From Crocinitomicaceae bacterium (GTDB lineage: Bacteria; Bacteroidota; Bacteroidia; Flavobacteriales_D; Crocinitomicaceae), in NCBI GenBank assembly GCA_024643725.1, contig JAHEMJ010000015.1, positions 124,001-188,000 of the forward strand: 64,000 bases of DNA. Reading direction: 5' to 3'. A program made the position numbers and the translations under genes. How positions within the stretch are numbered: position 1 is the stretch's first letter; each line of letters begins with the position of its first letter. The notes beneath the pieces were generated by a model. The model searched no databases, was not told the origin of the DNA, and saw only the letters and a program-made list of their open reading frames with translations. Positions 1-64,000 of the stretch are shown piece by piece.

Positions 1-1006
1 ATTTAGAACCCACTTTCATGAGCTGAACTCCTTCCGTCCAACCTTTAATTACTTGATCTAATCCAAAAGTAATCGGCTCTCCACGATCTACAGAACTATC
101 AAAAACAACTCCCTCTGGCGTTGTTCCATGGTAATGAACTTTTACTTTGGATGTTGCCGTTGGATGCTCTCCTTTCCCTTCTTTCAATACTTCATATTGC
201 AATCCACTTGCCGTTACTTTAATTCCTGGTTTCTTCGCGTTTTTAGCTAAAAACTCTTCACCAATCTGCTTGTATGCTAAATTATTCTGCTCTTCTGCGG
301 CTTGTGCTAATTGTTGTTTTTGTTGGAAGTACGAACTTAAAATAGCATTTCCGGGATCAGAGCACATAGGCGCACTTTTCATCATCGCATCTTGAAGACC
401 TTTGATCAACATATTGATGTTCGCCTCACTGAAATCTTTGGTAATACTTGATCCAATGTTCATTCCAACTAAATAACTAACTGAATCTAATTTCGTTAGT
501 TGAGAATCAACTTTAGTTATTGCAACATCTCGTTTATCTTCTTTAAAATTATAAGAAGAATTTACACCATTTATAATTGTCAGACTGCCCTTTTCCAGTT
601 GGATTTTTCCCAGTTTTTCAATTATTGTCTGTCCAAGTAATAATGGCGCTTCTCCATTATGAACAATTGATGCTTCAATGTTGTAAAGCTTCAAGCCTCC
701 AAATTCTACTTCCTTAATATTTATTTTTGTGCCTTCGCTAACATCCCCATTGGCAATGCTGTAATAAACTGATTCACCAATATCTTCCGGTTTTAAATAG
801 CCATTTTTCAGCATAAACATTGCCTCTGTAAGAGAAATGGAAACATCTGAAGCGCCAGTATCAAAAATAAACTTCAATGGTAGGCCATTTATTTTACATG
901 GCACATAATATACGCCATTTTCTTTTGTCATCTTAATGTTAATCTGTCCAAAAAAATCTGTCCAAAAAAACAACATAAACGTAAATGTAATAAACTTTAA
1001 ATTCAT
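1..1006 (-). CDS. Secreted retropepsin-like aspartyl protease fused to FkpA-type FKBP prolyl isomerase (partial, runs off left edge)
   Basis: About 335 codons are present; the 3' end lies outside the window. Reading from the ATG at 1006, residues 1-20 form a signal peptide ending near FFG|QIN. Residues about 25-155 look like a clan AA aspartyl protease, with the active-site motif FDTGAS followed by a LLLGQTIIEKLG segment typical of the fold's second half. Residues about 165-255 resemble the helical dimerisation region of FkpA/Mip (VSYLVGMNIGSSI, then a Gln/Ala-rich helix). The last part is the start of an FKBP domain (VKVHYHGTTPEG, VFDSS, VIKGWTEGVQLMKVGSK). The family knowledge predicts a periplasmic or surface foldase; the attached protease is unusual. 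It lies 11 bases after nadK and probably shares its transcript. The product must be confirmed with the missing 3' end. Confidence 0.85.
   Translation of the reverse strand, partial: MNLKFITFTFMLFFWTDFFGQINIKMTKENGVYYVPCKINGLPLKFIFDTGASDVSISLTEAMFMLKNGYLKPEDIGESVYYSIANGDVSEGTKINIKEVEFGGLKLYNIEASIVHNGEAPLLLGQTIIEKLGKIQLEKGSLTIINGVNSSYNFKEDKRDVAITKVDSQLTKLDSVSYLVGMNIGSSITKDFSEANINMLIKGLQDAMMKSAPMCSDPGNAILSSYFQQKQQLAQAAEEQNNLAYKQIGEEFLAKNAKKPGIKVTASGLQYEVLKEGKGEHPTATSKVKVHYHGTTPEGVVFDSSVDRGEPITFGLDQVIKGWTEGVQLMKVGSK
943..970. repeat. Two tandem copies of a 14-base unit inside the signal-peptide region
   Basis: The unit TCTGTCCAAAAAAA occurs at 943-956 and again at 957-970. It lies within the signal-peptide codons of the protease-FKBP gene (residues about 13-22). 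Because 14 is not a multiple of three, loss or gain of one unit would shift the reading frame. Confidence 0.9.
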
Positions 1007-1017
1007 TTTTTTTCTTT

Positions 1018-1896
1018 TTAATTACGGGTATCAATTCCCCAAAGCATTTTATTTCGAATTGTATCGAGGAAATTATTATCCTCAAATTTAACAACATTAA
1101 TCATAAATTCAGCCTTTGTCACAATGACTTCTTCCCCTTGTTTGATTTGCTTCGACACTCCATCCAAGCTCAACAAATAACTTCGATCGCGACCTTCAAC
1201 ACTCAAGGAAATCGGCATGTGATCTGGCACAACAACTGGACGCACATTCAAATTATGCGGAGCAATTGGGGTGAGGATATGCACTTGACAACCAGGTGTT
1301 ATGATGGGTCCACCGCAACTAAGACTATAAGCAGTTGAACCAGTTGGTGTAGCCACAATTAATCCATCCGCCCAATAGGAATTCAAGAATTTCTTATCCA
1401 AATACGCGTGTACGGTGACCATGGAGGAGGTATCTTTTTTCTGCAAAGTCAGTTCATTCAATGCGAAATTTTCTTCACCAAATAAATCATCCGCAGTCGA
1501 TACACGCAAAAGTGAACGTCGTTGAAATTCAAATTGCTTATCTCTTACTTGTGCCAATTTATCATAAATATGATCCTTGGAAATATTGGAAAGGAATCCC
1601 AATCTTCCGGTATTAATTCCCATGATAGGCACGCCAGAATCACGGATGTATGAAACCGCTTTCAAAAAGGTCCCATCCCCTCCAAGGCTAATCAACAAAT
1701 CAAAACCAGAATGAAAGTCTTTGTGATCTTGAAAAGTCTCATAACTGGTGGAAATTCCAGCTTTGGAAATCAATTGATCTTTCAAATCAGCTTCCAAAAT
1801 AGCTTTCCACCCAAAATCTTCGATGTGCTTGATGACCTCTGTAAAAAAGGCACTTGTTTGCTTATTTATCTTTCTACCGTAGATTGCTACTCTCAT
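1018..1896 (-). CDS. nadK: NAD kinase
   Basis: Phosphorylates NAD to NADP with ATP in the cytoplasm. The 292-residue product has the family's GGDGT nucleotide motif at residues 72-76, the NE motif (N147, E148) and the conserved TPTGSTAYSLSCGGP stretch at about 183-197. Length is normal for bacterial NadK. The ATG at 1896 lies one base after the stop of the CBS-domain gene, so the two are almost certainly cotranscribed, with the protease-FKBP gene following 11 bases downstream. Confidence 0.96.
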   Translation of the reverse strand: MRVAIYGRKINKQTSAFFTEVIKHIEDFGWKAILEADLKDQLISKAGISTSYETFQDHKDFHSGFDLLISLGGDGTFLKAVSYIRDSGVPIMGINTGRLGFLSNISKDHIYDKLAQVRDKQFEFQRRSLLRVSTADDLFGEENFALNELTLQKKDTSSMVTVHAYLDKKFLNSYWADGLIVATPTGSTAYSLSCGGPIITPGCQVHILTPIAPHNLNVRPVVVPDHMPISLSVEGRDRSYLLSLDGVSKQIKQGEEVIVTKAEFMINVVKFEDNNFLDTIRNKMLWGIDTRN

Positions 1897-1897
1897 G

Positions 1898-2560
1898 TTA
1901 CAACTTTAAGTACTGCATTAATGTGTCGTATCTCCACTGCATATCTTCATCCCCGTGTCCATTTTGGAAAGACGCTTTCACATGGTAGTCATAACGTTCA
2001 AACGTACGAATGATGCTTGTTAGATCAATTTTATTGATCTTCACTGTCACGTCGATTTTTGTAGAATCTTGTTGCGTGGTCATAAAGACACTTAAAACGC
2101 GTGCATTATTGCTTTCAACAATTTGCGCAATTTGTGAAAGTGAATAATCACTTGCATTCATTTCCAAAACAAGAATCCCACCGCTTTCTTTGATGCTCCC
2201 TGTATTTGCGAGCATGGTCATGACGTGATACACGCTACAACATCCTAAATAATGCTCTTGGTCATCGAGAATCGGAACGACACTTAATTTAAATTCTGCC
2301 ATTTTGGCTATGACATCGTACATGTGTGCTTGACCAAGCACATAGGGACGAGGTAAATGTTGAAACAATTGATCGAGGTTTTCCTCCAGATTTAAATGAT
2401 CTAAGATGTCAGATTCCGAAACGAGTCCAACGAAATTCCCATTTTTCAATACGGGCAAATGTGACACCTTAAATTCCTCCATCCAATTCAAGGCTTTTTC
2501 ACCTGAATCCGTGTGGATTAGAGGAGGTATTTCATCTGTTATTAAATCAATTGCTCTCAT
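1898..2560 (-). CDS. CBS-domain protein with C-terminal ACT-like domain
   Basis: A 220-residue cytoplasmic protein starting at the ATG at 2560 (MRAIDLITDEIPPL). The frame is open four codons further up to a TTG at 2572, but that TTG has no advantage over the ATG. Two CBS motifs occupy roughly residues 5-60 (HLPVLKNGNFVGLVSESDIL) and 70-130 (LSVVPILDDQEHYLGCCS). The region after about 140 (GGILVLEMNASDYSLSQIAQIVESNN) looks like an ACT-type fold. CBS pairs usually sense adenine nucleotides. Its place immediately before nadK suggests a link with NAD(P) or energy state, but this is inference; the ligand cannot be read from sequence. Confidence 0.85.
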   Translation of the reverse strand: MRAIDLITDEIPPLIHTDSGEKALNWMEEFKVSHLPVLKNGNFVGLVSESDILDHLNLEENLDQLFQHLPRPYVLGQAHMYDVIAKMAEFKLSVVPILDDQEHYLGCCSVYHVMTMLANTGSIKESGGILVLEMNASDYSLSQIAQIVESNNARVLSVFMTTQQDSTKIDVTVKINKIDLTSIIRTFERYDYHVKASFQNGHGDEDMQWRYDTLMQYLKL

Positions 2561-2597
2561 ACGCGTCGCCAAAGTAGTAAAATCCTTTCAGAGTTCT

Positions 2598-2605
2598 TAC
2601 TTTTG
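2598..2605 (+). promoter_or_regulatory. Putative -7 promoter box (TACTTTTG) for pdxJ
   Basis: Exact match to the Bacteroidota TAnnTTTG -7 box, 18 bases before the pdxJ ATG, in the gap to the divergent CBS gene. No convincing -33 TTTG is seen at the expected distance. Confidence 0.5.
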
Positions 2606-2623
2606 TGTGTCAAAATTTGTGCC

Positions 2624-3340
2624 ATGACAAGACTGAGTGTGAATATTAATAAGATTGCCACGATTCGAAATGCTCGAGGTGGAAACATGCCAAATGTCGT
2701 TCAATTCGCCATCGATTGTGAGCGTTTTGGCGCACAAGGCATCACCGTTCACCCTCGTCCAGATGAACGCCACATCACTACCGAGGACACTTACGCCATC
2801 GCGAAAATTGTCAAAACGGAGTACAATATTGAAGGATACCCGGATGCGCGTTACATGAAGTTGATCAGCGATATCAAGCCAACACAAGCAACCCTCGTAC
2901 CTGATGGTCCGGATGTGTTGACATCAAACGCAGGTTGGGACACGGAAAAACACCAAGCTTTTTTAAGCGAAACTCTTCAGGAGATTTCTTCCATAGGAGT
3001 CCGTACTTCTGTATTCATCGAACCAAACAAACACTGGATTGAATTAGCTAAAAAAGCAGGGGCTGACCGCATTGAATTGTATACGGGCCCATACGCAGAA
3101 GCATTTACAAAAGACCCAAATGCAGCAATCGCACATTATTTGGATGCGATTGACTTTGCCGTTTCGATTGGCTTAGAGATCAATGCAGGACATGATTTAA
3201 ACCAAGAAAATGTGCGATTTTTCAAGCAAGCTGTTCGACAATTAGATGAAGTATCCATTGGACACGCACTGATTTCGGATGCACTTTATTTAGGCATCGA
3301 AAACACCATTCAGCGTTATTTATATCTGTTGAGAGATTGA
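2624..3340 (+). CDS. pdxJ: Pyridoxine 5'-phosphate synthase
   Basis: Condenses 1-deoxyxylulose 5-phosphate with 3-amino-2-oxopropyl phosphate in DXP-dependent vitamin B6 synthesis. The 238-residue protein shows family signatures: LSVNINKIATIRNARGG at the N-terminus, ITVHPRPDERHI near residue 45, and the late EINAGHDLNQEN phosphate-binding segment. The frame is open up to a TTG at 2603, but that codon lies inside the likely promoter box, so the ATG at 2624 is preferred and gives the family's usual N-terminus. It converges with the MscS gene with no gap: one stop ends at 3340 and the other begins at 3341. Confidence 0.96.
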   Translation: MTRLSVNINKIATIRNARGGNMPNVVQFAIDCERFGAQGITVHPRPDERHITTEDTYAIAKIVKTEYNIEGYPDARYMKLISDIKPTQATLVPDGPDVLTSNAGWDTEKHQAFLSETLQEISSIGVRTSVFIEPNKHWIELAKKAGADRIELYTGPYAEAFTKDPNAAIAHYLDAIDFAVSIGLEINAGHDLNQENVRFFKQAVRQLDEVSIGHALISDALYLGIENTIQRYLYLLRD

Positions 3341-4450
3341 TTAAAGTTGATTGATTGTTCTGTGTGGATAAGGAATCTTGATCTTATACTCTCTGAATAA
3401 ACGGTCGATTTCAAAGCGAATTTCCGACTTGTAATTATTAATATCCCAACTTTGATCTGCCCAAAAGATTAATTCAAGTTCCAAACCATTATCCCCAAAA
3501 TTTGCCAAACGAACAATTACCGGATGGCTTTTCTTTACTTTTGGATGAGCCATTGCCGCTTGAATCAATAAACGTTTGATTTGTTCAATGTCCGAACCGA
3601 AATCCACGGTCACATTGATTGTAAATCGTGTCAATTCAGAACCATGACTCCAGTTTTCGATTTGCTCTTGTGTCAAACGTGTATTCGGAATAATGAGTAC
3701 ATTTCCTTCGCGCGTTTGAATTTGTGTGGTACGAACGCTTATTTTCAAAATCTTAGCGACAATAGCAGTAGAAGATTTTTGGTTTGTCTTTGTCGTTCCA
3801 TAAATCTCAACAATATCCCCTACCCTAAGGTTTCCCTCCACCAACAAGACGACTCCGGCAATCATGTCTTTAAAGACATCTTGTAATCCAAGTCCAATTC
3901 CCACTAAAAGCCCAACGGAACTTGTCAGAATAATGACCAAGTCAATGTTTAGGAGTTGAAAACAAAATAAGATGGAAAATACGTAAATCACATATTTGGC
4001 AATTTGGATGTATACGTATTCAGAGGCTGGATCGTAGTCGGTATTTCGTTTGAATTTTCGTCCAATGTACAGTTTACTCAAATTGACTAAAATGCGTGCA
4101 CCAAAAAACACGGAAACGATGATTAATACATCCGCGAAATCCATTTTAATTGAACCAAAATCAATGAATTTATAGGTGAGGAATTTCTTAAACGTGACAT
4201 TGTAGTTGTTGAATTTAAAACTTAACACTGCAATGTAAATCGCTAAAAGATATACACTTTGACTCATCAACTTCAACCAAGCCAATTGTCTTCCCTCCAC
4301 GTTGATGTGTGTTGTTTTGACATAGCGTTTGAGCAGTCGATGAACAATGCGACGTAGGATAGCTGCCACGAGAAAAATCAGCGACAGAAACACCAAATTC
4401 CAGAAGCAAATTTTGAATGGACCAATATGAAATAGCGTTGTACTTAGCAT
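3341..4450 (-). CDS. Small-conductance mechanosensitive channel, MscS family
   Basis: A 369-residue inner-membrane protein. Hydrophobic helices are seen at about residues 14-35, 62-80, 104-126 and 150-185. The MscS pore helix follows (SSVGLLVGIGLGLQDVFKDMIAGVVLLVEG, about 178-207), then the beta domain (LRVGDIVEIYG) and a conserved QTREGNVLIIPN stretch. The C-terminal alpha/beta part ends in IPYPHRTINQL, as is common in this family. It opens to release solutes under hypo-osmotic stress. The ATG is three bases after the dnaG stop, so it is the last gene of the polyprenyl synthase-lipoprotein-dnaG-mscS run. Confidence 0.92.
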   Translation of the reverse strand: MLSTTLFHIGPFKICFWNLVFLSLIFLVAAILRRIVHRLLKRYVKTTHINVEGRQLAWLKLMSQSVYLLAIYIAVLSFKFNNYNVTFKKFLTYKFIDFGSIKMDFADVLIIVSVFFGARILVNLSKLYIGRKFKRNTDYDPASEYVYIQIAKYVIYVFSILFCFQLLNIDLVIILTSSVGLLVGIGLGLQDVFKDMIAGVVLLVEGNLRVGDIVEIYGTTKTNQKSSTAIVAKILKISVRTTQIQTREGNVLIIPNTRLTQEQIENWSHGSELTRFTINVTVDFGSDIEQIKRLLIQAAMAHPKVKKSHPVIVRLANFGDNGLELELIFWADQSWDINNYKSEIRFEIDRLFREYKIKIPYPHRTINQL

Positions 4451-4453
4451 CGT

Positions 4454-6427
4454 TTATCTGGTTATTATCCTCCCTAGTTTTTCTGAAAATTCTTTACGCA
4501 CCTTGGCATAAACCATTTGTTCGGACAATAGGAGCATCAAATCCTCCCCTTGAGGATTTTTATCCTTCAGTTCTTGTTGAAGCTGTTGGATGTGTTCTTC
4601 AATCTTTGTTAATTTAAAGTGGTAAATGGCATTCATGACCGCTTCGTACAAATTATCCACCTCTGATTTGGTGTAGATGTTATATTTCGTTGCCCAATTA
4701 TGACTTAATTCTTGTTCATCGCTTTCGATATCACTCACAAAAGCTACGATATCTTGATTTTCCAAGCGTTTTAAATAGGATGTTGCCAGCAAGGTATCGT
4801 CAGCCACACCATCCATAAAAATGCCGTAAATTTCTTTCAATTTCGGATCTTCAAATCGCAACTCATCGCTTTCAACCTCTTGAATGATTAATTCGATTAC
4901 GCTGGTCGTTTTATCTTCACTTCCAACTTCTTTGATGCACACTTCACGCGTGCCATATTTGACCATGAGTCGAATCAACTCTTGCTCATGGAGGATGGAG
5001 GTCTTTTTCTGTTCACCTTGCTGAATGGACCCAATCTGCGCACCTTCTAACAGATGCTCACTTTCCATCGGAACGGGAATATCATTCAACATTGGCTCTT
5101 GCAATTGCTTGGCCATTGTCGACTTACGCAAACGCATCAATTCGTTATTCACAATGGACTCGGAAATTTCAAATTGTCGGGCAATTTCCTGAATATAGAC
5201 ACTGCGGGTAATTTGATCAGGAATCAAGGATACAGAGTGAACAATTTCTTTGATTAATTCTGATTTTCGAATCGGATCATTGATGCCGTCAGCTAATAGA
5301 ATCGATGCTTTAAAGGTGATGAAATCCTGTTTATGTTCCTTGATGTACTCTTCCAATTCGGTCGAGCTCTTGGACTTCGAAAAAGAATCTGGATCCTCAC
5401 CATCAGGAAAAAGCACCACTTTTACATTCATTCCCTCCTCCAAAATCAAGTCTATTCCGCGAAAACTTGCTTTGATTCCAGCAGCATCACCATCGTACAA
5501 GATGGTCAAGTTCTTCGTGTAGCGTTTCACCAACTTCACCTGTTCTTTTGTCAACGAAGTCCCTGAGGAAGAAACGGTATGCTGCATACCTGCTTGGTGC
5601 ATGCTAATTACATCTGTATATCCTTCACACAACAAACATTCATCATACTTCACAATATCACCTTTTGCAAAGTACAATCCATATAAAATTTCACTTTTGT
5701 TATAGATGACACTTTCCGGCGAATTGAAATATTTAGCGATTTTTTTATCCGCCATTAAGGTTCTCCCACCAAATCCTAGCACGCGACCAGAGACACTATG
5801 AATGGGAAAAATAACACGTCCTCTAAAAAAATCAAAGGAACGATCTTCCTTGGTTTTTACGAGTCCAACTCTTTCTAAATAATCTAATTTGTATCCTTTT
5901 TCCAGTGCTTTTTTGGTGAAATCATCGCCTTTATTGAGGCAGTATCCCAACTGAAAACGTTCAATGATATCTGGACGAAAACCTCGCTCTTCGAAATAGG
6001 AAAGTCCAATGGCTTTTCCCTCCTCTGTTTCATGCATGTTTTGTGCAAAGGTGTTTTTCGCAAATTCATTGATGATGTAGAAGCTTTCGCGCTCATTTAA
6101 TTCGGCTAATTCCTCTGCTGTTGGCTGTGCCGCTTCTGGAATTTGAACGCCATATCGATCCGCTAACCAGCGCAGTGCTTCTGGATAGGAAAAATGTTCT
6201 TTTTCCATGAGGAAAGAAACCACTGTCCCACCTTTACCGGTGGAAAAACACTTGAAGATTTGCTTCGCAGGTGAAACGACAAATGAAGGTGTTTTTTCAT
6301 CCGTAAAAGGACTTAGTCCTTTTAAGTTGGATCCCGCTCGTTTTAATTGCACATAATCCCCAATCACCTCCTCGATGCGAGAAGCTTGCATGATTTCATC
6401 GATGATATGTGGTGGAATTTTACTCAC
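4454..6427 (-). CDS. dnaG: DNA primase lacking the canonical zinc ligands
   Basis: Makes RNA primers at the replication fork. I place the start at the GTG at 6427, giving MSKIPPHIIDEIM and 657 residues; it overlaps the last eight bases of the upstream lipoprotein gene. A longer reading from 6541 would overlap that gene by over 120 bases and adds an N-terminus foreign to the family. The Toprim domain is clear (LLCEGYTDVISMHQ, then ILYDGDAAGI and PDGEDPDSF). In the N-terminal zinc region, the family's C-x2-H-x17-C-x2-C is replaced by S39, T42, C60 and T63, so three of four ligands are missing at exact spacing. I recall similar losses in other Flavobacteriia. The C-terminal part, which should bind the helicase, is divergent. 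Confidence 0.95.
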   Translation of the reverse strand: MSKIPPHIIDEIMQASRIEEVIGDYVQLKRAGSNLKGLSPFTDEKTPSFVVSPAKQIFKCFSTGKGGTVVSFLMEKEHFSYPEALRWLADRYGVQIPEAAQPTAEELAELNERESFYIINEFAKNTFAQNMHETEEGKAIGLSYFEERGFRPDIIERFQLGYCLNKGDDFTKKALEKGYKLDYLERVGLVKTKEDRSFDFFRGRVIFPIHSVSGRVLGFGGRTLMADKKIAKYFNSPESVIYNKSEILYGLYFAKGDIVKYDECLLCEGYTDVISMHQAGMQHTVSSSGTSLTKEQVKLVKRYTKNLTILYDGDAAGIKASFRGIDLILEEGMNVKVVLFPDGEDPDSFSKSKSSTELEEYIKEHKQDFITFKASILLADGINDPIRKSELIKEIVHSVSLIPDQITRSVYIQEIARQFEISESIVNNELMRLRKSTMAKQLQEPMLNDIPVPMESEHLLEGAQIGSIQQGEQKKTSILHEQELIRLMVKYGTREVCIKEVGSEDKTTSVIELIIQEVESDELRFEDPKLKEIYGIFMDGVADDTLLATSYLKRLENQDIVAFVSDIESDEQELSHNWATKYNIYTKSEVDNLYEAVMNAIYHFKLTKIEEHIQQLQQELKDKNPQGEDLMLLLSEQMVYAKVRKEFSEKLGRIITR

Positions 6428-6836
6428 TATCCGGGTAACCGTAGTCTTTTTCTTGTTTGTTTTTTCCGTTGGCATCATAGGTCGTCCAAACACCAACCAT
6501 TTTATCGTTTTTGTATTCACCATGATAGTGAATGCGTCCATTTGGATGTTTCACCACCGAATATCCTTCCCTCTTACCGTGTGCGTAAAACGTAAACGAG
6601 AGCATGTTTCCTTTTTCAGAGTAAAAGGTCCACTTCCCTTCTCGATCTCCCTTCACATCGACATTTCCTTCAAACTTCACTTGTTTTTTACCGGGATACC
6701 ATTCAGTGAACTTTCCATCCTTGATTTCATAAAGGACTTCTTCTTTTTTCGGTTGTTCTGATCTATCTGGTCCATCTGTTGAACAAGCGTTCAAAGTCAA
6801 GATGGCAATGCCAATAAAAAATAAAATTTTACTCAT
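6420..6836 (-). CDS. Lipoprotein with MORN-like repeats
   Basis: A 138-residue protein with a lipoprotein signal (LTLNAC; lipid-modified Cys at about residue 18). It carries repeated motifs of the MORN/YwqK type: GKFTEWYPGKKQVKFEGN, REGKWTFYSEKGNM, REGYSVVKHPNGRIHYHGEY and VGVWTTYDANG. Proteins like this are often annotated as YwqK-family antitoxin-like, but no toxin partner is present and that function should not be assumed. The start overlaps the polyprenyl synthase stop by one base (TAATG), and the stop overlaps the dnaG start, so translation is probably coupled on both sides. Likely anchored in the outer or inner membrane facing the periplasm. Confidence 0.85.
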   Translation of the reverse strand: MSKILFFIGIAILTLNACSTDGPDRSEQPKKEEVLYEIKDGKFTEWYPGKKQVKFEGNVDVKGDREGKWTFYSEKGNMLSFTFYAHGKREGYSVVKHPNGRIHYHGEYKNDKMVGVWTTYDANGKNKQEKDYGYPDSE

Positions 6837-7807
6837 TATTTCTCTCTATTCATGGTGTAATGTACTAATCCTATTAACGCATGTTTTGCCTCGTTGTCGG
6901 GGAAGTCATTCAATAAAGTTAATGCTTCATTGGCAATTTCTTCCATTTTGGACGTCGCGTATTGGATTCCTCCATATTCGATGACCAGTTGAATCACGCG
7001 TTTAATTTTCGCTGTGACGTCGTATTCATTTTTCATGATGTACATCAGTTCCTTGCGAATTTCTTTGGACGAATGGTTCATCACATAAATCAAAGGAAGC
7101 GTCATTTTCTGCTCACGGATATCAATTCCCGTCGGTTTACCGATGTGTTCACCTGTTCCATAATCAAAGATGTCATCTTTAATTTGAAATGCCAATCCGA
7201 TTAACTCGCCAAATTTTCGCATTTTTTCACGCTGCTCCATAGCTTGAACACTAATCGCTCCTGCTTCACAACACGTTGAAATAAGGGATGCTGTCTTTTT
7301 GCGAATCACCTCGAAATAGGTTTCCTCATCGATATTCAAGTCTCGTGCTTTTTCAATTTGCAGCAACTCACCTTCGCTCATTTCACGCACGGCGCGCGCA
7401 ACAACTTCCAACAAGGCAAGGTTGTCTTTCTCGATGGAAAGTAAAAGAATACGCGAGAGCATGTAATCCCCCACAAGGACTGCAATTTTATTTTTCCAGA
7501 GCGCATTGACGGAAAAAAAGCCTCGGCGTTCGTTTGCATCATCCACAACATCGTCGTGTACCAGGGTTGCCGTATGGAGTAATTCAACAAGGGTTGTTGC
7601 ATCGAAAGTCACTTGATTGATTTCACCAAGCATCTTCGCCGTCAAGAAAACGAACATGGGACGCATTTGCTTTCCTTTGCGCTTGACAATGTATTGCGTG
7701 ACTTTGTCCAACAAAGCCACATCGGACTTCATCGAATCTTTAAAATAGGATTCAAATGCAGTCAATTCTGACTGTATTGGCGCCATGATGTCCTCTACCT
7801 TCTGCAT
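6836..7807 (-). CDS. Polyprenyl diphosphate synthase
   Basis: A trans-isoprenyl diphosphate synthase of 323 residues that should make the side chain of menaquinone, or another long-chain prenyl diphosphate. The first aspartate-rich motif is HDDVVDDANERR (D85-D90) and the second is KDDIFDYGTG (D211-D215); both Mg-diphosphate sites are intact. The RKGKQMRP stretch at about 43-50 is also typical. Product chain length cannot be read reliably from sequence. The ATG at 7807 gives the N-terminus usual in the family (about seven residues before the API segment). A perfect -7 box ends only four bases before this ATG, so the transcript may be leaderless. Confidence 0.93.
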   Translation of the reverse strand: MQKVEDIMAPIQSELTAFESYFKDSMKSDVALLDKVTQYIVKRKGKQMRPMFVFLTAKMLGEINQVTFDATTLVELLHTATLVHDDVVDDANERRGFFSVNALWKNKIAVLVGDYMLSRILLLSIEKDNLALLEVVARAVREMSEGELLQIEKARDLNIDEETYFEVIRKKTASLISTCCEAGAISVQAMEQREKMRKFGELIGLAFQIKDDIFDYGTGEHIGKPTGIDIREQKMTLPLIYVMNHSSKEIRKELMYIMKNEYDVTAKIKRVIQLVIEYGGIQYATSKMEEIANEALTLLNDFPDNEAKHALIGLVHYTMNREK

Positions 7808-7811
7808 AAGA

Positions 7812-7819
7812 CAAATATA
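7812..7819 (-). promoter_or_regulatory. Putative -7 promoter box (TATATTTG) for the polyprenyl synthase operon
   Basis: Exact TAnnTTTG match on the minus strand, four bases before the ATG. Transcription would begin at or next to the start codon, predicting a leaderless mRNA for the polyprenyl synthase-lipoprotein-dnaG-mscS operon. Confidence 0.5.
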
Positions 7820-7858
7820 CAGAATCCCTTAAGGTATTCGTGTGAGAATGTCGGGAAA

Positions 7859-10675
7859 TTAACGCGAAAGGTGCATATTTCTTTCCGAATAGATTTTCGT
7901 AAAGAATGGGTCTTTCAAGTCTTTAATGAATCGAATCGCTTCGCCCGTTGATTTCATCTCTGGACCAAGTTCTTTTTTCACGTCAGGGAATTTCTCATAG
8001 GAGAATACTGGGATTTTAATCGCATATCCTTCTTTTCTCGGTTGGAAATTGAAATCCGTCACTTTCTTTTCACCCAACATCACTTTTGTGGCGTAATTCA
8101 CGTACGGCTCATCGTATGCTTTCGCAATGAATGGTACGGTACGAGATGCACGTGGATTCGCTTCAATGACATACACTTTGTCATCTTTAATAGCAAACTG
8201 AATATTTAAAAGCCCAACTGTTTTTAACTCTACCGCAATCTTGCGCGTGATGTCCTCGATTTGTGTCATCACAAAATCACCCAGGTTGTAAGGTGGTAAT
8301 ACGGCATATGAATCTCCCGAGTGAATTCCAGCAGGTTCAATGTGTTGCATGATTCCAATGATGTAGACATTTTCCCCATCGCAAATGGCATCAGCTTCTG
8401 CTTCAATTGCTCCACCTAAAAAGTGATCCAATAAAATCTGATTGCTTCCCATTTCATTGATGATGTCAACAACGTGGTGTTCTAATTCTTCCTTATTGAT
8501 GACAATTTTCATTTTTTGTCCACCCAATACATAAGAAGGACGAACCAACAATGGGAATCCAAGTTCATCGGACAATTCCAAGGCTTGTTCGGCACTTTCC
8601 ACGACACCATATTGTGGGAAAGGAACATTGTTCGCCTCTAACAATTTGGAGAAACGTCCACGGTCTTCTGCCAAGTCCAATGCTTCATAGCTTGTTCCTA
8701 GAATTCGAATGCCATAACGTTGCAATTTCTCTGCTAATTTCAACGCTGTTTGTCCACCAAGCTGAACGATTACCCCTACTGGATTTTCGTGCATGATGAT
8801 GTCGTAAATATGTTCCCAGAAAACAGGTTCGAAATACAATTTATCCGCTGTATCAAAATCCGTAGATACGGTTTCTGGATTACAGTTGATCATGATTGTT
8901 TCGTATCCACATTCTTTCGCGGCAAGTACACCATGAACACAAGAATAATCAAATTCAATTCCTTGTCCAATGCGATTCGGTCCTGATCCTAACACCACTA
9001 CTTTCTTACGATCTGAAACGATGCTTTCGTTTTCAAATTCGAAAGTAGAATAGTAGTACGGAGTTTTAGCTTCAAATTCAGCCGCACAGGTGTCCACTAA
9101 CTTGTACACGCGCTTGATACCCATTTCACTGCGTTTCGCATGGACTTCGGATTCCAAACAACGCAACAAATGCGCTATTTGTCTATCCGCGTACCCTTTT
9201 TGCTTCGCTTCAAATAGCAAGTCTTTTGGGATGCTTCCTAAATGATGTTTTTCAATTTGACGTTCTAACTTGATCAAATCTTCGATTTGTTTCAAGAACC
9301 AAATATCAATCTTCGTTTTCTCAACGATTTTCTTAAACGGAATACCCAATTTAATGGCATCATAGATATGGAACAAGCGATTCCAACTAGCGAACTCCAA
9401 GGAATGTAGGATTTCATCTTGGTTGGTTAATTCTTTTCCATCCGCGCCTAATCCATTTCGGTTAATCTCCAAAGACTGACAAGCCTTTTGAAGCGCTTCT
9501 TGGAAAGAGCGTCCGATACCCATCACCTCTCCTACCGACTTCATTTGAAGTCCAAGTTGGCGATTTGTCCCTGGGAATTTATTAAAGTTCCAACGTGGAA
9601 TCTTTACAATCACGTAGTCCAATGTTGGCTCAAATAAAGCCGATGTTGTTTTCGTGATTTGGTTTTGCAATTCATCTAAATGGTAACCGATAGCCAATTT
9701 CGAAGCGATTTTTGCAATTGGATATCCAGTGGCTTTCGATGCCAAGGCTGAAGAGCGCGATACACGTGGATTGATTTCAATCGCAATAATGTCCTCTGCG
9801 TCATCCGGAGAAACAGCAAATTGAACGTTACATCCACCTGCGAAATTCCCGATAGAGCGCATCATTTTGATGGACATATCGCGCATTTTCTGGAAGGTTG
9901 TATCCGATAAGGTCATCGCAGGAGCAACCGTGATGGAGTCTCCTGTGTGAATTCCCATTGGATCGAAGTTCTCAATGGAACAGATAATGACAACGTTGTC
10001 ATTTGCGTCGCGGAGCAACTCTAGTTCATATTCTTTCCAACCTAATAAAGCTTTGTCAATCATCACCTCATGAATAGGAGATAATTGTAATCCACGTTCA
10101 AGAAGGTTGTCAAATTCTTTTGGATCGTGCAAAATAGACGCTCCTGATCCACCAAGGGTATATGAAGGACGAATACACAGCGGGAATCCAAATTCCTGTG
10201 CAATTTCTTTTCCTTCCAAGAAGGATTTTGCTGTTTTTTGAGGAGCCATTGGCACATCAATTTCCAACATCAATTCACGAAAAGCCTCACGATTTTCAGT
10301 GATTTCGATTGCTGCGATGTCCACACCAATGAGTCGCACTCCATGTTTCTCCCAAATACCTAACTCATCACACTTGATACACAAGTTCAAGGCTGTTTGT
10401 CCACCCATTGTAGGAAGCACTGCGTCGATTTTATGATTTTTCAAAATCTCCACAATACTCTCTGGTTCAAGAGGCTGCAAATAAACGTTATCCGCCACAA
10501 CTTTATCAGTCATGATTGTTGCTGGATTCGAGTTGATCAAAGTCACTTCGATTCCTTCTTCTCTCAATGAACGTGCTGCTTGTGATCCGGCGTAGTCAAA
10601 CTCACAAGCTTGACCTATAACGATTGGACCGCTTCCGATAATCAGAACCGACTTGATGGATAAATCTTTTGGCAT
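7859..10675 (-). CDS. carB: Carbamoyl-phosphate synthase large subunit without the allosteric domain
   Basis: Makes carbamoyl phosphate from ammonia, bicarbonate and two ATP, feeding arginine and pyrimidine synthesis; the glutaminase partner carA is not in this window. Both halves are present: GSGPIVIGQACEFDYAGSQA near the start, a first ATP-grasp (IRPSYTLGGSGAS), then VLGSGPNRIGQGIEFDYSC at about 570 and a second ATP-grasp (VRPSYVLGGQKM). The protein ends at residue 938 shortly after the second ATP-grasp. The E. coli enzyme is about 1073 residues; what is missing is the C-terminal MGS-like domain that binds UMP, IMP and ornithine. The stop is clean and no MGS coding sequence lies downstream, so this is not a frameshift within view. 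Confidence 0.96.
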   Translation of the reverse strand: MPKDLSIKSVLIIGSGPIVIGQACEFDYAGSQAARSLREEGIEVTLINSNPATIMTDKVVADNVYLQPLEPESIVEILKNHKIDAVLPTMGGQTALNLCIKCDELGIWEKHGVRLIGVDIAAIEITENREAFRELMLEIDVPMAPQKTAKSFLEGKEIAQEFGFPLCIRPSYTLGGSGASILHDPKEFDNLLERGLQLSPIHEVMIDKALLGWKEYELELLRDANDNVVIICSIENFDPMGIHTGDSITVAPAMTLSDTTFQKMRDMSIKMMRSIGNFAGGCNVQFAVSPDDAEDIIAIEINPRVSRSSALASKATGYPIAKIASKLAIGYHLDELQNQITKTTSALFEPTLDYVIVKIPRWNFNKFPGTNRQLGLQMKSVGEVMGIGRSFQEALQKACQSLEINRNGLGADGKELTNQDEILHSLEFASWNRLFHIYDAIKLGIPFKKIVEKTKIDIWFLKQIEDLIKLERQIEKHHLGSIPKDLLFEAKQKGYADRQIAHLLRCLESEVHAKRSEMGIKRVYKLVDTCAAEFEAKTPYYYSTFEFENESIVSDRKKVVVLGSGPNRIGQGIEFDYSCVHGVLAAKECGYETIMINCNPETVSTDFDTADKLYFEPVFWEHIYDIIMHENPVGVIVQLGGQTALKLAEKLQRYGIRILGTSYEALDLAEDRGRFSKLLEANNVPFPQYGVVESAEQALELSDELGFPLLVRPSYVLGGQKMKIVINKEELEHHVVDIINEMGSNQILLDHFLGGAIEAEADAICDGENVYIIGIMQHIEPAGIHSGDSYAVLPPYNLGDFVMTQIEDITRKIAVELKTVGLLNIQFAIKDDKVYVIEANPRASRTVPFIAKAYDEPYVNYATKVMLGEKKVTDFNFQPRKEGYAIKIPVFSYEKFPDVKKELGPEMKSTGEAIRFIKDLKDPFFTKIYSERNMHLSR

Positions 10676-10727
10676 AGGGATTTCAATTTACTTTTCTTCG
10701 AAGCGGATGTTCGCTGCAAATTGAGCA

Positions 10728-10735
10728 CAAATTTA
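10728..10735 (-). promoter_or_regulatory. Putative -7 promoter box (TAAATTTG) for carB
   Basis: Exact TAnnTTTG match on the minus strand, 52 bases before the carB ATG, within the 138-base gap to the hydrolase gene. No clear PyrR-type leader or riboswitch structure was seen in this gap. Confidence 0.45.
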
Positions 10736-10813
10736 ATCCAAAACTATGAAGATGGGTATATTTTGACCAAGTGTTTTTTAACAAAATGCAATGAAATTGT
10801 TAATAGGTGCGTT

Positions 10814-11590
10814 TCAAGCGGAAACTCTGTCGATAAATTCCAAACTTAAGTGATTGAATGTATCTGCTTGTTCGAAATTGACGACGTGACCACAATTAGG
10901 AACAATACTCAAGTTTAGCTTTGGATTTTGCGCAACTAATTTCTTCACTGGTGTCAAAAAGAGATGATCTTCCTCCCCCATAATGAATAAGGTTGGTGTT
11001 TTGTCCGTTTGCTTTTCCAATTCAATTAAATACAAGGCCAAACGGGAAGTTAGTTTGAACCAGCGATTGAATTCTTTATGGACGATTTTACGCGCTTCTC
11101 CGATAAATAACTCGCGTGATGACGCGTGGTTTTTCTTCGGCATCATGATGCGTGCAAACAACTGATAGAGTCCCATTTGAGGAATAATGCGATTGAGAAT
11201 GCGGCCCATTTTCAAAAGGAAACGCGATTTAAAATTCAAACGCGTAATAGCTCCTGCGAAAATCATCGATTTCACGAGTCCAGGTTCCATGATTTCAATT
11301 TGCTTAATGACGATCGATCCCATGGAAACTCCAACAAAATGTGCGCGTTCAATACCTTGCGCGTGCATCACTTCTATTACGTCTTGTGCGATTAATTTAA
11401 ATGAATACCGTTTTTTCTTTGAATCGATTTGACTTTTCCCGTGTCCACGCAAGTCAATCAACAACAAATTGTATTTCTCAGAAAAGGTTTTGATTTGCTT
11501 ATGCCAAATACTCGAACTACCTCCGGCGCCATGGATGAAGACCACCCACTCTTTACTATTGGCATTTTCGAGTTTTTTAGAATATAGCAT
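10814..11590 (-). CDS. Alpha/beta-hydrolase family protein
   Basis: A 258-residue hydrolase starting at the ATG at 11590. The frame remains open to 11656, but those 22 codons cover the likely promoter. The fold is clear: oxyanion-hole motif HGAGGSSSIW, DLRGHGKS, nucleophile elbow GVSMG with Ser about residue 89, acid in MGEEDHLF and catalytic His in NCGHVVNFEQ. No signal peptide, so it is probably cytoplasmic. Substrate is unknown; MenH-like, esterase and haloperoxidase-like roles are all compatible with these motifs. It stands alone, about 140 bases upstream of carB on the same strand. Confidence 0.88.
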   Translation of the reverse strand: MLYSKKLENANSKEWVVFIHGAGGSSSIWHKQIKTFSEKYNLLLIDLRGHGKSQIDSKKKRYSFKLIAQDVIEVMHAQGIERAHFVGVSMGSIVIKQIEIMEPGLVKSMIFAGAITRLNFKSRFLLKMGRILNRIIPQMGLYQLFARIMMPKKNHASSRELFIGEARKIVHKEFNRWFKLTSRLALYLIELEKQTDKTPTLFIMGEEDHLFLTPVKKLVAQNPKLNLSIVPNCGHVVNFEQADTFNHLSLEFIDRVSA

Positions 11591-11593
11591 GAG

Positions 11594-11601
11594 CAAATAT
11601 A
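11594..11601 (-). promoter_or_regulatory. Putative -7 promoter box (TATATTTG) for the hydrolase
   Basis: Exact TAnnTTTG match, with only three bases between the box and the ATG at 11590. This argues for the shorter start and predicts a leaderless transcript. Confidence 0.5.
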
Positions 11602-11687
11602 GGGAAAAGTGAACGAACCTATTCTTTAAATCAAATAAAACATAATGTTTACTCAAACTAAAAAATGGAATCTGCCACCCTTTTATT

Positions 11688-11695
11688 TACGTTTG
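11688..11695 (+). promoter_or_regulatory. Putative -7 promoter box (TACGTTTG) for the secreted protein at 11751
   Basis: Exact TAnnTTTG match, 55 bases before the ATG of the secreted-protein gene. Confidence 0.45.
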
Positions 11696-11750
11696 CGCGT
11701 TTAAGTCTATATCACGCGAACTTCGCATTGCGCATTTAAACCAATTCCTT

Positions 11751-13235
11751 ATGAAACGACTCTTGATTAACGCTCTTTTTTTGTGTTTTTGGCATTCAAT
11801 TTCTGCACAACAAAGTGAATACACCTTGGATTTAAATCAAGCATCGGCCACACTTCTAGATGAAGGTGCATTTTTTGCACATTCTGACTCGTCAGGACTT
11901 CATCCTGGCTATGAAATTCCGAAGGGATCTGGTATTCATGCTATTTTTTCCGCTGGCTTTTGGATGGCTGGTTTAGACCAATGGGGACAGTTGTTTTTAT
12001 CTGCTCAGCGACTAGCAGTACCGAATCAGAGTGATTTCTATAGCGGACCATACTCGATTTTTCATACCTATATGGATCCAAATTACGTTTCCAAATATTC
12101 AGATGCCATATGGACCGTTTCAAAAGCAGAAATTGACTTTCATCAACAGCATTTTCAAGATCTTGGATACGTCATTCCAAATTCGATATTAGACTGGCCA
12201 GGAAATGGCGATACCATTTTAGGAGTCGCAGCGCAATTAGCCCCTTTTATTGATTTAAACGGTGATTTGATTTACCAACCTCAATTTGGTGAATATCCCG
12301 ATATCCGCGGCGACAAAGCGAGTTATGTTATTTACAATGACGATAGACCACACTTGAATACGAATGGGAATTCCATGAGAATCGAAGTTCACATCATGTT
12401 TTATCAATTTGCATCCACTGACTTTTTAAATGAAACCACCTTTATGAATATGCGCGTTTTCAATAGAGGCGCGCTTTTTTTCAACCAATTTAAATGTGGC
12501 TTTTTCATGGATGGTGACGTTGGTGGGTATGCCGATGATTACATTGGAAGTGACACAACGCGCAACCTCATGTACTTTTATAACTATGATAATACAGATG
12601 TGGAATACGGAACGAATCCACCTGCTATAGGCGCAATAAGTTTAAGTCACGACATTCAGAACATGACCTATTTCACAAGTACTTCTGCCTATCCATACAA
12701 TGATCCTGGTCCAGCAATGGAATATTGGAATTTTTTGAATGGAACATGGGAGAATGGGGCTGGATTTTATTATGGTGGGCAAGGATATGGCGGGCCTGCC
12801 GGGTCAACAAACACGCCAACCAATTTCATGTTTAGTGGCAATCCATATACCAATCAAGGTTGGTCAGAAGTTAGTGCAAATAATCCTCCGGGGGATCGGC
12901 GAGGGATAATGACAATCGAAGATATTCAATTGAATTCTCACGCGGAAACGTGTTATGACATGGCAATCATCTACAACCGAAATGGCAACAACTTAGAAAA
13001 TGTTCAAGGCCTACTTGAAGTAGCGGATTCCATTCGGCAATTCTACAACTTACAAGTAAACTATTACAATTGCAGTCAGGTCACGGCAAGTTATGACGAA
13101 TTGAACCCAAATACGACCAAATCTATCATCGCATTTTACGATTTGCTCGGTCGTGCTTGTTCACCCGAAAAAGGCAAAATTCTATTCGTGCAATTTAGTG
13201 ATGGTAGTATTGAAAAAAGAATGATTCTGGAATAA
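11751..13235 (+). CDS. Secreted protein with short T9SS-type C-terminus
   Basis: A 494-residue protein with a signal peptide (residues 1-19, ending ISAQ|QSEY). The body is rich in aromatic residues, Asn and Gly, and has no domain I can name. Motifs include GIHAIFSAGFWMAGLD and ALFFNQFKCGFFMDGDVGGYADDYIG; similar sequences are common in Bacteroidota genomes as large secreted proteins of unknown function. The end (IIAFYDLLGR, then ILFVQFSDGSIEKRMILE) resembles a type A T9SS sorting domain and predicts export through the outer membrane. It converges on dnaK with a shared hairpin terminator. Confidence 0.8.
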   Translation: MKRLLINALFLCFWHSISAQQSEYTLDLNQASATLLDEGAFFAHSDSSGLHPGYEIPKGSGIHAIFSAGFWMAGLDQWGQLFLSAQRLAVPNQSDFYSGPYSIFHTYMDPNYVSKYSDAIWTVSKAEIDFHQQHFQDLGYVIPNSILDWPGNGDTILGVAAQLAPFIDLNGDLIYQPQFGEYPDIRGDKASYVIYNDDRPHLNTNGNSMRIEVHIMFYQFASTDFLNETTFMNMRVFNRGALFFNQFKCGFFMDGDVGGYADDYIGSDTTRNLMYFYNYDNTDVEYGTNPPAIGAISLSHDIQNMTYFTSTSAYPYNDPGPAMEYWNFLNGTWENGAGFYYGGQGYGGPAGSTNTPTNFMFSGNPYTNQGWSEVSANNPPGDRRGIMTIEDIQLNSHAETCYDMAIIYNRNGNNLENVQGLLEVADSIRQFYNLQVNYYNCSQVTASYDELNPNTTKSIIAFYDLLGRACSPEKGKILFVQFSDGSIEKRMILE

Positions 13236-13263
13236 AAAAAGGGCTACCAATGGCAGCCCTTTT
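13234..13263. terminator. Bidirectional rho-independent terminator between secreted protein and dnaK
   Basis: A run of A, then GGGCT-ACC...GGC-AGCCC, then a run of T. The A-run on one side and T-run on the other make it usable on both strands, ending the convergent genes that stop at 13235 and 13284. Confidence 0.75.
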
Positions 13264-13283
13264 ACATTCAAACAAGTTTGAAC

Positions 13284-15188
13284 TTATTTATCTTTCACTT
13301 CTTCAAAATCAACATCAGTTACCTCATCATTTGGGTTACCTGCTGATTGATCTGCTCCTGCATCCCCAGCGTTACCGCCGTCTGCATTCGCTGCATTGTA
13401 CATGTCTTGTGAAGCTGCTTGGAATACGTTATTCAATTTTTCCATTGCTGGCTCCAAGTTTTCCATGTTGCGGGCATCGAATTCTTTTTTCAATTCTGCC
13501 AACGCATCTTCGATTCCTTGTTTTTTGTCCGCTGGAATTTTATCTCCGTATTCTTTCATTTGACGTTCTGTTTGGAAGATCAATGAATCCGCTTTGTTCA
13601 CCAATTCAACTTCCTCACGTTTTTTCTTGTCAGACTCTGCATTTGCTTCCGCTTCTGCTTTCATGCGTTGGATTTCCTCGTCAGACAATCCAGAAGAAGC
13701 TTCAATTTTAATGGATTGTTGCTTACCAGTTCCTTTGTCCTTCGCTGAAATATTCATGATTCCATTCGCATCGATGTCAAATGTCACCTCGATTTGAGGA
13801 ACACCACGTTGCGCTGGTGGAATATCTGTCAATTGGAAACGACCCAATGTTTTGTTATCGTTCGCCATTGGACGCTCACCTTGTAACACGTGAATGTCTA
13901 CAGATGGTTGATTGTCCGAAGCTGTTGAGAACACTTCTGATTTTTTCGTTGGAATCGTTGTGTTGGCGTCGATTAATTTCGTCATCACACCACCCATTGT
14001 TTCGATACCAAGAGATAACGGAATCACGTCAAGAAGAAGGACATCCTTCACCTCTCCCGTTAAAACTCCACCTTGAATCGCCGCTCCGACAGCAACAACC
14101 TCATCTGGATTCACTCCTTTAGAAGGTGCTTTTCCGAAGAAACGCTCCACTGCATCTTGAATCACAGGAATACGTGTTGATCCACCTACTAAAATTACTT
14201 CGTTGATGTCGCTTGGAGAAAGTCCAGCATTTTTCAAGGCTGAACGACATGGAGCGATGGTTCTTTCAACGATTTCAGAAATCAATTGCTCAAATTTCGC
14301 GCGTTGTAATGTGCGCACTAAGTGTTTTGGAACACCATCCACCGGCATAATGTACGGTAAGTTGATTTCCGTAGATGTCGTAGAAGACAATTCGATTTTC
14401 GCTTTCTCTGCAGCCTCTTTCAAACGTTGAAGAGCCATTGGATCTTTACGTAAGTCTAATCCTTCGTCGTTTTTAAATTCTTCTGCCAACCATGCGATGA
14501 TTGCCTCATCTACATCGTCACCACCTAAGTGTGTATCACCATCTGTGGACAACACTTCGAAAACTCCGTCACCTAATTCAAGGACAGAAACGTCATGTGT
14601 TCCACCACCGAAGTCGAACACCACGATTTTTTGGTCAATTCCTTTTTTATCTAATCCGTAAGCTAATGCTGCTGCAGTTGGCTCGTTGATGATTCTTTTA
14701 ATCGTTAATCCTGCGATTTCGCCCGCTTCCTTCGTTGCTTGACGTTGTGCATCATTAAAATAAGCCGGAACCGTTACAACAGCCTCCGTTACTTCTTGTC
14801 CAAGATAATCTTCTGCTGTTTTCTTCATTTTTTGAAGAATCATGGCTGAAATTTCTTGCGGCGAATACAAACGGTCATCGATTTTAACACGTGGCGTATT
14901 GTTGTCACCTTTTACCACTTGATATGGCACACGAGATACTTCTTTGCTCGACTCATCGAAGCTAGATCCCATGAATCGTTTGATAGAGTATATTGTTTTT
15001 GTTGGATTCGTGATGGCCTGACGTTTTGCTGGATCTCCAACTTTACGCTCTCCTCCTTCAACAAATGCAACCACAGACGGTGTTGTTCTTTTTCCTTCTG
15101 CATTTGAAATCACCACCGGCTCATTTCCTTCCATGACAGAAACACACGAGTTTGTTGTTCCTAAGTCAATTCCAATTATTTTTCCCAT
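13284..15188 (-). CDS. dnaK: Molecular chaperone DnaK (Hsp70)
   Basis: ATP-driven cytoplasmic chaperone of 634 residues. I use the ATG at 15188 ([21 protein letters not shown]), which gives the universal N-terminus; the frame stays open 17 codons further upstream without family support. The nucleotide-binding domain shows [27 protein letters not shown] and [10 protein letters not shown]. The substrate-binding domain and helical lid follow, ending in a Gly/Asp-rich tail and [10 protein letters not shown]. No dnaJ or grpE lies beside it. It is transcribed away from the DUF983 gene across a 247-base gap holding a 9-base inverted repeat. Confidence 0.98.
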
Positions 15189-15260
15189 TCTTAAAAAATT
15201 TACTTTTTGATGCTTGACCTTTCTCAATTTATGTGCCATCCCTAGATTTCAGCGAACGAA

Positions 15261-15306
15261 TGACAAAATGAAAGAAATCAGATTCAAACAATGTCGTTTT
15301 GTCATA
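15261..15306. promoter_or_regulatory. Inverted repeat in the dnaK / DUF983 intergenic gap
   Basis: ATGACAAAA at 15261-15269 and its exact reverse complement at 15298-15306, separated by 28 bases. Each arm contains a TTTG in outward orientation, resembling a -33 box. It could be an operator or paired -33 elements; there is no T-run to suggest a terminator. Confidence 0.35.
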
Positions 15307-15405
15307 ATTCATGTCAAAACCCCTTGATTTCATCGCCAAAATATGATTTTCGTCAAGTTCTGCATTTTAGTAACATCAGTTACAATCCATCGTCACGAAA
15401 TCCCT

Positions 15406-15413
15406 TACTTTTG
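15406..15413 (+). promoter_or_regulatory. Putative -7 promoter box (TACTTTTG) for the DUF983-Crp/Fnr pair
   Basis: Exact TAnnTTTG match, 22 bases before the DUF983 ATG. Confidence 0.5.
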
Positions 15414-15435
15414 TCGGAATAAAACAAGCAAGCGC

Positions 15436-15819
15436 ATGAAGAAAGGATCCAAACTATACAGCATTTCACATTTGACGTGTCCGCAATGTCACGAAGGGAA
15501 ATTCTTCGTTTCGACTGTTTATGATTTAAAGCATGTAGGTGATGTGCGCAATGAATGTGATGTGTGTCATTTGAAATATGAACGTGAACCTGGATTTTAC
15601 TATGGCGCCATGTATGTTTCCTATGCCTTAGGCGTTGCCTTGTTTGTAACCATTTGGGCATCGTGTAACTTGTGGTTTCCCAGTTTCGGGGTTTGGACCC
15701 AAATTGGGTTAGTGGTTTTCTTTACGATTGTCCTTTCACCAGTACTCTTTGCATTATCAAAAATCATCTACGCGAATTTCTTCATTCATTACAAGAAAGA
15801 TGCTAAGTCCAAAGGATAA
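15436..15819 (+). CDS. DUF983 membrane protein with two CxxC motifs
   Basis: A 127-residue protein. The start at 15436 (MKKGSKLYSISHLTCPQC) is preferred; the frame is open 31 codons further up, but that stretch contains the promoter box. The N-terminal part has two CxxC pairs (LTCPQCHEGKFF and NECDVCHLKYE), probably a zinc ribbon. Then come EPGFYYGAMYVSYALG and two membrane helices at about residues 58-80 and 85-110. This matches DUF983, a family of unknown function found in Bacteroidota and Alphaproteobacteria. It overlaps the downstream regulator gene by 20 bases, so the two are probably translated together. Confidence 0.88.
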   Translation: MKKGSKLYSISHLTCPQCHEGKFFVSTVYDLKHVGDVRNECDVCHLKYEREPGFYYGAMYVSYALGVALFVTIWASCNLWFPSFGVWTQIGLVVFFTIVLSPVLFALSKIIYANFFIHYKKDAKSKG

Positions 15820-16450
15820 ACATTCCCTACTCGAAGCGCAACTAGGCTATGTCCTAGAACCAGCGTTACTTTCTGAAATGGCGCAATTGGCCAAAGTACG
15901 CGAAACAACAACGGATGAAATCATCGTTCATGTTGGAGATCGACTACAGTTAATCCCCATTGTAATCGAAGGATCCATTAAAGTTTCTCGGGAGAATGAA
16001 CAGGGAGAAGAATTGTTGCTGTACTATATTGAAGGAGGTGATACCTGTGCCATGTCCCTGCAATGTTGCACGAAAAAAATCGACAGTCAAATCAAAGCTA
16101 CTGCCATGGAACCATCGCTATTGCTGATGATTCCAGCGGAATACATGGAGATTTGGATGGACCAATACAAAAGTTGGAGAACCTACATTATAAGCAACTA
16201 TCATACACGTATGATGGAACTCATGGAATCCATCGATGCGATTGCCTTTATGAATTTGGATCAGCGTCTATTGAAATACTTAAGAGATCAAGCAAAATTA
16301 TTGGGTTCCTTAGAGATTTTACACACACATCAGCAAGTAGCGGATGACCTTCATTCCTCACGTGTTGTGATTTCCCGCTTATTGAAGCAATTGGAAATCA
16401 AAGGAGAAATCACTTTACATCGCAACAAGATTATCTTAAAGACGATTTAG
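15800..16450 (+). CDS. Crp/Fnr-family transcriptional regulator
   Basis: A 216-residue DNA-binding protein. The ATG at 15800 (MLSPKDKHSLL) is chosen over an earlier in-frame start at 15728 that would lie deep in the DUF983 gene. A cyclic-nucleotide-binding-like beta barrel covers about residues 25-115, and a winged helix the C-terminus (THQQVADDLHSSRVVISRLLKQLEIKGEI). In the effector region sits DTCAMSLQCC, with C83, C89 and C90. Bacteroidota Crp/Fnr proteins often have this Cys cluster, and a redox, sulfide or metal signal is plausible but unproven. The N-terminal four-Cys Fe-S motif of classical FNR is absent. Confidence 0.9.
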   Translation: MLSPKDKHSLLEAQLGYVLEPALLSEMAQLAKVRETTTDEIIVHVGDRLQLIPIVIEGSIKVSRENEQGEELLLYYIEGGDTCAMSLQCCTKKIDSQIKATAMEPSLLLMIPAEYMEIWMDQYKSWRTYIISNYHTRMMELMESIDAIAFMNLDQRLLKYLRDQAKLLGSLEILHTHQQVADDLHSSRVVISRLLKQLEIKGEITLHRNKIILKTI

Positions 16451-16485
16451 TCTGATTAATCCAAATTTCGCTTACGGATAATTGT

Positions 16486-16493
16486 TATTTTTG
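16486..16493 (+). promoter_or_regulatory. Putative -7 promoter box (TATTTTTG) for the sulfotransferase-AlkP pair
   Basis: Exact TAnnTTTG match, 21 bases before a GTG at 16515. It lies inside the codons that a TTG start at 16482 would use, which favours the GTG start. Confidence 0.5.
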
Positions 16494-16514
16494 GTCAACC
16501 TTATCAAAAATACC

Positions 16515-17066
16515 GTGATTACAATTGTTACTGGCATTCCACGTTCTGGAACCTCACTCATGATGCAGCTTTTCGAGGCAGCGAACACACCAATTTGTTC
16601 GGACACTATTCGTCAAGAGGACGAAAACAATCCGAAGGGATACTATGAATTGGAGGCCGTAAAAGGGATTGTTAAAAACAATTCCTTTCTTACAGAAGCA
16701 GAAGGCAAGGTGATTAAAATTGTAGCACCTCTCGTGAATTTCATTGATTTATCACTGACTTACCGTGTCGTTTTTATGCTGCGTGACCTGGATGAAGTCG
16801 TTCGATCACAAGAGAAGATGGTTGGCAAAGACCAGCAAGATCAAAAAGAGAAGTTCAAAACAATGTATGCATTGCACATAGAGAAAAGCAAACAGTTTTT
16901 AATGGCACATCACATTCCATTTATCGAAGTACAACACCGCGAATTAATCGCTTCTCCAGAAGTTATTTTACCAAAAATCATGGAATTCTGTGGCTGGACT
17001 GTTTCAATGGAAACATTATTGAATGTAGTCGACCCATCACTTTATCGAAACCGCGTATCCAAATAA
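16515..17066 (+). CDS. Sulfotransferase-like P-loop protein
   Basis: A 183-residue protein of the sulfotransferase superfamily. The N-terminal loop TGIPRSGTSLMMQLFEAA matches the 5'-phosphosulfate (PAPS) binding loop. The later segment VVFMLRDLDEVVRSQEKM corresponds to the RDP-type 3'-phosphate region (here RDLDEVVRS). It is shorter than typical sulfotransferases (about 250-300 residues) and lacks an obvious catalytic His, so a nucleotide-binding or non-sulfotransferase role is possible. The GTG at 16515 is chosen because the frame above it overlaps the promoter box. It is followed after five bases by the AlkP-TPR gene and probably acts in the same pathway. Confidence 0.8.
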   Translation: MITIVTGIPRSGTSLMMQLFEAANTPICSDTIRQEDENNPKGYYELEAVKGIVKNNSFLTEAEGKVIKIVAPLVNFIDLSLTYRVVFMLRDLDEVVRSQEKMVGKDQQDQKEKFKTMYALHIEKSKQFLMAHHIPFIEVQHRELIASPEVILPKIMEFCGWTVSMETLLNVVDPSLYRNRVSK

Positions 17067-17071
17067 ATAAG

Positions 17072-19546
17072 ATGTCAAAAAAGAAAGTACTCGTTATTGG
17101 TTGGGATGCAGCAGAGTGGAAAGTCATTATGCCATTAATCCAACAAGGAAAAATGCCCGCTTTTGCTAGGTTGATGTCTAGAGGAGTTCACGGAAAACTA
17201 CAAACGCTGGACCCGCCTCTTTCACCGATGTTGTGGACAAGTATTGCGACGGGATTCCGAGCAGACAAACATGGCATTGGTGGATTTATAGAACCAACTC
17301 CTGACGGTGAGAATTTGCGTCCCGTTACCTCCACTTCACGCAAAGTCAAAGCGATTTGGAACATCCTCAACCAAGAGGGCTATAAAAGCAATGTCGTTGC
17401 CTGGTGGCCGAGTAATCCAGCTGAGCCAATTAACGGTGTGATGATTTCAAATTTGTATCAAATTGCGACGAAACCATTAGAAGAAGAATGGGAAATGCCC
17501 AATGGCACGGTTCATCCAAAGGAATTGGAAGAAACCATGAAGGACTTCCGCATTCACCCTCATCAAATCACCTTAAATCAGGCCTTGCCATTTATTCCTA
17601 ATCTGAAGGAGAATATTGCACTTCGCTCGGATAAACGCACAACCAGTGTCATTAAAAACATGGCGAACGCTGGAACGATTCATAGTGCCAGTTGTCATTT
17701 ACTAGAGAAAAGTGAATGGGATTTCATGGCCGTTTATCACGATGCGATTGATCACTTTTCGCATGTGGCTATGCGCTACTTTCCACCGAGAAGACCCGAG
17801 ATTCCAGAGCAAGATTTTGAAGATTTTCAGCATGTTGTTGAAGCGGCCTACATTTTTCACGACCGTATGTTAGCGCGAATGATGAGTCTAATTGACGAAG
17901 AAAACACCACGGTTTTATTGATTTCAGACCATGGTTTTCACTGTGACCATCAACGTCCATTATACATTCCGAAAGAACCATCAGGTCCAGCGGTGGAACA
18001 TAGTCCATACGGTGTTTTTGTCATGGCAGGCCCAGGAATAAAAAACAATGGAGCGCACATTTCTGGCGCGAGCGTTTTGGACATCACTCCTACCCTTTTG
18101 CATCACATGGATCTTCCCGTTGGTAAGGATATGGAAGGAAAGGTATTACACGCCTGCTTTGAACAAGTGAAAGAAGTTCAATGGATTGATTCTTGGGAAA
18201 ACATTCCTGGTGAAAGTGGCATGCATGACGCCATCTTACGCGAAGATCCATGGGCAGCTCAAGAAGCCTTGCAGCAATTAGTTGATTTGGGTTACATCGA
18301 TGCCCTGGACGACGATAAAATTCAACAGGTGGAGAAATCCAAACGGGAGAATGAATATTACATTGCACGAAACTTATTGAATGCGGGAAAATACCAAGAG
18401 GCTTTGGTCATCTTGGAACGCATCTATCAAGAAAGCAAAGTTCAGCGTTATGGACAACGCTTGGCATTTGTGTATTTATCCAAGCGACAGTACCGCAAAG
18501 CCATGGAGATTCTTGAGGACTTAAAAGAAGAGAATAAAAAATCAGAAAAACAGGAAGATGCCTACGATAAACTTGGCATGGAAGAGCCCATGTTTTTGGA
18601 ATACTTGGAAGGATTAATCTTGTTGGCGATGAACAAACCTCATCTTGCCTTGTCCAAGTTATTAAAAATTCAAGAACGAAATCCTTACAATTATCAAGTA
18701 GCATTAAACATCGCACAGATTTTCCTTCAGCGCAAAAAATATGAATTAGCCGAAGCGCAGTTTATTCGCGCTTTGAATATTGATGATTCACCGGCACGTG
18801 CACATCACGGATTGGGTTTGAGTTTTTTAAGACGCGGAGAATTAAATGCCGCCATTGAAGAATTCCTAATAGCCATCGAATGTGATTTTTTCTTCCATAG
18901 AGCACATTATCACCTTGGGGAAGCATTGGTGAGGGAAGGTTTAACAGATGATGCCATCAAAGCTTTTGAAGTAAACTTGCGATTGGTACCAGGAAATGTA
19001 AAAGCACACAAATGGCTGCATAAACTGTATAGTGAAGAAAATAGAAACCTTGAAAAAGCGAACATTCATTTGGATTTTTTGAGAGAATCGTTAAAAGGCG
19101 AGCGAATCATCTTAACAGAGGCAATTGAACAAAACCAAGGGAAAGTACTTGACTTTATACAACGATTGGGAATTCCAACTTATGACGCTGAGAAGTATGG
19201 CGAACGGGCAAAAAACCTGCATTTGAATGCACAATGGTTAGACGAACTTAGCAACGAAGTCATTTTTATTCCGAGTCATTCCTTGTCCTTTTTACCTGAT
19301 CATTTTCATTACAAATTAATCTACTTACAGACAGATGTAGATTTATCCGCGCGATTATTGGATCAGCGATTAAATGCGGTTCTATCCACAAAAAAAATGG
19401 AGACCATGGAATTAGAGCAAAGAAAAATCGAAGCGTGGATCGATAGTCAAGCGAAGTTACCTGTACTTTATTTGTCGCATGAATCACTCATCGAATATCC
19501 TGAAGAGCAATCCTTTATTCTTGATAACTTTTTGGGAAACAACTAA
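17072..19546 (+). CDS. AlkP-superfamily phosphohydrolase/sulfatase-like enzyme with C-terminal TPR repeats
   Basis: An 824-residue protein without signal peptide. Residues 1 to about 365 form an alkaline-phosphatase-superfamily domain: VLVIGWDAAEW (first metal Asp), PPLSPMLWTSIATG (nucleophile region), YHDAIDHFSH, LLISDHGFHCDH and EHSPYG; the metal ligands appear intact. Residues about 415-680 contain TPR-type helical repeats (AGKYQEALVILERIYQES, KKYELAEAQFIRALNIDDSPARAHHGLGL, RGELNAAIEEFLIAIECD). The last 120 residues are unrecognised. The family (COG3379-like) is predicted to hydrolyse phospho- or sulfo-esters; the substrate is unknown. Pairing with a sulfotransferase-like gene suggests transfer and removal of the same type of group, which is inference. 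Confidence 0.85.
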   Translation: MSKKKVLVIGWDAAEWKVIMPLIQQGKMPAFARLMSRGVHGKLQTLDPPLSPMLWTSIATGFRADKHGIGGFIEPTPDGENLRPVTSTSRKVKAIWNILNQEGYKSNVVAWWPSNPAEPINGVMISNLYQIATKPLEEEWEMPNGTVHPKELEETMKDFRIHPHQITLNQALPFIPNLKENIALRSDKRTTSVIKNMANAGTIHSASCHLLEKSEWDFMAVYHDAIDHFSHVAMRYFPPRRPEIPEQDFEDFQHVVEAAYIFHDRMLARMMSLIDEENTTVLLISDHGFHCDHQRPLYIPKEPSGPAVEHSPYGVFVMAGPGIKNNGAHISGASVLDITPTLLHHMDLPVGKDMEGKVLHACFEQVKEVQWIDSWENIPGESGMHDAILREDPWAAQEALQQLVDLGYIDALDDDKIQQVEKSKRENEYYIARNLLNAGKYQEALVILERIYQESKVQRYGQRLAFVYLSKRQYRKAMEILEDLKEENKKSEKQEDAYDKLGMEEPMFLEYLEGLILLAMNKPHLALSKLLKIQERNPYNYQVALNIAQIFLQRKKYELAEAQFIRALNIDDSPARAHHGLGLSFLRRGELNAAIEEFLIAIECDFFFHRAHYHLGEALVREGLTDDAIKAFEVNLRLVPGNVKAHKWLHKLYSEENRNLEKANIHLDFLRESLKGERIILTEAIEQNQGKVLDFIQRLGIPTYDAEKYGERAKNLHLNAQWLDELSNEVIFIPSHSLSFLPDHFHYKLIYLQTDVDLSARLLDQRLNAVLSTKKMETMELEQRKIEAWIDSQAKLPVLYLSHESLIEYPEEQSFILDNFLGNN

Positions 19547-19597
19547 GAAATTAAATAAGTAAGAAAAAATCATTATTTTTATCCCAAATTGTTAACT

Positions 19598-20488
19598 ATG
19601 AAAACACTTTCCTCTTCAAACAAATCGAGATTAAAACAATATTCAGCAGTTGCTGGAGCATTGGTAGCTCAAGGTAATGTGAATGCACAAGTTGTTGCCA
19701 CAGATTTAAATCCAGATGTTGTTGTCGATTCTTTACATGCACCTTATGCATTGGACTTCAATAATGATGCAAATCCAGAATTAACCTTTTTTGTGCAACA
19801 CGTAAACGGATCATCCTCAACACAAGGAGTTCAGTTTACTTATGATGGAGCTATTGCAGGAGTTCAAATGACCCCTGGAATGTCTTTGATTGGTGCAGCA
19901 GGAACAGGAAGTTCATCTTCTTCTTTTCAAATTTCAGCTTTAAACAGTGGTGACCCAATCTCTGCAGCTGGAAATTTTGGAACATCTTCATATGGTGCTT
20001 TGGGAGCTGACATTTTGGTGGACGCAGGTCCATTAGGTCAAATTCCAATTCAACAAGGGAATTTCTTAAATCAATCTCATAAATTTTTGGGTGGAAAATT
20101 AGTTGCTGGAGCAAACACATACTACGGATGGGTTGAGTTATCCGTGAACGCAAATGCTTCTCAAATCACCATTCATGGTTATGGATATCAATCAACTTCT
20201 AACGCTCAAATCTTAGCAGGTGAAGGAGCAAATTCAGGATTGGAAAATATTGCGCTTTCTGATAAAGTAACTATCATCGGAACCCCTGACCATGTTTCTA
20301 TTAATGTAACTCCAGATGTCATTGGATCAAAAGTTTCTTTTGTATCTATGTCCGGACAAGAAGTTTCATCTTCCATTTTGACAGATGTGAACAATACCCT
20401 TTCGTTTGACAACTTAAGCACGGGAATTTACCAAGTGTTGGTTGAAACGAAAACAGAAAAAACGACACAACGCGTTTACGTAAAGTAA
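19598..20488 (+). CDS. T9SS cargo protein, type A sorting domain, unknown function
   Basis: A 296-residue secreted protein, start ATG at 19598 (MKTLSSSNKSRLKQY). The N-terminus has a long basic region and a weakly hydrophobic core (SAVAGALVAQGNVNA|QVV), unlike the strong signal peptides of its neighbours. The middle is low in charge and Ser/Gly-rich (VVDSLHAPYALDFNNDANPELTFFV suggests a calcium-binding or integrin-like motif) with a YYGWVELSVN strand. The end (VSINVTPDVIGSKVSFVSMSGQEV, LSTGIYQVLVETKTEKTTQRVYVK) is a type A T9SS sorting domain. A strong terminator follows. Function unknown. Confidence 0.85.
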   Translation: MKTLSSSNKSRLKQYSAVAGALVAQGNVNAQVVATDLNPDVVVDSLHAPYALDFNNDANPELTFFVQHVNGSSSTQGVQFTYDGAIAGVQMTPGMSLIGAAGTGSSSSSFQISALNSGDPISAAGNFGTSSYGALGADILVDAGPLGQIPIQQGNFLNQSHKFLGGKLVAGANTYYGWVELSVNANASQITIHGYGYQSTSNAQILAGEGANSGLENIALSDKVTIIGTPDHVSINVTPDVIGSKVSFVSMSGQEVSSSILTDVNNTLSFDNLSTGIYQVLVETKTEKTTQRVYVK

Positions 20489-20505
20489 GCAACTTTAAAT
20501 ACTTT

Positions 20506-20532
20506 AAAAAAACAGCTTCGGCTGTTTTTTTT
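20506..20532 (+). terminator. Rho-independent terminator with UUCG loop
   Basis: AAACAGC-TTCG-GCTGTTT followed by a long T-run, 17 bases after the stop of the preceding T9SS gene. Confidence 0.9.
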
Positions 20533-20628
20533 TGCTCAAAAATATCTGAATGATGAAAAATTTGTAAACTTTTTTGTGCGATTAAAAAAAATGAGTTTGA
20601 ATCCGTAATATTGTTCGAATTTCTGAAA

Positions 20629-23600
20629 ATGAGGTACTGTCTATTCCTATTGGTTTTGTTTCACATGTTTAGTGCCTTTGGTCAAGGTGCCAATTGTGGT
20701 TTAGCATCCAACGTTTCTCCCGGCACCTATACAGCCATGGCAATAACAGGAAGTGGTGCTTCACAACCAGGAGCTACTGGTTCTAATTGGTATCGATTTA
20801 CACCAACAACAAACGGAAACCTTTCCATAAACTCTTGTGGCGGCGGTTCTGACACGCGACTTTGGATCTGGACAGGAAGTTGCGGGAATTTAACCTTGAT
20901 TGGTGCGAACGATGATTTCAATGGTTGTATTTCAAGTGGAACGAATTCATTCGCTTCACGCGTTGATAACTTGATTCTAAGCGCCGGAAATACTTATTTT
21001 TTTGAGTGGGACAATGCGTGGTCAAGTACCGGATTTACTTGGAATTTTTCATACACAGCACTTCCAAACAATAATGATAGTGGAATCAGTTACCTGAAGA
21101 ATCGGTTTACGAAAATCCCTATTTCACAAGCAAACTATGGTATACCGTTGGGCGCAACGATTAAAAATTACAGTGGGAACATCTTATCGAATGTCACTTT
21201 AACTGTTGAAATATATGAATTGCCTAATATAAATACCCCTGTCCAAACGCTTACTAGTACGCCAATAACTCTGGGGATTGGAGCTGAACAAGCTATCGTG
21301 AGTGGGACATGGCTTCCCAATTTATCCGTTTCGAAAAATTACATGTTAAAGTACATCAAAACACAAACTCAAGTGGATGGTGTTACTTCGAATGACGCAT
21401 CCACTCAAAACCTCAGTATTGATTTTAATTCCTTTGCCCGAGACAATGATACCTACACAAATGCCTTTAACTGGTCCACAACCTCGGAATATTCGCAAGG
21501 TGTCATTTTTCCGCTAACCGGGAATGATGTCCTAACAGGAATTCAATTTTACACACCAAGCACTTCATCAACACAGGAATATTATGTTGAAGTGTTCCCT
21601 GTTTTGAATAATATCATTCAGACCAACCCAATTTACGTTTCCCAAAACATTCTCTCCACAGGAGCAGGCTGGCAAACGCATGTACTTTCAACCCCGCTTA
21701 CTTTGACCAGTGGAATTTACTTGTTCTCCATTCATAAAACTGGTAATTTACCCTATCCAATTGGATGTGATGCATCGATTTTTTCGAATGGAAAGAACTA
21801 TGTTCGAACGAATATTTCAGGTACGTGGAATACCATTGAATCGTACAGTGTCAATTACGCTTTTATGATTCGTCCAAAGTTAGGAGCGAGTCCATCTATT
21901 GATGTATCATATGTCAATCACCAATCTCCTGGGGCAGGATTATCAAAAGTTCACACAAGACAATCCGTCAACGGGAATAACCTAGTTTTGACTGCGTTTG
22001 GAAAAAATTCTGGGACGAACAATGCATACAATGTAACGATGACAGTTACAATTAAAAATCTGGCAACAAATAATACTATTTACACGGCAACAAGTGCAGG
22101 ACACAACCTTATTGCTGGACAAATTGATACTTTTTCTGTTTCAAATTACACAATTCACTCACTCGGTAATTACTCCATTGAATATGTTTTTAACACGGTG
22201 AATGACCAAATTCCCTTGAACAATTCCTATCTGACTTATTTTTCCAGAACGAAGTCAGAACTTTCTCGTGTTGTCGGCAATTCTGGAACCATTGGAATCG
22301 GAAATAATTTGACGAGTGCTTATGACAATGGAATCATCGGACAAAATTTTACTTTGGGACAATCGGACTACTTGGATTCAGTAAAAATTAACCTTGGCGC
22401 GGGAACACCGTCCAATCAGCCTATTCGAGTGGACATTTATGCAACGGACGTGAACGGAGTCCCGACTGGTTCACCACTTATTTCCACTACAACATACACC
22501 AGCACAATTGCAAACAATATTTCTGGTGCAACCATACAATTACCGATCTCAGGAGGAACATATACTTTAAATCCGGGGACCTACTTTTTTGGCGTTACTG
22601 AAAATGCAGGAAACATCAAACTTCAAACATCATCCACTTATTTTGCTGCAAATTCGGCATTCATGAGATGGAATCAGAATCCAAACGGAGCAACAGCATG
22701 GACAGCAATTGAGAATTTTGGCTATCAAGTAGCCCTAGCAATTCAACCTATTTTTAAAACCTGCTTGCCGATTCAAGTCAGTTCCATTGTAACCAATGCA
22801 AGTTGTGGACAAAATAATGGTTCCGTTCAACTTACTGCAACAGGTGGAACTGGTTTATTCACTTTCAATTGGTCAAACAATAGCACGAACAATGGACTAA
22901 TCAATAATTTAGGTCCAGGCAACTACAGCTGTCAACTTTACGATGCCAATTTTTGTCCATTGGCACAACAAAACGCCACCATTACCATGACATCCACTGC
23001 CGTAAATACGAGTGTCTCAACCCTCATCAATCCGATTTGTAACGGTGTTGCAAGCGGTTCTATAGGCATTTTTGCGAGCGGAGGAAATGGTCAATATTCT
23101 TATGCATGGACACCAAACATCGGAACTACAGCAAATGTCAATAATTTAAGTGCTGGGAGTTATTCCTGTCAAGTGACGGACGGACTTGGCTGTTCATCCA
23201 CGCAACAAATCATCCTCAGCCAACCAACAGCCATAAATGTCCAATCAACATTGAATCCGATTTCATGTTTTGGAGGAAATAATGGGTCGATTATTCTTTC
23301 GCCAACGGGGGGGACAGCACCTTATCAATTCCAATGGACTAGCGGTTTAGGCAACACTAATTCCGTTTCAAATTTAAACGCAGGGGTCTATTCATGTCAA
23401 ATTACGGATGGGAATGGTTGCTCACTCATTCAAAATGTGACCATTTCGAATCCCCCAGCCATTACCAGTACACTATTAAATGTTTCCAATGTTGCATGTT
23501 TCGGAACAAGCTCGGGTAGTGCGGCCATTTCAGCCGCTGGAGGAACAGGAAATCTTTCCTTTATTTGGAGTCCAAATTCCATTACTGGAGCTTCGATCAA

Positions 23601-26001
23601 CAATGTTCCGGCTGGCACCTATTCTTGTACGATTAGCGATGCAAATGGTTGTCAGCACTCTACTTCCGTGAACATTACGCAACCAAGCGCCTTGAGTTCA
23701 GTCATTTCTTCCACGAATTCGGTAAGTTGTTTCGGAGGAACAAATGGTACCGCTCAAGTGATCGGCATGGGTGGAACAGCGCCCTATAGTTATTCGTGGA
23801 GTCCTTCTGGTGGAAACACTAACTTCGCAACCAATCTTTCTGCTGGGAACTATCAGTGTCAAGTGACTGATGCCAATGGCTGTTCAACAAATCAACTTGT
23901 TCAAATCACCTCACCTACTGCACTTTCCGTGGGCACCTCCTCTATTTCTCCTGCAACTTGTGGATTGAATAACGGTTCTGCGGTCGTTACAGCAACTGGT
24001 GGTGTTGGTCCATATCTTTACAATTGGACCCCAGCCGTTGGAACAACATCAAATCTCACCAATTTATTTGCGGGTTCATACCAAGTTCATGTGATCGATC
24101 AGCATGGTTGTTCAAGTTCACTTTATATTGGAATTAACACTATCTCTGGGCCTAGTGTTACGCTGGTGAGTCAAACACCTGTATCATGTTATAATGGCGC
24201 CAATGGTTCGGCATTAATTTCTGCCACAGGAGGCACAGGAACCTTAACCTATAATTGGTCTGGAAATCCAACTGGAAATGGCACAAATTTCATTAGTAAT
24301 TTAACCGCCGCTCAATATACTTGTCAAGTCACCGATGTAAATGGCTGCGTTGGAACCATTGTTGTTCCCATCACACAACCAACAGCTGTTGGCGCTTCCA
24401 TTTCATCAAACACTTCTGTCACATGTTATGGCTTGGCAACTGGCCAAATGAGTGTCACTGCGTATGGAGGAACTCCCGGTTATACCTACTCCTGGTCGCC
24501 AGTCGGTGGGAACACAAATCAATTAACCAATGTTCCAGCTGGAATTTACACCTGCCAAATTACGGATCAACATGGTTGTCAAGGTAGCATTTCGGGCGTG
24601 ATTTCCCAGCCAAACAACATGCAACTTTTTGTGGACACAACGATTTCGCCAAGCTGCAGTTCGTCTACAAATGGAATGATCTCCGTGCATGCAACGGGAG
24701 GTAATGGCTTGTATTCGTATGTATGGTCTCCAAACAACAGCAATTCAAATACCCTCATTCAACTTCCAATGGGTAGCTACCTAGTGACGGCAACAGATAT
24801 TCTTGGGTGTTCAGTTTCACAATCAATCATACTTCAAAGTCAGTCCAATCTACAAGTGCAAGGGAATTCTGTGCAAAATAATTGTTTTGGAAATGCAAAT
24901 GGTCAAATCCATCTGTATCCAAGTAATGGTATCGCTCCTTACCAATTCAACTGGTCAAACTTGGCTACAACAAGCGTCATTAACGATTTGTCCGATGGAA
25001 TCTATTCGTGCACGGTGAGTGATGCGTTGGGATGTACCACTGTCTACTTGGACACGATCACCGCACTATCCAACTTGACTGCGCAAACAACTGGAACAAA
25101 CATCGTCTGTGACTCTACTTCCAATGGTTCGGTTCATGTAACCACTGCAAATGGATTTCCCCCATATTCATACGCTTGGAGTAATTCAACCGAAACAAGC
25201 AATACGCTGCAAACGTTGGGTCCTGGAATTTTTGAAGTCATTGTTACGGACGGACAAAATTGTCATGATACTATTTCTTTTCAAATCAACTTAAGCGACC
25301 TTCATGCGACCAGTCAAATCGTTTCTATTGCTTGTCCAGGGGGACAGAACGGAAACATTCATGTTTCTGCGCAAGGTGGACAAGTACCTTATCTTTATCA
25401 ATGGTCCGGATTTTCTTGGAATGATTCCATCGTTTCGGGAATCGGTGCAGGGAATTATAGCTGTACAATTAGCGATCAAATGGGTTGTGCTTACACACTT
25501 CAAAACACCGTATATGAACCATTTCCATGGAACATAAATGCTGTTATTGAACCTGAAATTTTTGGTTTGGATGGATCCATTATGTTAGGCGTTTCTGGAG
25601 CAAATCCGCCATACAATTATAGTTGGAATAATGGCCAATCGGGCAATGTATTGTCACAAATTGCAGGAGGTACTTACATCGTAACAATAACGGATGCTCA
25701 AGGTTGTCAGTCCATAGATTCCCTTGTTGTCAATTCCCAACTGTCCATTTCCGAAATTTCATCAGGAAAATGGAACATTTACCCCAATCCGAATAATGGT
25801 CATTTTATTGTTCCTATTGAGTCCGGCTGCGAATTTTCGATTTTTGATTCTTACGGAAGAATCATTTCATTTGACATCAATGAAACGACTCAAAAAAACC
25901 CAGAAATTCAATTAATTCAAGCTGTTCCCGGCATTTATTACCTGCGCATTTCAGGTCAAAATTGGCGAAACGAAGTGCTTCGATTTGAAGTAATTGAGTA
26001 G
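20629..26001 (+). CDS. Giant T9SS-secreted protein with 13 SprB-type repeats
   Basis: A 1790-residue surface protein; the ATG at 20629 gives a clear signal peptide (MRYCLFLLVLFHMFSAFGQ), whereas the open frame to 20611 begins with TTG. Residues about 20-150 resemble a PPC-like beta domain (SNWYRFTPTTNGNLSINSC, FFEWDNAW). Residues 150-715 are several Ig-like or jelly-roll modules. Residues about 718-1703 contain 13 tandem SprB repeats of about 75 residues, each with a C-x(5-7)-G motif, ATGGTGPYxYxWS and AGxYxCxVTDxxGC. The end (NIYPNPNNGHFIVPIE ... YYLRISGQNW) is a type A T9SS sorting domain. SprB in Flavobacterium is the mobile gliding adhesin; this protein may be an adhesin or matrix component, though its own role is unknown. 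Confidence 0.92.
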   Translation: MRYCLFLLVLFHMFSAFGQGANCGLASNVSPGTYTAMAITGSGASQPGATGSNWYRFTPTTNGNLSINSCGGGSDTRLWIWTGSCGNLTLIGANDDFNGCISSGTNSFASRVDNLILSAGNTYFFEWDNAWSSTGFTWNFSYTALPNNNDSGISYLKNRFTKIPISQANYGIPLGATIKNYSGNILSNVTLTVEIYELPNINTPVQTLTSTPITLGIGAEQAIVSGTWLPNLSVSKNYMLKYIKTQTQVDGVTSNDASTQNLSIDFNSFARDNDTYTNAFNWSTTSEYSQGVIFPLTGNDVLTGIQFYTPSTSSTQEYYVEVFPVLNNIIQTNPIYVSQNILSTGAGWQTHVLSTPLTLTSGIYLFSIHKTGNLPYPIGCDASIFSNGKNYVRTNISGTWNTIESYSVNYAFMIRPKLGASPSIDVSYVNHQSPGAGLSKVHTRQSVNGNNLVLTAFGKNSGTNNAYNVTMTVTIKNLATNNTIYTATSAGHNLIAGQIDTFSVSNYTIHSLGNYSIEYVFNTVNDQIPLNNSYLTYFSRTKSELSRVVGNSGTIGIGNNLTSAYDNGIIGQNFTLGQSDYLDSVKINLGAGTPSNQPIRVDIYATDVNGVPTGSPLISTTTYTSTIANNISGATIQLPISGGTYTLNPGTYFFGVTENAGNIKLQTSSTYFAANSAFMRWNQNPNGATAWTAIENFGYQVALAIQPIFKTCLPIQVSSIVTNASCGQNNGSVQLTATGGTGLFTFNWSNNSTNNGLINNLGPGNYSCQLYDANFCPLAQQNATITMTSTAVNTSVSTLINPICNGVASGSIGIFASGGNGQYSYAWTPNIGTTANVNNLSAGSYSCQVTDGLGCSSTQQIILSQPTAINVQSTLNPISCFGGNNGSIILSPTGGTAPYQFQWTSGLGNTNSVSNLNAGVYSCQITDGNGCSLIQNVTISNPPAITSTLLNVSNVACFGTSSGSAAISAAGGTGNLSFIWSPNSITGASINNVPAGTYSCTISDANGCQHSTSVNITQPSALSSVISSTNSVSCFGGTNGTAQVIGMGGTAPYSYSWSPSGGNTNFATNLSAGNYQCQVTDANGCSTNQLVQITSPTALSVGTSSISPATCGLNNGSAVVTATGGVGPYLYNWTPAVGTTSNLTNLFAGSYQVHVIDQHGCSSSLYIGINTISGPSVTLVSQTPVSCYNGANGSALISATGGTGTLTYNWSGNPTGNGTNFISNLTAAQYTCQVTDVNGCVGTIVVPITQPTAVGASISSNTSVTCYGLATGQMSVTAYGGTPGYTYSWSPVGGNTNQLTNVPAGIYTCQITDQHGCQGSISGVISQPNNMQLFVDTTISPSCSSSTNGMISVHATGGNGLYSYVWSPNNSNSNTLIQLPMGSYLVTATDILGCSVSQSIILQSQSNLQVQGNSVQNNCFGNANGQIHLYPSNGIAPYQFNWSNLATTSVINDLSDGIYSCTVSDALGCTTVYLDTITALSNLTAQTTGTNIVCDSTSNGSVHVTTANGFPPYSYAWSNSTETSNTLQTLGPGIFEVIVTDGQNCHDTISFQINLSDLHATSQIVSIACPGGQNGNIHVSAQGGQVPYLYQWSGFSWNDSIVSGIGAGNYSCTISDQMGCAYTLQNTVYEPFPWNINAVIEPEIFGLDGSIMLGVSGANPPYNYSWNNGQSGNVLSQIAGGTYIVTITDAQGCQSIDSLVVNSQLSISEISSGKWNIYPNPNNGHFIVPIESGCEFSIFDSYGRIISFDINETTQKNPEIQLIQAVPGIYYLRISGQNWRNEVLRFEVIE

Positions 26002-26069
26002 GACAAGCCAAGTTCTCATAATGGAATTGCTAATTTTCACTAATTTAGGTTTCTCTAATCGAAATTTAA

Positions 26070-29069
26070 ATGAAGCAACTCCTCGTTTGTTTTTTACTGA
26101 TGCATCACATTGCATTCTCCCAAGTTGTTATCAACGAGGGATGCAACAAGAATTATTCTTCGTCCAGTGATGAGAACGGGGATGCCAGCGATTGGATCGA
26201 ATTGTACAATGCTGGTTCAGCTTCTGTAAATTTAAATGGCTACGCACTTTCTGATAAATTGACGAATCCGAACATGTGGATTTTCCCAAATTTAACCATT
26301 CCTGCGGGTGGATTTCAACAGGTGTTTTGTAGTCAAAAAAATCGCTTCGGAACGGCACCATTTCAATTTGGACTTTCAGAGCAAAATTTTACTCCTCAAG
26401 TTGGATGGAGTCAACATCAACTCGTTACTCCATTCTATTGGGACGGACAATCGAATGTGGTGATCAATGTTTGCTCCTATAACAATACCGGTTATACCGA
26501 AAATTCGATTTTCAAACAAACGGCAACATCTTACATTTCAACCATCGGAAGCTTTATTGACGGTAGTCCTGCTGCATGTTCTGCCAATAACGCCTCGACC
26601 TATTTCCAACGTCCAAACATCAAACTAAACAATGTGATCATTGGAACTGGAACCATTCAAAACTCGAATACAGATTATCCGGCTCCCTTTGGAAATTGGT
26701 ATTGGGGAGCAAGACACCAAATGCTCATTCGTGCAAGTGAATTGAGCGCCGCTGGATTGAGTGCAGGTATGATTCAATCCATTGGATTTGAGGTAGCAGG
26801 TACGAATGGTGAATTTTACACGTATGTTGATTTTCACATCAATTCAACACAAGTCACTGAATTAAGTGCCGAATTCCTTCCACTACAAGGAAATCTGTAC
26901 CACACCAATTTTAAATTAGGCGGAGGAGGAGAAACCGTTTATCTATTCGACCCAACGCAGCAGATGGTGTCAAGCTTACATGTTGAATCACCAACCAAAG
27001 ATATTTCCGTTGGATTAAGTCCGGATGCATCAACGACGGTAAAATGGATGCAAACTACTCCGGCATCATCCAACAATAGCAGTGTGATTTACTCGGATAG
27101 TTTGTCGAGACCTGTACTTTCGAAAATGTCGGGAATAAACAACAGTACGTTCTATCTAAAAATGTCGCACAGCAACACGGTGCCTTCAAAATTGGTGTAT
27201 ACAACCGATGGTTCCGAACCAACTTTTAGCTCTCAAGTTTATACCGATTCCATTTTAGTGTATCAAAAAAGTGTGTTTCGTGCGAAGGTATTTCCATTAA
27301 ATGCTACGAGTGGATACTTACCAAGTCAACAAGCGATCGCGACATACATTTTCAATGTTAGTCATGACACTCCAATTCTGTTAGTCACCACCGATCAAAC
27401 GAATTTATATGGCCCAACAGGGATCTTTGACAATTGGTCGAGTGATTGGGTGAAACCTGCTCATGCCGTTTATTTAAATGAAGGACTCGGACATCCCCTT
27501 GTTTTTGAGCGTCAAACAGCGATTCGCATGGACGGCGGTGCCGGAGGAAGTCGTTCGCAACCACAACATTCCTTCCGTTTGTCCTTCGATCATGGGGCAT
27601 TGGGACAAGCACCAGTACATTTTCCATTGATTCCAGATCGTGCAGATCGCACCAAATACAGCGAGATTTATTTGAGAAACGGAAGTAATCAATTTTTAAA
27701 TCTACCGTATAAAGACGCGAGTCAAGTACGCATGATGAGCGAAGGAACGAAGAATTACTATTCTGCATATCGTCCCGTTTCAGTATACATCAATGGATCC
27801 TACTTTGGACTGTACGAATTGCGCGAGAAATTCAATTCAGAATACTTCGAAATTCACGATGGTGCCAACAAAGATTCCATGGACTTATTGTCCCTCAGCT
27901 ATTGGTACAACCTTGTTTTGCGCACTGTAGAGGGTGATGTGAGTCATTTTTGGGATTCCTACGCGAACTTCCTGACATTAAATCCACTTGCACCAAGTTA
28001 CATGAGTGATGCAGATCAGATTATTGACCTGAAACATTACAGTGACTACATCATTGCGGAGTCGTGGATGGGTAACGTCGATTGGCCTGGAAACAACATT
28101 AAAATTTACCGATCGGATAAAACAAATTGGCGTTGGCGCTTTGGATTAATTGACTTAGAATTATCGATGCAACCCAACGGATGGACGAGCTGCACCGACA
28201 ATCACATCAATTACATGTTAGGACAGAGCACCAATCTACCATACATCAATATTTGGTTAAAAAGTATTCAAAATACCGAATATAAAAATTACTTCATCAA
28301 CCGTTTTGCCGATTTAATGAATACGAGTTATCAAACCGAAGTCTTATTAGCACGAGAAAATCAGTTTTTTGAGTCCATGGTGACCGAGATGCCAAACGAA
28401 TTTGCACGTTGGGGAGATCCGAATAACATTGCTGGACAAATGCAAACCTTTGTTACGAATCATGAAGTCTTTCAAGAACAATTAAGTTGCAGAAATGAAG
28501 TTGTATTTGAGGACATCAAAACGGCCTTCAATCTGGTAAAAACAATTGATGTGAGCTTAGATGTATTTCCTGAAAACGGTGGTGAGATTGCTTTGAATAC
28601 CATTCAACCTGCTATCTATCCATGGACAGGTACTTATTTCGATGGTGTTCCTGTGAACATGGTTGCGCTAGCAAAACCAGGCTATGCCTTCTCCCACTGG
28701 TTACCAACGGCTTTTATTAACGATACGCTTCAAGATTCATTGTCAACGAATATTACTGCTCCAACTGGATTTTTTACCGCCATTTTCAAGTTAATTCCAC
28801 TTCCTCCAGATGGACCGGATATTCATTTCACCGTGGCACCGAATCCATCCAACGGAACATTCGTTTTAACGCACGACAACAAAACACAAGCAACGGGATG
28901 CACGTATGAGATTTATGATTTGAGTGGACGAAAAGTCAGTGCAGGCACGGTAAATCACACAGCACTTGAAACGTCAATTACGATTCCAGATGTTCGTTCA
29001 TCGGTGTATATTCTTCGCGTGAACAAGAATAATGAAGCTTTGACGAATTTTAAGTTGATTAAGTATTAG
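26070..29069 (+). CDS. T9SS-secreted CotH-kinase-like protein with lamin-tail domain
   Basis: A 999-residue protein. Signal peptide 1-18 (HHIAFSQ|VVINEG); lamin-tail domain about 19-115 (DASDWIELYNAGSASVNLNGY). A chitobiase C-terminal-like stretch lies near 365-425 (LVYTTDGSEPTFSSQVY). A CotH-like atypical kinase domain covers about 433-800: IRMDGGAGGSRSQPQHSFRLSF, GSYFGLYELREKFNSEYF, NVDWPGNNIKIYR and RFGLIDLELSM. A bacterial-repeat-like segment follows, then a type A T9SS domain from about 920 (APNPSNGTFVLTHDN). Other CotH proteins phosphorylate secreted proteins; the metal-binding D-x-D appears here as D-L-E, so activity is uncertain. Its 3' end overlaps the convergent meaB by 11 bases. 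Confidence 0.88.
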   Translation: MKQLLVCFLLMHHIAFSQVVINEGCNKNYSSSSDENGDASDWIELYNAGSASVNLNGYALSDKLTNPNMWIFPNLTIPAGGFQQVFCSQKNRFGTAPFQFGLSEQNFTPQVGWSQHQLVTPFYWDGQSNVVINVCSYNNTGYTENSIFKQTATSYISTIGSFIDGSPAACSANNASTYFQRPNIKLNNVIIGTGTIQNSNTDYPAPFGNWYWGARHQMLIRASELSAAGLSAGMIQSIGFEVAGTNGEFYTYVDFHINSTQVTELSAEFLPLQGNLYHTNFKLGGGGETVYLFDPTQQMVSSLHVESPTKDISVGLSPDASTTVKWMQTTPASSNNSSVIYSDSLSRPVLSKMSGINNSTFYLKMSHSNTVPSKLVYTTDGSEPTFSSQVYTDSILVYQKSVFRAKVFPLNATSGYLPSQQAIATYIFNVSHDTPILLVTTDQTNLYGPTGIFDNWSSDWVKPAHAVYLNEGLGHPLVFERQTAIRMDGGAGGSRSQPQHSFRLSFDHGALGQAPVHFPLIPDRADRTKYSEIYLRNGSNQFLNLPYKDASQVRMMSEGTKNYYSAYRPVSVYINGSYFGLYELREKFNSEYFEIHDGANKDSMDLLSLSYWYNLVLRTVEGDVSHFWDSYANFLTLNPLAPSYMSDADQIIDLKHYSDYIIAESWMGNVDWPGNNIKIYRSDKTNWRWRFGLIDLELSMQPNGWTSCTDNHINYMLGQSTNLPYINIWLKSIQNTEYKNYFINRFADLMNTSYQTEVLLARENQFFESMVTEMPNEFARWGDPNNIAGQMQTFVTNHEVFQEQLSCRNEVVFEDIKTAFNLVKTIDVSLDVFPENGGEIALNTIQPAIYPWTGTYFDGVPVNMVALAKPGYAFSHWLPTAFINDTLQDSLSTNITAPTGFFTAIFKLIPLPPDGPDIHFTVAPNPSNGTFVLTHDNKTQATGCTYEIYDLSGRKVSAGTVNHTALETSITIPDVRSSVYILRVNKNNEALTNFKLIKY

Positions 29070-30096
29070 ACTTAAATCCTTGAAACAATTCTTCCGCCGC
29101 TTGATAGGCCAAGATTTCACCGGATTTCACCTTGGACTCCATTTCGTGGTATTTCGCTAGCCAATCTTCATTTGCGAAAAAGTCGCTTTGTAACAAGGCA
29201 CGAAGCATTTCCTCCAAGACCTCTACTTCTTGGCGCATTCTATTTTCGTTGATCCAACCGGAATGTTCCATGGCCTGAAAAAAAGATTGCAAGTTGGACC
29301 AAATGTCCTCGAATCCTTCTTTTGTCATGCTACTCGCCGTATGGACTTGAGTAATCCAGTCGTTTTCTTTTGGCGGAAATAAATGTAAGGCATTTGCGTA
29401 TTCTCTTCTTGCCCACTGCGCCTTTTGAACGTTTTCACCATCGGCTTTTGTGATGATCATTCCATCCGCCATTTCCATGATACCACGCTTCATTCCTTGA
29501 AGCTCATCTCCCGCACCAGCAAGCATGAGTAAGAGAAAGAAATCAACCATCGAATGAACGATTGTTTCTGATTGTCCTACACCAACCGTTTCCACAAAAA
29601 TGACTTCGTATCCTGCCGCTTCACATAAAATAATGGCTTCGCGTGTGTGTCGCGCCACACCACCTAAGGTGCTATCAGAAGCCGTAGGACGAATAAACAC
29701 ATTATCCAATTTCGACAAGGTTTCCATGCGTGTTTTATCGCCCAAAATACTTCCGCCTGAAACGTTGGAAGATGGATCAATCGCTAAGATGGCTAATTTG
29801 CTTTTATCTGTTAAGATGTGATTCCCAAAGGCTTCGATGAAGGTACTCTTCCCTACTCCCGGAACGCCAGTAATCCCAATGCGCCATGCCTTTTTACCAA
29901 GTCCAAGGCATAATTGCAACAATTTATTGGCTTCTGAACGGTCTTCCGGACGCTTGCTCTCTACCAAAGTAATCGCAGCACTCAACGCTGTCCTATCTCC
30001 CGCACAAATGCGTTCAAATAAATGTCCTGCATTGCGTTCACTAAGACGCGACTTCCGCTCTTGAAACCAATCGTTTAATTGTTGATCATTCGGCAT
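29059..30096 (-). CDS. meaB: Methylmalonyl-CoA mutase-associated GTPase MeaB
   Basis: A G3E-family GTPase of 345 residues that protects and loads B12-dependent methylmalonyl-CoA mutase. Walker A is GVPGVGKST at residues 77-85. Further motifs are AIDPSSNVSGGSILGDKTRM, FIRPTASDSTLGGVARHTREA, FVETVGVGQSET and ITKADG. Length agrees with the family. The mutase is not in the window; the biotin carboxylase gene at 54353 could belong to the same propionate pathway. The start overlaps the 3' end of elbB by 11 bases, so the genes are cotranscribed, and its 3' end overlaps the CotH gene. Confidence 0.95.
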   Translation of the reverse strand: MPNDQQLNDWFQERKSRLSERNAGHLFERICAGDRTALSAAITLVESKRPEDRSEANKLLQLCLGLGKKAWRIGITGVPGVGKSTFIEAFGNHILTDKSKLAILAIDPSSNVSGGSILGDKTRMETLSKLDNVFIRPTASDSTLGGVARHTREAIILCEAAGYEVIFVETVGVGQSETIVHSMVDFFLLLMLAGAGDELQGMKRGIMEMADGMIITKADGENVQKAQWARREYANALHLFPPKENDWITQVHTASSMTKEGFEDIWSNLQSFFQAMEHSGWINENRMRQEVEVLEEMLRALLQSDFFANEDWLAKYHEMESKVKSGEILAYQAAEELFQGFKSNT

Positions 30097-30778
30097 CGAG
30101 CATTGATTTCAAGGCTTGAAAAGCCGCTTGAATATTCGCGTGTATTTCAGAAATACGAGCCTCCATCATGTAACATGGTGCTGTAATGAGTTTGTTTTCT
30201 TGATCGATGTGAACGGATCCCAAAGAGCAATCAGCGGTTTCCGCTCCGGTTTGTTGCAATCCGGCTTCAAATCCAGCAATTTCATAAGGTGACGCCGCAT
30301 GTTTAGAGCCAATTGTCATGGAAGCGTGTATCGCTGATCCTTCAAACGCTTTTGCGAGTACAATCGGACTAACGCACAAGGCAACGATCGGTTTTCCAAT
30401 ATTCACAAGGTTCACGAGGAGTAACTTCACATCGGGACGAATGGAAGCATTTGGACCGTCGAACGCCCACGTTGTAAAGTTTTTAGCACTTCCGAATCCA
30501 CCAGGAATGACAAGTGCATCTAAATCTGCTGGAACCACTTCTTGAATGGCTGTCATGTTTCCACGTGCAATTCGTGCTGCCTCCACCATCATGTTTCTTG
30601 ATTCAGTCATTTCCTCACCATTCAAGTGATTCACAACATGGTGTTGAGGAGCATCAATCCCTATGCAAACAGCTTCAGCGCCCATTCGGTCGATTTCCAA
30701 CATCGCCAGAACTGCTTCTTGAATTTCCGCGCCGTCATACACGCCGCATCCAGAAAATAAAACGCCTATTTTCAACAT
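30086..30778 (-). CDS. elbB: ElbB-type DJ-1/PfpI-superfamily protein (glyoxalase-like)
   Basis: A 230-residue cytoplasmic protein. The start (IGVLFSGCGVYDGAEIQEA) and the PGGFGSAKNFTTWAFDG segment are characteristic of ElbB. The nucleophile elbow is VALCVSPIVLAKA, with the Cys in the position expected for the DJ-1 superfamily. ElbB of E. coli was tied to isoprenoid synthesis and has weak glyoxalase activity; the true role is not settled. It lies 11 bases after bshA and overlaps meaB, within a four-gene minus-strand run. Confidence 0.92.
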   Translation of the reverse strand: MLKIGVLFSGCGVYDGAEIQEAVLAMLEIDRMGAEAVCIGIDAPQHHVVNHLNGEEMTESRNMMVEAARIARGNMTAIQEVVPADLDALVIPGGFGSAKNFTTWAFDGPNASIRPDVKLLLVNLVNIGKPIVALCVSPIVLAKAFEGSAIHASMTIGSKHAASPYEIAGFEAGLQQTGAETADCSLGSVHIDQENKLITAPCYMMEARISEIHANIQAAFQALKSMLDAE

Positions 30779-30789
30779 GTTAAGTATGA

Positions 30790-31908
30790 TTATTTGACTA
30801 ATTTACGATATAATTCTTCATACATCGGAAGAATGCGAGCTAAACTAAATTCCTCTGAGCGCAATTTCGCTTGTTTTTTGAAAGCGGGATGATTTTCGGG
30901 CTTCAATAACTCAAGGGTGTTTTTCGCCATGTCATCGATGTCGCCAACATCAGAAAGATAACCCGAATATCCGTGTATGTTCACTTCCGGTATTCCACCT
31001 GTATTCGATGAAATAACGGGAACTCCAACCGCCATGGCTTCCAATGCTGCGAGTCCAAAACTTTCCGTTTCGGATGGCAACAAAAAGACATCTGCCATTT
31101 CAAGTACATGTGAGGTATCGCGCACCTTTCCCAGAAAAATAACTTGGTCACATAAATTCAATTCACGACAAAGACGTTCACAGTGGTAACGGTCCGGACC
31201 GTCGCCAACAAGGATTAATTTAGAAGGAAGTTCCGCATTTACTTTGGCAAAAACTCGTAGGACATCATCCACACGTTTAACCGGACGAAAATTAGAGATG
31301 TGACAAAGAATACGTTCTCCATCTCTGGCATATTTTTGACGCATGTAAACGGTATAATGCTCATCCTCGGCGTCTTCCACTACAAAATTTGGAATCACGT
31401 GAATGTCTCTAGTCACTTGAAAATGCGCATAAGTATCGTTTTTCAAACTTTCAGAAACGGTTGTAACTGCATCCGAGTGATTGATGCAAAAGGTAATGAC
31501 CGGTTCAAAGGACGGATCCTTTCCAACAAGCGTTATGTCTGTGCCGTGTAACGTTGTCACAAAAGGAATTTCAATTCCTTGTGCTTTCAAAATCTGCTGT
31601 GCCATAAATGCCGCTGAGGCATGTGGAATCGCGTAATGTACATGTAAAATGTCCAATTTCTCATGCTTCACTACATCCACCATTTTACTCGCTAATTGCG
31701 TTTCGTAGGGTTGAAAATCAAACAGTGGGTAATCTGTTAACGATACCTCATGGTAAAAGATATTCTCACGGAAAGAACCCAATCGAACTGGTTGGGAATA
31801 GGTAATGAAATGAATTTCATGCCCTTTCGCCGCTAGTGCTTTTCCTAACTCCGTTGCTACAACCCCACTTCCACCATACGTTGGATAAAGTACTATGCCT
31901 ACTTTCAT
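30790..31908 (-). CDS. bshA: N-acetyl-alpha-D-glucosaminyl L-malate synthase (bacillithiol step 1)
   Basis: A GT4 glycosyltransferase of 372 residues that joins GlcNAc from UDP-GlcNAc to L-malate. Diagnostic BshA features are the N-terminal YPTYGGSGVVATELG, LHVHYAIPHASAA and TTLHGTDITLVG; the GT4 E-x7-E motif is in SETESFGLAALEAMAVG. Bacillithiol is known in Firmicutes and many Bacteroidota. bshB and bshC are not in the window. Its ATG is three bases after the stop of the outer-membrane protein gene. Confidence 0.94.
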   Translation of the reverse strand: MKVGIVLYPTYGGSGVVATELGKALAAKGHEIHFITYSQPVRLGSFRENIFYHEVSLTDYPLFDFQPYETQLASKMVDVVKHEKLDILHVHYAIPHASAAFMAQQILKAQGIEIPFVTTLHGTDITLVGKDPSFEPVITFCINHSDAVTTVSESLKNDTYAHFQVTRDIHVIPNFVVEDAEDEHYTVYMRQKYARDGERILCHISNFRPVKRVDDVLRVFAKVNAELPSKLILVGDGPDRYHCERLCRELNLCDQVIFLGKVRDTSHVLEMADVFLLPSETESFGLAALEAMAVGVPVISSNTGGIPEVNIHGYSGYLSDVGDIDDMAKNTLELLKPENHPAFKKQAKLRSEEFSLARILPMYEELYRKLVK

Positions 31909-31911
31909 GAA

Positions 31912-32478
31912 TTATTTTGTTAATGGTATAAATAAAGTAACGCGGTAAATTACTGGCAAGATGCGAACGATTTGTCCAGCTTGATTTTTCATTTTAAACG
32001 CATATGAACTTCTAAATGGACTATTTTGTGCATTGATCAAATCGTAAAACAAAGCCAGGTTTAAATTGACTTTCGGTCCTAATTTCAGATAAAATCCACC
32101 ACCTACGAATAAGGTTGGAGCCCATTTTTTAGGCTGTGTTTGAAACGTGGTGAAATTATACGGGCTATGCAGCATCTGAAATTCCGTACCGACAAAAATC
32201 TTATCCTGAAAGCGCAAATGTGCGAATGCACCTCCGCCATAAATGGTGAAATGTGACTGCATCGCTAGATAATTTGACCAAGATCGCTGTAAACGGAAAG
32301 ATGGTCCTACGACCAAATTGTTCGGGAGTTTTGCTGCATATTTCAACTCACCACCAAAGGTACCTCCTAGATTAGATCCTCCGCCATAAGCCTCAATTCC
32401 CAACTCTGAACTTTCAATTTGTGCTTGACTTTGAACGGTGAAAAATCCAAAGATAATAAGCATGAATAACTGCTTCAT
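31912..32478 (-). CDS. Probable outer-membrane beta-barrel protein, unknown function
   Basis: A 188-residue protein with a signal peptide (MKQLFMLIIFGFFTVQSQAQ). The ATG at 32478 is used; a GTG at 32493 overlaps the promoter box. The mature part alternates polar and hydrophobic residues with many aromatics and glycines (GGGSNLGGTFGGELKYAA, VVGPSFRLQRSWSNYL, TLFVGGGFYLKLG) and ends in an aromatic/hydrophobic strand (YRVTLFIPLTK), as expected for a small barrel of about eight strands. It heads the bshA-elbB-meaB run. Function cannot be named. Confidence 0.75.
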   Translation of the reverse strand: MKQLFMLIIFGFFTVQSQAQIESSELGIEAYGGGSNLGGTFGGELKYAAKLPNNLVVGPSFRLQRSWSNYLAMQSHFTIYGGGAFAHLRFQDKIFVGTEFQMLHSPYNFTTFQTQPKKWAPTLFVGGGFYLKLGPKVNLNLALFYDLINAQNSPFRSSYAFKMKNQAGQIVRILPVIYRVTLFIPLTK

Positions 32479-32492
32479 AAATTTCTTTTTCA

Positions 32493-32500
32493 CAAAGATA
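32493..32500 (-). promoter_or_regulatory. Putative -7 promoter box (TATCTTTG) for the outer-membrane protein-bshA operon
   Basis: Exact TAnnTTTG match, 14 bases before the ATG at 32478. It is divergent from the folD promoter box 32 bases away. Confidence 0.55.
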
Positions 32501-32531
32501 ACTTGATTTAGGTCAGGATGTATGTTCTTCC

Positions 32532-32539
32532 TATCTTTG
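32532..32539 (+). promoter_or_regulatory. Putative -7 promoter box (TATCTTTG) for folD
   Basis: Exact TAnnTTTG match, 13 bases before the folD ATG. It is identical in sequence to the divergent box of the neighbouring operon. Confidence 0.55.
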
Positions 32540-32552
32540 CAAAAACTTTCTT

Positions 32553-33431
32553 ATGACAATCCTAGACGGTAAAGCAACAGCGGCACAAATTAGAGCAGAA
32601 CTCGCTCAAGCAGTTCAACAACGCAAATTGGAAGGAAAAAAAATTCCACATTTAGCAGCTGTTCTTGTCGGGAATGACGGTGGATCTGTATCCTACGTGA
32701 ATTCGAAAGTGAGTGCTTGTGACCAAATTGGATTCGAAAGCACATTAATTCGTTACGACGAATCTGTTCCAGAGGATATTTTATTGGACAAAGTGCGTCA
32801 GTTAAACGAGGATAAAAGCATCGATGGATTCATCGTTCAATTGCCACTACCTGCGCACATTGATGAATTGAAAGTGACTCAAGCAATCGACCCAAAAAAA
32901 GATGTCGATGGATTTCATCCGCGCAATTTAGGAAACATGATCCTCAATTTACCTGGATTTTTACCAGCGACTCCAGCTGGAATCATGGCACTCATCGAAC
33001 GCAACAACATTCCAACAGAAGGAAAAAACTGCGTGATCATTGGACGCAGTAATATCGTTGGAACGCCACTTTCGATTATGTTAGGAAGAAACGCCAATCC
33101 GGGAAACTGTACGGTAACTTTGGCACACTCAAGAACTGAAAATTTAAAGGAGATTTGTTTAAACGCTGATATTTTAATTTCAGCCATCGGACAACCAAAT
33201 TTCGTTACAGCTGACATGGTCAAACCAGGAGCGGTGATTATCGATGTTGGAACAACCCGCGTTGATGACGCTACACGCGAACGTGGATGGAGATTAGTGG
33301 GCGACGTAAAATTCGACGAAGTAGCTCCGAAATGCAGTTTTATCAGTCCTGTGCCCGGTGGAGTTGGTCCGATGACCATCGCATCCTTGATGATGAACAC
33401 CTTGAAAGCTATGGAATTAAAAGGAAAATAA
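32553..33431 (+). CDS. folD: Bifunctional methylenetetrahydrofolate dehydrogenase / methenyltetrahydrofolate cyclohydrolase
   Basis: Interconverts methylene-, methenyl- and 10-formyl-tetrahydrofolate in one-carbon metabolism. The 292-residue sequence has the catalytic SYVNSK motif (Tyr and Lys) near residue 50, [22 protein letters not shown], the NADP loop [14 protein letters not shown] and [18 protein letters not shown] near the end. Length is normal. The stop shares one base with the start of the S4-domain gene (TAATG), suggesting coupled translation. Confidence 0.97.
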
Positions 33432-33637
33432 TGGAGCAATTTGCCGTAAATGGAGAATTCATCGAACTGATGGGATTACTCAAAGCTTTAGGAATCGCCG
33501 AAACCGGTGGACACGCCAAACACATTGTTGATTCTGGCATCGTTTACCGAAATGGACAAATTGAAACCAGAAGACGCGCGAAACTGATCAAAGGAGATAT
33601 TCTCCTCATCGAGGACCTGAAAGTGGAATTGATATAG
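33431..33637 (+). CDS. Small S4-domain RNA-binding protein (YbcJ-like)
   Basis: A 68-residue protein consisting of a single S4-like RNA-binding fold: FIELMGLLKALGIAETGGHAKHIV, then DSGIVYRNGQIETRRRAKLIKGD. It resembles E. coli YbcJ. The start at 33431 gives a complete domain and overlaps the folD stop by one base; the frame extends upstream inside folD but without family similarity. Pairing of folD with a YbcJ-like gene is seen in other bacteria. RNA target unknown. Confidence 0.88.
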   Translation: MEQFAVNGEFIELMGLLKALGIAETGGHAKHIVDSGIVYRNGQIETRRRAKLIKGDILLIEDLKVELI

Positions 33638-33664
33638 AGAGGCAAAATCCTCGTTTCACCTCTC
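33637..33664. terminator. Possible hairpin between convergent S4 gene and M42 peptidase
   Basis: GAGAGG at 33637-33642 pairs with CCTCTC at 33659-33664 across a 16-base loop. A shorter alternative (GAGG/CCTC) is possible. No T-run, so termination is uncertain. Confidence 0.3.
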
Positions 33665-33677
33665 CAATCGATTTAGT

Positions 33678-34757
33678 TTATTTTAAGTAACGGAAATCTT
33701 GTCCAGCTTTTACCGTTTTCAGCGTTTCATAAATGAGGCGAATGCAGTTCTCTACATCTTCTTTTTGCACCATCTCTACCGTGGTATGCATGTATCGCAA
33801 TGGCAAAGAAATCAGTGCACTCGTTACTCCTTCATTTGAATAAGCAAAGGCATCTGTGTCTGTTCCTGTGGAGCGTGAAACCGCAGCGCGTTGGAACGGA
33901 ATTTTATTTTTCTGAGCAGCCGTGATGATTTGCTTCAAGAAGTTATTCTGAACTGCTGGACCATACGTTAACACCGGTCCATCACCCGATTTTTGATCTC
34001 CATTTTCGATTTTGTCAACCATCGGTGTCCCAGTATCGTGACACACATCGGTGATCAAAGCCAAATCCGGTTTAATGCGATGCGCCATCATTTCCGCTCC
34101 GCGTAATCCAATTTCTTCTTGAACCGAATTCACGACGTACAAGGTAAACGGCAATTTCGTTTTGGACTCCTTCAACATGCGCGCAACTTCGGCAATCATG
34201 AATCCACCCATGCGGTTATCTAAGGCTCTTCCAACATATTTGTTTTTATTCAGAATCATGAATTCATCTTCAAACGTTGCAACGCATCCAACGTGAACAC
34301 CCAACGCTTCCACCTCATCTTTGGAATTACATCCGCAGTCCAAGAAAATGTTTTTCATGCTCGGCGTTTCTTCTTTTTGTTGACGCATGTGAATCGCAGG
34401 CCATCCAAAAACTGCTTTAACAATTCCTTTATCGGTATGAATATTCACGCGTTTGGAAGGTGCGATCATGTGATCGGAACCACCGTTACGTCGCAAATAA
34501 ATGAATCCATCTTTGGTAATGTAATGCACAAACCAGGAAATTTCATCCGCATGTGCTTCGATCACCACTTTATAATCGTGTCCTGGATTGATGATGCCAG
34601 CGACGGAACCGTAGTTATCCGTGATGTAATCGTCCACGTATGGCTTGATGTAATCTAACCACATTTTTTGTCCAGCTGATTCAAAACCAGTTGGACTCGC
34701 ATTGTTTAAATAATTTGCTAAGAATTTTTCCGATTTCGCTTGAATGATTTTTCCCAT
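33678..34757 (-). CDS. M42-family metallo-aminopeptidase/cellulase-like
   Basis: A 359-residue zinc or cobalt peptidase of the M42 family. Start at the ATG at 34757 (MGKIIQAKSEKFLANYL), five bases after the stop of the T9SS type B gene; the longer frame to 34817 runs into that gene. Metal and catalytic motifs: VIEAHADEISWFV (His, Asp), GRALDNRMGGF (bridging Asp), NSVQEEIGLRGAEMMAHRI (Glu-Glu pair), LITDVCHDTG (Asp) and LRYMHTTVEMV (His). No signal peptide, so it is cytoplasmic and probably trims peptides. Confidence 0.92.
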   Translation of the reverse strand: MGKIIQAKSEKFLANYLNNASPTGFESAGQKMWLDYIKPYVDDYITDNYGSVAGIINPGHDYKVVIEAHADEISWFVHYITKDGFIYLRRNGGSDHMIAPSKRVNIHTDKGIVKAVFGWPAIHMRQQKEETPSMKNIFLDCGCNSKDEVEALGVHVGCVATFEDEFMILNKNKYVGRALDNRMGGFMIAEVARMLKESKTKLPFTLYVVNSVQEEIGLRGAEMMAHRIKPDLALITDVCHDTGTPMVDKIENGDQKSGDGPVLTYGPAVQNNFLKQIITAAQKNKIPFQRAAVSRSTGTDTDAFAYSNEGVTSALISLPLRYMHTTVEMVQKEDVENCIRLIYETLKTVKAGQDFRYLK

Positions 34758-34762
34758 TTTCG

Positions 34763-37700
34763 TTATTTCATTAATGATACATTTCCTTTGATAATGTTTT
34801 GTGAACCCCCTAAACAATCCACATCTAAATAATAGTCAAATACGTCTGGATCCAATTTTTTTCCTTTGAATGTTCCATCCCAACCGATGGACTGATCCGT
34901 CGTTTCAAATACCAATTCTCCCCATCGATCAAAGATACGGAAGACAAATTTCTCTATCCAGATTCCTCGCACGTACAAGACATCGTTCTCTTGGTCACCA
35001 TTCGGCGTAAAAGCATTTGGAACAAAGACATACGGTTCGTCGCAGACAATTTCATACACACGAACCAATGCCGTATCCGATTTCGTGCAAAGTCCATCTG
35101 TTGCTGTTAAGGTATAAATCATCGTTTCCAATGGTGAAACCATGGTTTGCAATGCGGCAGGATTCACGATGCCAAAGGTAGGACTCCATGAATAACTAGC
35201 GTTTGCCGGAACAATCCCCGTTAATTGCGTGGAACCGCCCGGCATGACAATGTTCGGATTGGCCGTTGCTAAAACAGATCCTTGATTAAAAGTCGATACA
35301 TAAACAAACTGAGAATCAAGCACCACACATCCTTGCGGTGAAGTTGCTTGTAAATACACATATTGAGATCCCGGTAAAAGACATTGGGCGTTCGTTTGAT
35401 TGTTCGGGTTTATCTGCACATTTGGACTCGTCCAAAAGTAACTAAAGGTACCTGAACCATTCGTTTGCGCCTGCAGTTGCAATGGATTTGTAATGCAAAT
35501 GGAATCCAAACATTGAATGGAAATGGATTCAGTGAAAATCGAAACATGTATGCTGTCCAACACACTACAGTAGCCATTATCCGCTTGGAAATAATACGTT
35601 TGATTTTGTGGATCAACCAGGTACAAATTTGGATTTTGAAGGTTCGTATTCAGGGTATCGCTAAAATCCGACGTATTCGACCAAAGGAAATTGTTTGCCG
35701 TACCTGAAATGGTTGGAACCAAGGTTGTATCAATGGATTGACACAAGAAAAGCGTATCCGGAAGACTCACTAACAAAGGTGCGGAAACTTGAATGGTCAA
35801 CGAATAATTGTCCTGCCCCAAACAAATGCTATCGGAGATATTCAATTGAATTTGATAGGTCCCTGGATTGGTAAAAGTCACCGTTGGCGTGTAATTGATT
35901 GAGTCCACTGTTCCGTTGCCAAAGTCCCATAGAAAATCAGTTGTGAAAGTCGAACTATTATTCAGCGTTAGGACAAAAGGCGCACAACCAAGGGAATCAC
36001 TGATGCTAAACATCGCTTGTAACGGCACATCGAATTCCAAGTAAACACTATCGATTTTTGAACAATATGCGTTGGCAACTTGAATGTAATACCAACCAGG
36101 TGCACTCACAACAATGGTCGAATCATTGGCCACATTCAACGGATTACTCAAATTCGGATTTTGTGACCATATGAACTGTGTCCCAGTACCATTATGGAAA
36201 GCAATTAATTCAAAAGGATTGGAACTACACAAACTAATCGTGTCTAAAACATTGATTTGTATCGAATCCAAAACGGTCACTTGAATCTGTGCGGTATCCG
36301 TTAACAAGCATACACTATCCGTCACAAATAAATTCACCATGTAGATACCGGGCTGTGTATACGTCACAACTGGATTGAACACCACACTCGTCGTATCTCC
36401 ATTTCCAAAATCCCATAAATACGCATCTAGTTGCGTCGACGTATTCTGGAAATTAACGGTTAAATCTGTACATCCCGAGAGGTTATTCGTTGTAAAAGAA
36501 GCACTTGGGATTAACTGAAAATCGAACTTAAAGACCAAGTTATTGCAATTCGAGGAGTTATTCGAGGAGGACCAAGCACCAGATGAAGTGGGGAAATCAC
36601 TGTGTGCTCCACATCCACCACAGACAGATTGATAGACAATCCCTTTTTTGTCAAAGCGAGAGGTTCCACCGTCGACATGTTCGTGGGAAAGCGGTCCACC
36701 AATGTACGATCCATACAGCAATCCAGAAAAATCGTTTTGCACAACCATGAGGTAGAAATCGAATCCGGTTGTGGTGGACTGAAACGCATTTGGTGATATT
36801 GGCATTCCGCTGATCGGAACGGATTGGAGAATGTTCGCTCCCCAACCAGAAACATACATGTTTCCACAGATATCCACGAGAAAAGCTGCCGGTGAAATGT
36901 TAATGGACGGACTCCCATTTCCTATAACCGTAGAAGCTAAATTCGTCGTAAGTGTTGGATTTAATTTCAAAATGAATTGACTACTTCCTGGATTGGAATA
37001 TGGTGCATTGTTCACCGGAAAATTCCCACCGACGGATTGTCCCAACAAGAAAATTTGATTTAAACGATCGATTTCTACGAAGAACACTTGATCGTAGTTC
37101 GTGGCTCCAATGTAGGACGCTTTTTGAATGGCGGTCCCAGTTGGATTGAGTTTCACCACGAAACCATCCGTCTTCCCACCTTGAAAATTGGCTTGGTAAG
37201 CACCACTTGTTCCTGGGATATTATTCGAGCAGGTTCCACCCGCAAAAACGATGGCTCCGAGCGTATCTAGTTTGACGGAATAACATGCATCCGAGTTATT
37301 TCCTCCATAAAAAGAAGAAAATTGCAAACTCGTAAACGTGGAATTTAGTTTAAAAACCACCCCGTCTTGTCCCGCAGATTTCGTGGCTTGAAAGGCATTG
37401 AACACCGGGAAATTTGCTGAACGTGAGCAGCTCGCAATTAGGACATTGTTCATGGAGTCCAACATGATTTCACCACGGAATTGATCGCCATAATTCGTTG
37501 TTAAGGAGTCATATGCCGTGACAGAATTATACGGAAGCGCTGTTGAACGGTAATTTACTCCATCATTATCCGAGCCGCCAACATACGTTGAAGCCAATAA
37601 GTTTTGTCCATTCGATGAAATCTTCGAAACATAAATATCTGTTCCTTGATTCGAAAAATAAACACCGTTGTACAAGAAATTAGCACCCATAAATCCTCCA

Positions 37701-38833
37701 CCGTGATTCGTTTGAAAAGCACCCGCCGTGGTAGGGAAATTTGTACTAGATGTCGCGCCAAAAACATAGATATTGTTCAGCGAATCGCAAATCAAACTAT
37801 GAGCTGTTTCCGTTCCTTGGGTCATGTCCCCACCACCTAAAAAAGCGGACCAAAGCATGTTCGTTCCGGTTGGATTATATTTTGTCACAAATACATCCGT
37901 GATTCCATACGATCCAGCGATGGAAGTAAAATTTGGCGAAATATCGAAGGAATTGGCATTCGGAATCGGGAAGTTATTTCCATACACCATTCCGGCTGAA
38001 TAAGCAGAACCGTCGTTTCCATAGGTTGCTGTCATGCCAAAATTATCTGAAATGGATCCATTGTACGTCGCAAAAACCAATACAGGATCGATGACCACTG
38101 GTATAGAAGCATCGTATTTACCTAACTCGTATCCGTAAATACCATTGTCCTCTTTGTATTTACAGACAATGTCAACCCGTTTTCCATTAACTTCTTGATA
38201 CGCGAAAGGACGTTGTTCAATGACTTCACCAATTGCCGTTTTCAAAATGATATGACCATTGCGCAATTGTATGGATTTATATTCTCCGGCGTAGGTCCAG
38301 CGAATTTCCGATGGATTTCCACCTGGCTCTACGAAAAAGGAATATTTCAAGGCGTTTTTTTCACTTTCCCACTGTAAATGTATGTCGGAATAAAAATGTT
38401 GGTATTCCACTTTCTCAAAGGCATGCACATTGCTTGCCCATTTTGTCGAATCGTTTCCAAGAAAGTAATTGTAATAATGCGCTGAAGGATTTGAACGCGA
38501 ATAAACTTTATCCACATTCGTTCCAAGGTATTTTACTTGTATTAAGGCATTTTTCACACTTGGATTTTCAATGTTTTCCAAATCCATATGTGCGCGATGG
38601 AGCTCAGACATGTCCTGTAATTGAAACAGCATGGAACTATCACCTAACCAAACTTTACCGCCTGAAATAGTGGACTGGTATTTAACGATGGACGGCCATT
38701 GTCCTTTGTTTTCAATGTAATGAATCGCGTTGTGTGCATGATCCTCCACAGGCATTTGCGCACGCACAGAAAATCCGCACAAGCAATACAAAAGAAGGAA
38801 GAGAAACGCTGTTTTCAAGGGCACTATTTTCAC
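34763..38833 (-). CDS. T9SS type B secreted protein with beta-propeller-like repeats and PKD domains
   Basis: A 1356-residue surface protein starting at a GTG at 38833; an in-frame stop lies just upstream and there is no ATG option. Signal peptide about 1-25 (YCLCGFSVRAQ). An N-terminal domain (HYIENKGQWPSIVKYQSTI) is followed at about 250-690 by SBBP-like repeats (VFVTKYNPTGTNMLWSAFLGG, DGVVFKLN, DGFVVKLNPTGTAIQKASYIG). Two clear PKD domains lie at about 780-850 and 940-1010 (YLWDFGNGDTTS, FLWDFGNGTVDS). The end (FVPNAFTPNGDQENDVLYVRG, FRIFDRWGELVFE, GWDGTFKG) is the gliding-motility-associated type B sorting domain. Specific function unknown. Confidence 0.92.
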   Translation of the reverse strand: MKIVPLKTAFLFLLLYCLCGFSVRAQMPVEDHAHNAIHYIENKGQWPSIVKYQSTISGGKVWLGDSSMLFQLQDMSELHRAHMDLENIENPSVKNALIQVKYLGTNVDKVYSRSNPSAHYYNYFLGNDSTKWASNVHAFEKVEYQHFYSDIHLQWESEKNALKYSFFVEPGGNPSEIRWTYAGEYKSIQLRNGHIILKTAIGEVIEQRPFAYQEVNGKRVDIVCKYKEDNGIYGYELGKYDASIPVVIDPVLVFATYNGSISDNFGMTATYGNDGSAYSAGMVYGNNFPIPNANSFDISPNFTSIAGSYGITDVFVTKYNPTGTNMLWSAFLGGGDMTQGTETAHSLICDSLNNIYVFGATSSTNFPTTAGAFQTNHGGGFMGANFLYNGVYFSNQGTDIYVSKISSNGQNLLASTYVGGSDNDGVNYRSTALPYNSVTAYDSLTTNYGDQFRGEIMLDSMNNVLIASCSRSANFPVFNAFQATKSAGQDGVVFKLNSTFTSLQFSSFYGGNNSDACYSVKLDTLGAIVFAGGTCSNNIPGTSGAYQANFQGGKTDGFVVKLNPTGTAIQKASYIGATNYDQVFFVEIDRLNQIFLLGQSVGGNFPVNNAPYSNPGSSQFILKLNPTLTTNLASTVIGNGSPSINISPAAFLVDICGNMYVSGWGANILQSVPISGMPISPNAFQSTTTGFDFYLMVVQNDFSGLLYGSYIGGPLSHEHVDGGTSRFDKKGIVYQSVCGGCGAHSDFPTSSGAWSSSNNSSNCNNLVFKFDFQLIPSASFTTNNLSGCTDLTVNFQNTSTQLDAYLWDFGNGDTTSVVFNPVVTYTQPGIYMVNLFVTDSVCLLTDTAQIQVTVLDSIQINVLDTISLCSSNPFELIAFHNGTGTQFIWSQNPNLSNPLNVANDSTIVVSAPGWYYIQVANAYCSKIDSVYLEFDVPLQAMFSISDSLGCAPFVLTLNNSSTFTTDFLWDFGNGTVDSINYTPTVTFTNPGTYQIQLNISDSICLGQDNYSLTIQVSAPLLVSLPDTLFLCQSIDTTLVPTISGTANNFLWSNTSDFSDTLNTNLQNPNLYLVDPQNQTYYFQADNGYCSVLDSIHVSIFTESISIQCLDSICITNPLQLQAQTNGSGTFSYFWTSPNVQINPNNQTNAQCLLPGSQYVYLQATSPQGCVVLDSQFVYVSTFNQGSVLATANPNIVMPGGSTQLTGIVPANASYSWSPTFGIVNPAALQTMVSPLETMIYTLTATDGLCTKSDTALVRVYEIVCDEPYVFVPNAFTPNGDQENDVLYVRGIWIEKFVFRIFDRWGELVFETTDQSIGWDGTFKGKKLDPDVFDYYLDVDCLGGSQNIIKGNVSLMK

Positions 38834-38919
38834 GCTAATTTAATCATTTCATGTCAGATTGAAATTAGGTGAACCGAATCCTTTCGGAAATCATTAAATT
38901 CGTCTTTCAAACTACGCGT

Positions 38920-39873
38920 ATGTCAAGCTCAAACAACCGAATTTGTCGTTTATTTAACATTGAATTTCCGCTCATTCAAGCAGGAATGATCTGGTGTTCA
39001 GGCTGGGAGCTCGCTGCAGCAGTCTCCAATGCTGGCGGACTCGGAATTATCGGTTCTGGATCCATGTATCCCGAAATATTAGAGGAACACGTTCAAAAGT
39101 GTCAAGCTGCCACATCGAAGCCTTTTGCCGTGAATTTACCGATGTTATATCCGGACATCGACAAACACATTGAAACCATCATTAAATATAAAGTTCCCAT
39201 CGTTTTCACTTCGGCCGGAAATCCAAAAACATGGACAAAGCACCTACAAGATCATGGAATTAAAGTCGTGCATGTCGTTTCCAGTGTCAAATTCGCATTG
39301 AAAGCACAGGAAGCAGGTGTTGACGCAATCGTAGCGGAAGGATTTGAAGCTGGTGGACACAACGGCCGGGATGAAACCACGACCTTTTGCCTGATTCCAA
39401 TGGTGAAAGCAGCCATTTCCATTCCATTAATTGCCGCAGGTGGAATTGGGAGCGGACGTGGCATGCTCGCGGCGATGAACCTAGGTGCCGACGCCGTTCA
39501 AGTGGGAAGCCGCTTTGTGACATCTGTCGAAAGTAGTGCCCATGAGAATTTTAAACAATACATCATAAAGAGCGTGGAAGGTGATACCATGTTAACCTTA
39601 AAGGAACTTACGCCAGTTCGTTTATTGAAAAATCCATTTTACGAAGAATTGATGTCCGCCTATGAAGCGGGAGCGAATAAAGAAAAGTTGCTCGAAGTAC
39701 TCGGACGTGGTCGTGCCAAAAAAGGCATGTTCATGGGCGATTTGGAAAATGGCGAATTAGAAATTGGACAAATTGCAGGATTGATTGATAAAATCCTTCC
39801 AGCAGCAGACATTGTACACGAAATGATGACAGAATTTAAGTCCGCCATCGAAGAACAAAAGCATTACCTATGA
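38920..39873 (+). CDS. Nitronate monooxygenase-family FMN protein
   Basis: A 318-residue FMN-dependent TIM-barrel protein. Start ATG at 38920 (MSSSNNRICRLFNIEFPLIQAGM); the upstream frame lacks similarity. Motifs: PLIQAGMIWCSG, AVSNAGGLGIIGSG, AEGFEAGGHNGRD (FMN phosphate region) and LIAAGGIGSGRGMLAAMNLGADAVQVGSRF. Related proteins are nitronate monooxygenases and FabK-type enoyl reductases, which are difficult to tell apart; the catalytic His expected for nitronate oxidation is in the GGHNG segment. It overlaps the M16 peptidase gene by four bases (ATGA). Confidence 0.88.
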   Translation: MSSSNNRICRLFNIEFPLIQAGMIWCSGWELAAAVSNAGGLGIIGSGSMYPEILEEHVQKCQAATSKPFAVNLPMLYPDIDKHIETIIKYKVPIVFTSAGNPKTWTKHLQDHGIKVVHVVSSVKFALKAQEAGVDAIVAEGFEAGGHNGRDETTTFCLIPMVKAAISIPLIAAGGIGSGRGMLAAMNLGADAVQVGSRFVTSVESSAHENFKQYIIKSVEGDTMLTLKELTPVRLLKNPFYEELMSAYEAGANKEKLLEVLGRGRAKKGMFMGDLENGELEIGQIAGLIDKILPAADIVHEMMTEFKSAIEEQKHYL

Positions 39874-41114
39874 TTCATTTTGAACGTTTTAAATTAGACA
39901 ATGGCTTGACCGTCATTTTCCATAAAGAACCATCTACGCCAATGGCTGTCGTCAATCTATTGTACGATGTCGGAGCGAGGGATGAAAGCGAGGACAAAAC
40001 CGGATTCGCACATTTATTTGAACATTTGATGTTCGGTGGATCAGTGAATATTCCAGATTTTGATGGACCCTTGCAAGCAGCTGGCGGAGAAAGCAATGCC
40101 TTTACGAGTAACGACATCACTAATTATTACGATGTCCTGCCAGCACACAACCTCGACACCGCTCTCTGGCTAGAAAGTGACCGCATGCTTTCACTTGCCT
40201 TTACGGATAAAAGTTTAGAAGTTCAACGAAACGTCGTGATTGAAGAATTCAAACAACGGTATTTAAATCAACCGTATGGCGACGTTTGGTTGGAATTACG
40301 TCCACTTGCCTACACCAAACATCCCTATAAATGGGCAACCATTGGGAAAGAAATAAGCCACATTGAACAAGCAAAGATGAGCGATGTGAAAGCGTTTTTC
40401 AAAAAACACTATCATCCCTCCAACTGCATTTTGTGCATCATTGGAAATTTCGAATTGGATTTCGTGAAAGAAAAAGTCACGCACTATTTTGGCTCCATTC
40501 CAAAAGCAAAAAAATCAGCGCGCATTCTTCCATTGGAACCCGCACAGGATCGCTTCAAGTCTAAAACGATTGTGCGCGATGTTCCCGCGGATGCTTTTTA
40601 TTACGCTTTTAAAATGCCTGAACGAAAAAATCCAGGATACTACTTTGCGGATTTATTGAGTGACATCATGGGGCGAGAAAAAGTATCAAAAATGTACATC
40701 GAACTGATTAAAAAGCAAAAATTGGTTTCCGAAATCAATGCATATATCACTGGATCGATGGACGAAGGACTTTTTATCATCACTGGAAAACTGAACGAAG
40801 GCAAATCCTTCGCACAGCTTGATAAAGAAATTTGGCGCATTGTGGATTATTACAAAAATACCTTGATTTCGAAAAAAGAATTGGAACAAATCAAAATCAA
40901 GTTACGCACGGCTCGGGCTTTTCAGGACCAAGGATTATTGAATCGCGCGATGAATTTATCCTTCTTTGAATTATTGGGCGACGCAAACGGCATCAACCAA
41001 GAACAAGAAATCTACCAAGCAATTCAGGCGGAAGATTTGCGCACTTTCGCAAAGCATTTATTCGCTAAAAAGAATGCCGTATTGTTAAAAGTTAAAATGA
41101 AAAAAAATGCTTAA
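39870..41114 (+). CDS. M16-family zinc peptidase, catalytic subunit
   Basis: A 414-residue peptidase with the inverted zinc motif HLFEH at about residue 48 (FAHLFEHLMFGGS) and the downstream acidic ligand in NVVIEEFKQRYLNQPYG. The C-terminal half is the usual non-catalytic M16 domain. No signal peptide. It overlaps the following M16 homologue by eight bases; such tandem pairs form heterodimers in which one member keeps the zinc site. Likely degrades peptides or clears pre-sequences. Confidence 0.93.
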   Translation: MIHFERFKLDNGLTVIFHKEPSTPMAVVNLLYDVGARDESEDKTGFAHLFEHLMFGGSVNIPDFDGPLQAAGGESNAFTSNDITNYYDVLPAHNLDTALWLESDRMLSLAFTDKSLEVQRNVVIEEFKQRYLNQPYGDVWLELRPLAYTKHPYKWATIGKEISHIEQAKMSDVKAFFKKHYHPSNCILCIIGNFELDFVKEKVTHYFGSIPKAKKSARILPLEPAQDRFKSKTIVRDVPADAFYYAFKMPERKNPGYYFADLLSDIMGREKVSKMYIELIKKQKLVSEINAYITGSMDEGLFIITGKLNEGKSFAQLDKEIWRIVDYYKNTLISKKELEQIKIKLRTARAFQDQGLLNRAMNLSFFELLGDANGINQEQEIYQAIQAEDLRTFAKHLFAKKNAVLLKVKMKKNA

Positions 41115-42363
41115 TCGTCAAGTCGCACCTCCATTAACACCGATAAAATCCATCGATTTTTCCGTTCCTCAACACCTGACTATTGGCGCAAATGTTCCGC
41201 TTTATTGGAAAAACAACATTGCTAACGAGACGTCTAAAATCGAATTGCATTTCGATGCAGGAACCACCGTTGATCAGGCCTTAGTTGCTTCACTCACTGC
41301 TGGACTATTGATTTCAGGAACAGCGAAGAAATCTGCTGTACAAATCCAACATGCGCTTGATGCACTCGGTGCATATTACGATGTCAGCGTATCGCAGGAA
41401 CAATCAATTGTGACGATATACGCATTAAACAGTTATTTATCAGCCGCTTTTTCAATTTTTCACGAAGCGATGAGCAATGCCATTTTCCCGGAAAAAGAAC
41501 TTCAGGAAATTTGCAATGAACGACAAGAAAAATTGAAAGTTCAGTTGAAAAAAGTGAATGTCCTAGCCCAGCGAAAAGTACAACAGTCCTTATTTGAAGG
41601 AACACCGTACGCGAATGTCATTCAGTTTTCGGACTATGAAACGATCAAACGGAGCGACATTCAAGCATTCCACGCCGCACATTATTTGAAAGGATTAGCG
41701 AAGGTCTTTCTGGTGGGCGATATTTCCATGGAGGAAATGCACGTCATCCAGGACAAATGTGCTGATTTTGTCGGAATGAAACGAACGGTTCCAAAAAGTA
41801 CTTTCGCACATAAGCCAAATGTCATCCACGAGGAAAAATCAGATGCCTTGCAATCCGCCGTTCGCATTGGAAAATTGCTTTTCAATAAAACCCATCCGGA
41901 TTTCATTTCATTTTCTGTACTCAACACCATTTTAGGCGATTACTTTGGCAGTCGATTGATGAGTAATATCCGCGAGGACAAAGGCTACACGTATGGCATT
42001 GGATCTTACATCATAGAAAATGTGCAATTCGGATATTTCATCATCGCCACAGAAGTGGCCAAGGAAGTCCGCGAAGCAACCATACAAGAAGTAAAAAATG
42101 AACTACTTCGCTTGCAAGAAGAATTAGTTCCTGAAGAAGAATTGGAATTGGTCAGAAGTTACTTACTCGGACAATTGCTCAAAGCAGCAGATGGTCCATA
42201 TGCCATGTTGGATTTATTCGCTGGAGTAGAATTGCACGATATGGATATTTCTTTTTACAATGCCTACATCCAAAAAGTGCAAGAAATTTCAGCGGAAGAA
42301 ATCCGTGAAATGGCCCGTAAACACTTGGATTGGGAAAGTTTTTCGATAATCAGTGTTGGATAG
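41107..42363 (+). CDS. M16-family peptidase homologue without zinc motif (partner subunit)
   Basis: A 418-residue homologue of the upstream peptidase. At the position of HxxEH it has LLISGTAKKSAVQ, so it cannot bind zinc in the usual way. The C-terminal part contains the conserved RxxxxY motif region (SRLMSNIREDKGYTYGIGSYI) that typically contributes substrate-binding Arg and Tyr from the partner. It probably completes the active site of the preceding protein. A hairpin terminator follows. Confidence 0.9.
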   Translation: MLNRQVAPPLTPIKSIDFSVPQHLTIGANVPLYWKNNIANETSKIELHFDAGTTVDQALVASLTAGLLISGTAKKSAVQIQHALDALGAYYDVSVSQEQSIVTIYALNSYLSAAFSIFHEAMSNAIFPEKELQEICNERQEKLKVQLKKVNVLAQRKVQQSLFEGTPYANVIQFSDYETIKRSDIQAFHAAHYLKGLAKVFLVGDISMEEMHVIQDKCADFVGMKRTVPKSTFAHKPNVIHEEKSDALQSAVRIGKLLFNKTHPDFISFSVLNTILGDYFGSRLMSNIREDKGYTYGIGSYIIENVQFGYFIIATEVAKEVREATIQEVKNELLRLQEELVPEEELELVRSYLLGQLLKAADGPYAMLDLFAGVELHDMDISFYNAYIQKVQEISAEEIREMARKHLDWESFSIISVG

Positions 42364-42393
42364 CAACCTATTTCTTCCTTTTTCGTTATAATA

Positions 42394-42418
42394 AAACGGG
42401 TCCTTTCCCGTTGTTTTA
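42394..42418 (+). terminator. Rho-independent terminator after the M16 pair
   Basis: AACGGG (42395-42400), loop TCCTTT, CCCGTT (42407-42412), then GTTTT. It lies between the M16 stop and the next gene's ATG at 42422. Confidence 0.65.
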
Positions 42419-42421
42419 CTA

Positions 42422-45400
42422 ATGTTTAGAGTCATTTACCTCCTTGTATTTCTGCTCATTTGGCAAAATTCGTTTGCATCACACGTGATGGGAGGTGAAA
42501 TTCGCTATAAGAACATCGGTGGAAACAACTACCAATTTGAATTAATTTTTTACCGTGATTGCAATGGAGCGGATGTGAATCCAGTCTCTGAACAATTAAA
42601 AGTTTGGAACCATCCAAGTTTAAATTCAATCACCGTAAATTTTGTTTCACGTCAGGACATTTCGCCTACCTGCTCTCCCGTGACTGGTTCTCCAGGTCCA
42701 CTATTATGTGGGACGGGAAGTAACGGCGGGAATGGTCTGGGAGCCGTTGAAAAAGTACTTTACCGAAGTGGGACCATCACCTTAACTGGTACTCCACCAG
42801 CAAACGGTTGGATTTTCACGTATGAGAATTTCTCCCGCAGCAATACCGTCTCCAACTTATTGAATCCCGCTAATTACGGAATTACCTTGTCAGCGAAAAT
42901 CTACAAGTTGGACACGCCAGATGATTCTCCTGTATTCTTTCAAGATCCACACTTTGTAAGTTGCGCTGGTACTCCATACACCTTTAATGGAAATGCCATT
43001 GATCCAAATTTAGATTCTTTGGTTTTTTCGTTTGGAATTCCATACGACAACATTCAAGGGGCAAGTTACAATCCACCTGTCGATCCCATTCCAGTTCCTT
43101 TTGAAGTTGGATTTAGTGCAACGATTCCAACACCAAATCAAAGTTTAAATCCAGCCAATATTCCTTCTAGTTTAAATCCGGTATCCGGTGAACTATCCTT
43201 TACTTGTGTGAACATTGGCAATTATGTTGTGAAAATCTTGGTGAAGTCTTATCGTCAAGGTGTACTGATTTCCGAAGTTGAACGCGAAATGCAATTGATG
43301 GTCATGCCTTGTTCCGGAGGGAATAATGCACCGGTTATTTCCGCTCCATTTCCTGGGAACTCTTTTGAAACGACTGTCAATGCAGGAGATCTAGTTTCCT
43401 TCACACTACATGCGACAGATGCAGACCTACTGCAAGATGGGAGTCCACAAACCATGACGATGTCTGGGTCAGGACCAATGTACGGAACGAATTTCACTTC
43501 GAGTACAGGTTGTTCAATCGCGCCTTGTGCCACCTTGAATACATCGCTTCCTTTTAGTGCTGTTGGATCCATCAATACCGATTTCTCTTGGCAAACAACC
43601 TGCGACCACATTACCAACGCGCAGGGAAATGCTCAGGACCAAATGACCTATAATTTTGTCTTCCGGGTTCAAGACGATTATTGTCAAGTACCACAGGTTT
43701 CCTATGCGACCATCACGATTCACGTGTTGAATCCGGGAATCATCGAAGCTCCGGAAATCAATTGCATTCAAACCGCAAACACGGACGATTTAACCATATT
43801 CTGGACGCCCGTAACGAATGTGAACAATGCGTTTGTTTCATACCAAATTTTCTCTGTTCAAAATGGATTAATCGGAACAATTCCAGATATCACTGCCAAT
43901 AGTTTTGTTGTTCCGGCGATTTACACGCACCATGAATTCTACCTCGCTGTTCAGTCCGGCTGTAACGGAGGAACCTTAAAATACAGCGATACCGTTTCAA
44001 ATATTTTCTTGACGCTTGTTAATCCAAACAATGGAACGGCGGTTCTTAATTGGAACAGACCACGAACAACACCTCTGCCAACTTACAACGGATACTTTTA
44101 CATTTACCGAGAATATCCAACGAACTTCTTTAACTTTTTAGACAGTGTTCCTTACAGTCAAACAAGTTACATTGACACGATTGATTTGTGTCATGAGTTT
44201 ATTCGTTACCGTGTCAATCTAGCGACTACAACATGTAATTTTAATTCGAATCGACCAGGAGATAATTTAACGGATATGTTCACCCCGGACATGCCTGTGA
44301 TTTATTCGGTCGGATATGATACGACGAGTTTTCTGATGAACATTCAATGGAATCAAAATGCGCAAAATGACACCTACGGTTACGTCATTTACACCTTCGA
44401 TGCCAATGGATTCTTATATGAGTTAGATACGGTCTATGGAATTGGGACGACCAATTATGAATATTTGGTCAGCGCACCAGGACCATTCTCCTACTCCGTT
44501 GCGGCATTCGACTCGTGCTTTACGGTAGCGAATCCACCGACTTTCCAAACCTCAGCTAAAGCCCTAGTGCATACGAGTATTCTATCCAAATACAGCATTA
44601 ATATGTGTGCGGAACAGGCCAAATTATCGTGGAGTTTGTATGGAGGAAGTGCCGTTGTGAAGTACAAAGTTTGGTCGAAGAACAACAATCAGTGGACATT
44701 GTTAGGAACGTGTACGGATACCACGTTTACGGCTCAATTGAACCGAGGACAATCCTATTGCATTTTTATTGAGGCGATTCTTGCAAACGGATACAGCGCC
44801 TTTTCGAATCCATGTTGTTTCCTAATGCCGATGCCAAGTCCACCAACCTTCCACTACTTTAAACTGGCAACAGTGAATGGAGAATTCATCGAATTGTATG
44901 ATTACATCGATGGATCTGTCGGCATTACCGAGGTGATTTTTGAACGCAAAGACACACTCGGCGTGTTCCAAGAAATTGGACGTGCTCCTGTCGTGAATAA
45001 TGTGGCAATGTTCGTCGACGAGGATGTAGATTTAACACGCCAAGCATGGGAATACCGAACCATGTACGTCGACAGCTGTGGAAATCCAGGTGCCTATGCC
45101 AACACCAACAAAACAATCTTTGCCACGGGAACGGCGGATCAATACAATATGATAAATACGATTCAATGGAATGCATACGAATTGTTTGATGGCGACGTCA
45201 TGGAATACCACATTTACAGAAATACATACGGCACCTTTGAGCCAACACCTATGACCATTGTTCCAAATAACGTTTTAACGATTACAGACGATGTTTCCGC
45301 CTTGCGCAATAACGGAGAAGTGTGTTACCGCATTGAAGCGGTGGAGGGACTGAATAGTTATAATTTCAGCGAGACGAGTCGTTCAATCGATGTCTGCATT

Positions 45401-45688
45401 CCATATGACCCATTGGTTTTTGTTCCAAATGCCTTTACGCCAGATGGACTAAATCCAATCTTTTTACCTGTTGTTTCGAATGTAAATCCGAAAGACTATA
45501 CGTTCAGCATCATTGATCGTTGGGGACAAATTGTATTCGAAACGAGCGATCCAACGGTTGGTTGGAATGGTAAAATCAGTACTTCAGGTTTAGATGCCAG
45601 CAACGATGTATTTTTATACCGCATTGAGATCATCACGCAGACAGGGGAAACCATCGTGAAAAGAGGATACGTGACTTTGATTCGATAA
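42422..45688 (+). CDS. T9SS type B secreted protein (gliding-motility-associated C-terminus)
   Basis: A 1088-residue surface protein. Signal peptide about 1-19 (WQNSFA|SHVMGGEIRYKNIGGN). The opening SHVMGGEI...YQFELIFYRDCNG is shared by many large Bacteroidota surface proteins. The middle has fibronectin-like or Ig-like beta modules (NGTAVLNWNRPRTTPLPTYNG, KYKVWSKNNNQWTLLG). The end (LVFVPNAFTPDGLNP, YTFSIIDRWGQIVFETSDP, VGWNGKIS) is a type B sorting domain, from about residue 995. The stop touches the ATG of the glycosyltransferase gene directly. Confidence 0.92.
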   Translation: MFRVIYLLVFLLIWQNSFASHVMGGEIRYKNIGGNNYQFELIFYRDCNGADVNPVSEQLKVWNHPSLNSITVNFVSRQDISPTCSPVTGSPGPLLCGTGSNGGNGLGAVEKVLYRSGTITLTGTPPANGWIFTYENFSRSNTVSNLLNPANYGITLSAKIYKLDTPDDSPVFFQDPHFVSCAGTPYTFNGNAIDPNLDSLVFSFGIPYDNIQGASYNPPVDPIPVPFEVGFSATIPTPNQSLNPANIPSSLNPVSGELSFTCVNIGNYVVKILVKSYRQGVLISEVEREMQLMVMPCSGGNNAPVISAPFPGNSFETTVNAGDLVSFTLHATDADLLQDGSPQTMTMSGSGPMYGTNFTSSTGCSIAPCATLNTSLPFSAVGSINTDFSWQTTCDHITNAQGNAQDQMTYNFVFRVQDDYCQVPQVSYATITIHVLNPGIIEAPEINCIQTANTDDLTIFWTPVTNVNNAFVSYQIFSVQNGLIGTIPDITANSFVVPAIYTHHEFYLAVQSGCNGGTLKYSDTVSNIFLTLVNPNNGTAVLNWNRPRTTPLPTYNGYFYIYREYPTNFFNFLDSVPYSQTSYIDTIDLCHEFIRYRVNLATTTCNFNSNRPGDNLTDMFTPDMPVIYSVGYDTTSFLMNIQWNQNAQNDTYGYVIYTFDANGFLYELDTVYGIGTTNYEYLVSAPGPFSYSVAAFDSCFTVANPPTFQTSAKALVHTSILSKYSINMCAEQAKLSWSLYGGSAVVKYKVWSKNNNQWTLLGTCTDTTFTAQLNRGQSYCIFIEAILANGYSAFSNPCCFLMPMPSPPTFHYFKLATVNGEFIELYDYIDGSVGITEVIFERKDTLGVFQEIGRAPVVNNVAMFVDEDVDLTRQAWEYRTMYVDSCGNPGAYANTNKTIFATGTADQYNMINTIQWNAYELFDGDVMEYHIYRNTYGTFEPTPMTIVPNNVLTITDDVSALRNNGEVCYRIEAVEGLNSYNFSETSRSIDVCIPYDPLVFVPNAFTPDGLNPIFLPVVSNVNPKDYTFSIIDRWGQIVFETSDPTVGWNGKISTSGLDASNDVFLYRIEIITQTGETIVKRGYVTLIR

Positions 45689-46660
45689 ATGGATAAAGTA
45701 TTAATCATTCAAACTGCATTTTTAGGAGACGTCATATTAGCCACGCCTCTGATTGAAAACATTCATGAACATTTCCCGAATGCGCAGATAGATTTTCTCC
45801 TGAAAAAAGGAAATGAGGCCTTGTTAAAAGAGCATCCTATTCTCCGAAAAACCTATGTTTTCGATAAGTCTCGAAAAAGAAAATCCATGATGGAATTGAT
45901 TCGATCCATTCGAAAGGAACAGTACGATTTGGTCATTAACTTGCACAGATTTGCTTCCTCCGGCTTGATAACAACCTTATCTGGCGCCAAAGAAACACGA
46001 GGATTCACAAAGAATCCATTTTCATTTTTGTACAGCAAACGAGTTCCTCACGAACTCGGAAAGGGACAACATGAAGTGGATCGGAATTTATCCCTTATTT
46101 CAGACTTCGTTGAACATCCACAACGCAGACCACAATTATTCCCAAGTCAAGCAGACCTAGACTTCGTCTCCCAATGGAAAAACGAAGCATACTTTTGTTT
46201 AGCACCCGCATCTGTTTGGTTTACCAAACAAGCTCCTCCTGCTGTTTGGCAATATGTGATGGAAAAGTTCGATGAGGATGGTGTTCAGTTTTATTTATTA
46301 GGCGGTCCAGCAGACTATGATTTATGTGAAGGCATCAAATTGGTCAGTCAGCGAAATAACGTGCATAATTTAGCGGGAAAACTAAGCCTGATGCAATCAG
46401 CCGCTTTGATGAAGGATGCCAAACGGAATTTCGTCAACGATTCTGGTCCATTACACATCGCATCCGCAGGAAATGCTCCGGTAAGTGCCTTCTTTTGCTC
46501 TACGACTCCTGCATTCGGATTTGGACCCTTGTCGGATGATTCGAATGTAATTGAAGTAGAAAACTTAGCCTGTAAACCTTGCGGATTACACGGACACAAA
46601 GCTTGTCCAAAAGGACATTTTCAATGCGGAAATGGATTGGTTGAGGCGATGAATCAGTAG
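45689..46660 (+). CDS. Glycosyltransferase family 9 (heptosyltransferase-like)
   Basis: A 323-residue GT9 enzyme, probably adding heptose or another sugar to LPS core at the cytoplasmic face. Motifs: VLIIQTAFLGDVILATPLIENI at the N-terminus, VINLHRFASSGLIT, FVNDSGPLHIASAGNAPVSAFF (donor-binding), and a conserved Cys/His cluster at the end (CKPCGLHGHKACPKGHFQCG). The ATG follows the previous stop without a gap. Its last 86 coding bases are duplicated exactly at 51517-51602. The present end reads EAMNQ and stop; the downstream copy reads EAMNA and stop. The gene therefore appears intact but with a swapped last residue. Confidence 0.92.
   Translation: MDKVLIIQTAFLGDVILATPLIENIHEHFPNAQIDFLLKKGNEALLKEHPILRKTYVFDKSRKRKSMMELIRSIRKEQYDLVINLHRFASSGLITTLSGAKETRGFTKNPFSFLYSKRVPHELGKGQHEVDRNLSLISDFVEHPQRRPQLFPSQADLDFVSQWKNEAYFCLAPASVWFTKQAPPAVWQYVMEKFDEDGVQFYLLGGPADYDLCEGIKLVSQRNNVHNLAGKLSLMQSAALMKDAKRNFVNDSGPLHIASAGNAPVSAFFCSTTPAFGFGPLSDDSNVIEVENLACKPCGLHGHKACPKGHFQCGNGLVEAMNQ
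46568..46653 (+). repeat. 86-base direct repeat, upstream copy
   Basis: Identical over all 86 bases to 51517-51602. It encodes the Cys-rich end of the glycosyltransferase (from A-C-K-P-C to E-A-M-N). Internally it has three short arms, GGACA, TGTCC and GGACA, that can pair as alternative hairpins. Confidence 0.98.
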
Positions 46661-46693
46661 AGCAATGACAATTGTGCTCATTTGATACCGTTA

Positions 46694-46713
46694 CGCTGAA
46701 GTTACTGCTGCGA
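46694..46713. repeat. Imperfect palindrome near left end of inserted segment
   Basis: A 20-base site following the pattern CGC-n-G-n-AGT...ACT-n-C-n-GCG. It matches the palindrome at 51488-51509 in inverted orientation with one substitution and a two-base insertion. Alternatively it is a terminator between the convergent glycosyltransferase and T9SS genes. Confidence 0.65.
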
Positions 46714-46720
46714 CAATACA

Positions 46721-49579
46721 TCACCTAATCACCACCACACTTCCCGTTACCTGGAATTTATTCACATACCCAAGCTCCTTGTATTTTACTAAATACGAAT
46801 ACACACCATCTGGCGCATCGAAGCCAGCGAGGGATGCGTCCCAACCTTGTTTTGGATCCTGGCTGTAAAATACGAGTTCTCCCCAGCGGTCGTAGATGTA
46901 CATTTCGTAGCTCGCCAATTTCATGTTTTCAGGGAAAACGGCCGTAAACTCATTGTTCAAACCATCACCATCGGGTGTGAAGGCATTCGGAATGAAGACC
47001 ACAGGATCGTGTTCAACGACAATGACTTGCGAAGTGGTATCCATGCAACCGATTTGGTTACTGACTTGCAAGCTAACCAAGTAGGAACCTGCTTCTTCAG
47101 GGAAGGTATGTTCGGGCGAGAAAATACTGTCGTTGCTTGCTCCATCGCCAAAGTTCCAGTTAAAAAAGTAGGCATTCGAAGAGTTGTTGTCCATGATGGT
47201 ACTTGGCATGTACAGTGGCAAAACAGAATATTGTGGCGTGAAATCAGCTACGGGATTGGCAAGAATCGTCAGGACTTGATTCACGACCTGTGGACAACGT
47301 AAACCAAGACTGGTATTTGTGATTCCAACTGAACTCGGAGTGAAGGTATAGTTTTGTGTGGCTTGGTTGTTGAAAGTGGGAGTCCAGATTCCGGTGATAC
47401 CCTCGATGGAGACATCGGGAAAATTGAACACAGCATCCTCACACAAAGAATCTACGAAGTTAAAGCTTGGAGAAAGGGTTGGAATGATCGTCATCGTTTC
47501 ATTCACGGACGATGCGCACGCACCAAGAACGGTGCTGATATCTGGACTAAACGTGTACGTCGCACTCAATTGATTATTGAATGCTGGAGTCCAAGTTCCC
47601 GAAATGCCATTGATACTTGTTGTTGGAAAAACAAACGATGTTCCCTCACACAAACTATTCAAAAGGGAAAAATTCGGAGTTATCGGTGGGACAATCACCA
47701 CAGTGTGTTGTGTTGAAAAAAGGCAGGTCGCAGTGTTACTATTATCTGGCGTAAAGGTATATATTGCGCTGTTTTGGTTATCAAAAGCTGGCGACCATGT
47801 TCCCGAAATGGAATTCATGGAAATCATTGGGAACGTCAGTTGCCCATTCAAACAAATGGAATCGAGTAAACTAAAGGTTGGAATCGTTGATGGAATAATA
47901 TTCACCGTATGTTGAGTCGGCGTGGGACAACCCAAGGCAGGAGAAGAAATCGTTGGTATGAAGGTGTAGGTTGTTGTGTTCTGGTTATCGAAAGCTGGAG
48001 ACCATGTTCCGAAGGCGCCGGTTTGAGTGGACACAGGAAAAAGCAGGTTGTCATTCTGACACAAACTTGTAGCGAAATTGAAGAATGGCGTCGTCTGTGG
48101 GACGATCTGCACGGAAAGTTGCAAGGGTTGATTGCAGGTGGTGTCGTTCGGTAAAAAGTAATACGTTCCTGAACTTTGGTTATCGAAAGCCGGCGACCAA
48201 ACTCCATCAACATTATTCAAGGAAACATTAGGCAAAGTATAGCTTGTTCCTTGACAAAACGGACCAACATTCCCGAAATTCGGATAGATAACAGTCGTGA
48301 GGGAAATTGTAGAATCATTCGACGTATTGTTTCCAAAATTACTCTCGGGATAAACACCTAACTGCGTCGCATTTTGGTTCACCACCATGCTCAAACTAAA
48401 CGGACTCGCAATACTTGAAGGAATGTTTATCAATGTACTTAAACTCAAACTATCACCGATGAGAATATCATTCGGTAATAGAACAGTCGAAAGCAAAACA
48501 CTATCATTGGCATAGACCGAAATAGGTGTTCCCGCTAGCAAGGTATCATTCGAATTGACATTGTACACCTTGTAATCCAAGGTCAAATCATGATTTTGAC
48601 AAATGTCTTGGCCAGTTATATTGTCAAGTGAAATGGTGGCATCTGGAAGTTCAGATTGTATGGAGGTGATGATAGTTGAGAACAATACAGGCATGGCGGA
48701 TCCTGCAGCTATCAGAAAACTATTATCACCAACATTTATATAGTTATCAATCCCATAGGTGTCGACATCCATTTGCCAGCTGGAGTTGCTATTAGTAAAA
48801 CAATTGGTACTATTAAATGGATTATTAGGAGGGTTTTGAGCGTTACTCAAAGTTGAGTTATTTACTTTCAATGTTTGCCCTAATACAATAGTAGAATTAC
48901 CTAAAAACGAAATCATCGTCATTTTCGCTCCTAGGGTATTTGTTACATTTAAATTATTGATTGGAAAATTTATTAAAGGGATTCCAGACCCATTTGAAGC
49001 AAAACGTAAGCCGTCATATATGTTGAGTTGTTTATTGGGAAGGTTTACATTTGAATAAACAATAATTATATTCCAACCAGCAAAGTAAATACCTGTATTG
49101 TAATAGTTCCCTTGATAAGGATTTAAGTCGAAATTCGATACCTGATAATTTCCGTTTCCCGTTGCTTGAACAAAGCTTGTTATATCTTTTACTGCCGAAA
49201 AATAAAAAGATGGAGTTGTAGCTGTTGGAAAAACATTTGCAATATTGATAAAATCGGGTGAAATGGTTGAACCGTTTAAGCTGATTGATGTTGCCATACC
49301 ATTTGTTATTCCAGCCCAAATTAGATATGCACCTACAACGGTTTGATTTGAGGATAAGTTCAGCGAAGCAGAGGAATTAGTTAGCATTGTACCTAAAGGC
49401 GGTTGCGGACTTCCCCAAGCGTCAGTAGAATTATGAGTATTACCAATAATGGTATAATCGTAAGTTCCGTTAAATTGTTGAAACAGAGTGTGTGGTACGC
49501 TGTTTTGAGAAAAAACAAAATAAGTAAACAAGCAAAAGCAGATTGCAAATACAATATTTGATTTTTTATTCCTCCTCAT
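46721..49579 (-). CDS. T9SS type B secreted protein with five WxPAFxNQ repeats
   Basis: A 952-residue protein in the inserted segment. Signal peptide about 1-24 (FCLFTYFVFSQ). Residues about 25-330 form a beta-rich domain (VVGAYLIWAGITNG, GWNIIIVYSNVNLPNKQLNIYDGL). After a CARDB-like module, about 430-775, come five repeats of 65-70 residues, each with a Cys, an FP or LP turn, then GxWxPAFxNQxxxxYTFxP. A PKD domain follows (FFNWNFGDGASND) and the type B sorting domain ends the protein (VFIPNAFTPDGDGLNNEFTAV, IYDRWGELVFYSQDP). By eye the N-terminal third is richer in A/T than the repeat part. No enzymatic motif seen. Confidence 0.9.
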   Translation of the reverse strand: MRRNKKSNIVFAICFCLFTYFVFSQNSVPHTLFQQFNGTYDYTIIGNTHNSTDAWGSPQPPLGTMLTNSSASLNLSSNQTVVGAYLIWAGITNGMATSISLNGSTISPDFINIANVFPTATTPSFYFSAVKDITSFVQATGNGNYQVSNFDLNPYQGNYYNTGIYFAGWNIIIVYSNVNLPNKQLNIYDGLRFASNGSGIPLINFPINNLNVTNTLGAKMTMISFLGNSTIVLGQTLKVNNSTLSNAQNPPNNPFNSTNCFTNSNSSWQMDVDTYGIDNYINVGDNSFLIAAGSAMPVLFSTIITSIQSELPDATISLDNITGQDICQNHDLTLDYKVYNVNSNDTLLAGTPISVYANDSVLLSTVLLPNDILIGDSLSLSTLINIPSSIASPFSLSMVVNQNATQLGVYPESNFGNNTSNDSTISLTTVIYPNFGNVGPFCQGTSYTLPNVSLNNVDGVWSPAFDNQSSGTYYFLPNDTTCNQPLQLSVQIVPQTTPFFNFATSLCQNDNLLFPVSTQTGAFGTWSPAFDNQNTTTYTFIPTISSPALGCPTPTQHTVNIIPSTIPTFSLLDSICLNGQLTFPMISMNSISGTWSPAFDNQNSAIYTFTPDNSNTATCLFSTQHTVVIVPPITPNFSLLNSLCEGTSFVFPTTSINGISGTWTPAFNNQLSATYTFSPDISTVLGACASSVNETMTIIPTLSPSFNFVDSLCEDAVFNFPDVSIEGITGIWTPTFNNQATQNYTFTPSSVGITNTSLGLRCPQVVNQVLTILANPVADFTPQYSVLPLYMPSTIMDNNSSNAYFFNWNFGDGASNDSIFSPEHTFPEEAGSYLVSLQVSNQIGCMDTTSQVIVVEHDPVVFIPNAFTPDGDGLNNEFTAVFPENMKLASYEMYIYDRWGELVFYSQDPKQGWDASLAGFDAPDGVYSYLVKYKELGYVNKFQVTGSVVVIR

Positions 49580-49647
49580 TACATGAAAGTTAACAATTAA
49601 TCCGATAAAAAGTTTGAAATCAGAAGTCTTAATAGAATATAAATTAT

Positions 49648-49681
49648 AACACCACCATTTAAAAATTTAAATGATGGTGTT
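49648..49681 (-). terminator. Hairpin downstream of the S74/T9SS gene
   Basis: Arms of 13 bases at 49648-49660 and 49669-49681 pair with a single mismatch. It lies just after the stop at 49697 on the minus strand. The sequence after it is A/T-rich but lacks a solid T-run. Confidence 0.5.
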
Positions 49682-49696
49682 AGTGTTCATTCAAAA

Positions 49697-51124
49697 TTAT
49701 TTAATCATCATTCTTTTAGAAATAATTTCTTGTCCATTCTGATTTAGGCTATAAATAAACATCCCTTTACCAATTTCGGATGCAAGGATATCTACCTCAC
49801 CTGAATTTCCTTCAAGAGTGTAATCTTTCACAAATGCACCGTTTAAATTAAAAATAGAAAGTGTCGCAGTCTCAACACCAGTAGCTAACTGAAAATGGAT
49901 AGCAGTTCTATCAGAAAAAGGGTTTGGAACGTTTTGTTCGATAGAATAACCATTTACAGATGGTACATTTTGAATAATTTGTCCTCGCACTACATCATTT
50001 GCTTTATATTCATCCAAATCTTGTCGAACTGCTGTCAATTCCTCATTCAATTCCTTAACCGCTTCTGTGAGAATAGAAATCATACCAACATAGTTAATTG
50101 CTTTGAAGGAAAATTCAGAAACTACTTTACCATCATTATCAAAAACAGGTTTTGTAATGTCACGCGTAAGCTCTGGAAATACTTCTGCCATTTCTTGGGA
50201 AATGAAGCCATGTTGCGTTCCTTGCGGAAGATTTTGCCCATCCATCTTCTTGTATTGGTATGAAACAGGATGTAGCAAGTTGATTCTGTCTAAAATGTTA
50301 ATTTCGGCAGCAATATTCTCTTTCATTTTAGCATCAGAAGGCATGTAAGTTCCTGTTGTGTAAACATCCCCGTCAAAATAACCGGCCCAAAGATTTGGTC
50401 CGGGAGAGGGTAACAATCCATAGATTGCTGCTCCAAATTGAGTAGTCGTGCTTGAAATTCCATAAACACCAATTGAGTTAGAAAATCCTTCAGCTTTTCC
50501 AAGAACCGCAATTGAAGTTTCTCCACCGCTTACACTTGATTCTAATCCTTTGGCAACATTCGTTTGGTGGGAGAGTCCAATTCTTATACCATAAGGATCA
50601 GTTACAGTCAATACTCCATCAGAAACAACCTCAAGTCCAGCTCGTCCGTTGAATGAAATACCAACTCTTGGGACTAATGGCGCAAATAATGAATTGTTTA
50701 CACCAAAATAAGTGCTTCCTTGGGGTGTCATGGAGGCAACCAAATTACTTATTCCGCCAGTAAAACCATTTGCAACACGAAACTCCAAATTTCCTGCTGA
50801 CGCTCCACCACTATGAATCCATTCAATTCTGGGATTACTTGGTGAATTATTAGTATATCCAGTCACTAATGCACGTCCATCATACTGAAATCGATTACCA
50901 TAAAATGTTTGACCACCTTGTGTTACTTCCCCAAAACTTAACCATCTGTTTCCAGAACCGGTTCCAAAACCTGTTCCTGATTGAATTTGACTGGCATAAC
51001 CTTGGTCAAATCGGAAAATTTCAGGACCTGCAAGTAAAGTGTTAGTTGGACTTGTAATTACTTGATTCTGCCCAAAAGCCAAACCACAGCCAAAAAGGCC
51101 GAAAAATAATAAATGTTTTTTCAT
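49697..51124 (-). CDS. Secreted protein with endosialidase-type chaperone (peptidase S74) domain and T9SS type A sorting domain
   Basis: A 475-residue protein in the inserted segment. Signal peptide 1-19 (CGLAFGQ). Residues 20-255 are Gly/Ser-rich beta structure like a phage tail fibre or trimeric stalk (IAVLGKAEGFSNSIGVYGISS). At 262-375 is an S74 intramolecular chaperone domain: PSDAKMKENI (candidate cleavage Ser263, basic K266 and K268), HPVSYQYKK, QHGFISQEMAEVFPEL, then a coiled coil (ILTEAVKELNEELTAVRQDL). Residues about 395-475 are a type A sorting domain (QNVPNPFSDRTAIHFQL, MFIYSLNQNGQEIISKRMMIK). S74 domains guide trimer folding and then cut themselves off. Confidence 0.9.
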   Translation of the reverse strand: MKKHLLFFGLFGCGLAFGQNQVITSPTNTLLAGPEIFRFDQGYASQIQSGTGFGTGSGNRWLSFGEVTQGGQTFYGNRFQYDGRALVTGYTNNSPSNPRIEWIHSGGASAGNLEFRVANGFTGGISNLVASMTPQGSTYFGVNNSLFAPLVPRVGISFNGRAGLEVVSDGVLTVTDPYGIRIGLSHQTNVAKGLESSVSGGETSIAVLGKAEGFSNSIGVYGISSTTTQFGAAIYGLLPSPGPNLWAGYFDGDVYTTGTYMPSDAKMKENIAAEINILDRINLLHPVSYQYKKMDGQNLPQGTQHGFISQEMAEVFPELTRDITKPVFDNDGKVVSEFSFKAINYVGMISILTEAVKELNEELTAVRQDLDEYKANDVVRGQIIQNVPSVNGYSIEQNVPNPFSDRTAIHFQLATGVETATLSIFNLNGAFVKDYTLEGNSGEVDILASEIGKGMFIYSLNQNGQEIISKRMMIK

Positions 51125-51516
51125 TTTAAAAAAAATTAGTTAATGCTCTACTTTGATTTAAGGAGTGTTCGAGTCAAATTTTTCTCCTTTCTAATTGAAT
51201 GAAAATGGATATTTCGCTCGAGTTACCTTCACAATCAAAGTATAATTCTCGTTAGTCAAATTAAATGAAAAATTTAGTAAGGATTTTTCTCTAGAATGGA
51301 AGCGGGAAATGGACTTATATAGGATTTACGCGTCAATACTAGACGTAGTCAAGAATGTTGAATTTTGTGATCGAAGAAATTTGGGTATAAATACCTATTA
51401 ATTTAAGTACATATACTAATTCAAATTTTGGTTTTGAATCGCGATTTAAAAGAATTTTGGGGATTAAAAAGGTTGCGAATAGAAGTATCGCAGCAGTGCA
51501 ACTGCAGCGGAGCGGG
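51125..51516. other. Gene-free stretch at the right end of the inserted segment
   Basis: About 390 A/T-rich bases upstream of the S74 gene. It should hold that gene's promoter; TAATTTTT at 51132-51139 on the minus strand is a one-mismatch -7 candidate. Its last 30 bases turn abruptly G/C-rich and contain the palindrome at 51488-51509. No open frame with supportable coding content. Confidence 0.6.
51488..51509. repeat. Imperfect palindrome near right end of inserted segment
   Basis: CGC-a-GCAGT-gca-ACTGC-a-GCG: eight paired positions with one mismatch, seven bases before the downstream 86-base repeat. It matches 46694-46713 in inverted orientation. Confidence 0.7.
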
Positions 51517-51602
51517 GCCTGTAAACCTTGCGGATTACACGGACACAAAGCTTGTCCAAAAGGACATTTTCAATGCGGAAATGGATTGGTTGAGGCGATG
51601 AA
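51517..51602 (+). repeat. 86-base direct repeat, downstream copy
   Basis: Perfect copy of 46568-46653. The bases before it (51516 and upstream) and after it (51603 onward) differ from those at the first copy. Confidence 0.98.
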
Positions 51603-51609
51603 CGCCTAA
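51517..51609 (+). pseudogene. Displaced 3' end of the glycosyltransferase gene
   Basis: Thirty in-frame codons reading from A-C-K-P-C to E-A-M-N-A, then TAA at 51607-51609. It has no start and no upstream coding sequence. The stop overlaps that of the convergent membrane-protein gene (51606-51608). I take it as the original end of the glycosyltransferase gene, displaced by the inserted segment. Confidence 0.75.
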
Positions 51610-52103
51610 TTCAATTGGAATAGCGGATCATTCAACTGTTCGATTTCCGTTCCATTTAATTCTAAATCACTGATTAATTGATCGGTTTTTGGGAAGGAAA
51701 ACAAGTAAACAAGCATTACCGCAATGGCAATATACATGAACACGATGTTGCTGGATAACAAATATGCTACGATGCAAAATAGATTTGGTCCTTCCATGAG
51801 CGCATAACGAATGATTAATGCCGAACGATACGACTCTAATTTTTCTTTGAAGGTTGGTTTTTCTTTAGCCTTTTGAATTGCCGTTTTTGAGAGGAAATGT
51901 CCACCAATGAGTCCTCCCAAAACCATCATCGGTACGATGTAAGAAAATACATCGTTTGGATCATGTTCTCCATATTGAATCGGATTTTTGACATTCAGGT
52001 AAAAGGTAAGTCCTGCAAATGTAAATTGTCCTAAAAAAAGTGCCCAATAAGTCACTTTCATTGCGCGAAGGAATCCTCCGGATGTTTGAATAACTGTTGC
52101 CAT
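51606..52103 (-). CDS. Conserved four-helix membrane protein, unknown function
   Basis: A 165-residue integral membrane protein with hydrophobic segments at about 19-37, 50-70, 96-116 and 119-138 (TYWALFLGQFTFAGLTFYL, FSYIVPMMVLGGLIGGHFL, IVFMYIAIAVMLVYLFSF). A charged loop (KAKEKPTFKEKLESYRSALIIRYALMEGPNLF) lies between helices two and three. The C-terminal 25 residues are acidic and cytoplasmic. I recognise the type from Bacteroidota genomes but not a named family. Its stop overlaps the displaced glycosyltransferase end on the opposite strand. Confidence 0.8.
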   Translation of the reverse strand: MATVIQTSGGFLRAMKVTYWALFLGQFTFAGLTFYLNVKNPIQYGEHDPNDVFSYIVPMMVLGGLIGGHFLSKTAIQKAKEKPTFKEKLESYRSALIIRYALMEGPNLFCIVAYLLSSNIVFMYIAIAVMLVYLFSFPKTDQLISDLELNGTEIEQLNDPLFQLN

Positions 52104-52186
52104 AGTTTGTGAATTTTTAGTAAGTTTTGTGTGTTTTTACAGCACAAGATACTAATTCAGAAACACTTATCCAATTATTTTAAAAT

Positions 52187-52570
52187 CTATAAATCTTCGG
52201 CAAATGTTAAAATGTATCCATCTGGATCCATCAAAGAAAACTCCGTTGCTCCGTAAAACGTTTTCTCAAGTCCTTTTAACAAAAAAACAGAGTCCTTGAA
52301 CTGATCAAAAAGCTCCATCAATCCTTGAACTTGAATGTAAAATAACAGACTATGTTTCTCATTCACTTGAACTTCTGGAAGTTGATCACCTAGACTTTCC
52401 CAAGCCTGCAGCATGAGGGTTAACTCACCGCTTGAAATCATGCACCAATGAAATGGTTTCGTTTCCGGTACAGACATCTGAATGTCAAAGCCTAATTTTT
52501 GATAAAAATCTAAAGCCTTATCCATGTCTTTCACAAAGATGTTCGGCGAAAGTGAAGTGAATTTAATCAT
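52187..52570 (-). CDS. VOC-superfamily (glyoxalase/bleomycin-resistance-like) protein
   Basis: A 127-residue protein with the paired beta-alpha-beta-beta-beta units of the VOC fold: SPNIFVKDMDKALDFYQKLGF at the start and FSLMDPDGYILTFAEDL at the end. Metal ligands are not fully evident, so activity is unknown. The ATG overlaps the stop of the DUF1569 gene by four bases (ATGA), so both are made from one transcript. Confidence 0.85.
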   Translation of the reverse strand: MIKFTSLSPNIFVKDMDKALDFYQKLGFDIQMSVPETKPFHWCMISSGELTLMLQAWESLGDQLPEVQVNEKHSLLFYIQVQGLMELFDQFKDSVFLLKGLEKTFYGATEFSLMDPDGYILTFAEDL

Positions 52571-53028
52571 ACCCCAAATTGACGTAAATGATGATCGATG
52601 TGCTTATACAGTAGGTTATTCCACTCAATTGCGGTTAATTTCCCCAAAGTCAAGGATGATTTTGCACTTAATCCATCTGGGCCCAACTCTTGAATTTTCT
52701 GAACATAAGCGATTAAGTTCTGTTTCTCCGTTTCGATGTCAAAGTCTTGATTCAGGCGAATAAAGGTTGGACCAGTAGGCAAATTTGGTTTATACGGTGC
52801 TTCATTCACCATCGATTGTTTGAAGAAGGTTTTCAGCAACCATTTCATGAACATGCCGGGCTTATCGGTATTTTCTCCGAGCACTTGTTGATATGCCACA
52901 CAGCAATGTGAGAGCATTTGTCCAGCATTCATCTTTCCCCATAATGCCGGTGTTTCATTTGTCAACGCGGAAATTCTTGCCGCAAGGGAATCTGTTGTTT
53001 CCTGTAAATAAATGGAAGGTAAAGCCAT
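52567..53028 (-). CDS. DUF1569 / DinB-like protein
   Basis: A 153-residue protein starting MALPSIYLQETTDSLAAR at 53028. The frame is open to 53076, but the extra codons run through the sucC terminator. Features include WGKMNAGQMLSHC near residue 32 and YKHIDHHLRQFGV at the end; these histidines fit a four-helix metal-binding DinB-like fold. DUF1569 proteins have no established function. Coupled to the VOC gene. Confidence 0.82.
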   Translation of the reverse strand: MALPSIYLQETTDSLAARISALTNETPALWGKMNAGQMLSHCCVAYQQVLGENTDKPGMFMKWLLKTFFKQSMVNEAPYKPNLPTGPTFIRLNQDFDIETEKQNLIAYVQKIQELGPDGLSAKSSLTLGKLTAIEWNNLLYKHIDHHLRQFGV

Positions 53029-53047
53029 AAAAATAGAGGGATTAAAA

Positions 53048-53069
53048 AAGGCCATCCGAGGATGGCCTT
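53048..53069 (-). terminator. Rho-independent terminator of sucC
   Basis: AAGGCCATCC and its reverse complement form a ten-pair stem; on the minus strand a T-run follows. It starts seven bases past the sucC stop. Confidence 0.9.
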
Positions 53070-53075
53070 CATTCA

Positions 53076-54287
53076 TTATGCTAAAACTTCTTTGACCAAG
53101 TCAGCGGCTTCTTGTAGTTGCACAGCTGAATGGACATTCAGTCCTGATTCGTCGATTAATCGTTTCGCTTCAACAGCGTTTGTTCCTTGTAAACGAACAA
53201 TAATTGGAACTGGAATTTCACCGATGTTTTTGTACGCATCTACGATACCTTGTGCCACGCGGTCACAACGTACAATTCCACCAAAGATGTTAATCAAAAT
53301 TGCTTTTACGTTTGGATCTTTCAAGATGATGTGGAACGCTTTCTCTACGCGCTCTGCATTTGCCGTTCCTCCTACGTCCAAAAAGTTCGCTGGATTACCA
53401 CCTGAAAGTTTGATGATGTCCATCGTTGCCATCGCAAGTCCAGCACCATTCACCATACATCCAACGTTTCCGTCTAATTTCACAAAGTTCAATCCTGCCT
53501 CGTCCGCTTCCACTTCCGTTGGATCTTCTTCTGTTTTGTCGCGCATTGCTGCGTAATCTGGGTGACGGAACAATCCGTTTCCATCCAAGGTTACTTTTGC
53601 ATCAACTGCAATGATTTTATTGTCTGATGTCTTGAACAATGGATTAATTTCAAACATAGATGCATCGATGCCTTCGTACGCATTGTACAATGCTGGTACG
53701 AATTTGCACATTTGTTTAAATGCTTCACCTGAAAGTCCAAGGTTGAACGCAATTTTACGCACTTGGAATCCTTGAAGTCCAACACGTGGATCAACGAATT
53801 CTTTGTGTAATTTCTCTGGTGTGTGCTCCGCAACGTGCTCGATGTCCATTCCACCTTCCGTTGAATAGATGATCACATTTCTTCCTTTTTCACGGTCTAA
53901 TAATACAGACATGTAAAATTCTTGCGGTTCTGACTCACCTGGATAGTATACATCTTGTGCGATTAACACTTGATTTACTTTTTTACCTTTTCCATTTGTT
54001 TGAAGAGTAGTGAGGTGTCCACCTAGGATTCCCGCCACTTTTTCTTCCACTTGGTCCAAGCCTTTAGCGATTACGACACCGTGAGAACCAGTTTCTTCCA
54101 CTGTTCCTTTCCCGCGTCCACCAGCATGGATTTGTGCTTTCACAACAAACCAACTTGTACCTGTTTCCTCCGATAATTTTTTAGCAGCTGCTACAGCATC
54201 TTCTACTTTATCTACTACTATCCCCTCTTGAACGGCAACGCCGAAACTTTTTAAGATAGATTTTCCTTGATATTCGTGTAAATTCAT
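53076..54287 (-). CDS. sucC: Succinyl-CoA ligase beta subunit
   Basis: Catalyses succinyl-CoA + ADP (or GDP) + phosphate to succinate + CoA + nucleoside triphosphate in the TCA cycle. The 403-residue sequence begins MNLHEYQGKSILKSFGV and has the ATP-grasp motif VVKAQIHAGGRGKGT, EFYMSVLLDREKGRNVIIYSTEGGMDIEHVA, FEINPL, and NIFGGIVRCDRVAQGI. Length is close to the family norm. sucD is not adjacent, as is common in Bacteroidota. It is followed by a strong terminator. The sequence TACTTTTA at 54305-54312 (minus strand) is a one-mismatch -7 candidate. Confidence 0.97.
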   Translation of the reverse strand: MNLHEYQGKSILKSFGVAVQEGIVVDKVEDAVAAAKKLSEETGTSWFVVKAQIHAGGRGKGTVEETGSHGVVIAKGLDQVEEKVAGILGGHLTTLQTNGKGKKVNQVLIAQDVYYPGESEPQEFYMSVLLDREKGRNVIIYSTEGGMDIEHVAEHTPEKLHKEFVDPRVGLQGFQVRKIAFNLGLSGEAFKQMCKFVPALYNAYEGIDASMFEINPLFKTSDNKIIAVDAKVTLDGNGLFRHPDYAAMRDKTEEDPTEVEADEAGLNFVKLDGNVGCMVNGAGLAMATMDIIKLSGGNPANFLDVGGTANAERVEKAFHIILKDPNVKAILINIFGGIVRCDRVAQGIVDAYKNIGEIPVPIIVRLQGTNAVEAKRLIDESGLNVHSAVQLQEAADLVKEVLA

Positions 54288-54352
54288 TCTTGAAATTTTG
54301 CGTGGTAAAAGTACGTTTTTTCTATCAATTCGATTTGAAAAATTAAATTATT

Positions 54353-55837
54353 TTACTCCATTCGATTTTTCCATGAAGAAGAAATTTCCCGAGAGGCATA
54401 TGCGTGGTTTTTAAATTCACTCACATGGCTCCAAATTGAATCGATGGCATGTTGTAAAGCAACGCTTTCTTCTTCCATCGCATCCGTTATTAATTCAGGG
54501 GAAGAAAAATGTTCTTTCACAAAATTCGTATCAAACTTTCCGCTTCGGAACGCTTCGTGTTTTAGGACAAATTTCCCGAAGTCCAAGGTGGTCTTCACTC
54601 CTGAAATCTGATAATCATCAATCGCTTTGATCGCACGGTCAATGGCTTCCGTACGCGTTTTACCCCAAACCACCAATTTCGCAATCATTGGATCGTAATA
54701 AATAGGAATTTCCATTCCTTCTTCAAAGGCATCGTCCACACGCACGCTTTTTCCTGTTGGAATGCGGTAGCGGTTTAAGGTTCCAATGTCCGGTGTAAAT
54801 CCATTTAAACTATCCTCAGCGTAGACGCGAATCTCCACTGCATGTCCATGAATTTCTAATTCGTCTTGTAATTTTGGCAAGCGCTCTCCTCTTGCCACAC
54901 GAATTTGCCATTCTACTAAATCCAATCCCGTAATTTCTTCCGTCACAGGATGTTCCACTTGCAAGCGCGTATTCATTTCCAAGAAATAGAAGTTCAAGTC
55001 TGCATCAATAAGGAACTCAACCGTTCCCGCACCTTCGTAGTTGCATGCTTTGCAAACTTGAACCGCAGCGGCTCCCATTTTCTCACGGATTTCTGGCGTC
55101 AACACGGCACTTGGTGCTTCTTCAATGACTTTTTGGTGTCGACGTTGAACCGAACATTCACGTTCGAATAAATGCACTGCATTCCCATGTTGATCTGCAA
55201 AAACTTGGATTTCAATATGTCGTGGCTGATTGACAAACTTCTCAATAAAAACAGCATCATCGCCAAAGGACGAACGCGCTTCGTTTTGAGCCAGAATCAT
55301 TTGCTCTTCAAATTCGCTTTCTTGGTAAACCAGGCGCATTCCCTTTCCACCACCACCAGCAGAGGCTTTGATTAAGATGGGGTATCCAACTTCTTTTGCG
55401 ATACGCTTCGCCGCTGGTATATCTGAAATCGCTTCATCCACACCAGGAACAAGGGGAACGTGGTAATCTTTGACCGCTTGTTTCGCACTTAATTTATCAC
55501 CCATCAATTCCATGGATTCAGGAGAAGGACCAATTAATTTCATGCCGGCATCCTTCACTTTTCGGGCGAAACCAGCATTCTCGGATAGGAATCCATAACC
55601 AGGATGTATGCCATCTACGCCCAAATCCTTGCAGATTTTCAAGATTAAGTCCTGCTGTAAATAACTTTCCGCAGATGGACTTTTTCCTACATAAACCGCT
55701 TCATCAGCCTCGAGGACATGAGGTGCATTGGCATCGGCATCCGAGTAGATGGCCACACTTTGAATGTTCATTTTCTTTAAGGTACGAAGAACCCTTCTGG
55801 CAATTTCGCCACGGTTTGCTACGAGTACTTTTTTCAT
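54353..55837 (-). CDS. accC: Biotin carboxylase subunit of an acyl-CoA carboxylase
   Basis: ATP-dependent carboxylation of biotin. The 494-residue protein has KKVLVANRGEIARRVLRTL at the start, GIHPGYGFLSENAGFA, the ATP-grasp loop IKASAGGGGKGMR, EKFVNQPRHIEIQVFAD, the ERECSVQRRHQKVIEEAP segment and MNTRLQVEHPVTE. It is about 40 residues longer than E. coli AccC, with an acidic C-terminal extension. The carboxyltransferase and biotin carrier are not here, so it could serve acetyl-CoA or propionyl-CoA carboxylase; presence of meaB makes the latter reasonable. The ATG overlaps the tamB stop by four bases. Confidence 0.93.
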   Translation of the reverse strand: MKKVLVANRGEIARRVLRTLKKMNIQSVAIYSDADANAPHVLEADEAVYVGKSPSAESYLQQDLILKICKDLGVDGIHPGYGFLSENAGFARKVKDAGMKLIGPSPESMELMGDKLSAKQAVKDYHVPLVPGVDEAISDIPAAKRIAKEVGYPILIKASAGGGGKGMRLVYQESEFEEQMILAQNEARSSFGDDAVFIEKFVNQPRHIEIQVFADQHGNAVHLFERECSVQRRHQKVIEEAPSAVLTPEIREKMGAAAVQVCKACNYEGAGTVEFLIDADLNFYFLEMNTRLQVEHPVTEEITGLDLVEWQIRVARGERLPKLQDELEIHGHAVEIRVYAEDSLNGFTPDIGTLNRYRIPTGKSVRVDDAFEEGMEIPIYYDPMIAKLVVWGKTRTEAIDRAIKAIDDYQISGVKTTLDFGKFVLKHEAFRSGKFDTNFVKEHFSSPELITDAMEEESVALQHAIDSIWSHVSEFKNHAYASREISSSWKNRME

Positions 55838-58800
55838 ATTTTCTCTTTTGTTTTGTCGACTGATTCAGGTGTCACCGTTGAGCCAGGAATGGTCACTGCC
55901 TGACGTTTACGATGATCTATGGGTGTATGCTTGTCCCTTTTGCCCACTAAATTAAGGGCCTTTTGAATAAATTGCAATTCATCCCAATGATTAAATTCTT
56001 CTCGATACGAGATTCCGATTCCTTGGGTGAAAGGTCCTGCATTTTGTTTTACCGTGGCATTATTGGATTGGTTGAATGCCCGAACGCGGAAATTATCCTT
56101 GATTTTATATTCCACCGACACATCACCTATCACAGAGTTCTGAACACTTTTTGTCCCGCTAATGTCACTCGTAGAAGAACGGTTTTCTACACCAATACTG
56201 GTTGAAATAACAAGTCGATCATTTAAAACACCTTTGTTCATCCCAATGGCCACACTGGTTTCTCCTTGGGTAGCGTCTGAACCTACATCTAAATTCAACT
56301 TGTAATTTTCCGACAAGTTACTTAAGGCCGCGTTGATTTGTGATTCAATTAAATCCAAAGCGGCTGATCCTCCCGCAGAAATATTTCCTTTTAATGGTTG
56401 GAACTTGCTTACGAGTAGCAAGGAGAAGAACTGTCGATTTTTTTCATCCGAATCCGCTAAGACGCGATCGATTAATGCCCTTCCCGTTTCTGGTGCGCGC
56501 GGTGCTTTGATGTCGAAAGAAATTTGTGGCGACAACAATTTATCGGTCAAACGCAAGTAACAGTATATATCCTGATTCACCAAGGACTTATCTGCTAACT
56601 CAGGACTCAGTTCAAGGATGGATGCTTTTTTCGTTGCCAACGTACTGACATCAATCAAGGCATCGTATGGATCACCTGTCCATTCGATGAAAGAACCACT
56701 TTCGATCATAAACAACTGCTTAATGGAACCCATCGCAAAGTTGTATTTCGATCCACTTGCAATGCTGTATTTTCCAGTCATGCTCAATTGATCCAATTGA
56801 TCCAACTTGATGTTCATTTTTCCATCACCTCGTGCAATGATTTCATCTCCTATTTGCTCATTGAAAATCAATTTCATTTGAGCATCCTGGGTGATTTTGA
56901 AATTCAAATCTAGATCAATGCCGGTGAAGTCCAATTGTTGTTCAATCTGCTCCTGCAACGCTGACTTGTTGATGAAATGAATAAAATCCTCTTCTTTTTC
57001 AATTTCGGATACACCATACATTGGGAAAATAATTTCCGTGTTTTTCTTTGTTTCCAAATCAACAAAAACCTCTAAATCACTTTCAGTACCGGAGATATTG
57101 ACGGTTCCCCGTGCAAACGCTTTTCCATAATAAATGTCTCCATCCTTGTATTTCGTATTCAAGACCATGAATTGATCGATGGCTGCGTTGCGTTTGGTCA
57201 GTGGATTGATTTTACGAATGTCATCCTCCATGTTGAACTGTAGGTCAAAGTTCCAAGCACTGAAGTTGTCGTGGTTGATGGTCCCAATGACATAGGATAC
57301 GTTTCCTGCTTCATCGTACAGCGGAATATTTGTTAACTCGAAGGATTCTTCCTTGACATCGATGATTCCATCCATTCGGTATTTCACTCCCAGTAATTCC
57401 ACCACTGCTCCACCATTTGCCAAGCGCAATTTACCACTCAACAAAGGTTTGTCTGGACTTCCTTTGACTTCAATGTTGCCATTGATTTTTCCTTGAATGT
57501 CGCGCACCACTTCTGGATCTAAGAAGGCATTGGCAAACTTAATGTCGGTTTGGTCAAACTTAAGACGCAAATCCAGTTCGTTCTTTTTCACTGCGTACAA
57601 ACCGTTAAAATCGAAGGTGCGCAAACCGCGGTATTTCAATTCACCTTGCATGAAAATACTTTCTCTTTTTTCGTTCCAATCTGTCAGCATCGAAACGGTC
57701 CCCACTTCCTCACCATCGATGAAGAAATTTTCTAAACGTGCGTCACAGCTAAAATTGAAATTTTCATACGGATTAGAGATATCACCCCAACCCGAGAATG
57801 AACCAGCGTATTGTTGATCCATTCCAAACATGCGACTCAATTCCTCCAATTTCAATTGGGTGATTTGGTAATGCATTTTATCGTGGTCGTTATTCGTTAA
57901 ACACCCGGAAACTTTAATGAGCTGCTCCCCTCTCGATAAACGAAAATCTTGAATACTCAAATCGTTGTTCGCTAATGTAATGTCTGATTCATTTTCAATT
58001 TCCCATTTAAATCCATTGATGGAAAAAAAGGAGGGCTTCAACACAAAATTCATTTGGTCGTCTTCCAAAATGGTGGTTGTCCAGGTAATGGAGGAATAAT
58101 CATTGGACTGTTTATCCCAAGAAAGTGAAGATTCTAAAATTCCATTTTTACCTTGGTTTAAAAAGTCCACTCCATTAAACATCATTGAATCTCCATATTG
58201 AAACTTGAGCATACTCAAGTTACCGTTAATTCCACCTGAAGTAATTTCTTGATTCATGTCGATGGATTTCATCGCAATGTCATTAAAAGAAATTTCTTTG
58301 CTCTTCAATTTGGCAATGAGTAGATCCTCCATGGATTTGAACGAACCACTTAGGACAGTCCCGCTTGCTATTTTTAATCCCGGAACGAAAATCGTGAGTA
58401 AATCATTTAAGTCATTGACCTGAAACTGATAGGTGAAATCGCTATGTGCTCGTTCCACTTTCTTCAAGTTTTTCGTCACGGCGAGCGACGGAAAAACCAT
58501 GGAAAGGCTTTGCAAGAAATCATCAACAACGGTATTGTAGTCAATTTTACCTTGAATACGCGCCCCAAGTAATCCACTTTGAAGATTGATAAAATCAGCA
58601 GTTGGATTACGGTCAAAAATTAAGTTAGAATGATTCAGTGACATTTGGTTTCCAGCTTCTTCGTAAGTCAACTGACTCGCATTTAGCAATCCCGTGAGTT
58701 CGTCAAAACTTGTTCCATGAATGTTCGCATTCATTTCCGTGATCAAGTGAGAACCCTCGGCATCGGTAAAATGAAGTGCTGTTAAATCCGATTCCGTAAT

Positions 58801-60408
58801 GGCCAACTTGAATTGATAATTCGGTTGATCATTTAAGGAAATCTTCCCATCGAAGTTAAGCTTCAGGTTTGGATCCCGAATGTCCAAGATTGCTTTCAAT
58901 GCCTCATCCTTCAATTCGCCACTTTTCAACGAGATGTTGGTGTATGGATAGCCCGCATATTCCAATCGACTGATATCCGCTGACATTTCCTTCAATTCAT
59001 ACGCACCATCATTCGCAAAGTATCCGTTAAAGCTTACATTTCCATTGCTCACACCAAAATCGGAAAGTTCTGTCAATTTGCTCACATTCAAATTTGCGAA
59101 TTGAATGAAAGTGGTATCCTTGTTCACAGGAGAGAGCGCAATGCCATCCGTTCGACGTTCCAATTTCATCGCAGTTACGAGATGTACCTCGCCAATGGCT
59201 GTTTCTGCTTTTTTCAGTTGGATATTGAAAGTTCTCAGATTACCCTTCATTTTCAGCCCTTTGATTTTTGCAAAGGCCAACATATCCACCGTAGAACCAA
59301 GATCGATCTGCGCAACGCCTTCTGGCATTTTGAGCGCCGCCAAATCAGCAACAGAAATTCGCGCGTCTCGGATGACTTCGTTTAATCGACCGTCATCACC
59401 CAAACGAAAATCAGGCAATACCAAGTCGCCTTTCAAGTAAGACTCTTTTCCAAAACGCAGGTTTAAATCGCGAATGGTTAAATTTCGAAGTCGTTCCGAA
59501 ATACTCCCTGATAAAGCGATGCGATCGGACATGCCTTTCAATTCCGGAGCAAAATAGCTGATGTCTGCCAAATGAATCACACTCGGAGCTAATTGCGCAT
59601 CGAAAATCACCTGATCATCGAAGGAATCAAACGCCGACCAATCGGCAAAATCAAAGTTAAATTTGGGAAAGTGAATGGATGTTCGAGCCGTTTCCACATG
59701 GAAGTTGCGCAAATGTAATCCTTTCGATAGAATGGCAACATGTGCGGCAATGTGCTTGATTTTAATCCCCGATCGTTCTGTAAAACGCAAATTGTCTAAA
59801 CTGAACGCTAAATCGTTTCCTCGAACTTTGAATTTCGTCGCTAACAATTGTACATTTTTCAGTTCTAAATGGTCATAATCGACGCCATACGGCAAGGTAT
59901 ATTGACGATTATCGTCGTATTTGATGTGAAAATCAACCAAAGTAAGTCGTTTTAAATCCAATTTTATTGGTTTCGACTTGGTGGATTTTTGATTTGAACT
60001 TCCAAAATAATCTTGGATAAATGCGTAATTGTATTCCCCCGTTTTTTTATCACGCTGAAGGTTCAACTTGCCTTTTTTCAGTGAAACTTGATCAATCGTG
60101 AATTCATTTTTCAAAATCTTCAGCTCGTCCAAGGTGACTAATAGCTCGTCAACGGAAATCAAGGTGTCTTTTTTCAAATCCTTGATCATCAATCCTTTCA
60201 AAGCGATTTTATTCAAGAATACAATTTCCAGTTGATCCAACTTTACGGTGGTATTCAACTCACTCGAAAGGTAACTAGTGGCTTGACGAGCAAAAAAGGA
60301 TTGTACACTTGGAAAGCGGACGACAAACGCAAGTAGGAGCACCAACAGCAGTAGCCATTCAAATGCAATTCCAACGATGCGACCCAAGAAATTAAGTACC
60401 TTTGCCAT
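55834..60408 (-). CDS. TamB-like translocation and assembly module protein
   Basis: A 1524-residue protein anchored in the inner membrane by one N-terminal helix (FEWLLLLVLLLAFVVRFP, about 16-33) with a huge periplasmic beta-rich region. The opening matches Bacteroidota TamB/AsmA-like proteins (SVQSFFARQATSYLSSELNTTVKLDQLEI). The C-terminal TamB domain lies at about 1100-1460 (NAGAVVELLGVKYRMDG-like and SGSKYNFAMGSIKQLFMIESGSFIEWTGDP). Such proteins bridge the envelope for outer-membrane protein assembly or phospholipid transport. A perfect -7 box lies just upstream, facing the tsaD promoter. Confidence 0.92.
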   Translation of the reverse strand: MAKVLNFLGRIVGIAFEWLLLLVLLLAFVVRFPSVQSFFARQATSYLSSELNTTVKLDQLEIVFLNKIALKGLMIKDLKKDTLISVDELLVTLDELKILKNEFTIDQVSLKKGKLNLQRDKKTGEYNYAFIQDYFGSSNQKSTKSKPIKLDLKRLTLVDFHIKYDDNRQYTLPYGVDYDHLELKNVQLLATKFKVRGNDLAFSLDNLRFTERSGIKIKHIAAHVAILSKGLHLRNFHVETARTSIHFPKFNFDFADWSAFDSFDDQVIFDAQLAPSVIHLADISYFAPELKGMSDRIALSGSISERLRNLTIRDLNLRFGKESYLKGDLVLPDFRLGDDGRLNEVIRDARISVADLAALKMPEGVAQIDLGSTVDMLAFAKIKGLKMKGNLRTFNIQLKKAETAIGEVHLVTAMKLERRTDGIALSPVNKDTTFIQFANLNVSKLTELSDFGVSNGNVSFNGYFANDGAYELKEMSADISRLEYAGYPYTNISLKSGELKDEALKAILDIRDPNLKLNFDGKISLNDQPNYQFKLAITESDLTALHFTDAEGSHLITEMNANIHGTSFDELTGLLNASQLTYEEAGNQMSLNHSNLIFDRNPTADFINLQSGLLGARIQGKIDYNTVVDDFLQSLSMVFPSLAVTKNLKKVERAHSDFTYQFQVNDLNDLLTIFVPGLKIASGTVLSGSFKSMEDLLIAKLKSKEISFNDIAMKSIDMNQEITSGGINGNLSMLKFQYGDSMMFNGVDFLNQGKNGILESSLSWDKQSNDYSSITWTTTILEDDQMNFVLKPSFFSINGFKWEIENESDITLANNDLSIQDFRLSRGEQLIKVSGCLTNNDHDKMHYQITQLKLEELSRMFGMDQQYAGSFSGWGDISNPYENFNFSCDARLENFFIDGEEVGTVSMLTDWNEKRESIFMQGELKYRGLRTFDFNGLYAVKKNELDLRLKFDQTDIKFANAFLDPEVVRDIQGKINGNIEVKGSPDKPLLSGKLRLANGGAVVELLGVKYRMDGIIDVKEESFELTNIPLYDEAGNVSYVIGTINHDNFSAWNFDLQFNMEDDIRKINPLTKRNAAIDQFMVLNTKYKDGDIYYGKAFARGTVNISGTESDLEVFVDLETKKNTEIIFPMYGVSEIEKEEDFIHFINKSALQEQIEQQLDFTGIDLDLNFKITQDAQMKLIFNEQIGDEIIARGDGKMNIKLDQLDQLSMTGKYSIASGSKYNFAMGSIKQLFMIESGSFIEWTGDPYDALIDVSTLATKKASILELSPELADKSLVNQDIYCYLRLTDKLLSPQISFDIKAPRAPETGRALIDRVLADSDEKNRQFFSLLLVSKFQPLKGNISAGGSAALDLIESQINAALSNLSENYKLNLDVGSDATQGETSVAIGMNKGVLNDRLVISTSIGVENRSSTSDISGTKSVQNSVIGDVSVEYKIKDNFRVRAFNQSNNATVKQNAGPFTQGIGISYREEFNHWDELQFIQKALNLVGKRDKHTPIDHRKRQAVTIPGSTVTPESVDKTKEKI
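60397..60404 (+). promoter_or_regulatory. Putative -7 promoter box (TACCTTTG) for tsaD
   Basis: Exact TAnnTTTG match lying within the first codons of tamB, 34 bases before the tsaD GTG. Confidence 0.45.
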
Positions 60409-60416
60409 TAGCCTTA

Positions 60417-60424
60417 CAAATTTA
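60417..60424 (-). promoter_or_regulatory. Putative -7 promoter box (TAAATTTG) for tamB
   Basis: Exact TAnnTTTG match on the minus strand, eight bases before the tamB ATG. It lies downstream of the opposing tsaD box, so the two promoters face each other and overlap. Confidence 0.5.
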
Positions 60425-60438
60425 ATAATCTTTTAGCA

Positions 60439-61452
60439 GTGAAAGACACGATTATTCTAGGGATTGAATCTTCTTGTGACGATACTTCGGCTGCCGTTCT
60501 TCGCGGAACGCAGATTTTATCGAATGTCATCGCTGGACAAGCCATTCACGAGCAATTCGGTGGAGTCGTCCCCGAACTCGCATCCCGTGCCCATCAAGAA
60601 AACATCGTGCCAGTTGTTTCTACAGCGCTAAAAGAGGCTGGAATTGATTTAAAAGATGTCGACGCGATTGCGTTTACGCAAGGACCTGGATTACTTGGTT
60701 CATTAACCATCGGTGTTTCATTTACGAAAGCACTGTCGCTTGCTACTGGCATTCCCATGATACCTGTTCATCACATGAAGGCCCACATTCTCGCTCATTT
60801 TATCGATGATGCTAGCGAGGAAAAACCACAATTTCCTTTTTTATGTTTGACCGTTTCTGGTGGACACACACAAATTGTTCGAGTGAACGATCCCTTGGAC
60901 ATGGAAGTCCTCGGAAATACAATTGATGACGCAGCTGGAGAAGCGTTTGATAAAGCAGCAAAAATGTTGAGTTTACCTTATCCTGGTGGACCATTAATCG
61001 ACAAATACGCACAACTCGGGAATCCAAAAGCATTTCAATTTTCAAAACCACGCATTGAGGGATTAAATTTTAGTTTCAGTGGACTAAAGACATCGATACT
61101 ATATACCATTCGCGATCAAGTAAAATTGAATGAGGACTTCATCGAACAGAACCTAGCTGATTTGTGTGCATCGATTCAACACAGTATTGTCCAAATTTTG
61201 ATGGCTAAAATTGAAAAAGCGGTCAAAGAAACAGGGATTCAATGTGTCGTCATTGCTGGTGGTGTATCTGCTAATAGTGAATTACGTAAATGCCTTAACG
61301 CCAAGAAAGAAGACGGATGGAAAGTCTCCATTCCAAAATTCTCCTATTGCACAGATAATGCAGCGATGATTGCCATGGCGGGTAAATTTTCTTTTGATGC
61401 AGGCATTCGTGCCGATCAATCGGTGACTGCGCAAGCACGATTGGATTGGTAA
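60439..61452 (+). CDS. tsaD: tRNA N6-threonylcarbamoyladenosine synthase subunit TsaD
   Basis: Transfers the threonylcarbamoyl group to A37 of tRNAs reading ANN codons, with TsaB and TsaE. The 337-residue protein starts at a GTG (60439) giving MKDTIILGIESSCDDTSAAVL. Motifs: GGVVPELASRAHQENIVPV, FTQGPGLLGSLTIG, the metal site HHMKAHI and FLCLTVSGGHTQIV, plus VVIAGGVSANSELR near the end. Length is normal. Confidence 0.97.
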   Translation: MKDTIILGIESSCDDTSAAVLRGTQILSNVIAGQAIHEQFGGVVPELASRAHQENIVPVVSTALKEAGIDLKDVDAIAFTQGPGLLGSLTIGVSFTKALSLATGIPMIPVHHMKAHILAHFIDDASEEKPQFPFLCLTVSGGHTQIVRVNDPLDMEVLGNTIDDAAGEAFDKAAKMLSLPYPGGPLIDKYAQLGNPKAFQFSKPRIEGLNFSFSGLKTSILYTIRDQVKLNEDFIEQNLADLCASIQHSIVQILMAKIEKAVKETGIQCVVIAGGVSANSELRKCLNAKKEDGWKVSIPKFSYCTDNAAMIAMAGKFSFDAGIRADQSVTAQARLDW

Positions 61453-61487
61453 AACGGTGACTTATGTTGCACGAATATGTCCCGAAA

Positions 61488-61505
61488 GTTTCGTAATTTC
61501 GAAAC
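61488..61505. promoter_or_regulatory. Perfect six-base inverted repeat upstream of the nDsbD-like gene
   Basis: GTTTCG-TAATTT-CGAAAC. The centre plus CG reads TAATTTCG, one mismatch from the -7 box, so this may be an operator over the promoter of the DsbD pair (ATG at 61526). No T-run, so not a typical terminator. Confidence 0.35.
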
Positions 61506-61525
61506 TCTGAATTTGAAAAGCAGTT

Positions 61526-61957
61526 ATGAAATCCATTCTCGCATTTGTTTTATTCTTCATTAGTTCTTGGACCTTTGCTCAAAATCATGTGCAATGGAAC
61601 TTTCATTATGATGCAACTTCGGAGTCTGTCATTGCTGAAGGAAAAATTGACGCCGGCTGGCATTTATATTCACAGAAGACGGATGAAAATGCTGGTCCAA
61701 TCGCCACCAAAATGGTCCTACTACCAAATAAGTCTGTTAAGCTGATTGACAACAGCATAGAGGACCTCGAACCACACGAAATTTTTGACAAGAATTTTGA
61801 ATCAACAGTCTATTTATTTGAAACAAAGTACCGTGTTCATCAAAAAATCAAAATAAAAAAACCAACAACCATCAAAGGAGAAATGCACTACATGATTTGC
61901 GATGACACGAAGTGCCTCCCTCCTATTTCAGTACCCTTTACTTTAGAAATCAATTAA
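61526..61957 (+). CDS. Periplasmic DsbD N-terminal-domain-like protein
   Basis: A 143-residue protein with signal peptide (1-18, SSWTFAQ|NHVQW). The mature part is a stand-alone nDsbD-like immunoglobulin fold: AEGKIDAGWHLYSQK near the start and MICDDTKCLPP near the end. The C-x5-C pair matches the catalytic pair of nDsbD, followed by the usual PP. It likely passes electrons from a DsbD membrane domain to a periplasmic partner. Directly followed (one base) by a full DsbD with its own nDsbD domain, so it looks like a tandem duplicate that specialised. Confidence 0.88.
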   Translation: MKSILAFVLFFISSWTFAQNHVQWNFHYDATSESVIAEGKIDAGWHLYSQKTDENAGPIATKMVLLPNKSVKLIDNSIEDLEPHEIFDKNFESTVYLFETKYRVHQKIKIKKPTTIKGEMHYMICDDTKCLPPISVPFTLEIN

Positions 61958-61958
61958 C

Positions 61959-63995
61959 ATGAAAAACTTCTTTTTCTTTTTCAGCATTCTATTTACGTTT
62001 TCCTTTGCCAAGGCACAGGGAATGATGAACGATTACATCAAATGGACTTATTCCGTGGAGAAAATTGATGAGTCGCATGCCAATTTAGTGATGAGTGCTA
62101 AAATTGTTGCTGGATACCATGTTTTTTCCTTGAAACACAATCCGGCAGATGCGGATGGAACAGGGATTGTTCCTGAATTCACCTTTAAAAAAGGCGCCAA
62201 TTATAAATTAGTTGGAAAACCTTTTGAAACTGGAACGCCAAAAAAACATGTGGATGATTTAGGGACCTCCTATTACTTTGAAAACAAAGCAACATACAAA
62301 CAACAAATTGAAGTGTTAAGTGCAGACGTCTCACAGGTTAGCGTTTCATTATTTTTCCAAATGTGCAACGAAGAAGGATGTTTGCCTCCCTTTGACACCG
62401 AGGGAAAATTCAAATTAAGCAGCTTTACGCCAAGTGAAAACGCGGTTGTGTCCACTTCGGACACGAGTGAAGTGGTAGCGACTTCAGAAGACACCACGAG
62501 CGGAGCAAAAACACACATGGAGCCGTGTAAACCGGACAATAAGAAGAAAAAAGAAAAGGATTCCAATTTGGTGATCTTCATCGCTGGATTTCTCGCCGGA
62601 CTTGTCGCTCTTGTAACACCATGTATGTTCCCAATGATTCCGATGACGGTGACTTTCTTTACGAAACAGTCTAAAACTCGTCGCGAAGGAATCTTCAAAG
62701 CCTTGGTTTATGGAACTTCCATCGTATTGATCTACGTGACATTTGGATTGGTTTTCACCGCAGCAATGGGTCCATTAGGCTTGAATGAACTTTCAACTGA
62801 CTTATGGATGAACCTCATCTTCTTTGGGATTTTTGTCTTATTTGCCTTTTCATTCCTTGGCGCTTTTGAAATTCAATTGCCAAATTCTTGGGTCAATAAA
62901 ATGGATAAGCAAGCGGATCGCGGTGGATACATCGGAATTTTCTTCATGGCCTTTACCTTAGGATTGGTTTCCTTCTCATGCACAGGTCCAATTATTGGAA
63001 CATTGTTGGTGGAAGCATCTACCACGGGATCTTATTTGACTCCAGCGATTGGAATGACTGGTTTCTCCCTAGCATTAGCGATTCCATTTACCATTTTCGC
63101 GATTTTCCCAGGGTGGTTGAATTCCTTACCGCAGTCTGGTGGATGGTTGAACTCCGTGAAAGTAGTGCTTGGTTTAGCTGAACTCGCTTTAGCGTTGAAA
63201 TTCTTATCCTCAGTGGACTTAGCTTACCATTGGAATTTATTGACACGTGAATGGTTTGTTGCCATTTGGTTTGTGTTATTCCTTATCATGGGAATTTACT
63301 TGCTCGGCAAACTTCGTTTTTCACATGATTCCCCAATTGAAAAATTAAGTGTTCCACGCTTTATGTTCGCTGTAATGGCCTTGACTTTCTCTGTGTATTT
63401 ATTCACTGGGATGTTTGGTGCGCCTTTGACTTTAATCGATGGAATTGCGCCTCCAAGAACGCATTCAGAGGATAACTTCCGTTGGGTGAATGGTGGACTC
63501 GAAACAGGACTTGACAGTGATTCACTTTCGGTTCAATACGCGGCGGACATGCATCCAGTTGGAGATGGTTCCATTTTAGTATTCCACGATTTAGCGATCG
63601 GAAAAGAATACGCAAAAAAGAAAAACCTACCGATTTTACTGGATTTCACTGGATATGCTTGTCAGAACTGCCGTAAAACAGAATCGACTGTTTGGACCAA
63701 CGACGAAATTCGTCCATTGTTGCAAAAACAATTTGTCATTGTTTCTTTGTATGTAGACGACCGCACGCCATTGCCAGCAAACGAAGTACGTGTATCCAAA
63801 TTAAGCGGAAACATCAAAACGGTTGGAAACAAATGGGCGGACTTAGAAATGGAAAAATACGGAAGCTTCCAACAACCGCTTTACGTGGTAGTGGACAGTG
63901 ACGGAAACGACTTAACGGAAGCGATTGGTTACACCCCAGATATCAAAACGTATAAAGACTTCTTGATGAAAGGCATGAGTGCCTTCAAAAAATAA
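61959..63995 (+). CDS. dsbD: Thiol:disulfide interchange protein DsbD
   Basis: A 678-residue electron conduit from cytoplasmic thioredoxin to the periplasm. Signal peptide 1-19; nDsbD domain about 20-155 with MCNEEGCLPP; a charged Ser/Thr linker; eight membrane helices about 203-490. The membrane cysteines are in LVTPCMFPMIPM (about residue 221) and VSFSCTGPIIG (about 341). The C-terminal thioredoxin domain has FTGYACQNCRKTES, with C568 and C571. All three cysteine pairs are present, so the enzyme looks functional. An ATG begins right after its stop (63996), so another gene may follow in the same operon beyond the window. Confidence 0.95.
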   Translation: MKNFFFFFSILFTFSFAKAQGMMNDYIKWTYSVEKIDESHANLVMSAKIVAGYHVFSLKHNPADADGTGIVPEFTFKKGANYKLVGKPFETGTPKKHVDDLGTSYYFENKATYKQQIEVLSADVSQVSVSLFFQMCNEEGCLPPFDTEGKFKLSSFTPSENAVVSTSDTSEVVATSEDTTSGAKTHMEPCKPDNKKKKEKDSNLVIFIAGFLAGLVALVTPCMFPMIPMTVTFFTKQSKTRREGIFKALVYGTSIVLIYVTFGLVFTAAMGPLGLNELSTDLWMNLIFFGIFVLFAFSFLGAFEIQLPNSWVNKMDKQADRGGYIGIFFMAFTLGLVSFSCTGPIIGTLLVEASTTGSYLTPAIGMTGFSLALAIPFTIFAIFPGWLNSLPQSGGWLNSVKVVLGLAELALALKFLSSVDLAYHWNLLTREWFVAIWFVLFLIMGIYLLGKLRFSHDSPIEKLSVPRFMFAVMALTFSVYLFTGMFGAPLTLIDGIAPPRTHSEDNFRWVNGGLETGLDSDSLSVQYAADMHPVGDGSILVFHDLAIGKEYAKKKNLPILLDFTGYACQNCRKTESTVWTNDEIRPLLQKQFVIVSLYVDDRTPLPANEVRVSKLSGNIKTVGNKWADLEMEKYGSFQQPLYVVVDSDGNDLTEAIGYTPDIKTYKDFLMKGMSAFKK

Positions 63996-64000
63996 ATGAA

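Follow-up and report, generated by a model that had tools for sequence, protein, structure and literature searches.

Introduction

Much bacterial gene gain takes place at hotspots without a visible mobile element. A locus in a 64,000-nucleotide stretch of a Crocinitomicaceae draft genome (the window) raises the question of how genes could enter such a site: a pair of genes for T9SS cargo proteins is enclosed by two copies of the 3′ end of a glycosyltransferase gene (GT). The earlier note on this DNA, made from the sequence alone, regarded the pair as an exchangeable cassette for surface proteins. To understand how the arrangement arose, we compared the window with the rest of its genome and with GT loci across the genus.

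Results

The repeat and the genes between its copies

The two copies are identical at 86 of 86 bases with an offset of 4949 (Table 1), exactly as first described. Repeats internal to cargo1 aside, they form the sole direct repeat of at least 45 bases in the window (seeds of 14), and a search of the 2.71-Mb draft genome matched the 86 bases at these two places and nowhere else; the suggestion that the repeat might bound further cargo genes therefore failed, as it bounds no other gene of this genome. No inverted repeats of at least 20 bases were reported within 45000-53500, and the ends of the insert pair imperfectly at best. Copy 1 is the tail of the GT open reading frame (ORF), reading ..EAMNQ before a TAG stop, and copy 2 preserves the frame, reading ..EAMNA up to a TAA that overlaps the stop of the convergent ORF, so that the ORFs agree with the view of the upstream copy as the live gene end and of the downstream copy as an in-frame end meeting the convergent stop. 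The ORF list and domain matches likewise confirm that the insert holds only two minus-strand T9SS cargo genes, the remaining listed ORFs overlapping these. The convergent 165-aa gene has no Pfam family match; 'membrane protein' is the label that it received at the first reading of the sequence.

Table 1. Coordinates of the features of the locus within the window
Feature	Position	Strand	Basis or remark
GT, glycosyltransferase family 9 gene (heptosyltransferase-like), intact, ..EAMNQ*	45689..46660	+	PF01075 E 3.7e-31; orthologues in genus
Copy 1, live GT 3′ end	46568..46653	+	sequence, repeat search, genome search
Degenerate REP palindrome, cargo1 end of unit	46688..46713		CCGTTACGCTGAAGTTACTGCTGCGA; aligned with same position of seven other loci
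cargo1, 952-aa surface protein: internal repeats, PKD, type B T9SS sorting domain	46721..49579	-	CHU_C 7.3e-14, TIGR04131 6.2e-11
cargo2, 475-aa protein: Peptidase_S74 chaperone domain, type A T9SS sorting domain	49697..51124	-	PF13884 2.7e-13, TIGR04183 2.3e-8
cargo2 upstream region	51125..51488		conserved in unit, three sites/four genomes; between-site similarity stops at REP
Full REP palindrome	51489..51517		CGCAGCAGTGCAACTGCAGCGGAGCGGGG; final G is first base of copy 2
Copy 2, displaced former GT 3′ end (relic)	51517..51602	+	in-frame stop 51607-51609
Convergent 165-aa gene, former GT neighbour	51606..52103	-	relic junction matches in relatives
Downstream flank: glyoxalase-like gene, DUF1569 gene, sucC	52187..54287	-	ORFs, domain matches

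Intact GT junctions in relatives

An empty junction, with GT abutting the membrane-protein gene, had been predicted and is present in three relatives (G014, G075 and G063). Because the intact GT overlaps the membrane-protein stop in these genomes, without an insert and by the same overlap as window copy 2, copy 2 is, to judge from the junctions, the displaced former GT end, lying beside its old neighbour gene. The window relic with its following DNA aligns to the intact GT junctions of G063 (72% over 341 nt, the alignment crossing the stop), G014 (71%) and G075 (69%). Two further relics with their following DNA align in the same manner to the intact GT junctions of sister species, that of G093 to G085 (86% over 259 nt) and that of G064a to G097 (90% over 236 nt); for G076/G058 and G084/G013, no relative's GT junction passed this match test. 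At the other end of the insert, copy 1 and cargo1 form the same junction as in G061/G062. The window GT is itself a mosaic: beyond about base 250 its identity is 81-89% to G061/G062 and 74-76% to G063, and the gene upstream of it has its nearest relative in G063. The window's exact arrangement is absent from the other loci examined. Relatives that all shared both copies and the same cargo had been named as the outcome that would speak against an insertion, and this was not found. Site content differs between close species.

The window copies differ at 0 of 86 bases and GT ends between species at 2 or more of 86, which fits an event that was recent or was homogenised, the two options originally offered. 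Identity at 86 of 86 bases implies one of three histories: donor and recipient tails that already matched, later homogenisation of the copies, or duplication of the tail inside a single genome.

Recurrence of relic tails across the genus

Displaced GT tails occur in 7 of 68 GT loci of the genus (the window, G093, G076, G058, G064, G084 and G013), all downstream of GT and on its strand, and none was found in 133 kb of sequence upstream of GT. The survey covers draft genomes throughout, most of the named ones MAGs, and omits 19 of the 86 genus genomes that have no placeable GT orthologue (best E above 1e-58). Less than 2 kb follows GT in 11 of the 68 loci, where relics may be missed, and less than 450 nt follows it in L024, L113, L123, L134 and L141. 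Survey matches with E of 0.26 and 23 (G100), 1.0 (G000), 1.9 (G048, the sole upstream one among these) and 2.0 (G070) were not counted, nor were further tail matches with E of 0.001-0.004 in G003, G100, G024, G070, G099 and G095.

On the GT tree, from which the partial gene of L041 was left out, the relic label requires 6 changes, of which at least 5 are forced by well-supported branches and one may be spurious, L134 (G086) adjoining G013 in the tree; clustering of the label does not exceed that obtained by shuffling, with 88 of 500 shuffles as low. The relic tails represent at least four events. Their passengers differ, comprising the window cargo pair, an AbiE pair, a DUF4143 ATPase, a LamG protein and a beta-propeller protein, and the Pfam matches of the relic-flanked ORFs are correspondingly to cargo, AbiE, AAA_14/DUF4143, Laminin_G_3 and beta-propeller domains, with the passenger copies of G058 and G013 assigned by family alone. 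None of the Pfam matches within the inserts is to a recombinase or integrase, in keeping with the earlier proposal of a cassette that acts without a recombinase of its own. Passengers are separate ORFs and GT, where compared, differs only in its last residues. Relic start points vary by event: the shortest begins 1 codon ahead of the first Cys of CxPCGLHG, the longest more than 25 codons ahead of it. When 687 ORFs including the GT copies were scanned, relic matches came from GT alone, five at this stricter threshold, with two paralogue-to-paralogue matches in L097 set aside and the most decayed relics (G084 and G013) falling below it. The relics of G093 and G076 are nearer to another species' GT than to that of their own host, and those of G064a and G084 are nearest to the host's own GT. 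These comparisons show insertion and displacement, repeated at one and the same gene with varied passengers and with variable tail breakpoints.

A REP-bounded cargo pair

At each end of the insert lies a palindrome (REP), not among the features first described, with one exact full copy and one degenerate copy. The REP-bounded cargo pair is found at three sites in four species, homology between sites ends at the REP, and in the empty/filled pair G085/G073 the empty point carries a single REP. Alignment of these sites shows the cargo pair as a discrete REP-bounded unit, located at different sites depending on the species, and the REPs may act as points at which it lands or recombines. No REP turned up, with one mismatch allowed, on the G014 contig that holds one complete cargo pair (C2); in G063 the left REP points the opposite way from its counterparts at the other loci, and the cargo pair sits beyond the membrane gene, on its far side.

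A REP family dispersed through the window's own genome is ruled out, since, allowing 1 mismatch, the palindrome core is present at one place only, with one degenerate copy besides, and a longer pattern with up to 3 mismatches found the same full-copy place alone; both copies lie at this cargo pair, and the idea that the palindromes might bound other cargo genes of this genome thus found no example. In G093 (L175) and G075 (L181), REPs in plus and minus orientation flank a 191-aa Y1 transposase ORF (PF01797, E 2.2e-7 and 2.4e-8, respectively). Further Y1 transposase matches occur in G073, G062 and G014, with no REPs of this type near that of G014. The window's own genome contains no cognate RAYT, its single Y1 transposase (L064) being flanked by other repeats. 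Judged by eye, a constant GT[AG]G foot is not apparent in the listed REP copies; excerpts of the REP/RAYT literature report subclasses 2.6 and 3 without this foot.

Discussion

A model for displacement of the GT 3′ end

We favour, with a probability of roughly 0.6, the reading of this site as a 3′-end displacement locus, at which incoming DNA carrying a GT 3′ end linked to passenger genes would have recombined with the resident GT. GT would thereby retain an intact end (copy 1), with the cargo pair now attached to it, and the end that it had before (copy 2) would be shifted 4.9 kb downstream, still overlapping the membrane-protein gene. We infer that the incoming DNA was circular, in which case one crossover within the GT tail would suffice for entry and the repeats would permit RecA re-excision and re-integration at any GT end. 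Counting against this model, 86-230 bases is a short stretch for recombination by RecA. A wider reading, on which the odds seem to us somewhat adverse, is that the 3′ end of GT, a single housekeeping gene, acts as an attachment site dependent on RecA: genes for surface proteins and for defence might circulate within the genus as small GT-tail circles (the cargo pair with its REPs), enter by a single crossover, rebuild the gene, displace the old end and leave via the repeats, and so be mobile without their own recombinase. Searches for a source yielded none, either among plasmids (54 records matching GT, all below 60% identity and some chromosome-sized) or among phages (3 records matching cargo1, all below 60%, with coverage of at most 33% among the matches listed).

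Alternative explanations

Integrative elements that target gene 3′ ends rebuild the gene with a copy of its own end and leave the insert between direct repeats, and both features are seen here. Unlike those elements, the insert shows no recombinase and the crossover point is not fixed. The exchangeable surface-protein cassette of the earlier note is thus supported in outline, and its analogy with site-specific att sites is not, as tail starts differ between events and the cargo is bounded by a palindrome of the REP type. An integrase supplied in trans, with the tail as its attachment sequence, would account for repeated use of the same gene end, intact every time, but we consider it very improbable given the varying breakpoints and the lack of a recombinase among the relic-flanked ORFs, a statement about these ORFs rather than whole genomes. 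We would give still less credence to a chimeric assembly of two strains having the 86-base tail in common. The contigs of five relatives do stop within 450 nt of the GT end, which marks the region as hard to assemble; however, six other genomes carry relics with different passengers, and a misjoin at the 86 bases would leave a junction of REP and GT tail that itself implies the present arrangement or a circle.

Intragenomic rearrangement, by tandem duplication of a segment spanning the GT tail, the membrane gene and the cargo pair, with later deletion of the first membrane gene and the second cargo pair, is suggested by the position of the cargo pair in G063 and would produce tails identical at birth. 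It is improbable in that it requires two matched deletions and leaves the unrelated passengers and relics of the other six carriers unexplained. Homology-facilitated illegitimate recombination (HFIR), in which a linear donor pairs with GT at one end and forms a non-homologous joint in the recipient GT tail, is unlikely, if far from negligible. Right-hand joints vary, that of the window sharing about one base, and a convergent gene often abuts GT (sucC lies within 70 nt after it in 13 of 68 loci), which would select joints inside the GT tail because joining farther along would destroy that convergent gene. ComEC is also present, the sole indication of DNA uptake, and is likewise found in 10 of 14 control genomes. 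Selection apart, however, HFIR leaves recurrence of the repeat-flanked form unexplained. HFIR as described in the portion of PMC3240628 considered here shares with our locus one homologous and one non-homologous joint and the gain of foreign DNA, but its products carry deletions and the partial duplications are attributed there to single crossovers of circular DNA, whereas the recipient end is here kept as a duplicate.

Relation to known systems and significance

The displacement model resembles rhs C-terminal displacement, for which homologous recombination via a circular intermediate is, in the relevant section of Jackson et al. (2009, PMC2935791), a proposal too. Both, with rhs taken as that section describes it, involve a short direct repeat of a conserved gene part, variable in length, and a live gene that gains a new end as the old one is shunted downstream as a fragment; in 7 of 68 GT loci an end of the same gene is correspondingly displaced downstream, on the same strand, behind foreign DNA and with variable fragment length. 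Unlike rhs as described there, which exchanges its own gene tip, the GT locus gains separate, unrelated passenger genes and is altered only near its end, so that the exchanged part is not GT's own variable end.

The locus records each event as a displaced gene end, from which direction, order and partners can be read in the sequence. The same gene end is used by unrelated genes (surface proteins, a toxin-antitoxin pair and an ATPase), and this provides a simple test for recombinase-free traffic, namely a search behind accessory genes for relic tails that stem from core genes. The cargo pair with its REP boundaries points to a way in which T9SS surface proteins are reshuffled among loci and species. 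With REP/RAYT (TnpAREP) systems, as portrayed in the passages drawn on from PMC6006769 and PMC8266576, it shares a genome-repeated palindrome and, in G093 and G075, the placement of inverted copies on either side of a Y1 transposase gene; those passages describe REPs, rather than gene units, as moving, and unlike in such systems the REPs here also bound a two-gene surface-protein unit at several sites.

The glycosyltransferase end is displaced behind the cargo pair

The terminal 86 bases of the glycosyltransferase gene (GT) recur with no difference behind two T9SS cargo genes, cargo1 and cargo2, each carrying a T9SS sorting domain, and a search of the host genome (G000, a draft of 2.71 Mb in 17 contigs, which by GT has Crocinitomicaceae and other Flavobacteriales MAGs as its nearest named relatives) found no further copy. 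Past the second copy the order is a convergent membrane-protein gene, a glyoxalase-like gene, a DUF1569 gene and sucC. The Peptidase_S74 (endosialidase chaperone) domain found in cargo2 is best known from phage tail proteins.

Features of the window, places of the cargo pair and displaced GT tails in the genus
Feature	Position or genome	Description
GT	45689-46660	GT9 glycosyltransferase gene; ends in the 86-base repeat
Copy 1	46568-46653	live GT end
Copy 2	51517-51602	repeat of the GT end
cargo1	46721-49579, minus strand	T9SS cargo gene
cargo2	49697-51124, minus strand	Peptidase_S74 domain fused to T9SS sorting domain
Cargo pair, place 1	window	adjoining GT
Cargo pair, place 2	G063	past the membrane gene
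Cargo pair, place 3	G073; G093 across a contig gap	between pckA and ABC transporter gene
Displaced tail	window	behind cargo pair
Displaced tail	G093	behind AbiEi-like (DUF6088) and AbiEii pair
Displaced tail	G076, G058	behind AAA_14/DUF4143 ATPase
Displaced tail	G064, one of two GT loci	behind LamG-domain protein
Displaced tail	G084, G013	behind beta-propeller protein

The window order of GT, palindrome and cargo1 3' end is shared by G061 and G062 (loci L023 and L024), while GT overlaps the membrane-gene stop in G014, G075 and G063 (L031, L027 and L042). Copy 2 with its following DNA aligns to the latter junction across the stop codon (71% over 295 nt in G014, 69% over 295 nt in G075, 72% over 341 nt in G063). 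Both junctions are native in relatives, which leaves 51516/51517, between the palindrome and copy 2, as the only one specific to the window; since each is native in different relatives, the window unites two alternative alleles of one locus. Judged by sequence, copy 2 is the displaced former GT end. The window GT is itself a mosaic: from about base 250 onwards it has 81-89% identity to G061 and G062 versus 74-76% to G063, and its first 250 bases, at 71-73%, are no closer to G061 and G062 than to G063 (78%, with partial coverage), which is also nearest for the gene upstream. All 86 positions agree between copies 1 and 2; the nearest other GT has 4 differences, and 2 separate the two most similar species compared over this end. 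The identity would reflect either a recent event, or copies kept alike, or a tail duplicated inside one population.

In G085 the sole find between GT and sucC is a match to 33 residues of the cargo1 C-terminus (L028:10521-10820), adjoined by the palindrome, and DUF1569 has no match there; the stretch looks like a deletion scar.

Displaced tails recur across the genus

The genus was searched for GT in 86 genomes and the downstream side inspected at 68 loci from 67 genomes (11 of the 68 with less than 2 kb of downstream sequence). Across these loci a GT-tail profile recovered seven displaced tails at E 6e-6 or better; each lies downstream of GT on the same strand, and 133 kb of upstream sequence gave none. 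On the GT tree this relic label requires six changes, at least five of them forced by well-supported branches; with G086 truncated and one upstream joint common to the tails of G058 and G064, we set the count lower, and the genus would have undergone at least four displacements.

With its following DNA, the G093 tail matches the intact GT junction of its sister species G085 at 86%, and the G064 tail those of G097 (90%), its own second locus (87%) and G096 (85%). No relative's intact junction passed the same test for G076, G058, G084 or G013; the tail ends of G076 and G058, with the 16 bases beyond them, are the same as in the intact GT of G089, and behind that GT lies a gene from the same family as in these two. 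The displaced tails of G093 and G076 resemble a GT from another species more than that of the host, which is the nearest in G064 and G084. Two records on the GT tree (L028 and L032, labelled Chryseobacterium gleum and Chitinophaga pinensis) fall within the genus of the window and are probably mislabelled MAGs.

We also compared the last 45 residues of 687 ORFs of at least 150 aa, GT copies included, with the surrounding DNA (300 from the window plus 400 kb sampled from its own genome, 94 and 293 from loci around relatives' GT). Relic-type matches occurred for GT only, five times; in what was sampled, end displacement is limited to this gene. Convergent sucC follows GT within 70 nt in 13 of 68 loci and lies 0.3 to 6.4 kb away, with other DNA between, in 22; it was not found in the downstream stretch examined in 33.

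Unfixed breakpoints and a single-crossover model

The earlier note had taken the pair for a cassette inserted at a gene 3' end, by analogy with integrative elements. The 86-base repeat is confirmed and the nature of the structure was well guessed; the site-specific analogy is not supported. Inspected visually, tail starts lie about 1 codon before the first Cys of CxPCGLHG in the window, about 4 in G093, about 9-11 in G076, G058 and G064, and more than 25 in G013, and no recombinase was found among the relic-flanked inserts. Such variable breakpoints and the lack of a recombinase argue against an integrase with its att site at the GT end, which we disfavour. Instead, a circle bearing part of a GT end could undergo one crossover with the resident GT end, which would leave a repeat of variable length. 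A single crossover with a circle is also the model proposed for rhs (PMC2935791). In E. coli, PMC3240628 traces duplications of 109-950 bp to a single crossover by circular molecules, and deletions to homology-facilitated illegitimate recombination (HFIR). ComEC is present, and 10 of 14 control genomes have it too; DNA uptake may therefore occur.

We see the repeated displacement of a housekeeping-gene end by unrelated passengers, within a single genus, as a variant of an already known process. Searches of open-licence papers turned up work on rhs, HFIR and REP but, in the titles and opening lines of abstracts, nothing that describes such an arrangement.

The cargo pair is a unit bounded by REP palindromes

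The palindrome bounding the cargo pair has the core GCAGTTGCACTGCTGCG. Because inverted copies of it flank a 191-aa Y1 transposase gene in G093 and G075, we regard it as a REP with its REP-associated Y1 transposase (RAYT). Length and setting resemble those of Bacteroidetes subclass 2.6 (PMC6006769, PMC8266576), an assignment of our own. REP copies within one mismatch number 1-16 in 11 of 12 clade genomes (reversed control, 0); the single copy of G000 lies at its cargo pair, and G063 (86% complete) has two, each bounding its cargo pair. Y1 transposases are present in 6 of the 12, including G073, G062 and G014, with REP bracketing established for G093 and G075 only. Around the only one found in G000 (L064, C5:100028-100372) lie repeats of the GACCCCTTCAGGGTC type, which seem to form a separate family.

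By its alignments, the cargo pair forms a separate unit: homology stops at a REP on either side of it at each of three distinct places, in four genomes altogether. The site between pckA and the ABC transporter gene (names assigned by us from sequence) is empty with a single REP in G085 and filled in G073, whose left flank shows no difference from G085 as far as the REP and whose right flank is near-identical from the REP on, save for a 10-base gap next to it. REP lies on both sides of three of the five pairs complete on one contig (the window, with one degenerate copy, G063 and G073:C152). The G093:C17 pair has REP on one side, then the contig end; that on G014:C2 has no REP within one mismatch on its contig, which counts against a REP-bounded unit.

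G000 holds a second cargo1-like gene (L199, C3:116345-119158), 74% identical to cargo1; beside it (with C3:119303-119716) are remnants of the 3' end of a cargo2 and the 5' end of a cargo1, as though the place had once held an older pair that later came apart. A tandem array in G093 (C17:58049-64601; L187, L222) comprises cargo2, cargo1, a 3' piece of cargo2 whose matched stretch contains two stops, and a second cargo1 that reaches the contig end. In G062, three contig ends (C6:3-203, C11:3-185 and C33:189609-189791) match the last 61-67 cargo1 residues at 98-99%, so that cargo 3' ends repeated almost without change seem to interrupt the assembly. Finally, G093:C11:12000-42000 (L173-L174) contains eight REP-like copies at spacings of 0.1-6 kb, interspersed with ORFs and a cargo1-like gene, and several of these ORFs terminate within 150 bases of a REP.
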